Shown: piece after piece, positions 1 through 39,738 of the stretch | Numbering within the stretch: position 1 is the stretch's first letter | How the letters are laid out: every line of letters begins with the position of its first letter | Source: Alphaproteobacteria bacterium | GTDB taxonomy: Bacteria > Pseudomonadota > Alphaproteobacteria > UBA9219 | Assembly (NCBI GenBank): GCA_028708035.1 | Contig: JAQVZU010000007.1 | Span: 1 to 39,738, forward strand | Length of the DNA stretch: 39,738 bases | Reading direction: 5' to 3' | Notes under the pieces: generated by a model | The model's database searches: none | What the model was told of the DNA's origin: nothing | What the model saw: only the letters and a program-made list of their open reading frames with translations | Made by a program: the position numbers and the translations under genes

Positions 1-154
1 CGAAAAAAAACCACGGCTACGCCGCTCGCTCCGCTTTCCTCCGCGGCTTGAACCTTCTTCTTCTCTCTTTGTTCGTCCCGCAGAAATATCGTTTCAGATC
101 AATGCACCGGAGTGTAGGGTAGTATGGCCCCGCTATAACATCTGCCCCGGTTCA
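1..154. other. Left-edge non-coding stretch
   Basis: I find no supported gene here. It lies downstream of the metal-sensor gene that ends at 155 on the minus strand. The first 50 bases hold short imperfect inverted repeats around a CGCCGCTCGC / CCGCGGCTT segment, which could be part of a terminator or the edge of something outside the window. Confidence 0.4.
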
Positions 155-676
155 TTACCGGTCGTCGGGCGCTCCCGGCGGGAAAGACAGAGATCTTGGC
201 TCGTGCGGAAGCTTGCCTTCGGAGGGCGGGGGGCGCATCCGCGAGAGTTTTTCTGCCAATTCCTTGCGTTCTTCGTCCGACATCGAACTAATCCGCGCGG
301 CTGCCCGGTCCCGGGCTTCCGTCTTGACGGTTTCCATAATCGCGTCGATATCGGCGAAGTGCTTGAGCGCTTCTTCCTTTGTCACGGGTCCTGCCTTAAG
401 CTTGTCGGCAAAAGACTTTCTTAATCCTTCGATTTTGGCGAAGTTTTCGCGCATCCGGGCTTCATCCGCGCGAAGCTGATCCGGAGCGAACAGGTCTCCC
501 GGACCCATCATGTGGGGAGCCATCAAATGGGGGGAATGCCCTCTTCCCGTAGGCGGCTCCATCGCGGGCGGGGGCTTGTGACCCGTAGCGTTGCCTAAGA
601 CAAAAGCGACCAAAAAGATATTCGCTGCAACCGAAGCCAATAGCGCCGCGCGGCTTTTTAATGGACATTCACTCAT
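155..676 (-). CDS. Periplasmic heavy-metal sensor, CnrX/Metal_resist-like
   Basis: A 173-residue protein with one N-terminal membrane segment (about residues 10-28). A Pro/His/Met-rich stretch follows (motif GHSPHLMAPHMM), then a charged, all-helical region to about residue 150. This matches the Metal_resist (CnrX/Spy/CpxP-like) pattern of a membrane-anchored periplasmic four-helix sensor. The start is chosen at 676: its ATG overlaps the stop of the upstream gene as ATGA, and GGAGAGAGG lies just upstream. It is the third gene of a sigma/anti-sigma/sensor operon. By analogy with Cupriavidus CnrX it would bind metal in the periplasm and control release of the sigma factor; that role is inferred. 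Metal specificity cannot be read. The His/Met-rich linker would fit Cu, Ni or Co. Confidence 0.72.
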   Translation of the reverse strand: MSECPLKSRAALLASVAANIFLVAFVLGNATGHKPPPAMEPPTGRGHSPHLMAPHMMGPGDLFAPDQLRADEARMRENFAKIEGLRKSFADKLKAGPVTKEEALKHFADIDAIMETVKTEARDRAAARISSMSDEERKELAEKLSRMRPPPSEGKLPHEPRSLSFPPGAPDDR

Positions 677-1020
677 AATGACACCTCTCTCCATGAAGCG
701 GGCCCGAAAACAGTTTGGCCCAAGTAAGTTGTTACCGAAGTCGAAGCGACCGAAACGGTCGTTCCGTAAAAGGAAAAAGCTGGGGCGCCCAGTCCGATCC
801 AGAAACCTAAGACCGCCGCAGCCGCTAAGGCTGCTGCTTCTCCGCCCCAGCGGCTAGCGAATGAACTCAATGCACAAGGCCATATGTTACGTTGCGGCGA
901 GGCAGGAACTTGCGCCATGATTCTGCTTAAAAGAGCATTGCGGGATGCTATGCCAATCTCGGGGATATCGTATGAGGCAAGCCACTCGTTGAGATCGTGA
1001 TCCTGTTCGTGCTGCGTCAT
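673..1020 (-). CDS. Small membrane protein, probable anti-sigma factor
   Basis: A 115-residue protein with a hydrophilic N-terminus of about 50 residues (DLNEWLASYDIPE...) and one strong membrane segment at about residues 60-82 (Ala/Leu/Gly-rich), then a short periplasmic tail. No zinc-binding HxxxCxxC motif of ZAS-type anti-sigma factors is present. The assignment rests on position. The gene starts one base after the sigma gene's TGA and overlaps the metal-sensor gene by ATGA. The cytosolic N-terminus would be the sigma-binding part, as in the short CnrY type. A GGAAGGG ribosome-binding site lies inside the end of the sigma gene. The function is inferred from context, not from a recognised domain. 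Confidence 0.6.
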   Translation of the reverse strand: MTQHEQDHDLNEWLASYDIPEIGIASRNALLSRIMAQVPASPQRNIWPCALSSFASRWGGEAAALAAAAVLGFWIGLGAPAFSFYGTTVSVASTSVTTYLGQTVFGPASWREVSL

Positions 1021-1021
1021 T

Positions 1022-1669
1022 TCACCCTTCCAGGACGTTTTTGGAAATTGTTTTCAAAAAAGAATCTGAAGAAAGCTTTTCCGAAAAACCAAAGGAATGG
1101 CCGTCTTCGTGGGCATGACGATAAGGTTTTGAGCACCCCAATAAAGAGGCCTTCAAGTTTTGCTTCGCACGGAACAACAATTGCTGGTAAGCGCCAAGCG
1201 ACAGCTCCATGCAATCCGCCGCATCCCGATCCCCGATGTCTTGGTAGTAGCTCAGAACGATGGCCGCGCGCTGTCGGCCCGGCAGTTTTTGCAGCGCGGA
1301 CTTCACCTGTTCGGCCTTCTCGCCTCGAATCAAAAGCTCTTCGGCTCCTGGGGTTTCATCGACGATTCCTTCGAAGTCGTCTGTCGTGAGGGGGGCGAAT
1401 TTGCGCTTGCGGTCCAGGCATCCATTAATAACGACGCGGTATAGCCAAGTCGAAAATTTTGCCTCCGGCCTCCACCGGGCGGCTTCCTTCCAAATTTTCA
1501 GGCATGTCTCTTGCATCACGTCCTCTGCATCCTGCCGGTTGCCGAGCATCCGCTCGGCAACTTTAACGCCTCGCGCCAAGTGCTTTTCGACAAGTGTCCG
1601 AAATGCGCGCAAATCTCCCTGCGCCGTCCTTTTTACAAGTTCATGATCGGGCGTTTGATCCGGAAACAC
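1022..1669 (-). CDS. ECF-type RNA polymerase sigma factor
   Basis: A 215-residue sigma-70 family protein of the ECF group. Region 2 spans about residues 20-90, including NRQDAEDVMQETCLKIWK and the FSTWLYRVVINGCLDRKRK promoter-melting/-10 recognition segment. Region 4 spans about residues 118-170 (LPGRQRAAIVLSYYQDI, then a helix-turn-helix). There is no region 3, as expected for ECF factors. About 40 residues after region 4 are charged and unusual in length. The start is a GTG at 1669 with GGAAAGAG upstream. It is the first gene of the three-gene unit with the membrane protein and the metal sensor, so it probably transcribes a metal- or envelope-stress regulon and is autoregulated. A cnrH-like role is inferred. 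Confidence 0.85.
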   Translation of the reverse strand: MFPDQTPDHELVKRTAQGDLRAFRTLVEKHLARGVKVAERMLGNRQDAEDVMQETCLKIWKEAARWRPEAKFSTWLYRVVINGCLDRKRKFAPLTTDDFEGIVDETPGAEELLIRGEKAEQVKSALQKLPGRQRAAIVLSYYQDIGDRDAADCMELSLGAYQQLLFRAKQNLKASLLGCSKPYRHAHEDGHSFGFSEKLSSDSFLKTISKNVLEG

Positions 1670-1893
1670 TTCTGTCTCTTTCCTTGTGCCGCCAAGTTTA
1701 ACGGCTTCTATTCGTTGAACGGAAATTTGCGCCGAATCTTACGCGTCATCCAGGCAAAACTTGCCAGAAACAAGGTAAATTTTTCTCTACGATAAAGGCC
1801 GTAAGCTTTGGAAGATAAAGGCGTTAGATGGTTAGGCGTTTTGGTGAGGCAGGATGCAACTTCCTCAACCTTAACACAAGGAACTTATCTGAA

Positions 1894-2784
1894 ATGACTT
1901 CCATATCCACGCAAAACAACATGTCCGGCCTGATAGCCGGATTGTTCCAAAATCGCGGCCTTTCTGCTTCGGGGAAGGACTCCGAAAAACAGCAGGATCA
2001 AGCGTCGCAAACCGGCGCAACCACGGCTTCGTCGCTGACCGGCACTGCGTCGCTGAATCCGTCGCTGATGGCTTATCTGTTCAATCTGACTTCAACGGAG
2101 AGCTTGTCAGAGGCTCCTTCGGAAGAGTCGGCTTCTGGCAACGTATCGCTTGCTTCCGCGATCGACAGTATGTTCGATCAGATCGACGCCAATGGCGATG
2201 GCGCGATTACGCAAACCGAGTTCGAAGCTGCCGAAAGCTCTTCCGGCCTTTCAACAGACGAGATTGATGCGCTCTACAGCCAATTGGATACGAGCGGCAC
2301 GGGCATCACCAAAAGCGGCTTCGAGGAGGCGGTGGCTGAGGCTATCGAATCCGCTCCTCCCATGCCGCCACCGCCGCCGCCGCCTCCTCCAGAGAAAACA
2401 TCTGAGACGGGCGACACTTCCGGTTCGCTGCTAAGTTTAGCTGTCCAGGATGATTTAGATCAATTGGTAAAAGACCTTAGCACGCTTTCTTCATCCATCA
2501 CATCAGGAACGACGATTGACGAATCGGCTTTGACGGGCGCGGATTCAGGCGTCTCGTCGCTTCTCCAAAATCTGAAGAGCGATTTTGAGCAACTCGTAAG
2601 AGACATGGGCGATACGTCGTCAAATTCCTCAAGCGACTCCGCATCGACCGCTTCGGACAGCGCGGCTTCATCGTCAACCGCGTCGGCGTCCAACGACATG
2701 ACGGCGATTCTGAAAGCTATCGATTCCTATCTGATCGCGTCGTTGAAGGAACAGGCCTCGTCATCAACCCCGACGGTGGCCTGA
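1894..2784 (+). CDS. EF-hand calcium-binding protein, Ser/Ala-rich, with poly-proline linker
   Basis: A 296-residue acidic protein. A canonical EF-hand loop lies at residues 98-109 (D-A-N-G-D-G-A-I-T-Q-T-E). A second loop begins at D132 (DTSGTGITKSGF) and is degenerate at its last position. A run of nine consecutive prolines (PPMPPPPPPPPP) follows at about 153-165. The C-terminal half is rich in Ser, Ala and Asp, with predicted helices. No signal peptide or membrane segment is visible. The ATG at 1894 is chosen for its AAGGAAC ribosome-binding site; upstream in-frame codons lack one. It is transcribed away from the sigma operon and ends in a hairpin terminator. It resembles unassigned EF-hand proteins of alphaproteobacteria. 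Calcium binding at the first loop is likely; the role is unknown. Confidence 0.75.
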   Translation: MTSISTQNNMSGLIAGLFQNRGLSASGKDSEKQQDQASQTGATTASSLTGTASLNPSLMAYLFNLTSTESLSEAPSEESASGNVSLASAIDSMFDQIDANGDGAITQTEFEAAESSSGLSTDEIDALYSQLDTSGTGITKSGFEEAVAEAIESAPPMPPPPPPPPPEKTSETGDTSGSLLSLAVQDDLDQLVKDLSTLSSSITSGTTIDESALTGADSGVSSLLQNLKSDFEQLVRDMGDTSSNSSSDSASTASDSAASSSTASASNDMTAILKAIDSYLIASLKEQASSSTPTVA

Positions 2785-2799
2785 TCTGCGGTCGGGTCG

Positions 2800-2836
2800 A
2801 AGGCGGCTGCGCAGGAGGCGCGCCGCCTTTGTTTTG
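2800..2836 (+). terminator. Intrinsic terminator after the EF-hand gene
   Basis: An inverted repeat AAGGCGGC (2800-2807) and GCCGCCTT (2822-2829), with a 14-base loop, is followed by TTTGTTTTG. It lies 16 bases after the EF-hand stop codon and well before the chosen start of the MarR-like gene. Confidence 0.7.
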
Positions 2837-3019
2837 TCGGAGATGATCTCTTCCACAAAGACTTCCTCTTTTTCCGCCAAGCTACTGCTCCGATTCACAA
2901 AAGGAAAAACGCGGAATTCAAGCGCAAATAAAGTTTCAAATGCTCTTGCGAATCAAGGCGCTCTGACTCACACTCGCATCCGTGATTCTTCTCGCGTTTC
3001 TCCGCCAAGGAGTACTTTC

Positions 3020-3466
3020 GTGCCAGCTCAGTTGCAATCTCTAGAATTGTGGCGCCATACGTTCGTCGCCAGCGTCCGCGGCGATGCTCCCGACCTTTCC
3101 GCCCGGCAAATGGCCCTGATGCTTTCTGTTTATCTTGGGGAGGGGCCTCACACGGTTCGAGGCCTCGCTAACGCGCTCAGGATATCAAAGCCCGCAGTCA
3201 GCCGTGCGCTCGACCGTTTGGGCGACCTCGGTTACATTCGCCGTGAGCGCGACGACTTGGATCATCGTAACGTGTTGGTGCAAAAAACGGTCAACGGGTC
3301 GCGATTCCTTGTCGAGTTCTCGCATTTGATTGATGCGGCGAAAGAGTATGTGGCGGCATCGGTTCCTCAGAAGGTTATCGACTTTCAGGCGGAACATGAG
3401 TCTGTTCCCGCCACTTCCACAACCGTTGCTCCACAGCCCGAGATATGGAATCGTAACGCTGCTTGA
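3020..3466 (+). CDS. MarR-family winged-helix regulator
   Basis: A 148-residue protein when started at the GTG at 3020. That start has AAGGAG seven bases upstream and gives the usual MarR length. A longer in-frame reading (TTG 2834 or ATG 2843) would add about 60 low-complexity residues and begin inside the preceding terminator region, so I reject it. The winged helix spans about residues 25-95: a helix-turn-helix (TVRGLANALRISKPAVSRAL), then the wing strand GYIRRERDDLDHRNVLV. The stop overlaps the start of the NlpC/P60 gene (TGATG), so the two are translationally coupled. It probably controls this operon or other envelope genes. No ligand-binding residues can be named. Confidence 0.78.
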   Translation: MPAQLQSLELWRHTFVASVRGDAPDLSARQMALMLSVYLGEGPHTVRGLANALRISKPAVSRALDRLGDLGYIRRERDDLDHRNVLVQKTVNGSRFLVEFSHLIDAAKEYVAASVPQKVIDFQAEHESVPATSTTVAPQPEIWNRNAA

Positions 3467-4308
3467 TGACATGCGATCCAAGAATTAATGCGTTTCGCCC
3501 GGATTTGGCGGATATCGCTTTACACGAGCAAGTGAAAGCGGAAACCTACGTCGAACCTGTTTTGCGTCAATGTGTCAGTGGCGTTCTGCCGATGCTGGAT
3601 GCTCCGAGGCAGGATGCCGGGCAAATCAGCCAGGTTCGCTATGGCGAGTTTCTTGACGTGTTCGAAACGCGCGAAGACGGTTTTCTTTGGGCTCAGAACC
3701 GCACTGACAGGTATGTCGGCTATATTCCAAACGCCGGAGCTTGGGGTGAATCTATTGCCATGATGTCTAATAGAGTCACGGCCTTGTGTACCTTTGTTTA
3801 TCCTGAACCTGATATTAAAGCGCCTCCGGTAGACGAGCTAACTTTGGGGTCTTTTGTCAGCATTGCGGGTAAAACGGATCGTTTCCTCGAACTGACCAGC
3901 GGTGGCTTCGTTTTCGAGGCGCATGTCATGGCGACAGAATATGCGAACGCGGCGGATTACGTCTTTACGGCGGGGCGGTTGCTTCACACTCCTTATCTTT
4001 GGGGGGGGCGTACCCCTAAAGGGATCGACTGTTCAGGGTTGGTTCAGCTTTCTCTTGAGATGGCGGGGTTTGACGCTCCGCGCGATAGCGATCTTCAGCG
4101 CGAAGCTTTTGGCAAGCCTCTTGAGATTCATTGGCGCGACATGTTGTGGAAGCGCGGAGACATTGTTTTTTTTGATGGCCATGTAGGTTTTATGGCCGAT
4201 GCCGAAAACTTGATCCACGCCAACGTTCATACAATGGATGTTACCGTCGAAACGCTACTGGATGTTGTGTCGAGGGGCAGTGAAATTGTGGCTTACGGAA
4301 GGCTCTAG
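3466..4308 (+). CDS. NlpC/P60 family cysteine peptidase (C40)
   Basis: A 280-residue protein. Its N-terminal half (about 40-150) looks like bacterial SH3-type beta domains. The C-terminal NlpC/P60 domain (about 155-280) carries the catalytic set: Cys189 in GIDCSGL, His239 in GHVGFM, and His251 in HANVH as the third polar residue. The family cleaves the D-Glu/diaminopimelate bond in peptidoglycan peptides. There is no obvious signal peptide, so it is either exported by another route or acts on cytosolic muropeptides during recycling. The start is the ATG at 3466, overlapping the MarR stop. This regulator-peptidase pairing suggests cell-wall remodelling or recycling, which is inferred. Confidence 0.88.
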   Translation: MTCDPRINAFRPDLADIALHEQVKAETYVEPVLRQCVSGVLPMLDAPRQDAGQISQVRYGEFLDVFETREDGFLWAQNRTDRYVGYIPNAGAWGESIAMMSNRVTALCTFVYPEPDIKAPPVDELTLGSFVSIAGKTDRFLELTSGGFVFEAHVMATEYANAADYVFTAGRLLHTPYLWGGRTPKGIDCSGLVQLSLEMAGFDAPRDSDLQREAFGKPLEIHWRDMLWKRGDIVFFDGHVGFMADAENLIHANVHTMDVTVETLLDVVSRGSEIVAYGRL

Positions 4309-4437
4309 GATGCAAAAAAGAGCCATAAAAAATTACTGGGGGCGATAACAAAGACGGATGTCCGCCAGCGTGTTATATTCCGGCAAGTGTCCCGTTCCCT
4401 TTTTCTTTCAGAGATAAAACCTAGCACAGGCTTTACC

Positions 4438-4776
4438 ATGAAAAATCTGACCTTCGGACCTCTGATACTTCTTCTTGCGCTTGGAGGCTGCACTGAGGCA
4501 GTGGCTGTAGGCGATTTGGGAATTATAGGCTTGACCCGAACGCGCGAAATGCCCCCCGCCGATACATCGTATAGCATTCCCGCGCAGGAAACATGGTGCT
4601 ACCGGACGATGGCGGACACCGAGTGTTTTGCTGCGCCTCAGGATGTTCCCCCCAGCCGGTTGGTCAACGTCGCTCCGCAATACTATTATCCGATGACAGC
4701 CGATGGTTATCGGGCTCGGCTTGCCGGGTTGCGGCCCGAGACTCCGGCGAAGTCTGGGGAAGAGGGCGGATTTTAG
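4438..4776 (+). CDS. Small outer-membrane-type lipoprotein with a WCYRT motif
   Basis: A 112-residue protein with a lipoprotein signal (MKNLTFGPLILLLALGGC; lipidated Cys18). A short mature part holds W-C-Y-R-T-M-A-D-T-E-C-F, with two cysteines eight residues apart, then a Pro/Arg-rich tail. Small alphaproteobacterial lipoproteins with a similar W-C-Y-R-T-L...C-Y segment exist, but I know no function for them. An upstream in-frame codon would put 17 extra residues ahead of the signal, so I prefer the ATG at 4438. Residue 19 is Thr and not Asp, so Lol transport to the outer membrane is the default expectation. Confidence 0.72.
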   Translation: MKNLTFGPLILLLALGGCTEAVAVGDLGIIGLTRTREMPPADTSYSIPAQETWCYRTMADTECFAAPQDVPPSRLVNVAPQYYYPMTADGYRARLAGLRPETPAKSGEEGGF

Positions 4777-4880
4777 GGTTGGCTCGGGCTTGTAGCGCTG
4801 GATCGGTCTAGAGCAATAGCCGATGAAGTGGAATCGCTCTCAGAAAGAAGCGCTTGCTTTTTGTGAACAAAAACAAATGG

Positions 4881-5386
4881 GATCCCCGCCTACGCGGGGA
4901 TGACGAGTTCTTTTTAGGGGCTACTGCTGTTACTAAAAAAGGAGGGCGGCCAGACTCTTATGCTCGCTATCGCGAGCGATGGATCCCCGCCTACGCGGGG
5001 ATGACGAGTTCTTTTTAGGGGCTACTGCTGTTACTAAAAAAGGAAGGCGGACAGACTCTTATGCTCGCTATCGCGAGCGATGGATTCCCGCCTTCGCGGG
5101 AATGACGAGTTCTTTTTAGGGGCTACTGCTGTTACTAAAAAAGGAGGGCGGACAGACTCTTATGCTCGCTATCGCGAGCGATGGATCCCCGCCTGCGCGG
5201 GGATGACGAAAGTTGCTAATCGCGGGGATGACGGGGGCTATTGTGGGAGAGGGTGTTACTAAAAAATCAAGAGCGGCCAGATTCTAATCGAGGGCAGCCA
5301 GACTCTTATGCTCGCTATCGCGAGCGATGGATTCGCGTTCGCGGGAATGACGAAAGTTGCTAATCGCGGGGATGATGGGGGGCTAT
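4881..5386. repeat. Tandem 101-bp repeat array with paired hairpins
   Basis: Units begin at 4881, 4982, 5083 and 5184, an exact 101-bp period. A diverged copy of the unit end begins near 5301. Each unit carries a CCCCGC-CTAC-GCGGGG type hairpin followed by GATGACGAGTTC, a stretch ending GTTACTAAAAAAGGAGGGCGG, and a second hairpin GCTCGC-TATC-GCGAGC. In the unit at 5083 the first stem reads TCCCGC...GCGGGA, a compensated C-to-T / G-to-A change. The ATTCCC-N8-GGGAAT form there matches the consensus of dispersed repeats such as neisserial dRS3. A second short repeat (GACGAAAGTTGCTAATCGCGGGGATGA) occurs near 5206 and 5350. Short open frames across it are chance readings. The array fills the gap between the lipoprotein and the convergent hybrid kinase gene. 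Confidence 0.92.
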
Positions 5387-8300
5387 TTGAACAAATTAGG
5401 CTCTAGCCCTTCCTGGACCAGATACTCTTTGACGCGGGCGTATTCGGTTTTAATCTTTTCCAAAAGCTTGCGGCGCGCGAAGGAGTCTCCGTTGAAGAAT
5501 TGCGCTTCCGTTGCGAGTTCGCGCAGCCCTTCGGCTCCAATGCTCCCGCTCGCGCCTTTCAACATATGGGCCGCTTCGCCCCACGGCTTGTTTTCGCCCT
5601 CGACTTCGCAGTTTTCGGTCATGGTTTCCAGGTTCTTGTCCGTTTGCGCGATAAAGGCCTTCATCAATTCCTTCTCGACTTCTTCTTCTCCGTCGGTAAG
5701 CGCGCGAAGTGAGGTCAGGTCCACGGGCGCGTTTATTCCTGGCATTTTTCCCGCCGATATGTCGTCAGAGTCGAAGACTATCCATTGGCTCAAAACTTCT
5801 TTCAGTTCGTCGATATTGATCGGCTTTTTTACATATTCATCCATGCCGGACTCCAGGCATTTGTCGCGGTCGCCCACCATCGCGTTCGCTGTCATCGCAA
5901 TCACGGGGATGTGCTTGCCTGTGGTCTTTTCAATCTCTCGAATTAAGAGGGTCGCATCGTAGCCGTTTTTCTCAGGCATATGGCAATCCATTAAAATCGC
6001 CGTCCACGGCTCTTTTCCGTAGGCATCAAGAGCTTCGTTGCCGTTTGCCACCAGATCGATCTGGCCGACGTTAAATTTAGAAAGCAGTCGCTTCATGAGA
6101 ATCTGGTTCATAGGATGATCTTCGGCGACGAGGATTTTTGCTTCGCGCACAGGGGTCGCCCCTTTGAGGGCCTTTTTATGGCGCGAGCCGCTTTCCTCGT
6201 GAAGCTTATGGGTTGTTTCGAATGGAATCGCGAACCAAAAAGTCGATCCTTTTCCGAGCTTGCTGTTGACCCCCATCTTGCCTTTCATAAGCAAGACAAG
6301 CTCGCGCGTGATCGCGAGGCCCAAGCCTGTGCCGCCGTATTTGCGTGTCGTCGAACTGTCGGCCTGCACGAACTTGTCGAATATGTCCTTAAGCTTATCC
6401 TCCGCGATGCCGATCCCCGTATCGGCGATTTCGCAACGGAATTCAACGGTCTTGCCGTCCAGCGGCTTTGCGCTCGCGCGGATTTCTATGCGACCGGCGT
6501 CCGTGTATTTAATAGCGTTGCTAAGAAGGTTGGTAACGATGCGTCCTATGCGCAACGGGTCGCCGAGGAGGTAGGGAAGAGCCTCGTTTTCGTACAGGCG
6601 GACAATGGAGACCTTTTTCTCGCGTGCGTCATGCGTTTGCGCTCGAACGACCGAGTGTAATACCTGCTGTGGATCGAATCCAATGCTCTCCAATCTGACT
6701 TCGCCCGCTTCGATCTTGGACAGGTCCAGGATGTCGTTGACGATCTCCATAAGGTTTTGAGCCGAGGCGGAGACCATCGTGGCGAGTTCTTCCTGCTCGA
6801 CGGTAAGCCTTGTGCCAAGTATCAGATGCGTCATTCCGATGACGCTATTGAGCGGCGTGCGCAGTTCATGAGACATGTTGGCCAGAAATTCGCTTTTGGT
6901 TTTATTTGCCGCTTCCGCGTGCTCCTTGAGGCGCACCAGCTCTTCTTCCCGTTCCTTTTGCGCGGTGATGTCCCGGAACATGATGACGTGGAAGTGTTTG
7001 CCCTGAAGGGTCACGTCGCTCAGCGTCGCGATCATCGGAAACAGCGTGCCGTCGCTGCGCTGGCCGTCGAGCGGGTATTCCGCGCCCGGAAAAACGTGCC
7101 TTGTTTTGTCAGGTTGCTCGCCGGTTTCCCCCAAAGCTGCGCCGAGAGGAGCGAGCAGGCGGCTTTTTTGCCCGATTGCCTCAGAAGCGGCATAGCCGAA
7201 CAGGCGTTCAGCGGCCTTGTTGAACATTTGTATCGTGCCAAACTGGTCGATCAGCACGATCCCGTCCGATACGTTGTCCATAATGGCGCGGGTCTTGGCT
7301 TCCTCGTTTTTCAGGCGGTTGTTGGCGGCGAGAATTTCAAAGCGCGATAGTTCGAGCCTGTCGGTGTAGTCTTGCATCCTGCGTTCGAGCCGCTCTTTTT
7401 CCAGGAGGCGGACCGCGAGTTCCTGCTGTGCCTGGAGCGACGTCCCGCGCGCGCGTTCCAGCCTCAGCAGGGAGCGGTTCAGAAAAACGAAAAGGACCAT
7501 AAAGCCGACAAACGCTGCCGAGCTTGAGTAGACCATAAGCAGGCGTTTGAATTCAAGCGCAGCTTCGTGTTCCGTCGACCGATCAAGGAAAGAGCGCATG
7601 GGCTTTTCGTAAACCACGTCGAAGAGCGCTCTCAGATTCGTCGAAAGCATGTACATCGTCTCGCTCGAAACCCCCGCCTGACGGTTGTCGAAAAGGATCG
7701 CTTCCACGGTTTCTTTGACCTTTTGTTTGGAAGATTTGAGCTTCTCTTCCACGTCGTTGCCTGGGCGCAAGAAATCTTTTTCAAGCGCCGCGGGCCGCAA
7801 AAGCGTGTCGTCAAGCGCAATATCCAACATCAGGAAATGGTACAGCGCGCTGCGCAAATCGGACTTCTCCTGATCGCTTCGGTTATAGGGAGAGATGCCG
7901 CTCGCCAGCATTGCCGACGCGCGCCCCCGAACGATGGTGAGCGCTTCCCATATCTGAGGCATGGCGTGAAGAGCGTATTCGAGAGCGACGTCTTTGCCGC
8001 TTTTGTGTCGCGAAAGGTCTGATTCCTTGACCGCATTGAGCATCAGGTTTGTCAACTCTCGCATGACGGCGGCGTACCTGTCATATTCCTTGGAAGCATA
8101 GAGGCTATTTCCGCCATTTCTGAGAAAAAGGATATCTTTCTTAAGTTGACTCCAGTCGCTGAGAACGCCGCTATTGCCCAAAAGAGTCAGATCCATTCGG
8201 TCGAGTTTTGCGATATCAGCCTCGATTTTGGCGGTCGTCGGCTTGATATAGCCTTCGAAAGCAATCTCGCCGCTGCGATTTATGAATGTGATGTCGCGAA

Positions 8301-9270
8301 GGTCTTCGATATCCCGGAATAGCGAGGCAAGTTCGTTGTGGTAAAGGATGCCAAAGCGTTCTTTACGGAGAGCGTCGATTTCTTCGTTCAGGCCAGAGAT
8401 TCCCTGCGTGATGATCATCAGAATGGGTAACGCGAACAGAGTGCTGCATCCGACAGTGATGAAAATCCGGTTCGATATGGCAAACGTCAAGATGACAAGC
8501 AACAGCGCCGTAACCGCGAGGATCGATATGGCTAAAAAGGGTGGGCTAACAATTACCGGGATGGCGGCGTCGTATGGCGCAATGATGGCCGCTTTCACCC
8601 CGAGGTAATAGCCGCAAAAAGCGCCGATGGCCATCATTGCGGCAACTGTTATGCGGCGGCATATGGGGCACTTGCCTTTCCAGCGGGCCGCATGAACGTA
8701 TACCATCTGCATCGCAACTTGAGATGCCAGCGCTGTGACGCCGATAGACATGAGAAACATCGACGGTTCATACCGAAACGAGGCGTTCATTCGCATCGCC
8801 TTCATGCCGATGTAGTGCATCGCGCAATAACCGCCGGTAACCAGAAGAGCGGCGAACGCAAATTTGGCTCGCGTTGGCGGGCTTGTGAGGCGCGTAATTG
8901 CAATAGCCCCAAGGAAAGTCAGGACGGCGGTGGCCAAAGAGAGAAAAGTGATCCACGGGTCGTAGGAAACGGGGATGCTCAGATTGTGGGCGAACATGCC
9001 CATAAAGTGCATCGCCCAGAATCCCGAGCCGTACGCGAAGGCGCTAAGCATTGCCAGAAGGATCTTTTTTGCGCGGTACGTTTCCGCTGAGACCATGCTG
9101 CCGACCGATAGACCCGTAAAGGCGCCGAAGATCGCGATAGCGTACGAAGCCGCCGTGAAGATCGGCGAAACGCCTCGTTCAACAGTCGTTGGTAGATCAT
9201 TGAAGACGAAAAAAGACTCCGACAAGCCAGACAGCACAGGAACCTCTTGGTGAAAGCCATGTATACCCAT
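5383..9270 (-). CDS. MHYT-PAS hybrid histidine kinase with receiver and Hpt domains
   Basis: A 1295-residue membrane phosphorelay kinase. Order: MHYT-type membrane domain (about 35-250; motifs MHFMGM near 88-92 and MHYIGM at 151-156), further membrane segments to about 285, a predicted periplasmic sensor region (about 290-590), a membrane segment near 590-610, coiled coil (615-680), PAS (about 690-790), HisKA with His801 in SHELRTPLN, HATPase (about 905-1025; N and G boxes DTGIGIAE and GGTGLGL), receiver with Asp1095 (LMDCHMPE), and Hpt with His1235 (AAHMLKGAS). The third MHYT motif expected in TM6-7 is degenerate, with no histidine. No DNA-binding or output domain is fused, so it must pass phosphate to a separate regulator. 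No strong ribosome-binding site precedes the ATG. The 3' end runs into the repeat array. Confidence 0.9.
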   Translation of the reverse strand: MGIHGFHQEVPVLSGLSESFFVFNDLPTTVERGVSPIFTAASYAIAIFGAFTGLSVGSMVSAETYRAKKILLAMLSAFAYGSGFWAMHFMGMFAHNLSIPVSYDPWITFLSLATAVLTFLGAIAITRLTSPPTRAKFAFAALLVTGGYCAMHYIGMKAMRMNASFRYEPSMFLMSIGVTALASQVAMQMVYVHAARWKGKCPICRRITVAAMMAIGAFCGYYLGVKAAIIAPYDAAIPVIVSPPFLAISILAVTALLLVILTFAISNRIFITVGCSTLFALPILMIITQGISGLNEEIDALRKERFGILYHNELASLFRDIEDLRDITFINRSGEIAFEGYIKPTTAKIEADIAKLDRMDLTLLGNSGVLSDWSQLKKDILFLRNGGNSLYASKEYDRYAAVMRELTNLMLNAVKESDLSRHKSGKDVALEYALHAMPQIWEALTIVRGRASAMLASGISPYNRSDQEKSDLRSALYHFLMLDIALDDTLLRPAALEKDFLRPGNDVEEKLKSSKQKVKETVEAILFDNRQAGVSSETMYMLSTNLRALFDVVYEKPMRSFLDRSTEHEAALEFKRLLMVYSSSAAFVGFMVLFVFLNRSLLRLERARGTSLQAQQELAVRLLEKERLERRMQDYTDRLELSRFEILAANNRLKNEEAKTRAIMDNVSDGIVLIDQFGTIQMFNKAAERLFGYAASEAIGQKSRLLAPLGAALGETGEQPDKTRHVFPGAEYPLDGQRSDGTLFPMIATLSDVTLQGKHFHVIMFRDITAQKEREEELVRLKEHAEAANKTKSEFLANMSHELRTPLNSVIGMTHLILGTRLTVEQEELATMVSASAQNLMEIVNDILDLSKIEAGEVRLESIGFDPQQVLHSVVRAQTHDAREKKVSIVRLYENEALPYLLGDPLRIGRIVTNLLSNAIKYTDAGRIEIRASAKPLDGKTVEFRCEIADTGIGIAEDKLKDIFDKFVQADSSTTRKYGGTGLGLAITRELVLLMKGKMGVNSKLGKGSTFWFAIPFETTHKLHEESGSRHKKALKGATPVREAKILVAEDHPMNQILMKRLLSKFNVGQIDLVANGNEALDAYGKEPWTAILMDCHMPEKNGYDATLLIREIEKTTGKHIPVIAMTANAMVGDRDKCLESGMDEYVKKPINIDELKEVLSQWIVFDSDDISAGKMPGINAPVDLTSLRALTDGEEEVEKELMKAFIAQTDKNLETMTENCEVEGENKPWGEAAHMLKGASGSIGAEGLRELATEAQFFNGDSFARRKLLEKIKTEYARVKEYLVQEGLEPNLFK

Positions 9271-9319
9271 GCCGTTGGCGGTCCGTCAACGGCGCGGGCC
9301 TTAAAGAGCGATGCCGGAC

Positions 9320-9925
9320 TCAGGCGGCGGCGAGGCGGGCGTTCACGCGGTCCCAATCGGTCAGGTTCTCGATGACGCCTGAGATGTAGTCCTTTCGGCG
9401 GTTCTGGTAATCGAGGTAATAAGCGTGCTCCCATACATCGACGGTCAGCAAGGGGACCGCTGTGGTGTAGATGGGACTTTCGCCATTCGGCGTTTTCGTG
9501 ATCGCAAGCTTGCCTTTGTCAATCACAAGCCATGCCCAGCCGCTACCGAACTGAGTTGTGCCCGCTTCGAGGAACTCTTCGATGAATTTTTCATAACCGC
9601 CAAGGTCTGCGTCGATCAGTTCGGCGATTTTGCCGTGAGGTTTGCCGCCGCCTTGCGGTTTCATGCTTTCCCAGAAAAAAGTGTGATTCCAGGACTGGCC
9701 TGCATTGTTAAAAACCTTGGTCCTGTCGGCATCTTTCGCGGTGCGCCGGACGATTTCGATCAGGGCAAGGTCCGCAAGATCGGTTCCCTCAATAAGCTTG
9801 TTGAGGATATCGACGTAAGTCTTGTGGTGCTTGCCGTAATGGAATTCGATGGTTCTTGTGGAGATGATGGGCTCTAACGCGCTTTCGGGCCATGGAAGAG
9901 CGGGAAGGGCAAAGGGCGCGGGCAT
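9320..9925 (-). CDS. sodB: Iron superoxide dismutase
   Basis: A 201-residue Fe/Mn superoxide dismutase, full length. The metal ligands are all present: His29 (HYGKHH), His81 (WNHTFFW), and Asp163 and His167 (DVWEHAYY). Gln77, four residues before His81, sits where Fe-type enzymes keep their active-site glutamine, so the iron form is favoured. There is no signal peptide, so it is cytosolic. It converts superoxide to oxygen and hydrogen peroxide. A clear AAGGAG lies eight bases before the ATG. It lies 49 bases upstream of the hybrid kinase gene on the same strand. Confidence 0.95.
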   Translation of the reverse strand: MPAPFALPALPWPESALEPIISTRTIEFHYGKHHKTYVDILNKLIEGTDLADLALIEIVRRTAKDADRTKVFNNAGQSWNHTFFWESMKPQGGGKPHGKIAELIDADLGGYEKFIEEFLEAGTTQFGSGWAWLVIDKGKLAITKTPNGESPIYTTAVPLLTVDVWEHAYYLDYQNRRKDYISGVIENLTDWDRVNARLAAA

Positions 9926-10081
9926 TGTCGTTCTCCTTGTCGTTGGGAAAGGGGATCGAAAACCTGTTCGCCGACAGGATACGTCAGACGCGGTTTTCCT
10001 GAAAGATATTTAACCGTTTGCTGAAAGATATTTTTTATAATGTCAAAGATGGATTGAGTTTCCCGCAGTCTCAAAAAATCT

Positions 10082-10729
10082 TTATTTATTTTTCTCAAAG
10101 CTAGGCGGGATAAAAATGAACGTGCGTTCGGGGAACGTTGCGCCTTCGCTTAAGTTCTCCAGATTGACGCCCGTCAAACGGCCTTGGGCGTCGACAACTT
10201 TCCACTGGCGCAGTTTCAAGGGCCTGTCTTCGAAGACAAGGGTCAGGCTGCCTTGAGAAGGATCTTTGTTCTCGACAAGCGAGACCTCTATCTTGGCTGG
10301 GAGGCGCTGGATTTTCGTGACAGTCACGTCGCCCGAAAGCTTTACCGGATCGCGCAAAATGAATTGGGCGAGACTTGAATCCTGCTCGACGTTCGTTTGG
10401 GTTTGCATCTCGCCGTCCCAGATGTGCACTGAGCTTCCGTCCGCAATGATGAAATCAGTGCTGGGCGGGTCATAGGTGACCCGCATTTTGCCCGGGCGCT
10501 GGATTGCGATTTGGCCGCGCATCATGCCGCCTGCGTCGTCGATTTGCAGAAAATCGGCGGAGACTGTCTTGAGGCCATTGAGATAAGCCTCGATACGCGC
10601 CAAGTCCTCTTTATCCTGCTGCGTGGTTGCCGCAGCAAGGACGGGCGCTTTGGCTGTCGTTCTGGCAAGCGCCGGAGCCGACAAAAAGGCCGCAAGCACA
10701 AGGCTGCATATCAGGATGAGCTTTTTCAT
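10082..10729 (-). CDS. LolA-type outer-membrane lipoprotein carrier
   Basis: A 215-residue secreted protein with a clear signal peptide (MKKLILICSLVLAAFLSAPALA, cleavage near residue 22). The LolA-like beta domain follows (about 45-210), with the typical VSADFLQ..., G..I.RPGKMR..YDPP and IADG..V.IWD segments. LolA carries outer-membrane lipoproteins across the periplasm from LolCDE to LolB or the outer membrane. The ATG at 10729 directly precedes the signal peptide; a longer reading adds 26 unrelated residues. It sits between the PAS kinase and sodB on the same strand, not beside ftsK or lolCDE, so the neighbours give little extra information. Confidence 0.85.
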   Translation of the reverse strand: MKKLILICSLVLAAFLSAPALARTTAKAPVLAAATTQQDKEDLARIEAYLNGLKTVSADFLQIDDAGGMMRGQIAIQRPGKMRVTYDPPSTDFIIADGSSVHIWDGEMQTQTNVEQDSSLAQFILRDPVKLSGDVTVTKIQRLPAKIEVSLVENKDPSQGSLTLVFEDRPLKLRQWKVVDAQGRLTGVNLENLSEGATFPERTFIFIPPSFEKNK

Positions 10730-10833
10730 GTCGCCACCATGGCGGAATATTGAGGCGAAATAAAGAAAAAAAGCTCGGATAGGTGGGGCCCAGGGGCGAG
10801 TGTGCACCTCATCCCTGAACCCCGATTTCCATT

Positions 10834-12012
10834 TTATGCCTTTTGGGCTAGCGGCACAACCCGTGACGCAGGAAAAATAAGCGTGACGGTCGTGCCCTTG
10901 CCCAGTTCGCTTTGGAGGTCGAGGGTTCCTTCGTGGAGTTCGACCAACGCTTTGGTCAATGGAAGGCCAAGGCCAGTGCCTTGGTGCTTGCGGCTTAGAG
11001 CGCTTTCGATCTGGCCAAAAGGCGCAAGCGCAACAGAAATGTCTTTAGGGGCTATGCCTATCCCTGTGTCGGTGACCGAAATGACCATGCGTCCTTCCTC
11101 GTCGATCCGCGCGTTAAGCGTGACATTGCCGCCTTCGTTCGTAAATTTGACGGCATTCGTCAGAAGGTTGGTCAAAATCTGTTTCATCGCTTTTTCCTCC
11201 CCGCGAAGCGCGGGGATGGCTTGGGTAACGACGAGATTTATTCGCACGCGACCTTCCTTCGCGCGGGCCGCGACGAGGCGCGAGACCGAGGTAACGATTT
11301 CATCAATGTCCAGCGCGACTTCCTTGAGCTGGCGCTTGCCCGCCTCGATCTTCGACATGTCGAGAATATCGTTGATTAGCGAAAGCAAAAGCTGGCCGCT
11401 GTCGTAAATGTCCTTCGCGTATTCGACGTATTGCGGAACGCCCGCGTTTCCGAACATCTGGTCCTTGATGATTTCCGCAAAGCCAATGATCGCATTAAGG
11501 GGCGTGCGTAGCTCGTGGCTCATATTCGCAAGGAATTCGGATTTACTGCGGTTCGCGAAGTCGGCTTGCTCTTTCGCGTTTATCGTAACAATTTCGGCCT
11601 TGCGGCGTTCGGTTATGTCGTAAAGCGTGCATTCGAACCCCGTCACGTCATGCGCGTCAAGCGTCTGATGGCCGCTTAAGTTTACCCACAAGATTTGCCC
11701 GTCTTTCGTATAGACGGCGCATTCCTCCGCATGGCGCTGCTTCGTTTTGACGCCTTCAATCCATTTCGCGCGTTGCTCCGGGTCGACGAAAAATTTCCCG
11801 CTGAAGTCGGGCTGAATTTTAAGCAGTTCGGCAGGGCTGGCGTAGTGCAGCAGGACTGCGAGCGTCGGATTTGCGCTTGTCCATTTGTTTTCCTGCGACA
11901 GGTGAAAGATTCCAATGTCTGCGTTTTCGAATACGGCGCGATAGCGTTGCGCGCATTCACGCAATTCGGCGATCAACTCCTCGCGGGACAGGAGATTTGA
12001 ATTCTCTGACAT
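10834..12012 (-). CDS. PAS-domain histidine kinase (DivJ/PleC-like, soluble)
   Basis: A 392-residue cytosolic kinase: N-terminal helix, one PAS domain (about 22-135, ending in the PAC motif YDITERRKAE), a linker helix, HisKA with phospho-acceptor His166 (NMSHELRTPLN), and an HATPase domain (about 275-385) with N box NLLTNAVKF, G1 DTGIGIAP and G2 GTGLGLPL. There is no membrane segment or receiver. The HisKA sequence is of the class that pairs with DivK/PleD-type receivers in alphaproteobacteria, and both regulators are encoded just upstream on the same strand. A cognate relation is likely but inferred. No strong Shine-Dalgarno sequence is seen before the ATG at 12012. Confidence 0.88.
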   Translation of the reverse strand: MSENSNLLSREELIAELRECAQRYRAVFENADIGIFHLSQENKWTSANPTLAVLLHYASPAELLKIQPDFSGKFFVDPEQRAKWIEGVKTKQRHAEECAVYTKDGQILWVNLSGHQTLDAHDVTGFECTLYDITERRKAEIVTINAKEQADFANRSKSEFLANMSHELRTPLNAIIGFAEIIKDQMFGNAGVPQYVEYAKDIYDSGQLLLSLINDILDMSKIEAGKRQLKEVALDIDEIVTSVSRLVAARAKEGRVRINLVVTQAIPALRGEEKAMKQILTNLLTNAVKFTNEGGNVTLNARIDEEGRMVISVTDTGIGIAPKDISVALAPFGQIESALSRKHQGTGLGLPLTKALVELHEGTLDLQSELGKGTTVTLIFPASRVVPLAQKA

Positions 12013-12069
12013 ATCAACAGTTTTGCGCTTAAAGGACTAATATTAAGTAAATGGGAGGCGCGTCGAGAC

Positions 12070-12780
12070 TCAAGGAGCCCATCCATGGAGGTAAATAATA
12101 TCCACCGTTGCGGGGATAAGGCCTTCGGAAGTGAGATGGCGCCTTTGATAAAGTTCGTTCGCTTCGATGAAGATTTTTCGAGGCGTAAAATGCCGTAAAC
12201 GGGAGGTTAAGGCGTTTGTTTGGCCTGCGCTTCTCAAGTCGCGCATCAGGGCAAACATGTCTTTATAGAGCAAAGTGACTCTTTCGATATCGGCGACCGG
12301 AAGTTTGAAGCCGACGCGGCGCAGAAGGTTTCCGGCGGTCCGGAGGTCGATCATGGGCGATATGCGCGGACTTGCGCCTCCAGCGATGGAGATTTCGGCT
12401 TCAAGGAGACATTCGCGGAGTTCGCGCAGACTTTCGCCGCCGATGAGAGAGGCGATAAACAGGCTGTCGGGCTTAAGCGCCGCGCGGATTTGCGCGAGGA
12501 CTCCGGGAAGGTCGTTAACCCAGTGGAGACCGAGGTTGCTTACGATCAGGTCGAATCTTCCGGAGTCGAAGGAAACTCCAGGCCGCGCGCGCTCCTTCGC
12601 ATTGGAAAGAAAGGGAAAGGGGCTCAAGTCGAGCGCGCTTTCGAATTCGCGCCTGATTTCGCTTAAGCGCTCATTAAGTTGCGCGGCTGTGTCGTCGATA
12701 AACGCGTTTTGTTTTGCCCCGGCGATCCGCGCTTCGACCAGACCGCGGTCGAAAATGGTCGGCGAAGACTCTCCGGTCAT
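12070..12780 (-). CDS. NDUFAF5/BioC-like methyltransferase lacking SAM motif I
   Basis: A 236-residue protein, short for its family (usually about 280-320). The N-terminus (IFDRGLVEARI...), the segment FDLIVSNLGLHWVNDLPGVL, the ALKPDSLFIASLIGGESL stretch and the C-terminal PATVDIIYLHGWAP ending are the hallmarks of the alphaproteobacterial NDUFAF5-type family. The part that should lie between ALDL (about residue 48) and FDLIVSN, containing the glycine-rich SAM motif I and the acidic end of strand 2, is reduced to about 25 unrelated-looking residues. The ATG at 12780 overlaps the pleD stop (ATGA). In mitochondria NDUFAF5 modifies an arginine of complex I; whether this form can bind SAM is doubtful. 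Confidence 0.75.
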   Translation of the reverse strand: MTGESSPTIFDRGLVEARIAGAKQNAFIDDTAAQLNERLSEIRREFESALDLSPFPFLSNAKERARPGVSFDSGRFDLIVSNLGLHWVNDLPGVLAQIRAALKPDSLFIASLIGGESLRELRECLLEAEISIAGGASPRISPMIDLRTAGNLLRRVGFKLPVADIERVTLLYKDMFALMRDLRSAGQTNALTSRLRHFTPRKIFIEANELYQRRHLTSEGLIPATVDIIYLHGWAP

Positions 12781-14159
12781 TTGGTTCTGTTGACCGAGAC
12801 TGTATTGCGACCGGCCTGTTTCGCGCACAAGAGCGCGGCGTCGGCGCGGTTAAACACTCCCGCAGGCGTTTTTTCCTCATGCGGCGAGGTAGAGGCTACG
12901 CCGATGCTGATCGTGATTTTCACGCCTTTGGGCTCGGCGGGAATGAAAATCGGTTCTGCTTCGATGCGATGGCGAATGCGCTCCGCAATTTTTTCCGCGT
13001 TGTGCAACTCTGTATCCGGCATGACGATGAGAAATTCCTCGCCGCCCCAACGGACGAAGAAGTCGGAGGGGCGGATGCCGGTCGAGAGGCGCATCGCCAC
13101 TTCCTTCAGGATGGCATCGCCTGCGGCATGGCCATAGGTGTCATTGACCTTTTTGAAGAGGTCGATGTCGATCATCTGAACCGACAGGGGTTTTTTTCTT
13201 TCCCTCGAGTTTTTGATGAAGCGGGGGAAGTGCGCGTCGAGATAGCGACGGTTGAAGGCTCCTGTCAACGGATCGACAAGCGCCAGCATCAGGTTGCGCT
13301 CTAGCCCGCTTCGTAACCTGTCGTAGTTTCGTTTATGGCGAAGCTGCGTGCGCGTGCGCGCAAAAAGTTCGTTTTTATCAAGCGGGCGCAAGATGTAATC
13401 GTTTGCCCCGAGGTCAAGCCCCTTGGCGATTTTTTCCATATCGTCGGGACTGGCGATCATCACGATCGGCAGGTGGCGCGTTGCCAGCTCAGAGCGCAGA
13501 AACGGGCAAATTTGGAGGCCATCCTCGTCGGAAAGGTCAAGCTTGACGTAGACCAAATCTCCCGGCGCCTTTGTCAAATGCGCCTCGGCCTGTTTGATGT
13601 TTTTGGCTATCGAGACTTTGGCTGCGAGCGGCGCAAGCGTATTGCGGATGACATCGCCGTCCGAGCCGGTGTCGTCGATCACTGTGACCGCACAGTTGCG
13701 GATATTGAGCGGTCCGGACAGGGCTTCCGCAACTTCGGGGGAGAGTTGGAGGGCCGTCGCTTCGCGCGAACGCCACTCGTCCATCAGCACTTTCATGCGT
13801 AAAAGCGAGCGAATGCGCGCCATTAGGGCGATGTCGTTGATAGGCTTGGTCAGAAAATCGTCGGCTCCGGCAGCAAGTCCTTTGACACGGTCTTCGATAT
13901 CAGACAGCGCTGTGACGATGATGACCGGGATATATGCCGTCGCCGGATTCCTCTTTAAGCGCAGGCATGTTTCGAAGCCGTCCATCTCCGGCATCATCAC
14001 GTCGAGCAAAATGAGGTCGGGCTTTTCCTCGGCGACTTTTTTCAGCGCTTCCTTGCCGTTCGAGGCCGTCGACACAAAATAGTAGTCTCGCGCAAGTTTG
14101 GCCGTCATTAGCTTGACGTTCAGGGGCGTATCATCAACGATCAGGATGCGGGCAGACAT
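12777..14159 (-). CDS. pleD: PleD-type response regulator and diguanylate cyclase
   Basis: A 460-residue protein with the REC-REC-GGDEF order of Caulobacter PleD. Receiver 1 (1-125) has D9/D10, phospho-acceptor Asp53 in LLDVMMPEMDG, and the switch Lys in LTKPIND. Receiver 2 (about 155-275) lacks a normal phospho-Asp and serves as the dimerisation adaptor. The GGDEF domain (about 295-455) has an intact active site GGEEF (372-376) and an RPSD inhibitory I-site (363-366) five residues before it, so it should make c-di-GMP and be product-inhibited. It is preceded by divK and overlaps the next gene by ATGA. The likely phospho-donors are DivJ/PleC-like kinases, possibly the one encoded at 10834-12012. 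Confidence 0.93.
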   Translation of the reverse strand: MSARILIVDDTPLNVKLMTAKLARDYYFVSTASNGKEALKKVAEEKPDLILLDVMMPEMDGFETCLRLKRNPATAYIPVIIVTALSDIEDRVKGLAAGADDFLTKPINDIALMARIRSLLRMKVLMDEWRSREATALQLSPEVAEALSGPLNIRNCAVTVIDDTGSDGDVIRNTLAPLAAKVSIAKNIKQAEAHLTKAPGDLVYVKLDLSDEDGLQICPFLRSELATRHLPIVMIASPDDMEKIAKGLDLGANDYILRPLDKNELFARTRTQLRHKRNYDRLRSGLERNLMLALVDPLTGAFNRRYLDAHFPRFIKNSRERKKPLSVQMIDIDLFKKVNDTYGHAAGDAILKEVAMRLSTGIRPSDFFVRWGGEEFLIVMPDTELHNAEKIAERIRHRIEAEPIFIPAEPKGVKITISIGVASTSPHEEKTPAGVFNRADAALLCAKQAGRNTVSVNRTK

Positions 14160-14168
14160 GGCTTGGTG

Positions 14169-14549
14169 CTACAGATACTTTTTGACGGTTGCGATGAACT
14201 GGTGAACGGCAATGGGCTTCGAGAGATAGTCGTCGCATCCAGCGGCACGGATTTTTTCTTCGTCTCCGCGCATTGCGAAGGCGGTGATGGCGATGATGGG
14301 GATGGATTTAAGCTCTTCGTCGGCTTTGAGCCAGCCCGTGACTTCGATGCCCGAGACTTCGGGAAGCTGGATGTCCATGAGGATCAGGTCGGGGCGATTT
14401 TTGCGTGCAAGATCAAGGACTTGAAAACCGTCATGCGTGTGCAGAGTTCCGTAACCATGCGCTTCAAGAAGGTCGCGGAACAGCTTAAGGTTCAGCTCGT
14501 TGTCCTCAACAATCATAACAAGCTTTTTGCGGTGCATATCGTAAGTCAT
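14169..14549 (-). CDS. divK: DivK-type single-domain response regulator
   Basis: A 126-residue stand-alone receiver. Acidic pocket E-D in [10 protein letters not shown], phospho-acceptor in [13 protein letters not shown], conserved Thr in IAITAFAM, and Lys in YLSKPI. The ATG at 14549 overlaps the stop of the EipB gene (ATGA), which decides the start; a later ATG at 14537 would give 122 residues. It lies directly before pleD, the same order as the Caulobacter divK-pleD operon. It works by binding partner kinases such as DivL, PleC and DivJ, and not DNA. This identification rests on sequence type and synteny. Confidence 0.9.
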
Positions 14550-15382
14550 GGGCAATTCTGAGGCCGTATCGCTTGTAATTCTTCCAAAGTGCCGACTACG
14601 GAGAATTCTCCGTAGTCTACCTTCATCTGGCGAACAACGCCGTTCGGAAGGAGGTTTATATCCATTTCATAGTCGGGCTCGCCGGTTTCCGTTCCGATCT
14701 TGAAAAACGCCAGATGGACGGGCCAATGAGCTTGAGACAATAAAGGGTTCTTCTTCAATTTTGCAATTTCCTTTTCTCCGGATGAGGCATGTTTTGCGGA
14801 AATGAATGCACTTATGTCACTGGATCCGTCTTCGTCCGTTCCGTCGAAGACGCGGCGTGAAAAAAACTTTTCTCCAAAAGCAGCTTGTGAGAGAATGTTT
14901 TCTGTATGCGCCGAGGGAAAGAGGGTGTCTTCAGGAAGCGTCAGCGTCTTATCCTCCGGAATGGTATAGGCGACTGAAACGGTGCCGTCTTGATTCCGGG
15001 CGGCTTTACCCCGGTAGGTTTCGTTTTCCTGCCCGTTCGTTGCGCGGCGGACGTTGAAATTGTATTTTTTACCATCCTTGGATTCCCAGGTCAGTTCGGA
15101 ACTGACCATATCCTGATCGTCGCCGTCGGCGTAAGAGAAATGCAACCGGAGTTTTTGCTGGACTGCCCATGCGTCGCAAACGTCTTTCCATTCAAAAGCC
15201 ATGGTGCCGCTGACATCCGTAACCGGGCTTCCGTTTTTGGCCGAGCCCAGCTTCATCCGGTAAATCGCCCGATGAGGCTGGATAAACGCTGATTTGGGAG
15301 GCGCGACAGGGCTTTCGGCGCGGACGGGAGGAGCCCATACGGTTGTCAAAGCTATTCCTAAAAAGAGCGAGAACCGATTCAC
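14546..15382 (-). CDS. EipB-like periplasmic envelope integrity protein (DUF1849)
   Basis: A 278-residue secreted protein with a signal peptide ending near residue 22 (PVRA|ES). It matches DUF1849/EipB of Brucella: beta-rich, with HRAIYRMKL near the mature N-terminus and [21 protein letters not shown]. The two cysteines, Cys69 and Cys277, fall where EipB has its conserved disulfide pair. EipB is a periplasmic beta-spiral protein needed for envelope integrity. It is the first gene of a tightly coupled run with divK and pleD. A TTGACA element at about 15444-15449 (minus strand) lies upstream, though no convincing -10 box is spaced from it. The coupling of an envelope protein with cell-cycle regulators is notable. 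Confidence 0.86.
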
Positions 15383-15496
15383 AAAAGTCTCCGAGAGAAC
15401 TAAAATGACCTATCTAATAGCCTGAATAATGTTAATATATTGTCAAGTTTTTCAATGGGCCTCCTTTGGAAGCCAAACATGTTTTGTGGCGATGTA

Positions 15497-16078
15497 ATGT
15501 CGAAACCCGAGTTTATTCTTGCTTCTTCTTCGCCGAGGCGGCTTTCGCTTCTTGCAGATATAGGCATTGTTCCGAACAGGGTGACGGCAGCGGACGTGGA
15601 CGAACGCGCAAAGCTTGGCGAGAAGCCTCGGCAGTTTGCCGAAAGGATGTCTTTGGAAAAACTTAAGGCTGCTGCCGGACGCGAGGGCGCAGGCGCCTTT
15701 ATTTTGGCCGCTGACACCGTTGTGGCTGTGGGACGACGGGTTTTGCCGAAAGCGCGGACGTTGGAGGATGTACAGGAGTGCCTTAGATTGTTGTCGGGGC
15801 GGCGGCACCATGTGTATACGGGCGTTGCCATTCGCGCGCCGGATGGACGGATTTTAAGGCGACTCTGCGACAGCATCGTGATTTTTCATAAGCTTTCGGA
15901 AAGCGAGATCGAGGCTTATGCGCGGTGTGGCGAGGGCATTGGCAAAGCAGGCGGGTACGCTATACAAGGGAAAGCTGCGGGACTGATCCGGTTTATTTCG
16001 GGGTCGTATTCCGGGATTGTGGGCCTGCCGTTGTTCGAGACCTCGCAAATCCTGAAAAGCGCGGGATGGAGGTTTTAA
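15497..16078 (+). CDS. maf: Maf-like nucleoside triphosphate pyrophosphatase
   Basis: A 193-residue Maf/HAM1-fold protein. The signature LASSSPRR lies near the start, followed by the acidic residues of the DVDE segment, AADTVV (catalytic Asp), YTGVAI and the GKAGGYAIQGKA block. Maf proteins hydrolyse dTTP/UTP or modified pyrimidine nucleotides to monophosphates and may slow division when overproduced. The AGGYAIQG block favours the dTTP/UTP (YhdE) type. ATG 15497 is chosen because SKPEFILASSSPRR is where family members begin; a frame extension adds 19 unrelated residues. Its stop overlaps the yacG start (TAATG). Confidence 0.9.
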   Translation: MSKPEFILASSSPRRLSLLADIGIVPNRVTAADVDERAKLGEKPRQFAERMSLEKLKAAAGREGAGAFILAADTVVAVGRRVLPKARTLEDVQECLRLLSGRRHHVYTGVAIRAPDGRILRRLCDSIVIFHKLSESEIEAYARCGEGIGKAGGYAIQGKAAGLIRFISGSYSGIVGLPLFETSQILKSAGWRF

Positions 16079-16278
16079 TGGCCACGAAAGAGGGCCGTTG
16101 CCCAATTTGCCAAAAGCCCTCGGAAAAGAAGTTCAGGCCGTTTTGCTCGAAGCGTTGCGCGCAAGTCGATTTGGGAAAATGGCTTAGCGAGGGATACAGG
16201 GTGGCGTCCGACGAAACGGACGAGGAAGAGGCGAATTTGGACAAGGAGGGCTCGGCTTTTGAGGACAGGAGTGAGTAA
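16078..16278 (+). CDS. yacG: YacG-type zinc-binding DNA gyrase inhibitor
   Basis: A 66-residue protein of the YacG/DUF329 family. A zinc knuckle is formed by CPIC (about residues 9-12) and CSKRC (about 25-29), followed by the family motif VDLGKWLSEGYRV. E. coli YacG binds GyrB and inhibits supercoiling. The acidic C-terminal tail is normal. The ATG overlaps the maf stop by one base and has GGAGG upstream, so translation is coupled. The maf-yacG pairing is common in alphaproteobacteria. Confidence 0.9.
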   Translation: MATKEGRCPICQKPSEKKFRPFCSKRCAQVDLGKWLSEGYRVASDETDEEEANLDKEGSAFEDRSE

Positions 16279-16334
16279 ACCGGGGGGCGAGCGCGGTTTT
16301 AACCATCAGGATCGGCATTTTTTGTCGCGAAGGG

Positions 16335-16363
16335 TAGACAAGGCCGTTTTCCTTGCCTATAAG
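16335..16363 (+). promoter_or_regulatory. Sigma-70-type promoter for tRNA-Phe
   Basis: TAGACA (16335-16340), a 17-base spacer, and TATAAG (16358-16363). The expected start point lies near 16370, about 22 bases before the tRNA. The same architecture stands in front of tRNA-Thr. Confidence 0.65.
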
Positions 16364-16391
16364 CATCGCCTAATTGCGAATGCCCTTTAAT

Positions 16392-16467
16392 GCCTAGGTA
16401 GCTCAGTTGGTAGAGCAGGGGACTGAAAATCCCCGTGTCGGCGGTTCAATTCCGTCCCTAGGCACCA
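16392..16467 (+). tRNA. tRNA-Phe (GAA)
   Basis: A 76-nt cloverleaf. The acceptor stem GCCTAGG pairs perfectly with CCTAGGC; the D arm is GCTC...GAGC; the anticodon stem GGGGA/TCCCC encloses loop CTGAAAA (anticodon GAA); the T arm contains GGTTCAATTCC. The 3' CCA is encoded. Confidence 0.97.
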
Positions 16468-16512
16468 TTTTCTTACCATGAAGAAGAAGGTGAAGGTGTT
16501 CTCGGGAAAATT

Positions 16513-16743
16513 TCACTCTCGTGGCACCGGGTCGTAGCCGTACCCTCCCCACGGGTGGCAGCGGCAGATTCGTTTCAGCGCCAATTTCCCCCCTTTTATA
16601 GCGCCATGGAGGCGGATCGCTTCGTCGGCATAAGCTGAGCAAGTGGGGATATATCGACATTGACGGCCTAGAAACATTGAAAGCGAATGTCGGTAAACCC
16701 ATATAAGGGCTCGTAATATCAACGCGAGAAGACTGGAACGCAT
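16513..16743 (-). CDS. yidD: YidD membrane protein insertion efficiency factor
   Basis: A 76-residue protein of the YidD/DUF37 family. An amphipathic N-terminal helix ([18 protein letters not shown]) is followed by the conserved [15 protein letters not shown] and [14 protein letters not shown] motifs. It helps YidC/Sec-dependent insertion of inner-membrane proteins. The start at 16743 gives the normal family N-terminus; a longer in-frame reading to 16842 adds 33 residues without similarity. It is usually upstream of yidC on the same strand, but here it points away from yidC. Confidence 0.88.
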
Positions 16744-16959
16744 CTGGATGTCATTGAAACGCGCGGATACAGAATCCAGATTAGGCTCTCCCTTGCGTGG
16801 GGATGTTAGTTTTGGAGACAGCTCGGATATTAACTTATCCATTTAACGCTTTTCCCCCGGGCAAATACCTGTTAGTTGAACTCGTTCCGTACCCATACGC
16901 TTTGGCTTATACCACGATCCGTTGGCGGCGCGCCAACTTATGAGTGAGAGAACCTTTAG

Positions 16960-18705
16960 ATGAACAACAGTAATAATAATATCTTCCTCGCCATCATCCT
17001 TTCTTTCGCCATTTTGATCGGTTTCCAGCACTTTTATGGGAAGCCTCAGGCTGTTCGGTCCGGGCAGACGGCGGGGCAGCAGGTCCCGGTGGCGCTTCAG
17101 CAAGATCGGGAAAAAGGGGCAATTCAGGCTCAGAGGGTTTCGCATGATCGCGCCGAGATTCTTAAAGAGACTCCCCGAATCGCGATTTCGACGCCTCAAC
17201 TCTCGGGATCGATCAATTTGAAAGGCGCTAAATTCGACGATCTGCTTTTGACGCGCTATCGCGAAACCGCCGACAAAGAAGATCGGCCGATTACACTTCT
17301 GTCGCCGTCGGGAGCTGCCAAGCCGAAGGCTTATTATGCCGAATTCAACTGGCTTTCCGACTCCATCTCTATTGCTGTCCCGTCGGCGGATACCGTTTGG
17401 AAAGCGGACGGTAAGGAGCTTACGCCCGACCATTCGGTGCGGATGACGTGGAACAATGGCGAGGGCCAGCTTTTTGAGCGCACCATTGCGGTTGACGATC
17501 AGGCAATGTTCACCGTCACCGAACGCGTGACTAACAGCGGTAAATCGCCTGTGACGCTTTACCCGTTCGGCATCGTCGCGCGGCAGGGAACTCCTGCCGA
17601 GGCGGGGCGGTCCGGCGTCGTCCTTGAGGGGGGGATCGGCGTGCTCAACGGGACGCTCGAGGAGTTCAAATACAAAAAGATGGCGGACGAAAAGAAGATG
17701 GTCATCGACAGTACCGGCGGGTGGCTTGGCGTCACCGACAAGTACTGGCTTGTCGCGATGGTTCCTCCGCAGGACGACAAGATCATCGGCGAGTTCGTTT
17801 ATAACGGGGCCGGGGCTTCTTCGCCCGCGGATGGGTTTTATCAAGTCGATTTCCGTGGAAAAGGCGTGACGGTTCTTCCTGGCTCAAGCGTTGAGCGCGT
17901 ATCGCATTTGTTCGCAGGGGCCAAGCGTGTGAGCCTTCTCGATACATACGCCGAGAAATACAATATTCCCCATTTCGATAAAGCAATTGATTTCGGGTGG
18001 TTTTATTTTCTGACCAAGCCTTTCCTCTTCCTGCTGACAGCGCTTGAACACGCCGTAGGGCACATGGGGGTGGCCATCCTGTTGTTCACCATCCTTTTGA
18101 AGCTCGTGACGCTGCCTTTGTCGCAAAAGTCATATCATTCGATGGCGCGCATGAAGGCCATTCAGCCGGAAATCAAGAAGCTTCAGGAAAGATTCGCTAA
18201 CGACAAGGCGAAGCTTGGCCAGGAGATGATGGACCTTTACAAGCGCGAGAAGGTCAATCCTCTTTCGGGCTGCGTGCCGACGCTGATTCAGATCCCGATC
18301 TTCTTTGCGCTATATAAAGTGCTTTACGTTAACATTGAAATGCGCGGCGCGTCGTTTTTTGGGTGGATTCGCGATATGTCCATGCCAGATCCGACATCGT
18401 GGTTTAATTTGTTCGGCCTCGCGCCATGGGGGGTGCCGTCGTTTTTCACAGGGCTAATGCACATAGGTGCTTGGCCGATCCTCATGGGCATCAGCATGCT
18501 CTTGCAGCAAAAGCTTTCGCCGCAGCCGCCCGACAAGTCTCAGGCGCGCGCGATGACGTTCATGCCGATCTTTTTCACTTATCTTTTGTCGAATATGCCC
18601 GCGGGGCTTGTGATCTACTGGACGTGGAGCAACCTTCTTGGCATCCTGCAGCAGTGGTACATCATGCGCGGCGATTTGATGAAAAAGCCGGTTCAGCGGG
18701 CCTGA
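16960..18705 (+). CDS. yidC: Membrane protein insertase YidC
   Basis: A 581-residue YidC of the Gram-negative type. N-terminal membrane anchor (NIFLAIILSFAILIGFQHFYG), a large periplasmic beta-sandwich (about 60-340), and the conserved insertase core with five membrane segments (about 350-570). The core includes the motif KSYHSMARMKAIQPEIKKLQ and the cytosolic coiled hairpin EKVNPLSGCVPTLIQIPIFFALY, and ends near YWTWSNLLGILQQWYIM. It inserts and folds inner-membrane proteins alone or with SecYEG. The ATG at 16960 is preceded by GAGAGAACC. The gap to divergent yidD is about 215 bases and should hold both promoters. Confidence 0.96.
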   Translation: MNNSNNNIFLAIILSFAILIGFQHFYGKPQAVRSGQTAGQQVPVALQQDREKGAIQAQRVSHDRAEILKETPRIAISTPQLSGSINLKGAKFDDLLLTRYRETADKEDRPITLLSPSGAAKPKAYYAEFNWLSDSISIAVPSADTVWKADGKELTPDHSVRMTWNNGEGQLFERTIAVDDQAMFTVTERVTNSGKSPVTLYPFGIVARQGTPAEAGRSGVVLEGGIGVLNGTLEEFKYKKMADEKKMVIDSTGGWLGVTDKYWLVAMVPPQDDKIIGEFVYNGAGASSPADGFYQVDFRGKGVTVLPGSSVERVSHLFAGAKRVSLLDTYAEKYNIPHFDKAIDFGWFYFLTKPFLFLLTALEHAVGHMGVAILLFTILLKLVTLPLSQKSYHSMARMKAIQPEIKKLQERFANDKAKLGQEMMDLYKREKVNPLSGCVPTLIQIPIFFALYKVLYVNIEMRGASFFGWIRDMSMPDPTSWFNLFGLAPWGVPSFFTGLMHIGAWPILMGISMLLQQKLSPQPPDKSQARAMTFMPIFFTYLLSNMPAGLVIYWTWSNLLGILQQWYIMRGDLMKKPVQRA

Positions 18706-18756
18706 CTTGGGCGGCGCGTGCGGTTTCACGACTCCTTTTTTTCTTGAGAGGGACTA

Positions 18757-20139
18757 ATGTCATCTGCTGAAAAACAGGCTGTTGCTCTTAGCTCAATGGC
18801 AGCCAGCGCTCTTATGACCATCGGCAAGTTTGCCGTTGGGTTCATGACGGGAAGCTTGGGCCTTGTTTCGGAGGGGCTTCACAGTTTTCTCGATTTTGGG
18901 GCGACTGTTTTGACGTTCATGGCTGTGCGCATCAGCGACCGGCCCGCTGACGATACGCATCCTTACGGTCATGGCAAGGTCGAGAGTATGGCGGCTTTGG
19001 CGGAAACCGCCCTTCTTTTTATTACGAGCTTCTGGATTATCTACGAAGCCGCCGATAGGTTGCTTAGCGGGAAGATCGAGGTCGAGGCCACTTGGTGGTC
19101 GGTGGCCGTGATCGTTGTTTCCATTGTCATCGACCTTTCGAGAGCGGGCGCACTGAAAAAAGTGGCCAAGAAGACCAAGAGCCAGGCGCTTGAAGCCGAT
19201 GCGCTTCATTTTAGTTCGGATGTGCTTAGCTCGGGCGTCGTTTTACTCGGATTGGGGCTGGTTGCGCTAGGATGGCCGAAGGGCGATGCTCTCGCCGCTA
19301 TCGGCGTTTCTTTGTTCGTTTGCCATGCGGGCTGGGTAATGGGGAAAAGAACGATCGACACGCTGATCGATACTGTTCCGGCGGGCGCAAGTGAGCGTAT
19401 GTGTTCGCTAATCGAGTCGGTTCCGGGCGTGGCGGGGGTATCGCGTGTGCGCGTAAGGCCCGCAGGAAACATCTTTTTCGTCGAGGCTGACATTGCGGTG
19501 GGCCGCGGCCTTTCGCAGGATCGCGTTGCTGGCATACGCCAGAAAATTGTTGATACCGTCCACGCGCAGAGTCCCGAGGCCGAAGTGTCTATCGCAACGC
19601 ATCCTTTGGCATTGAATAACGAGACGGTTCAACAGCGTGTCGCAATTATAGCGGCTAACCACGGCGCTAACGTGCATCACATTACCGCGCACCATTCGAA
19701 GGGAAGGCTTTCGGTCGGGTTCGATCTGGAAGTTGAAGGCTGGCGTTCGATTCAAGAGGCGCATGAGATCGCATCTAAGCTGGAAGCCGATATGCGCGCC
19801 GAGTTTGGTGAAGACGCTGAAGTCGAGACGCATTTGGAACCTCTGCAGGATCGTGGCATTGATGGCGTGGATGTCGATCCGCAGGATCTCGCATTGATCA
19901 AGTCTCAGCTCGAAATGTTTCTCGCAGAAACGGGATCTCTTCATAGCCTACACAAGGTTCGCGCGCGTAAGACGGATGTCGGGATGCTGGTGTTTTTCCA
20001 CTGTCGGACGAATTCGGACCGAACAGTTTCAGAAATTCATGAAACGGTGGATGCGTTCGAGAGGAAGATCAGGCAAAAGTACCCCGAGGTGTTCCGAGTG
20101 CTGGCGCATGTGGAACCGGAGAGATCGCGCGAAGGATAG
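18757..20139 (+). CDS. Cation diffusion facilitator (Zn-type) with long C-terminal region
   Basis: A 460-residue CDF transporter, longer than the usual 300. Six membrane segments lie within about 8-210. The transport site is His42-x3-Asp46 in TM2 (HSFLD) and His151-x3-Asp155 in TM5 (HFSSD), a His-Asp/His-Asp set as in zinc-selective CDFs. The HPYGHGKVE loop is conserved. A first cytosolic CTD (about 212-290, PGVAGVSRVRVRPAG) is followed by a second region (about 290-455) that repeats the CTD pattern, with HxxxxHH and a VETHLEP ending, and another ending in VLAHVEP. It exports zinc or a similar ion by proton antiport. The ATG has GAGAGGGAC upstream. Confidence 0.88.
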   Translation: MSSAEKQAVALSSMAASALMTIGKFAVGFMTGSLGLVSEGLHSFLDFGATVLTFMAVRISDRPADDTHPYGHGKVESMAALAETALLFITSFWIIYEAADRLLSGKIEVEATWWSVAVIVVSIVIDLSRAGALKKVAKKTKSQALEADALHFSSDVLSSGVVLLGLGLVALGWPKGDALAAIGVSLFVCHAGWVMGKRTIDTLIDTVPAGASERMCSLIESVPGVAGVSRVRVRPAGNIFFVEADIAVGRGLSQDRVAGIRQKIVDTVHAQSPEAEVSIATHPLALNNETVQQRVAIIAANHGANVHHITAHHSKGRLSVGFDLEVEGWRSIQEAHEIASKLEADMRAEFGEDAEVETHLEPLQDRGIDGVDVDPQDLALIKSQLEMFLAETGSLHSLHKVRARKTDVGMLVFFHCRTNSDRTVSEIHETVDAFERKIRQKYPEVFRVLAHVEPERSREG

Positions 20140-20267
20140 AACTAAAGTGAATGCGCCCGCCGGAGGTTTTTTGCCGGAGGGCCGTGCATTGCTGAAAAGG
20201 ACAACGCGAGTTGTGCGGACCAAGAAAGATTTATGATTATAGACATCTGGAAATTACGCAAAATCCG

Positions 20268-20296
20268 TTGACGAAGGGGATAGAAGCCTTTATGAG
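20268..20296 (+). promoter_or_regulatory. Sigma-70-type promoter for tRNA-Thr
   Basis: TTGACG (20268-20273), a 17-base spacer, and TATGAG (20291-20296), placing the start point about 15 bases before the tRNA. Confidence 0.65.
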
Positions 20297-20317
20297 CAAA
20301 TGCTTATCCAGCCAAGT

Positions 20318-20392
20318 GCCGTTGTAGCTCAGAGGTAGAGCAGGGCTTTCGTAAAGCCAAGGTCGGGGGTTCAAATCCCTCCAACGGCACCA
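20318..20392 (+). tRNA. tRNA-Thr (CGT)
   Basis: A 75-nt cloverleaf. Acceptor stem GCCGTTG/CAACGGC; D arm GCTC...GAGC; anticodon loop TTCGTAA gives anticodon CGT; T arm GGGGGTTCAAATCCCTC; encoded CCA. Its 3' end borders a decayed integrase gene, so it is a probable integration site. Confidence 0.96.
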
Positions 20393-20555
20393 CTTGTATG
20401 ACCAAGGACTTTTAAGCAAGTCTTTCAAGAGAGCTAACCTCATGATCTTGAAGACTTCTATTTCCAAGGATGTCTTGGCTGCGCTCGGACGAGCCACAAA
20501 AAAGTAGGTACTAAATGGGGGACTCAGACGAAACCTCCAATACGGAGAGTACCCC

Positions 20556-20748
20556 ATGTTAACCAATACCAACTGCAAAAGCGCCCAACCGAAAGCCAAA
20601 GTATAAACTGGGCGATGCCTACGGCTTGCTTCTTCTCGTTCGTCCGCAAGAAATATTGGCGGTACAAATGCCGTGAAGAGCAAGACTATTGCTTACGGAG
20701 TTTTTCCCGAAGTCTCTCTTCTCGAGGCATACGCAAACCTCCGCTTAT
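20556..20748 (+). pseudogene. Remnant of a P4-type tyrosine integrase (N-terminal arm-binding domain)
   Basis: The fragments match the start of P4-family integrases but need three reading frames. Frame 1 from ATG 20556 gives M-L-T-N-T-N-C-K-S-A-Q-P-K-A-K then a stop. A shifted frame gives Y-K-L-G-D-A-Y-G-L-L-L-L-V. The third gives K-K-Y-W-R-Y-K-C-R. Frame 1 resumes as K-T-I-A-Y-G-V-F-P-E-V-S-L-L-E-A and stops at 20745-20747. The expected family order is the same: ...AKPKxKPYKLxDGxGLYLLV...KYWRxKYR...LGVYPEVSLAEAR. About 65 residues remain; the catalytic core is absent. It begins 164 bases after tRNA-Thr, as expected of an integrase that used that tRNA as attachment site. The island it belonged to is gone from this window. 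Confidence 0.82.
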
Positions 20749-20791
20749 AAGCCATTCTCCACAGAAGACTCTTGAAAAAGTGCGAAAGGGA

Positions 20792-20827
20792 TAAAAAAAC
20801 GCCGCCTATTGGACGGCGTTCTTTTTA
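20792..20827 (-). terminator. Intrinsic terminator of the OmpA gene
   Basis: On the minus strand AACGCCG and CGGCGTT flank an eight-to-ten base loop and are followed by seven T residues. It ends 15 bases after the OmpA stop codon. Confidence 0.85.
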
Positions 20828-20841
20828 TCTGTTTACCGGAC

Positions 20842-21897
20842 TTACTTGCCCAAGACAATCTCGGCGCGGCGGTTTTGCGCCTCGCGAATGCCTTCGGTTG
20901 TCGGAACAAGCAAGTCATTCTCGCCGACACCTTGGGCCGTAATGGACGAAGCCCCGATGCCAAGCCTTGTCAATTCGGCTTTAACCGCATTTGCGCGGCG
21001 GATGGAAAGCTTCTGATTGTACTCGGCTGTACCGACCGTGTCGGTGTGACCCGTAACGACGATGCGGGCAAAACCGTTGCTCTTGATCTTCGCGACGGCA
21101 GCCGCAATGACCTTCTTGGCTTCCGGCGTAAGGATCGACTTGTCGAAGTCGAAGAACACGGTGAAGTTCTCCTCGACAGGCGCGACGGCGACCTGGGCCG
21201 GAACGGCGGCCTTGACTGCGGGAGCCTGAACCTCGCGCAAAGGCGGAGGAAGGGGCTGAACAGCCTTTTCCTCGCCGAAGCTGTAGCGAACGCCGACAAC
21301 CATGTTGTGCGAAGCGTTGCTCATGCGAGCCTGGCCGCCGCCGGTGTAGGAAACCTTCGGATCAAACGAACCGAAATAGCGATAGTCGGCAGTAACGGAC
21401 CAATTGTCGTCCAATTGGGCCGAAACGCCCGCAATGCCCTGATAGGCCGCAACGGTTGCATCGCCGTTAAGTTGGGCTCCAGGAACGCCGTAGTTCTCTA
21501 GATGGACAAAGTCCGGGCCGATGCCGCCACCGATGTACGGTGTGAAGATGGTGCCGGTCTTGAAATCATAGTAAGCGTTAAAGAGCAACGCATTGTTGCT
21601 GATGTGGCCGAAAGCAGCCGTGTTTCCCACTTCGGTGAGATTGTGCTGGTCATGCAGATACTCGATTTCGAAGCGCAACCCGTTGCCGACGGCATAGCCG
21701 ACCGCGCCGAGGAATCCGACGTTGGTATTTTCGGTCCTGGCTTCTGTTTTGCCGGTGGGCGCATGAATCGTCGAGTTCTCACCGAACGTCAGAGCGACGC
21801 CCGGAGCGACATACCAGCCGGGGGCGACTTCTGCGCGCGCTTGTCCGGCGGCAACTGCAATAGCAAGGGCCGCGAGTGATACGAAAATCTTCTTCAT
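20842..21897 (-). CDS. OmpA-family outer-membrane protein
   Basis: A 351-residue porin-like protein. Signal peptide MKKIFVSLAALAIAVAAGQARA, then an eight-stranded OmpA-type beta barrel (about 25-205) with alternating aromatic strands (GVRYSFGE ends it). A Pro/Ala/Val linker (about 208-238) follows, then the OmpA C-terminal peptidoglycan-binding domain (about 240-350). That domain contains FFDFDKSILTPEA, GHTDTVG (binding Asp), the LSIRRANAV segment (binding Arg) and NRRAEI. It links the outer membrane to peptidoglycan. AGGAG stands just before the ATG, and a strong terminator follows. Confidence 0.93.
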   Translation of the reverse strand: MKKIFVSLAALAIAVAAGQARAEVAPGWYVAPGVALTFGENSTIHAPTGKTEARTENTNVGFLGAVGYAVGNGLRFEIEYLHDQHNLTEVGNTAAFGHISNNALLFNAYYDFKTGTIFTPYIGGGIGPDFVHLENYGVPGAQLNGDATVAAYQGIAGVSAQLDDNWSVTADYRYFGSFDPKVSYTGGGQARMSNASHNMVVGVRYSFGEEKAVQPLPPPLREVQAPAVKAAVPAQVAVAPVEENFTVFFDFDKSILTPEAKKVIAAAVAKIKSNGFARIVVTGHTDTVGTAEYNQKLSIRRANAVKAELTRLGIGASSITAQGVGENDLLVPTTEGIREAQNRRAEIVLGK

Positions 21898-22049
21898 GTT
21901 TGCTCCTAGGGGAATCCGTTATCAGAATGGGACAGAAATAGCACTGATTGAGCAATATTATCCTATAAAAATTGGCGTTTTTTGCCTTAGGCCGTGTTTT
22001 TCAAAAAAATGTTGTTCTTTTGCGACACTCGTTTTTGTACAATAGCGGA

Positions 22050-22477
22050 GCCAGACGGTCGGATGATCGCCTGTCACCTGAAATAAAGAAAATAGTTACT
22101 TGATTTTAAACACTTTTCTTTATTTCAGGTGACAGGAGGAAAGTCCGGGCTTCAGGGGAAAAGGGTGCCGGATAACGTCCGGTTGGGGCAACTCAAAGGA
22201 AAGTGCCACAGAAAACAAACTACCCGTATGGTTAACGTGCGGGAAAAGGTGAAAAGGTGCGGTAAGAGCGCACCGCACCTCCGGCAACGGAGGCGGCATG
22301 GAAAACCCCACCCGAAGCAAAACCGAATAGGAGCCGCAAAGCGCGTTTCGACGCGCGCCGCTTTTTCCCCGCGAGCGGCTCGGGTTGGTTGCTTGAGGTG
22401 TTCGGCAACGAACGTCCTAGATGAATGATCGTCCGCCGCGCAAGCGGTGACAGAACCCGGCTTACAGACCGTCTGGC
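22050..22477 (+). ncRNA. rnpB: RNase P RNA (class A)
   Basis: P1 is formed by GCCAGACGGTC (22050-22060) and GACCGTCTGGC (22467-22477). The universal core segments are present: GAGGAAAGTCCGGGCT (from 22136), the AGTGCCACAGAAAACAAACTACC region (P10/J11-12, near 22201), AGGGTGAAAAGGTGCGGTAAGAGCGCACCG type helices, and near the 3' end the conserved ACAGAACCCGGCTTACAG element. It is the catalytic RNA that trims tRNA 5' leaders. A TACAAT box (22038-22043) precedes the start; the -35 is weak. The P3 position holds a perfect 23-bp helix (22070-22092 with 22114-22136, 21-base AU-rich loop), unusually long and uninterrupted. A T-run follows P1, so P1 itself acts as terminator. Confidence 0.95.
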
Positions 22478-22483
22478 TTTTTT
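22467..22483 (+). terminator. 3' end and T-run of RNase P RNA
   Basis: The 3' strand of P1 (GACCGTCTGGC) is followed at once by six T residues, the usual end of rnpB. The next gene is convergent and stops at 22522. Confidence 0.6.
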
Positions 22484-22521
22484 CTCTACGCGTCGCACGT
22501 CGAGATTAGGACAACGTGAGC

Positions 22522-23664
22522 TTATAAATTCAGTCCAGTCGTTGGTTTGGACCTCAACCCAAGAATATTCCGCCGTGGCAGTTCGGTCCCCTTTTGTGCT
22601 TTGTCTGAGGATTGCTCAAGATGACATTGTGTCTCAATACCGGCCCCACGATCAAACAACGCAATCCCTTGATCCATTTTCCGCTTTATGTCCTCAGGGG
22701 AAGGATTCAAATGGAGCGCGGTCCGGTAGGTTGCTTCGATCTTATCCAATTCTTCCTTACCCATCCAAAGGGACGGGGCAATGGTAACAGCTGTAAGGAT
22801 GCCCCTGGAAATTGAGGAGTGCGCAAAAACCGCATCAGCAGCCCCTTCGACTCCCGCGAAAACCTGATCGGAGAAGCCGGGAATCCCCGCCAATCCATGT
22901 TCGACCGCATGGTAGATGGCGCTGTGCGGACCCAAAAGATGTTCCGCCGCATTCGCGATCTTTTCGAGAGTAGCGTCATCAAGATGTAAGCCCATGTGCG
23001 CTTCCGCAAGGCCTTTGCCGTCGTTTAAATCGACGTAATTGCCGTTCCACTGCCCCGCATGAGGGGAATCCAAACATCCAGTGGAACCCGAGGCAGAATG
23101 AGCGGGCCATGCGCCATGCTCGATTTTAAAATCCAAGTCCTGCTTGAACTCATGCGCCCTCAACCGGACATCGATGGGCAGTGCCGTGACCTCATGGAAC
23201 CGCGCATCCGGAGGAAGCTTCGAAAAATCTGTGATCTGATCGCCGATTTTGACGGTAATGGGCCCGTCCTTGGGTTCGGAAATGATTGCAGTAATCTCGT
23301 TTCCGTTAACGTGGCCAGAGAACGTAATGGTCCCGTCGGTATTTTGAACGTATTCGTTGCCGTTTGTCGAATAACGGAACTCGGCTGTGTGTGTTGTGGT
23401 GTCCACGCCCGGGACGGTTAGAGAGGACGCTGCGGGAGAAACGACGATTTCTTTGGTCCGGGAAATGTCCTCTTTCCCCAAAAGCTTATACATCAGCCTG
23501 TAACGCCATGGGCTTTCACTGAGTTTCCACGCAGCAACGGCGCCAACCGCGATTATGCCGGAAACGACAGGATGCTTTTTGGCTTTGTCGATTATTTTCT
23601 CAGCGATGGATTTCGGCTGAACGGACACATAATTTTCGACATTCTCGTTCTGCATGTTCGCCAT
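22522..23664 (-). CDS. Unrecognised protein with one N-terminal membrane segment
   Basis: A 380-residue protein I cannot assign to a family. Visible parts: a polar N-terminus (1-28), one membrane segment (about 30-47, VVSGIIAVGAVAAWKL), a beta-rich Thr/Ser/Gly region (about 78-140) with repeated T-x-T-F-S-G-H-V-N-G-like strands, and a His-rich helical stretch (about 205-265, HMGLHLDDATLEK, HLLGPHSAIYHAVEHGL). A hydrophobic patch lies near 285-300, and the C-terminal tail is charged. Two cysteines (one in STGCLDS, one near the C-terminus) could pair. It has its own promoter and is convergent with rnpB. The base composition is slightly AT-richer upstream. Its role is unknown; the membrane anchor suggests the inner envelope. 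Confidence 0.7.
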   Translation of the reverse strand: MANMQNENVENYVSVQPKSIAEKIIDKAKKHPVVSGIIAVGAVAAWKLSESPWRYRLMYKLLGKEDISRTKEIVVSPAASSLTVPGVDTTTHTAEFRYSTNGNEYVQNTDGTITFSGHVNGNEITAIISEPKDGPITVKIGDQITDFSKLPPDARFHEVTALPIDVRLRAHEFKQDLDFKIEHGAWPAHSASGSTGCLDSPHAGQWNGNYVDLNDGKGLAEAHMGLHLDDATLEKIANAAEHLLGPHSAIYHAVEHGLAGIPGFSDQVFAGVEGAADAVFAHSSISRGILTAVTIAPSLWMGKEELDKIEATYRTALHLNPSPEDIKRKMDQGIALFDRGAGIETQCHLEQSSDKAQKGTELPRRNILGLRSKPTTGLNL

Positions 23665-23698
23665 AATGATTCCAAAAAAATTAGATAAATATCAAATA

Positions 23699-23727
23699 AA
23701 TATAATACCTGATCTTGGAAAAATCAA
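23699..23727 (-). promoter_or_regulatory. Promoter of the unrecognised membrane protein
   Basis: On the minus strand TTGATT (23727-23722), a 17-base spacer and TATATT (23704-23699). The predicted start is near 23692, giving a leader of about 28 bases before the ATG at 23664. It lies in an AT-rich gap before prmC ends. Confidence 0.55.
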
Positions 23728-23755
23728 TTAGAAGCATGCCAAAATCGCTCGCGTT

Positions 23756-24628
23756 TTATGTTTTTCTGACCACAAACACGCGTTCAAACCCGCGAAAATC
23801 GGCATACAAAGAAATGTCGGTAAATCCCGACTGCTTTAGCATGCGTCCGACTTCGTTTGTTTGCCCATCTCCTAGCTCGATCCCTGCAAATCCTCCGCTC
23901 TTCAACAGCCGTGGCAGAGAAGGGATCACGGTCCTATACGGGTCAAGGCCATCTTCTCCGCCTTCAAGCGCCAGAATGGGATCATAGTTGCGCACGGCGG
24001 GTTGGAGCTTCGGTATATCCGAACGAGGGATGTAGGGCGGGTTGAAAGAGAGGATATCGAAAGCCTCACTGATGCCGGAAGCCCAGTTGTTGAGCCGGAA
24101 AGCGCAGCGACGATTGAGCCCAAGCCTTCTGGCGTTTTCTTCCGCCTTTTTGATAGCGCGCGGCGCAATATCAATTGCAAGTCCGGTTGCGTTAGGCAAA
24201 TTGTGCAAGAGCGAAAGCATGATGCATCCGGACCCAGTTCCGAGATCGAGAATGCGCAAAGGCTTTTTTATCCGGGATTTCCAAACTGGTTTCCCGAGCT
24301 TTTCCAAAATTGCGCGGACGATAATCTCGCTTTCGGGCCTTGGTTCGAGCGTCGCCTCGTTAAGCTCGAACCAAAGCCCGCAAAATTCCCCCCGTCCGAT
24401 AATCCGGTTCAGCGTCTCGCGTTTCGACCGGCGCTCGACAAGCGATGCGATAAGGGTGGCCTCGGCTTCGGTGAGAGCGCGATCCATATGGTTCCGCAAG
24501 CTATCGGGCTTTATTCCCAAAGCATGGCCCAAGAGAACGCGCACATTCAGAAGAGGCTCTTCGACGCCCGCGCAAGCCAGTTGTAGGCTGGCGGAATGAA
24601 CTGTCTCAGATATTGAAACACGGGGCAT
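23756..24628 (-). CDS. prmC: Peptide chain release factor N5-glutamine methyltransferase
   Basis: A 290-residue PrmC/HemK methyltransferase. An N-terminal helical domain (1-85) is followed by the linker IIGRGEFCGLWFELNEATLEPRPESE and the SAM-binding domain with motif I ILDLGTGSGC (about 127-136). The catalytic FNPPYIP (NPPY) lies near residue 195. It methylates the GGQ glutamine of release factors RF1 and RF2. The family usually has PRPDTE where this protein reads PRPESE, and REFWG where it reads GEFCG; both are mild changes. prfA is not adjacent, although prfA-prmC is a common pair. Start ATG at 24628. Confidence 0.93.
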   Translation of the reverse strand: MPRVSISETVHSASLQLACAGVEEPLLNVRVLLGHALGIKPDSLRNHMDRALTEAEATLIASLVERRSKRETLNRIIGRGEFCGLWFELNEATLEPRPESEIIVRAILEKLGKPVWKSRIKKPLRILDLGTGSGCIMLSLLHNLPNATGLAIDIAPRAIKKAEENARRLGLNRRCAFRLNNWASGISEAFDILSFNPPYIPRSDIPKLQPAVRNYDPILALEGGEDGLDPYRTVIPSLPRLLKSGGFAGIELGDGQTNEVGRMLKQSGFTDISLYADFRGFERVFVVRKT

Positions 24629-24736
24629 AAGCGTTCGGGAAAGCTTCGGTAGCCCGTGTTTAAAACAGTTTTTGACGAAAGAAAATATTAAATGGAGATC
24701 AGTTGTAAGCCCCGCCCCTGAAAGTTCGGCTTGTTT

Positions 24737-25299
24737 TTACCTTTTCTCCATCCGCGCTTTTTTGGATGCGATATATCTTTCATTATAGGGGTTTGTCGCT
24801 GTCCACAGGGGCACGTTTTCCGTGACTTCGATCCCTCCTTCTTCAAGCGCTTCGATCTTGTCCGGGTTGTTAGTGAGCAACCGCACTTTTTTCAGATTGA
24901 AGTGCTTAAGAATGTTTACGGCGACGGCATAGTTCCGCGCGTCGGGCGCAAAGCCCAAATGAACGTTGGCTTCGTAGGTATCCATTCCCTGTTCCTGCAG
25001 GGCATAGGCGCGTATCTTGTTCGAAAGGCCAATCCCCCGACCTTCTTGCCCGCGCATATAAACGAGAAGCCCGCTTCCTGCACGCTCGATGATGTCCAAA
25101 GACTCTTCAAGCTGGTCCCGGCAGTCGCACCTGAGAGACCCCAAGATATCGCCGGTCGCGCATTCCGAATGCAGCCGCACAAGGCAGTTGTCCGCAAGAA
25201 TCCCTTTAATCAGGACAATGTGCTCAATTCCGTCGGACAGAAAAATCTGAAGCTCAAACTTTCCGTAGCGCGTGGGCAGAAGGGCAGAAGGTATGTCCA

Positions 25300-25300
<1 letters not shown>
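24737..25300 (-). CDS. ribA: GTP cyclohydrolase II
   Basis: A 187-residue stand-alone RibA. Zinc site C-x10-C-x-C: HSECATGDILGSLRCDC (about residues 47-60). The catalytic RGQEGRGIGL loop, the GMDTYEAN motif and the C-terminal LLTNNPDKIEAL block are all present. It opens the imidazole ring of GTP to give the first riboflavin intermediate. The ATG at 25300 overlaps the stop of the aminotransferase gene (TGATG); a 12-residue longer reading is rejected for that reason. It is not fused to RibB, unlike in many alphaproteobacteria, so DHBP synthase must be elsewhere. Confidence 0.94.
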
Positions 25301-26526
<1,226 letters not shown>

Positions 26527-26702
26527 TCACTCCTTAATTCTAAAGGGATTAATAAGGGGACTTATTTAGCCCTTTCCGGCACAGGCGGTCCAGAATAATA
26601 AATCACATAAAGCTTTCGATCGTTAAGGCTCGAAATAAACATCCATTCCCTTTGCTGGAAAGGCAAAAAAGGGATTTTGTTCACTCTGAAGAACGAAAAT
26701 AT

Positions 26703-28244
26703 TTAAAGGCTTAACGAGGATTGTGTCTTTTCCCTAAAATTCAAATAGGCAGGCCTGAGCCTTGCCAGCCTTCGCGTCGCGCTTTTCATGACGCCTTTAA
26801 AAGCTTCTCTGAGCGACGTTTTCTTGTCGGAAGGACGCTTTTGTGGATCGATATTCATTGCCGTTGACGCGTGTTCTACCCCCTTGGAGCCTGTCTTCAA
26901 TTCGGCATCCGGGGCGGGTTTAAGCTTATCGAAAGCAGCACAAAGACGGTGGCATCCCGTTTCAAGCTTGTCTTTCCTTGCGGCGTAAGAAATCCGAATG
27001 GCCGGATCCTTTCCGCCGAATCCTTCGTTCGGGGTCACGGCCACCCTTTGAGTTTCCCATACGTACATTGCAAAATCATCGGCTGTCTCAATGACTGTGT
27101 TGGTGTCAGGCCTTATCTTCCCGATGGCGTTTTCTACACCTTGGAAAATATAAAAGGCGTTTGGTTTGCTCTTTGGGGGGCGTCCAAGCTTGTTGCCGAG
27201 AATTTTCTGGGCCGCATCGCGATGATCGCGAAGCGTTTTGATCCAGTCTGATCTATCGCGATCTTCCTCAAGAGCTGCTCTTGCTCCTTCTTGAGCGACT
27301 GAATTAGGGTTGTTTGTCGATTGCTCTGAAAATTTTATCATCGCTGCAATGAGCCAAGCCGGGCCTGCTCCGTACCCGGTGCGTAATCCCGTCATTGCAT
27401 CGGATTTTGAGCTAGCGCTTGCGATAAGAATGGGATTCTTAAGTTCAATTGGGTCTTCAGGGTCGCAAACCACCTGTGCGATGTCGCAAAATTTGTCCTC
27501 TTCGTTGAGGATGAGATACTCGTAAACGTTGTCCGAAAGAATCCCTGTATCGGGAAAATCTTTCATGACTGTTGCGATTTCGCGAAGTTCCTGTTTGGTG
27601 TAGAGCGCTCCCGTCGGGTTGCTTGGGGAATTCAGGATGACCCATTTGACAACCTGATCGTTGTCCTTGGCGGTTTGAAGAGCCTCCCTCAGTTGGGCGG
27701 CGGTCATTTTGTAATCGTTGTCCCATTCGGTCTCGACCTCGATCATTTTGCCGCCGAAGTATTCTACAACGGGCTTATAAGTGACCCAACCCGGAACCCC
27801 CATGATAACGCTGTCGCCATCGTTTAGCGTGACGGCAAAGGCATTAAAAAGAATCTGCTTGCCGCCAGCGCCGCCCATAACTTCGTCCTGTTCATAGTGC
27901 AACTTGTTATCGCGACGGAACTTGTGAGCGACCGCAGCCCGGAACTCTTTTGTGCCGCCTGCGGGTGTGTAGCCAGTCATGTTATTTTTGAGGGCCGAAA
28001 TCATGGCGTCGATAACATGTTTCGGAGTCGGGAAGTCCGTACCGTTGAGTTGTCCCAAGGAAAGGTCGCAGGCGTCTTTTTGTTCTTCCGGAGGCAGGGC
28101 CTTGTATAAATTGCCAATTTTGATTGTCGCGGACCCGGGCATTGCCATGATGGCATCGTTCAGAAATAAATCGCCGGAAGGACGCGTAAAGCGATTGGGG
28201 GAAAGGAAGGAATCTTCAAAAGGGACTGCAGCGTCGACGGACAT
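26703..28244 (-). CDS. Divergent class I aminotransferase with basic C-terminal tail
   Basis: A 513-residue paralogue of the adjacent aspartate transaminase, with the same landmarks: YTPAGGTKEFRAAV, MGGAGGKQILFNAF, NSPSNPTGALYTKQEL, LSDNVYEYLIL, and the PLP Lys in ASSKSDAMTGLRTGYG. About 40 residues precede the normal start. Roughly 70 follow the conserved RISYAARKDKLETGCHRLCAAFDKL end. The tail is rich in Lys/Arg (motif ATRRLARLRPAYLNFREK) and may be amphipathic. GGAG lies ahead of the ATG at 28244. The substrate is unknown; the divergent neighbour is DAHP synthase, so an aromatic or prephenate substrate is possible. It is transcribed toward aatA and ribA. Confidence 0.82.
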   Translation of the reverse strand: MSVDAAVPFEDSFLSPNRFTRPSGDLFLNDAIMAMPGSATIKIGNLYKALPPEEQKDACDLSLGQLNGTDFPTPKHVIDAMISALKNNMTGYTPAGGTKEFRAAVAHKFRRDNKLHYEQDEVMGGAGGKQILFNAFAVTLNDGDSVIMGVPGWVTYKPVVEYFGGKMIEVETEWDNDYKMTAAQLREALQTAKDNDQVVKWVILNSPSNPTGALYTKQELREIATVMKDFPDTGILSDNVYEYLILNEEDKFCDIAQVVCDPEDPIELKNPILIASASSKSDAMTGLRTGYGAGPAWLIAAMIKFSEQSTNNPNSVAQEGARAALEEDRDRSDWIKTLRDHRDAAQKILGNKLGRPPKSKPNAFYIFQGVENAIGKIRPDTNTVIETADDFAMYVWETQRVAVTPNEGFGGKDPAIRISYAARKDKLETGCHRLCAAFDKLKPAPDAELKTGSKGVEHASTAMNIDPQKRPSDKKTSLREAFKGVMKSATRRLARLRPAYLNFREKTQSSLSL

Positions 28245-28580
28245 GGAAGAACTCCAAAAACTGTAAGAAATACAGCCGGGTTATATTCTTCCCCTTGGGG
28301 ACGGACAATGCAGCCAAATGCTTTCAACATCAAATTCCACGAAAAAACCCCAATTTTATTTGCTTTCAAAAACAGGGCCTGTTATTTTTAAATGATGACA
28401 ACGAAGGAATTCCATATAGGTGTGCTTGCTGCCGACTCATCGCGCGGCGCGTACATTTGCGGGTACTTTTATTGGTTCCGGTAGCCCCGGAAGCACACAC
28501 TCGATTCTCCCCCCACATCGTTAATCGGATCATTATAAAAGCCTGTTAAGAACGGGCGACCATCATTAAAGGCGAACGAC
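28245..28580. promoter_or_regulatory. Divergent control region between aminotransferase and DAHP synthase
   Basis: A 336-base gap between divergent genes. It contains an inverted repeat TCCCC-TT-GGGGA (28290-28301), a short palindrome ACAGGGCCTGT (28372-28382), a leader-peptide frame (28392-28484), a hairpin TTCCGG-TAGCC-CCGGAA (28476-28492) and a hairpin GCCTGTT-AAG-AACGGGC (28541-28557) before the DAHP synthase ribosome-binding site AAAGGCGA. I see no T-run terminator. No promoter is certain; TTGCTT at 28360 with TATTTT 17 bases on would start too late for the leader frame. Confidence 0.6.
28392..28484 (+). CDS. Aromatic-rich leader peptide upstream of DAHP synthase
   Basis: A 30-codon frame: two ATG codons (28392, 28395), then a polar stretch, ending Y-I-C-G-Y-F-Y-W-F-R and a TAG stop. 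Six of the last ten residues are aromatic, five of them in a row, with all three aromatic amino acids present. The stop codon sits in the loop of the hairpin TTCCGG-TAGCC-CCGGAA, and the frame ends 96 bases before the DAHP synthase start. This is the layout of ribosome-dependent attenuation, in which stalling at aromatic codons alters folding of the downstream RNA. No strong Shine-Dalgarno sequence precedes the ATG (AGGG about 14 bases upstream), and no classical terminator follows, so control may act on translation. Function is inferred from sequence and position. Confidence 0.62.
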   Translation: MMTTKEFHIGVLAADSSRGAYICGYFYWFR

Positions 28581-29948
28581 ATGACAAAAATGGATATCTG
28601 GACTCCCGGCAGTTGGCACACAAAGCCCGTCAGTCAAATGCCGACATACGCCGATGCCAAGCAGCTTACCGAAGTCGAAGTTCGATTGGCCAAGCTGCCG
28701 CCGCTCGTCTTCGCGGGCGAAGCGCGCAATCTGAAAAAGCGGCTGGCGCAGGTCGCAAGGGGCGAGGCCTTTCTTTTACAAGGAGGCGACTGCGCCGAGA
28801 GCTTCGCGGAATTCTCAGCCAATAATATTCGCGACACCTTCCGCATTATCCTGCAAATGGCCATTGTGCTTATTCAGGGGGGCGGCGTCCCTGTGGTGAA
28901 AGTTGGACGCATGGCGGGGCAATTCGCCAAGCCACGATCCTCGGACAGCGAAACGCGCGACAGCAAGACGTTGCCAAGCTATCGCGGAGACATCGTGAAC
29001 AGCCTCGACTTCACCGAAGATGACCGCGAACCCGATCCCGAGCGCATGCTCATGGTCTACAACCAGTCCGCCGCGACGCTGAACCTGCTTCGGGCGTTCG
29101 TGCAAGGCGGCTATGCCGATTTACACCGCGTTCATCAGTGGAATCTGGATTTTGTAGAACAGAGCTTGCAGGGAAGCCGATACCGTGAACTCTCCAACCG
29201 CATTGCCGAAACGCTGGACTTTATGGCGGCGTGCAACATCACGTCCGAAACGGCGCCCCAGCTTCGCGAAACTGAATTCTACACCTCGCACGAAGCGTTG
29301 CTGTTGCCGTATGAGCAGGCGCTGACCCGCATCGACAGCACGACGAACGACTGGTACGACGTTTCCGCCCACATGTTGTGGATCGGCGAGCGCACGCGCC
29401 AGCCTGATTCCGCACATGTAGAATTCCTTCGTGGAGTCAAAAACCCCATCGGCCTTAAGTGTGGTCCGAAAATCACGGCAGACGATTTGATGCGCCTTGT
29501 CGAAATCCTGAATCCCGACAACGAACCGGGCCGTTTGACGCTCATCTCGCGCATGGGCCACGACAACGTGGGGCGCACGCTTCCGCCGCTTCTTCGCGCG
29601 CTCAAGAAGGAAGGCCGGATGGAAGCCTGGTGCTGCGACCCGATGCACGGCAACACGCACGCATCGGCAAGCGGTTACAAAACCCGCAACTTCAGCGATA
29701 TTTTGGCCGAAGTTCGCGGCTTCTTTGACGCCTGCCGCGCTGAAGGCGTGCCTGCGGGCGGAGTCCATCTGGAGATGACCGGCAAAGAGGTCACCGAGTG
29801 CATCGGCGGCGTATCCGCCGTTACGGATGCGGATCTTGGCGACCGCTACGAAACTCATTGCGACCCGCGCCTCAACGCAACGCAAGCTTTGGAGCTGGCG
29901 TTTCTCATCGCGGATTACGTAAAGCAGGGACGAAAGCCTGTCGCATAA
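28581..29948 (+). CDS. 3-deoxy-7-phosphoheptulonate synthase, class II
   Basis: A 455-residue class II (plant/AroH-type) DAHP synthase, full length. Landmarks: [25 protein letters not shown] (Cys of the metal site), [12 protein letters not shown], the Arg/Lys-rich [44 protein letters not shown] (metal-binding His), GVHLEMTG and the ETHCDPRLN ending. It condenses phosphoenolpyruvate and erythrose 4-phosphate, the first step of the shikimate pathway. The ATG at 28581 has AAAGGCGA upstream. The aromatic leader peptide indicates end-product control of expression. The divergent aminotransferase may act in the same pathway. Confidence 0.96.
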
Positions 29949-30063
29949 ATGGGCTTAGGGTTAACGCAAGTTAGCAACCAAATTCCGCCCGATTTAATCT
30001 CTTCTTAACCGGCGAAGGCCAGATTTATCAAAGTGTAAATCTATTTGGGGTTGCGGGGAGCAT

Positions 30064-30993
30064 ATGGCGCTTCGCGTCAAAAAAGAGGGGGTTTGGGGCG
30101 CGCTGGTCTTGTGCGGCACGCTTTTGGGGTGCATCCGCGAAGATGCCCTTTATCCGATATTGAGCGCATTGCCCACTCCGCCGCAGACCTTGGCTCCGGT
30201 TGTCGCGGCGGAACAAACGCCGGTCGAAGTTCAGCCCACCCCCGAGGAGCCCGAGAAGGAATCGCCAAAAACAACAGTTCCCGCAAAAGTTGATGCCCCG
30301 CCGCTGCAGGAAAAAGAACCCGTCCAGCAACCCCTTGAAATTCCTTTAAGCTCTGAGGCTCAACCCCTGAGCCCCGCCCAGCCCCCAGCCCCAAGTCCCG
30401 AGCCTCCGCAAAAAACCGTGAAGAAAATTCGGGGCATCCACACGTATTTTGTTAATCGCGAGGTCCGTTCGGACAACGTCAGGATGTTTCCGCGATGGAC
30501 GGGAATGCTTGCGCGATACAGCGCCGAGAACCATACGCTCGACAAAGTCTGCGGTTCCGAGCGCGACCAACCTTGCAAGCTCAAGGAGTGGAAGTCCTTT
30601 CTCGAAGGCCTTCGCAACGCGCCGCTGATGGAGAAGATTGTCGAGGTTAACCGGCTCGTCAACAAGTATCCTTATGTGGACGACATTCTGAATTACTGGG
30701 AAACGCCGTATGAATTCCAGCGCAGGAGTGGCAATTGCAAGGATTATGCGATTGCAAAATACCTGTCTTTGCGGGCAATAGGCGTGCCGGACGATATCAT
30801 GCGCATCACGGTGCTGCGCGATCTGAACCTCGGAGGGGTGATCCACGCCGTCCTGGTTGTCACTGTGGATGAAAAGAACTATATATTGGATAACCAGATC
30901 AAGCAGGTCGTTTCCACCGATAAAATCTACCATTACGTGCCGATATACTCTATTAACGAAGAGCACTGGTGGCAGCATTTCATGCTGGATTAG
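30064..30993 (+). CDS. BTLCP/LapG-type transglutaminase-like cysteine protease, lipoprotein
   Basis: A 309-residue protein. The N-terminus has a lipobox-like end (ALVLCGTLLGC, Cys near 23), then about 100 residues of Pro/Glu/Gln-rich linker (25-120). The BTLCP (PF06035) domain spans about 125-309. The catalytic triad is Cys225 (SGNCKDYA), His261 (GVIHAVLVV) and Asp276 (YILDNQ). LapG of Pseudomonas is the known member: it cleaves large adhesins in the periplasm unless held by LapD. The usual family has a cleavable signal peptide; an anchored form with a long flexible linker is a variant. GGGGAG precedes the ATG. The next gene begins 18 bases on. Confidence 0.87.
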   Translation: MALRVKKEGVWGALVLCGTLLGCIREDALYPILSALPTPPQTLAPVVAAEQTPVEVQPTPEEPEKESPKTTVPAKVDAPPLQEKEPVQQPLEIPLSSEAQPLSPAQPPAPSPEPPQKTVKKIRGIHTYFVNREVRSDNVRMFPRWTGMLARYSAENHTLDKVCGSERDQPCKLKEWKSFLEGLRNAPLMEKIVEVNRLVNKYPYVDDILNYWETPYEFQRRSGNCKDYAIAKYLSLRAIGVPDDIMRITVLRDLNLGGVIHAVLVVTVDEKNYILDNQIKQVVSTDKIYHYVPIYSINEEHWWQHFMLD

Positions 30994-31011
30994 AACGGGA
31001 AAGGGTAGCCA

Positions 31012-33147
31012 ATGACGAGTACACAAAGCGCGATGGCAAGCGAGATGATGCCGAAGCTCAAAAGCCCGTCTATCAACCCCAAGGTGCTGATCGCGATTGT
31101 CGCTGCGATTGCGATTATCGGAAGCGCGGCTGTGATGCGCTTTGTGGCGTCCGAGAAAGATCGCGAACTTCTCGCATGGCAAAACCGTCTTGCGCTGATC
31201 GCCGACAGCCGCGCGGCGGACGTGGAAAGCTGGCTCGATAGGCACTCCAAGGAACTCGGTGGCGTGGCTTCGAATCCGTCGCTCCAGCTTTATCTTAGCG
31301 AGCTTTTAAGTGAGGCCGATGCCAGAACTGCCGAAGACCCCGCCCAAGCCGTCTTCCTGCGCAATCTGCTTTCCATGACCGCCGACCGTCTCGGCTTTGT
31401 CGAACCTGCGTCGAAAGAACTCAAATCCGTCGCTGCCAACGTCCGCCCGGCCTCAGGCGTCGGTATCGCTATACTCAAGAATGGCAAAATCCTCGTTGCT
31501 ACATCCGGCCTCGCGACAATTCCCCAAGAGCTGGCCGCAAAAATCGAGGCTGCGCCGAAGGACAAACCTTCTCTCATCGACATTTTTACAACTGATCGAG
31601 GCAAGTCCCGCATCGGTTGGGTGGAGCCGATCTACCCGATACAGGCCGACGACTCTGCGCAGCCTATAGGCCGTTTGGTGGCTATAAAGAACGTCGATGC
31701 CGATCTTTTCAAGCTTCTGCATCATCCCGGCGCCACTGAGAAAACGCTTGAAGCGGTTCTGCTTCGCCGGGAGGGCGACAACGCCGTGTACTTGTCCCCG
31801 CAGGAAAACAAGGATGCCGCTACTGAGCTTGCGCTTACCACGCCGGACCTCGATGCCGCTTTCGCTCTTCAATCTCCCGGAAACTTCGGCGAGAAAAAAG
31901 ACGCGCAGTCCCAAAGAACGCTCATGACAAGCCGCCTGATAGCCCATTCGCCATGGGTCATGATGCTTCGGATCAACCGCAATCAGGCTCTAGCGCTGAG
32001 CGAGCTGCGCTTGCGCCAGATTCAGTTTAGCCTTTTCTTCGCGCTGCTAGCGATGATTGGCGGTATCGTGGCGGTCTGGTATTACGGCACATCGAAACGG
32101 ACGTTGCTTTTGTCCGCCGAAACCAAGCGCATGGCCAAGCAAGCGGCAGCTCAAGAGAAGCTTCTACGCGTTGTCGCCGATAACCAGCTTGAACCCATCG
32201 TTATTGCCGATGAAAACAACATTGCCCACTTCGCAAACGCCAAGGCCGCGAAAGCGTTTCGTCTCGGCTTTCCGTCCGACGTTATTGGCAAAACTCTCGA
32301 TGCTCTAATGGGCGCGGCGTATGCCGAAGGCTACGAAAAAGCGAACGAAACGGCTTTGTCGACCAACAAGCCCTTTGTCCGCACGTGGACGATTGAGGAG
32401 GAAGGCAATAAACGGACTATCATGTCTGAGCACATTCCACTCGTCCACGTTCCCGTCGATGGCCTTACGATCCCGACGCCGGGTGTCCTGATGATCGATC
32501 AGGACATTACAGCAATCGTGAAAGAGCGTGAACACAGCGAGCGTATTTTGCGGCAGATGGTGAACATGCTGATTACTATTGTCGACCGGCGAGATCCGTA
32601 CGCCGCGAGCCATTCGGCCTGCGTGGCTCTGGTCGCGAAATCCGTGGCAGCCAATCTCGGCCTCGACCGCCTTTTGATCGAGTCGGCGGAAACAGCGGGC
32701 AACCTGATGAACATCGGCAAGATTCTGGTGCCCAGCGAAGTCCTGACCAAACGCGGCGCGCTGACCGAAGACGAGATGAAATGGATACAGCAATCTCTCA
32801 AGAGCAGCGTCCGCCTGATCGAGAAGATCGAATTCGACGGCCCGGTCGTCGATACGTTGCGCCAAGCTCGTGAACGTTGGGATGGCGCGGGTCCGCTTGG
32901 CTTGAAGGGAGAAGAAATTCTGATTACCGCGCGCATCATCGCGGTCGCGAACGCTTTTGTCGGCATGATAAGCCTCCGCGCATGGCGCGAGGCGTTGAGC
33001 ATCGACGAAGCGATCAAGAATCTCTTGGCCCAGATCGAAACGCAGTTTGACCGGCGTGTGGTGGTCGCGTTGGCCGACTATGTCGAAAACAAGCAGGGCA
33101 GGGAAGCCGTTTCGAAGCTCATTCCAACCGAGCCTGTGTCGGCTTAA
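31012..33147 (+). CDS. Membrane sensor with PAS and degenerate HD-GYP domain
   Basis: A 711-residue protein. Membrane segment 1 lies at about 23-43 and segment 2 at about 343-362; the roughly 300-residue periplasmic part between them looks like a double-Cache sensor. A PAS-like domain (about 385-500) follows, then an HD-GYP-type domain (about 515-690). The active site is broken: the HD pair of the HDIGK motif is Met566-Asn567 (NLMNIGK), and the HHExxDGxGYP motif reads ARERWDGAGPLGL (619-631), with HH replaced by Ala-Arg and the Tyr lost. The HS histidine of DPYAASHS remains. It cannot be a normal c-di-GMP phosphodiesterase; it may bind ligand or partner instead. It starts 18 bases after the LapG-like gene, and its stop overlaps the stop of the convergent pilus gene. 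Confidence 0.86.
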   Translation: MTSTQSAMASEMMPKLKSPSINPKVLIAIVAAIAIIGSAAVMRFVASEKDRELLAWQNRLALIADSRAADVESWLDRHSKELGGVASNPSLQLYLSELLSEADARTAEDPAQAVFLRNLLSMTADRLGFVEPASKELKSVAANVRPASGVGIAILKNGKILVATSGLATIPQELAAKIEAAPKDKPSLIDIFTTDRGKSRIGWVEPIYPIQADDSAQPIGRLVAIKNVDADLFKLLHHPGATEKTLEAVLLRREGDNAVYLSPQENKDAATELALTTPDLDAAFALQSPGNFGEKKDAQSQRTLMTSRLIAHSPWVMMLRINRNQALALSELRLRQIQFSLFFALLAMIGGIVAVWYYGTSKRTLLLSAETKRMAKQAAAQEKLLRVVADNQLEPIVIADENNIAHFANAKAAKAFRLGFPSDVIGKTLDALMGAAYAEGYEKANETALSTNKPFVRTWTIEEEGNKRTIMSEHIPLVHVPVDGLTIPTPGVLMIDQDITAIVKEREHSERILRQMVNMLITIVDRRDPYAASHSACVALVAKSVAANLGLDRLLIESAETAGNLMNIGKILVPSEVLTKRGALTEDEMKWIQQSLKSSVRLIEKIEFDGPVVDTLRQARERWDGAGPLGLKGEEILITARIIAVANAFVGMISLRAWREALSIDEAIKNLLAQIETQFDRRVVVALADYVENKQGREAVSKLIPTEPVSA

Positions 33148-33536
33148 CGGTCCAGAATGATTTTTCCTGTGGCGATTTGGTAAGCCTCGTTAGGATGAAG
33201 CGTTACCTCCAGCGGCGCATTGTCTTCGGGATTAGTCCAAAGAATTCTGACCGCGCTTTCGCCTACCTCCAAAATTTTTATTCCCTCGCGGCGGGTCGAA
33301 GGCGTCCACTTCTCGCCCTGAAGCCACAGAGTCCAGTCTTCCGGCCCATAATAAAGCACGGCGCCAAGATGCAAGTCGCCTTTCCCCGGCGGAGAGAGAC
33401 GCCGCGCCAGCATCTCGGCCTCATGCTCCTCCTGCGGCGTGAGAAACAGCGAGGCCTGCGGAGGCCTGTCGCTGTCTTGCGCAAAAGCGGAACAACAGAA
33501 TAGCGCGCAGAAAACAAAAGCGAATGCTTTGCTCAT
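33144..33536 (-). CDS. Small periplasmic pilus-operon protein, MshK/PilP-like
   Basis: A 130-residue secreted protein with signal peptide MSKAFAFVFCALFCCSAFAQ. The mature part is acidic at first, then a compact beta segment (LGAVLYYGPEDWTLWLQGEKWTPS, VGESAVRILWTNPEDNAPLEVTL) like the HR/PilP/MshK beta domain that bridges inner-membrane complex and secretin. The ATG at 33536 overlaps the preceding stop (ATGA); a long upstream extension is rejected. It is the last gene of the pilus operon and converges with the HD-GYP sensor gene, sharing TTAA at the stop codons. The family assignment is by shape and position. Confidence 0.66.
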   Translation of the reverse strand: MSKAFAFVFCALFCCSAFAQDSDRPPQASLFLTPQEEHEAEMLARRLSPPGKGDLHLGAVLYYGPEDWTLWLQGEKWTPSTRREGIKILEVGESAVRILWTNPEDNAPLEVTLHPNEAYQIATGKIILDR

Positions 33537-34132
33537 GGGCGTTTCTCCGCGGGATTGGCGCTTGCGCCATTGGAAAGCCATTCGCCCGATGCTGCAAAAC
33601 GAAGATTGGCGTTCGACGTTTCGCGGGCATTGATCCTTTCCAAAGAAAGCTGAAGGACAGTCAGTCTTCCCGGAAGCGTGCGCGCAAGCGTGTCGAGGAA
33701 AGCATAAGCGTCCGTATCGCTTGGGACATCGGCTTTCACGTTCCATTTGCTTTTGGCTAGCCGTTGTTTGCCCGCGCCGACGGTATCGAATTCAGCCTTT
33801 TCCTCAGGCGAAAAAGCGTATGACAGGTTTGAAAAAAGAGCTTCTTCCGCCCGCTCTTCAAGAGTGCGCGCGGCCCGAAGCCGGTCAATGGGCGCAAGGT
33901 CTTTTTGAGCCTCTGCCGCGTCGATTTCGCTTTTCATGTTTTGCGCGGCCATGATGTCGTCTTTAAGCTGCCGCAGATCCGCAAGCGCTTGTTTTTTCTG
34001 ACGCTGGAGCGAGGCCCGTTTATGTTCGGCCTTTTCAAGCGCGATGCTCAAGAGAGGCGCGTTGCCAAGGCCTATGAGCGCGGCAAGCGCAAGCAGCCCA
34101 ATCCATTTTTTATGGGCCTGAAACTCAATCAT
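33533..34132 (-). CDS. PilO/MshJ-like inner-membrane alignment protein
   Basis: A 199-residue bitopic protein. Short cytosolic N-terminus, membrane segment (about 11-31, GLLALAALIGLGNAPLLSIAL), a coiled coil (about 33-75, KRASLQRQKKQALADLRQLKDDI), and a C-terminal ferredoxin-like region (about 110-190) with TLPGRLTVLQLSLERI. That is the PilO/GspM/MshJ architecture. It would form the inner-membrane platform with the PilM/PilN-like protein encoded just upstream. ATGA overlaps on both sides show one transcript. Confidence 0.72.
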   Translation of the reverse strand: MIEFQAHKKWIGLLALAALIGLGNAPLLSIALEKAEHKRASLQRQKKQALADLRQLKDDIMAAQNMKSEIDAAEAQKDLAPIDRLRAARTLEERAEEALFSNLSYAFSPEEKAEFDTVGAGKQRLAKSKWNVKADVPSDTDAYAFLDTLARTLPGRLTVLQLSLERINARETSNANLRFAASGEWLSNGASANPAEKRP

Positions 34133-35589
34133 GGAAGATGCCTCTCGAATCTGACTTGGCCATCCGGTACTTCGACCGTTTCTTGGGTCGCGGTAACGGC
34201 TTCGTTTGGAAGCGATGGATAAGGCGGCTTGATTTCCGCCAGCCGATAATCGGACATCGCCCCTGCAATAGCCTGCGTAAGCGCGGTAAACGCCGCAACC
34301 TTGTCGGCGCGGTCGCCAGAATCTTCATCATCCGGTAGCCGCAGTGCTACCATAACGCTTTCCGAGGCTCCTTCGACCCTCCATTCAATCTTCGAGACTC
34401 TCGACTTCCAATCAAGCCCGCTCGAAAGCTCATTCAGCGCGTGCCATGGCTCCAATCGGGGCGCGTCATAAATTCTCCGCCTTTCAAGAGCCTCGCGCAT
34501 GATCCCCAAGGGTTCCGTAAGCGGTCCGGCCTTTTGCCTTGTCTCGTCAAGAAGACGCTGCCCTTTTGTCAGCTCAAAAGCTTCCTTCTGCGCCTGATAC
34601 ATAGTGTTGGCGAGATCTGAGGCTCGCCAAACTGTGGCCAGCAACGCTACCGCGAGGCCTCCATAAGCCAAGCGTGATCCCCACCGCTGGAGCTCGACTT
34701 TTTGCCGGGCGACCCGCGTTTCAGGCAGCATAAGCGAAAGCCGGGGTCTCGGGTTCGAAAGAAAGTGCGACGCGAAGAGAATATCCGCCGCCGGATCGTC
34801 ATCCGCCGGTATTAAGCCCAGCTTGAGCCGGGTTGCCGCTTCGGCGGGCGTAAGATAATGGATCGAACCGAACTCCGGTAGCTTTGGGGCAGGAGCGTCT
34901 TTTGACGCCAGGACGAGAAGCGACATTGGGTCCGCGCCCTTCAGGCCCAGCCGCGCAAGATAGTCAATGGTCGCCTTCACATCTTGCGCCAAGCCTTCCT
35001 CATGATCGGAAGCAGCCGTCAGCCGCGTAAAAACGAGGTCGTTTTTATACGTCACAATCTGCCGGAAACCGCCTGTTTTCTGGCGGCTCAACAGCATCGC
35101 CCAGCCGGAAGCCGCCTCAGGCATTAGCCGGGCCAGCATCTTCGCGCCTTCCACCGGCAAAAGAGAAATGTCCGGAAGCCTTTCTTGTGTCCGCTTGGCC
35201 CATGCAAACAACGGGCTCGGCTCATGAAGTCCGATCATCAAAACGCGATGCGGCGTCTTCTTAAAAGAAAGATATGCGGCAAGCGTCGCTGATCCGTACT
35301 TTTGCTGAAGCCTTCGCCGTACCAGCCGGGGCTTGTCGAAAAAACTCAAAGGAGGTAAATCGTCTTCGCAATAATCCTGTGCGAATGTGTCGGCAAGAAG
35401 CGTGACGCGGGCGCGAGGATGCTGCGCAAGATAATCCATAACTTCATGCGCCGCGAGTTCGCTTTCGGAAGCCGCGAAAAAAGGCTCGCCATCTTCGATG
35501 CCGTGAGGCACGACAATCACGCCTTCCTCCCCAACCATCAAAAGAATGCGTTCTGCGGCCCAATTCTTCCAATCCTTAAGGTTCCTCAT
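34129..35589 (-). CDS. PilM-PilN/GspL-like pilus assembly protein
   Basis: A 486-residue protein. The cytosolic part (1-300) has the layout of an actin-like PilM/GspL domain, though the ATP-binding motifs are not clear. A single membrane segment (about 306-322) follows, then a coiled coil (330-375) and a periplasmic PilN-like region (about 380-486). This equals PilM and PilN joined in one chain, as in GspL, whereas MSHA systems encode MshM/MshN/MshI separately. It starts with an ATGA overlap with the ATPase gene and ends with another to the PilO-like gene. The assignment comes from topology and operon place. Confidence 0.7.
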   Translation of the reverse strand: MRNLKDWKNWAAERILLMVGEEGVIVVPHGIEDGEPFFAASESELAAHEVMDYLAQHPRARVTLLADTFAQDYCEDDLPPLSFFDKPRLVRRRLQQKYGSATLAAYLSFKKTPHRVLMIGLHEPSPLFAWAKRTQERLPDISLLPVEGAKMLARLMPEAASGWAMLLSRQKTGGFRQIVTYKNDLVFTRLTAASDHEEGLAQDVKATIDYLARLGLKGADPMSLLVLASKDAPAPKLPEFGSIHYLTPAEAATRLKLGLIPADDDPAADILFASHFLSNPRPRLSLMLPETRVARQKVELQRWGSRLAYGGLAVALLATVWRASDLANTMYQAQKEAFELTKGQRLLDETRQKAGPLTEPLGIMREALERRRIYDAPRLEPWHALNELSSGLDWKSRVSKIEWRVEGASESVMVALRLPDDEDSGDRADKVAAFTALTQAIAGAMSDYRLAEIKPPYPSLPNEAVTATQETVEVPDGQVRFERHLP

Positions 35590-37355
35590 TTGGCCCTCGT
35601 CAGATCGACATTGCGGCGCAGTTCCTCAAGGCTGGTCTCCTGCCTCAGAACCTTCGCGATTCCATCCGCGCCCATGGGCCTGAAACCTTGCGCCTTGGCC
35701 TGCGCGCGCAGTGCCGCTTGAGGCGCGTCGCGCGCAATAAGCTCGTCGATTTCCTGCGTTACGTTCAGGATTTCGACAACGGCGGAGCGGCCTTTGTATC
35801 CGGTGCCGTTGCAGTGCGGGCAGCCGGTCGGCCCGGCTATGATAAACATCGGCTCGAACGGCGTCTGAGCCTCGGCAAAACCGGGAATGGAAACAGGAGT
35901 TGTTGCCGACTCCAGCGAAAGAATTTCGCATTCCTCGGCAGTGGCGGGCCTGACGCGCTTGCATTTGGGGCATAGATTTCTGACAAGCCTCTGCGCGACG
36001 ATGCCGATGATGTTGCCGCTCAATGTGCGCGGCGAAAGTCCAAGATCGCTCAATCGAGGCAGCGCGCCGAAAGAGTCGTTGCAATGAAGGGTCGAAAATA
36101 CCTGATGCCCCGTCATCGCGGCGCGCAACGCCATTCGGGCGGTGTCATCGTCACGTATTTCGCCCACAAAAATAATATCCGGAGCTTGCCGCAAAATGCC
36201 GCGAACACCCTCGGCAAATCCGATGCCCTGTTGTTCCTGAATGGCCGTCTGCCGGATAAGCTCGAACTCATACTCGACAGGCTCCTCAAGAGTCATGATA
36301 TTGACGTCCACGCTGCTTAGCTGCTTGAGGACGGCATAAAGCGTGGTCGTCTTTCCGCTCCCTGTCGGCCCCGTCACAAGCACAATGCCTTCGGGGCGTT
36401 CCAGAACGCGCTGAAACTGCTTAAGCGCTGCCGCATCGTATCCCAGCGCGTCGAGAGGCAGCAGCGCGCGCCGGTGATCGAGCACGCGAATGACGATGTT
36501 CTCGCCGTGAACAGTCGGCATCGCCGCGACTCTAAAGTCGATCTCCGATCCCGATATCTGCATGTGAAAACGCCCGTCCTGCATTCCGCGCGTGTCGGCG
36601 ATGTTCATCCCTGCCATGATCTTGAGCCGGTGAGAAATTTGCGGCCAATAAGAAAGATGCACCGCCCGCTTTTGTCGAAGCACGCCATCCACGCGAATCC
36701 GGAGCCGCACGAACGAAGCTTCGGGTTCGAGATGAATGTCCGAAGCGCCCTCGCGCACCGCGTCGGTCAGAAGAGCGTCCACAAGCCGCACAACCGGATG
36801 CGTCCGCGCTTCGCTTTCCTTCGGTTGCGCAGCAACGCCTTCGAGCTCGTTAAGAATGTCGGTAAACTCTCCCGGGCCGCGGGCGTAACTTCCAAGCGTT
36901 TCCAAAATTTGCGTCTGAGGGGCGATAAGCCCTCGCACGTCAATCTTGCGCGGAAAGTATCGGCGGATTTCGTCGATAGCCCTGATATCGAAAGGGTCCG
37001 CGACGGCAACGCGCAACACATTCTGCTCAAGAGAGAGAGGCGCAACGCAACACCGTTCCGCCACAGCATGCGGCACGCGGCTCAGAACCGCGCGGTCAAT
37101 GCTCGCAGTCTTGAGGTCGATAGCCTCTTTTCCGGAGTGCAACGCAAGCGCCTGCGCCAACGCTTTGTCATCGATAAACCCCAGCCTGACAAGGGCCATG
37201 CCCAATCGCTCTTTGCTCTGCCGTTGCTCATGGAGAGCGATTTGAATTTGATCTTGCGTTACCTTGCCGCTTGCCAGCAGCAATTCCCCCAGCCGCCGAA
37301 CCTCAGGCTCTTCGGAATCGGGACTTCTGGCGCGCAAAGGGACGACTTTTTTCAT
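35586..37355 (-). CDS. Type IV pilus/type II secretion assembly ATPase, GspE/MshE-like
   Basis: A 589-residue ATPase. The N-terminal MshEN-type region has two motifs: RLGELLLASGKVTQDQIQIA with Gln44 (from Arg21), and RLGMALVRLGFIDDKALAQA (from Arg50) with His73 where Gln is usual. The N2 domain follows. The ATPase core has Walker A GPTGSGKTTT (Lys335), Asp-box residues, Walker B DIIFVGEIRD, and a His box. A tetracysteine zinc motif (CPKCKR ... CPHCNGTG) is present. It powers pilin extraction and polymerisation at the inner membrane. The MshEN region suggests c-di-GMP control. The gene lies three bases after the prepilin-like gene. Confidence 0.92.
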   Translation of the reverse strand: MKKVVPLRARSPDSEEPEVRRLGELLLASGKVTQDQIQIALHEQRQSKERLGMALVRLGFIDDKALAQALALHSGKEAIDLKTASIDRAVLSRVPHAVAERCCVAPLSLEQNVLRVAVADPFDIRAIDEIRRYFPRKIDVRGLIAPQTQILETLGSYARGPGEFTDILNELEGVAAQPKESEARTHPVVRLVDALLTDAVREGASDIHLEPEASFVRLRIRVDGVLRQKRAVHLSYWPQISHRLKIMAGMNIADTRGMQDGRFHMQISGSEIDFRVAAMPTVHGENIVIRVLDHRRALLPLDALGYDAAALKQFQRVLERPEGIVLVTGPTGSGKTTTLYAVLKQLSSVDVNIMTLEEPVEYEFELIRQTAIQEQQGIGFAEGVRGILRQAPDIIFVGEIRDDDTARMALRAAMTGHQVFSTLHCNDSFGALPRLSDLGLSPRTLSGNIIGIVAQRLVRNLCPKCKRVRPATAEECEILSLESATTPVSIPGFAEAQTPFEPMFIIAGPTGCPHCNGTGYKGRSAVVEILNVTQEIDELIARDAPQAALRAQAKAQGFRPMGADGIAKVLRQETSLEELRRNVDLTRAK

Positions 37356-37358
37356 GCG

Positions 37359-38273
37359 TCACCAAGCCGTGTTGCATGCGCCATTGCCCAACATGCTGAC
37401 CAAAGTATTGCGGTCGGCGTAGGCAAGAACGTCGTCATAGGAATCGGTATCGCCAATAACCGCAGGCGCGTCGTAGTACTGAGCGGTGTTCCGCTCCGCG
37501 CTATTGCACTGCGCATATCCGCCATAAGGCGAGCATTCCGCATAGTTGGAGGCGAAGGGCAAAAGATAATCGCTATACTTTGGCGTCGCCACATAGGACC
37601 CATAACCGGTCGAGCCGTGGCTGATAAAGATCACCGCGGCTTGCTGCTCCCCGCCTCCTCCGGTGTTTGTCACCTTGATCCGGTCTGCTGAGCTGTATCC
37701 CGCCTTGCAAAGCCCTTTTGCCGAAGCGCCCAATTGTGAACATATATTGCTTGAGACGTCGCTTGCCGTGCATGGCGCTGTAGGAGGAACTGGAACCGGT
37801 TTTTCCGGATTGGTCAAAGCGGGATCGACGCGCATGGTGATCCAGTGTCCCCATCCGTCGTGCGCGACAGACGCCGGTATGCCCAGCGAGGCGAACGGCG
37901 GAATCCCTTGCGGAGCGTCGCAAGTCCCGCAAGCAATGCTGTCCGAGTATCCCAGCTTTCCGAAATCCGTTCCTGTCTCGCCCGGAATAGCCGGGCAGGG
38001 CAAGCACCCGTTGGCCTGCACAAAGGCTGCCGTCGCGATCATCAAGCTCCGCAAGTTGCTTTGAGTCAGCGCCAGCTGATTGGCCTGCCGCAAAGTTGTA
38101 AGCGCTGGAAAAACAGTCATCGCCACCATCCCCATGACGACCATCACCACCGCCATTTCAACCAGCGTAAAGCCTGATGAAAAAAGCCCCTCCGATCCTC
38201 TCCGCCGCAAAGCGGCGGAGAGAAAGGGACCTATTCCCTTAAGATAGGAAAGGAGCTTTTCGGTTTTTTCCAT
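37359..38273 (-). CDS. Prepilin-like protein with a long leader
   Basis: A 304-residue pseudopilin/minor pilin. The processing site is Gly34|Phe35 in SSGFTLVEMAVVMVVMG, with Glu at position +5 of the mature chain. The leader of 34 residues is far longer than the usual 6-15 and includes a segment SAALRRRGSE encoded by a perfect palindrome (38198-38222). The mature part (270 residues) is large for a pilin, with ten or so Cys (for example CLPCPA, CGTCDAP), so disulfides are likely. The extended globular head resembles large pseudopilins with an internal Gly/Ser-rich stretch. It sits between the smaller prepilin and the ATPase gene. Confidence 0.83.
   Translation of the reverse strand: MEKTEKLLSYLKGIGPFLSAALRRRGSEGLFSSGFTLVEMAVVMVVMGMVAMTVFPALTTLRQANQLALTQSNLRSLMIATAAFVQANGCLPCPAIPGETGTDFGKLGYSDSIACGTCDAPQGIPPFASLGIPASVAHDGWGHWITMRVDPALTNPEKPVPVPPTAPCTASDVSSNICSQLGASAKGLCKAGYSSADRIKVTNTGGGGEQQAAVIFISHGSTGYGSYVATPKYSDYLLPFASNYAECSPYGGYAQCNSAERNTAQYYDAPAVIGDTDSYDDVLAYADRNTLVSMLGNGACNTAW
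38198..38222. repeat. Perfect palindrome inside the prepilin leader
   Basis: CTCTCCGCCGC (38198-38208), AAA, GCGGCGGAGAG (38212-38222): an 11-bp stem with a three-base loop. It is read in frame in the minus-strand prepilin gene. It resembles a small mobile palindrome, although I see no second copy in this window. Confidence 0.85.
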
Positions 38274-38285
38274 ACCGAGACGGTT

Positions 38286-38918
38286 TTAAATCCTTCCGCA
38301 CATCGTGTAGGTCGAAGCGGCGGAGTAGGATGCTGCGGGCGCAGTGCTTGCTGGAGTAGTTTCCTGAATGGCCGAAACCGATCCCGAGTTTGGCACGCCG
38401 TCATCAAGCTTCGTATCGATCGTCGTGGCCGCATCGCCGGGAACTCTGTTCAGGCAAATGACGTTCGTCGAAAGCGCGCCGGTACCTGTAAATGCCCCGT
38501 TCTGGAAGCCGAAAATCCCGCCGAATGGATTCGAAGGCTGGACCACGCTACTTCCCGCGCCTTTTACAAGCCCTGCTGCGCGTAAATGAGACCAAGCAAG
38601 GCGCGACTCAGTATCTGTTGTGCTGTCGAAAGCGCCCTCAAGCGTGCCGTTGGGACTTGTCGTATTGGTTGTGCCTGCTCCGGTGAACCGGGCTTGTGCG
38701 TTGGAGTCATCCCCCGGCATCGCGCCATAGTTTTGCGTATAGGTCTGGAATTGCGCTTGATACGACTGAAAGGCGTTAATGGCATTGGTCGTTTGGGCGT
38801 TAGCCAAAATCTGCCGTCCCGAAAGAACGCCGCCGATAATCAGCCCTATGATAACAAGGACGATCGACAGTTCGACCAGAGTGAACGCTTCGGAATTTCT
38901 ATGGCTTCGAGTCTTCAT
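38286..38918 (-). CDS. Type IV prepilin
   Basis: A 210-residue prepilin with a short leader of 11 residues and cleavage at Ala11|Phe12 (EA|FTLVELSIVLVIIGLIIGG). Mature position +5 is Glu, and a long hydrophobic helix follows. The residue before the cut is Ala where Gly is nearly universal. Two cysteines (VICLN and YTMCGRI) could form the C-terminal D-region disulfide. The head is Ser/Thr/Gly-rich. GGAGAT precedes the ATG at 38918, which overlaps the secretin's 3' end by 20 bases. It is the likely major pilin of this operon. Confidence 0.88.
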   Translation of the reverse strand: MKTRSHRNSEAFTLVELSIVLVIIGLIIGGVLSGRQILANAQTTNAINAFQSYQAQFQTYTQNYGAMPGDDSNAQARFTGAGTTNTTSPNGTLEGAFDSTTDTESRLAWSHLRAAGLVKGAGSSVVQPSNPFGGIFGFQNGAFTGTGALSTNVICLNRVPGDAATTIDTKLDDGVPNSGSVSAIQETTPASTAPAASYSAASTYTMCGRI

Positions 38919-39738
38919 CAGTTATCTCCATTTGGTTTGAGTTAGTGGAAAGGTCTTGGTCTTCGGGAGGAGCAGGCGTCGAGACCGAGACCTTAAAAGG
39001 CCTCGGATCGCGATTGTATTGATAGTAAAGATTTCCATCTGCCGGGTCCGGAGAGGGCTGTTCAGCGATCGTGGCACGCAGAAGGATGACCAACTCGCTC
39101 GTCGAAGCTTTGTTGTCGCGGGATTTAAAGAGATTCCCGAGCATATTGATGTCGGACAGTCCCGGAATGCCTTGGTCCTCGTTGATCGAGCTGTCCTGCA
39201 TCAGCCCGCCCATGACGGCGATTTCGCCGGAGCGGAGCTTGATAACTGAATCCATCTCGCGCACAGCCAGAACCGGAATCTTGGACTCGACGCCGCTTGC
39301 CACGCCCGCTGTCGCCGCGTTAAGTCCGATAGACGGATCGTCTACCTGGCCCACAACGCGGGAAATCGTTGGCCGCAAGGTCATCGTGACGCTGTTTGCC
39401 GCCATGTCTATCGACGGCTGAACCGTCATGACAAGCCCCACCGGTACGGTTCGCGGCGTGCTGGTGTATATCGGATTCGTCATGATAGGCGTGCCCGAGG
39501 CGTTGGTCGCTGTCGTGTATTGCGCCTGAGTGACAAAATACACCTGATTGGTCGCCACTTTCATCACGGCGGTTTGGTTATTAAGCACGGTGATGCGCGG
39601 CGCGGAAAGCACGCGCGTGGTTCCGAACGTCTGCACCAAATCGATAAGACCGTTGAAGTTGCCGCCCGTCACTGACCCCGTAAACGCGCCATTGGCTCCA
39701 AACGATGTCGGCGTGCCGAAGTTCGAGGAAAGCTTAGA
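38899..39738 (-). CDS. Secretin, MshL/PilQ-like (5' end outside window)
   Basis: The frame is open to the window edge, so only the C-terminal 279 residues are here. The secretin core is clear: VLSAPRITVLNNQTAVMKV, VPVGLVMTVQPSID, SVTMTLRPTISRV, IPVLAVREMDSVIKLRSGEIAVMGGLM and GIPGLSDINMLGNLFKS. A Pro/Asp-rich tail follows (about 60 residues). It forms the outer-membrane channel for the pilus. Codons at the apparent GTG at 39672 are internal; the real start lies beyond 39738. Confidence 0.93.
   Translation of the reverse strand, partial: SKLSSNFGTPTSFGANGAFTGSVTGGNFNGLIDLVQTFGTTRVLSAPRITVLNNQTAVMKVATNQVYFVTQAQYTTATNASGTPIMTNPIYTSTPRTVPVGLVMTVQPSIDMAANSVTMTLRPTISRVVGQVDDPSIGLNAATAGVASGVESKIPVLAVREMDSVIKLRSGEIAVMGGLMQDSSINEDQGIPGLSDINMLGNLFKSRDNKASTSELVILLRATIAEQPSPDPADGNLYYQYNRDPRPFKVSVSTPAPPEDQDLSTNSNQMEITDEDSKP

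Follow-up and report, generated by a model that had tools for sequence, protein, structure and literature searches.

DAHP synthase is the common entry enzyme of aromatic synthesis, and its control is usually ascribed to repressors and isozyme feedback. In the stretch of DNA analysed here (the window, 39,738 nucleotides of the alphaproteobacterial contig JAQVZU010000007.1), a class II DAHP synthase gene is preceded by a short open reading frame ending in a run of aromatic codons, raising the question of whether entry into the shikimate pathway is controlled here by a leader peptide. A first-pass annotation of the window had read this arrangement as attenuation following the logic of the trp or phe leaders, and the comparison with relatives, in which the frame, the aromatic codons and two hairpins are conserved, supports that reading. 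On these sequences, the features listed below are likely explained by ribosome-mediated attenuation, with the charging of aromatic tRNAs controlling class II DAHP synthase.

28360..28365, + strand: -35-like hexamer TTGCTT, with a TTG core there in 17 of 17 relatives
28383..28388, + strand: -10-like TATTTT; its end is 6 nt upstream of the leader ATG (28395)
28395..28484, + strand: leader-peptide open reading frame, predicted leaderless, 29 codons, MTTKEFHIGVLAADSSRGAYICGYFYWFR-stop; a conserved 27-31 codon frame in 17 genomes
28467..28481, + strand: putative regulatory aromatic codons and Arg, TTT TAT TGG TTC CGG (F-Y-W-F-R)
28476..28492, + strand: hairpin 1, TTCCGG-TAGCC-CCGGAA, with the leader stop in its loop; 95% of alignment cells paired
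28493..28540, + strand: C-rich, G-poor (rut-like) linker, from base composition over 17 genomes
28541..28557, + strand: hairpin 2, GCCTGTT-AAG-AACGGGC, arms 28541-28547 and 28551-28557, at a conserved position
28568..28572, + strand: Shine-Dalgarno-like AAAGG of DAHP synthase, from the sequence; a similar purine-rich site occurs in most relatives
28581..29948, + strand: class II DAHP synthase gene (TIGR01358, PF01474), the proposed regulated gene

The downstream gene is a class II DAHP synthase, as first described, scoring 712.5 bits against TIGR01358 (cut-off 614.7) and 701 bits against PF01474, and its AAAGG (28568-28572) stands 8 nt before the ATG at 28581. The frame at 28392-28484, which encodes MMTTKEFHIGVLAADSSRGAYICGYFYWFR-TAG, stops 96 nt before this gene. 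TAC at 28464-28466 extends the aromatic run to five consecutive codons, Y-F-Y-W-F, followed by Arg and then by the stop (TAG, 28482-28484), which lies in the loop between the hairpin 1 arms TTCCGG (28476-28481) and CCGGAA (28487-28492). Rechecked on the sequence, the 30-codon frame, its run of aromatic codons and the two hairpins all stand where the first-pass annotation placed them. The leader frame has no Pfam match, and the leader region has no Rfam match at the gathering score or at E values up to 5.

Alignment of the upstream regions of relatives had been set beforehand as the test of the proposal, and it revealed that a short frame bearing aromatic codons is conserved at this position. 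DAHP synthase is present in 78 of 96 related genomes, with 80 further named loci, many of them from the same assemblies. The leader precedes the gene in 17 of the 29 DAHP-synthase-bearing genomes of the source order, comprising 16/20 in the source family, 1/4 in a second family and 0/5 in a third; 12 genomes of the order have DAHP synthase without the leader, which is therefore dispensable. The leader stop is usually about 80-120 nt upstream of the gene in the 17 genomes, an insertion in one of them (G019) widening this gap to about 210 nt.

In these 17 genomes the leader comprises 27-31 codons. The beginning of the peptide varies and its end is conserved, most often as GGAFxYG(W)FYWFR-stop or something close to it. 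At codons -3 to -5, counted from the stop, F, Y or W is encoded in 48 of 51 cases, the three residues interchanging between genomes, and the exceptions are one Ser (AGC), one Ala and one Gly. Other residues with T-first codons (Leu, Ser and Cys) are absent from these positions, the sole Ser being AGC. This swapping indicates selection on aromatic codons rather than on one exact peptide, and at the three codons before Phe-Arg it fits the suggestion that all three aromatics are sensed at once. The general arrangement of an attenuator is thus present: a short upstream frame, predicted to be translated, with codons for the end products clustered before its stop, and class II DAHP synthase downstream in all 17 genomes.

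The leader ATG stands at a fixed distance from a promoter. A TAnnnT hexamer ends 6 nt (11 genomes) or 7 nt (5 genomes) before it in 16 of 17 genomes, and elsewhere between 0 and 24 nt each distance has it in 0 or 1 genomes; the exception, G006, has TATAGG ending at 7 nt. The spacing from the -35 TTG to the -10 is 17 nt, or 16 nt in one best-scoring reading (17/17 genomes). There is no Shine-Dalgarno-like motif before the leader ATG in 16 of 17 genomes, and the match in G006 overlaps its -10. Because the -10 and -35 spacing is fixed relative to the leader ATG, the leader mRNA is predicted to be leaderless, with transcription starting on that ATG. The first-pass annotation had placed the start at 28392; its frame stands, and the translation start is probably the second ATG, at 28395, since transcription would start there by the promoter spacing that 17 relatives share. 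A transcript beginning downstream of the leader, which had been named as an objection to the attenuator, is not what this promoter position predicts.

The leader stop follows directly on the 5' arm of hairpin 1, within its loop, in 15 of the 17 genomes. In G013 (L022) the stop comes one codon later (YWFRS-TAA), still in the loop and with the stem kept, and G017 shows a one-base shift of register. The stem, UUCCGG/CCGGAA, is almost invariant, the variants seen by eye being a G-U pair in G015 and the shifted stem TTTCGG/CCGAAA in G017; it is too invariant for covariation to be assessable, so its support consists of conservation and these two variant stems. The conserved stop-codon hairpin bears out the earlier description of the TAG as lying in the loop of a 6-bp stem.

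Hairpin 2, described earlier as a 7-bp hairpin before the DAHP synthase ribosome-binding site, is present, and relatives keep its position while its stem sequence changes, as in CUGUU/AACGG, CGGCU/AGCCG, CCCUC/GAGGG, CCAGU/AUUGG and CCGAU/AUCGG. Its loop lies within 4 nt of the median position in 14 of 17 genomes, compared with a mean of 3.6 and a maximum of 8 in 300 shuffling trials. The inner pairs form in 79 of 85 cases versus 45.4 with arms swapped between genomes, a contrast which, as the stems were picked by minimum energy, shows changed sequence with pairing kept and is not a significance test. The folding energy is only modestly below that of shuffles (mean z -0.9, Fisher p 0.004).

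The linker between the two hairpins has a marked base bias. The 38 nt after hairpin 1 contain 33% C and 9% G over the 17 genomes, versus 27% C and 28% G at 117 control loci without the leader peptide, giving a C/G ratio of 3.5, and C is at least three times G in 13 of 17 leaders versus 3 of 117 controls. No conserved pairing of the linker with the ribosome-binding site or elsewhere was found in the 17 genomes.

No intrinsic terminator was found on the + strand between the leader and DAHP synthase, nor any T-run after hairpin 2 in relatives, in agreement with the earlier remark that no U-rich terminator is visible. Classical alternative pairing (2:3 and 3:4) was rejected, since, when the 3' arm of hairpin 1 was tested for duplexes with the leader, with hairpin 2 plus the ribosome-binding site and with the coding sequence, and the 5' arm of hairpin 2 for duplexes with the linker and the leader, no pair of segments clearly beat shuffles (mean z -0.39 to +0.53). 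For region 2 and the arms of hairpin 2, no alternative partner is conserved in the leader, the linker, the ribosome-binding site or the first 75 nt of the gene. Pairings of CAUACGCACGC, which is conserved, with GCG...UAUG in the leader or with GCGCGCGAAACCGG, conserved in the gene, are visible by eye in some genomes; they are absent in the source genome (G000) and unsupported overall. Sequestration of the ribosome-binding site by the linker was also rejected, the linker pairing with the initiation region worse than shuffles do (mean z +0.7). The element therefore has the hairpin over the leader stop that corresponds to the 1:2 hairpin of trp- and phe-type leaders, and was not classed as a classical trp-type attenuator because the other two defining features, an antiterminator (2:3) pairing and an intrinsic terminator with a U-tract, were tested and not found.

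Translation of the leader, stalling within it, the sign of control and the involvement of Rho, all of which we infer, would combine as follows. Transcription would start on the A of the leader ATG, and a ribosome would load directly at the 5' end and trail RNA polymerase closely. Under poor charging of Phe-, Tyr- or Trp-tRNA, this ribosome would slow on the Y-F-Y-W-F codons, its front edge would cover the 5' arm of hairpin 1, and expression of DAHP synthase would follow. With all three aromatics plentiful, the ribosome would reach the stop and leave, hairpin 1 would close and the C-rich linker would be left bare, allowing Rho to load and to terminate transcription before or early in the DAHP synthase gene.

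A C-rich, G-poor, unpaired stretch is the hallmark of Rho loading sites, and such a stretch follows the leader stop here, as in leaders of the tnaC type. Of the two outputs that the first-pass annotation had suggested, translational and Rho-dependent, the tests weakly favour the second: Rho is the best candidate because the C-rich, G-poor, unpaired linker is conserved and neither a terminator, an antiterminator nor sequestration of the ribosome-binding site was found. If the element is an attenuator, Rho loading on the linker with termination before or early in the gene is the most likely output, with roughly an even chance of being correct. Most of the linker would stay exposed beyond a ribosome stalled at the aromatic codons, a weakness of this output, which requires the stalled ribosome to hinder Rho loading; such hindrance is plausible by analogy with tnaC, but the masking could be no more than partial. 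Hairpin 2 could be a place where the polymerase pauses; alternatively, given that exonucleases trim Rho-terminated ends (PMC7815308), it could remain as a stable 3' end.

The strongest competitor, although an unlikely one, is an output at translation, in which the position of the ribosome on the leader would refold the RNA and free or hide the ribosome-binding site of DAHP synthase, in the manner of the aroR leader of C. glutamicum. The lack of a terminator suits this mechanism, as does the position of hairpin 2, which in 15 of 17 genomes lies 17-33 nt upstream of the start codon, and aroR itself is called a translational regulatory leader peptide in PMC7356990. However, hairpin 2 in most cases ends short of the Shine-Dalgarno site, and both the poor pairing of the linker with the initiation region and the lack of a conserved alternative partner for region 2 and the hairpin 2 arms argue against such refolding.

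Nascent-peptide arrest as in TnaC, in which a small molecule, for instance one of the aromatic amino acids in free form, would be sensed via the ribosomal exit tunnel instead of through tRNA charging, is improbable. The conservation of the peptide's C-terminal end (FYWFR-stop) near the stop codon resembles TnaC, and a conserved Arg precedes the stop. Yet the codon of this Arg is fixed as CGG, which also forms part of the hairpin 1 arm, and the interchange of F, Y and W, together with the departing ends YWFRS (G013), FFYFG (G017) and YFYFR (G020), suits codon sensing better. In two of these departing leaders, FAYFYFR (L021, in G020) and GFFYFG (L024, in G017), the terminal Trp is lost and Phe and Tyr are kept; both genomes are without a trpE match above the curated cut-off, G017 being only 62% complete.

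Codon-sensing attenuation also agrees better with the distribution of the element than does a small leaderless mRNA acting in trans as peptide or RNA (as with peTrpL and rnTrpL), with attenuation incidental. A covariance model of the leader element (R1, 67 positions) detected 18 carriers among 33 genomes of the order, each with one copy, which stands directly before DAHP synthase in 17 of the 18. The remaining copy is an orphan without DAHP synthase downstream (L176, G032:C139, locus 565-627, E value 8.8e-6, ending ...AGFYFYGFR-TGA); it lies upstream of a tRNA-like sequence and seems degenerate, with no in-frame ATG over the stretch read, perhaps a relic from when DAHP synthase moved. Such an orphan, and a leaderless promoter geometry like that of S. 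meliloti rnTrpL, speak for a trans-acting RNA, but the near-constant position before DAHP synthase, the decayed look of the orphan and the lack of conservation in the N-terminal two thirds of the peptide in the 17 genomes make this reading highly improbable. Neither chance nor some unrelated conserved feature, be it protein-coding or a repeat, survives the comparison of relatives: short frames abound (91 with 20 or more amino acids overlap the 5.5 kb inspected), but 17 genomes share a fixed promoter, hairpin and spacing in one copy each.

Judged by its conservation, the leader is a real control element, far beyond chance, because the peptide end, the hairpin and the spacing recur in 16 other genomes. 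A motif search allowing two mismatches found the leader end once per genome carrying the leader; one stray additional 2-mismatch match was seen in the source genome (G000). Among 385 genomes sampled over the class under stricter filters, the covariance model found the element in three, all of the source order, and in 0 of 380 other genomes of the class. Frame scans found no comparable leader before DAHP synthase in Azospirillum, Nitrospirillum, Skermanella and the other families sampled. The expectation of a leader conserved in related alphaproteobacteria thus holds within one order (17/29) and fails as a general alphaproteobacterial feature as far as sampled, a wider distribution being rejected by both the frame scans of DAHP synthase upstream regions and the covariance model.

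In short motif scans, nothing convincing was found at trpE in 12 relatives with a canonical trpE, nor was a leader found before pheA (the prephenate dehydratase gene) of the source genome, so it is the entry enzyme that bears the mixed sensor. The source genome has no trpE above the curated cut-off, has trpB and keeps Trp in its leader. It also encodes a 618-aa fused chorismate-binding and glutamine-amidotransferase protein (G000:C18, L165 784-2640, minus strand), which scores below the curated cut-offs for TrpE, PabB and TrpE(G). If attenuation operates as proposed, a single RNA switch on one class II DAHP synthase could respond jointly to three amino acids, integrating at the shikimate entry the charging of all three aromatic tRNAs.

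Several known leaders share parts of this arrangement. The 1:2 hairpin of the E. coli trp attenuator spans the leader stop codon. As in the E. coli trp and phe attenuators, the putative regulatory codons here stand just before the leader stop and the first hairpin spans it; unlike them, the element has no conserved 2:3 antiterminator and no 3:4 terminator with a U-tract. The trpL leader of S. meliloti has aromatic codons near its end. It is an alphaproteobacterial leader at the start of the mRNA, with an aromatic-pathway gene, trpE(G), next, and its attenuator RNA starts with its AUG (PMC7298713, PMC10117765). Whereas trpL has 14 codons, senses Trp and uses a transcription terminator that makes the sRNA rnTrpL, the present leader has 27-31 codons with F, Y and W, no U-tract terminator and DAHP synthase as its putative target.

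In E. coli tnaC, a stalled ribosome masks a rut site (PMC8429421), and the mdtU leader stops 106 nt before its gene (PMC7815308), compared with 96 nt here, so that these leaders likewise consist of a frame followed by a rut stretch or a Rho-terminated 5' untranslated region. They respond to free tryptophan or spermidine, whereas several codon-sensed aromatics are proposed here, and Rho, demonstrated at tnaC and mdtU, is a candidate at the DAHP synthase leader.

The idea of a leader peptide before DAHP synthase is not new, as aroR of C. glutamicum is a Phe-Tyr-Phe leader of the DAHP synthase gene aroF (Neshat et al. 2014, via PMC11802643 and PMC7356990), whose expression is raised when the amino acid is limiting, in response to Phe and not Tyr (PMC11802643). 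The present element differs in including Trp codons and in preceding a class II enzyme, and with the organisms in different phyla no sequence relation is expected. The first-pass annotation knew of no described case with this sequence, which stands for the sequence family, while the broader idea has its precedent in aroR. The family, its leaderless start, three-way codons, class II target and lack of an intrinsic terminator are undescribed in the open literature as far as searched; an earlier prediction of the element is possible in Neshat 2014 or Vitreschak 2004. We tentatively suggest, while leaning towards doubt, a previously undescribed class of attenuator in which the position of the ribosome on a mixed Phe/Tyr/Trp leader, in a leaderless mRNA, is coupled to Rho termination through a rut-like linker. 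The element would offer a compact conserved test case for how leaderless leader mRNAs attenuate and whether codon-sensing leaders can use Rho in place of an intrinsic terminator, and model R1 provides a new searchable leader-RNA family for a poorly studied, mostly uncultured order.

The surroundings of the DAHP synthase gene include a tandem pair of mutually related class I/II aminotransferase genes on the minus strand, at 25300-26526 and 26703-28244. They run divergently from DAHP synthase and share an intergenic region with the leader promoter, and the second of the pair carries some 75 additional residues at its C-terminal end. At 22051-22480 is a bacterial RNase P RNA of class A (Rfam RF00010, 325.9 bits). 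Just 3' of DAHP synthase, a LapG-like transglutaminase-type cysteine protease (30064-30993) is followed by an HD-domain (HD-GYP-like) protein (31012-33147), the pair possibly forming a c-di-GMP adhesion module.
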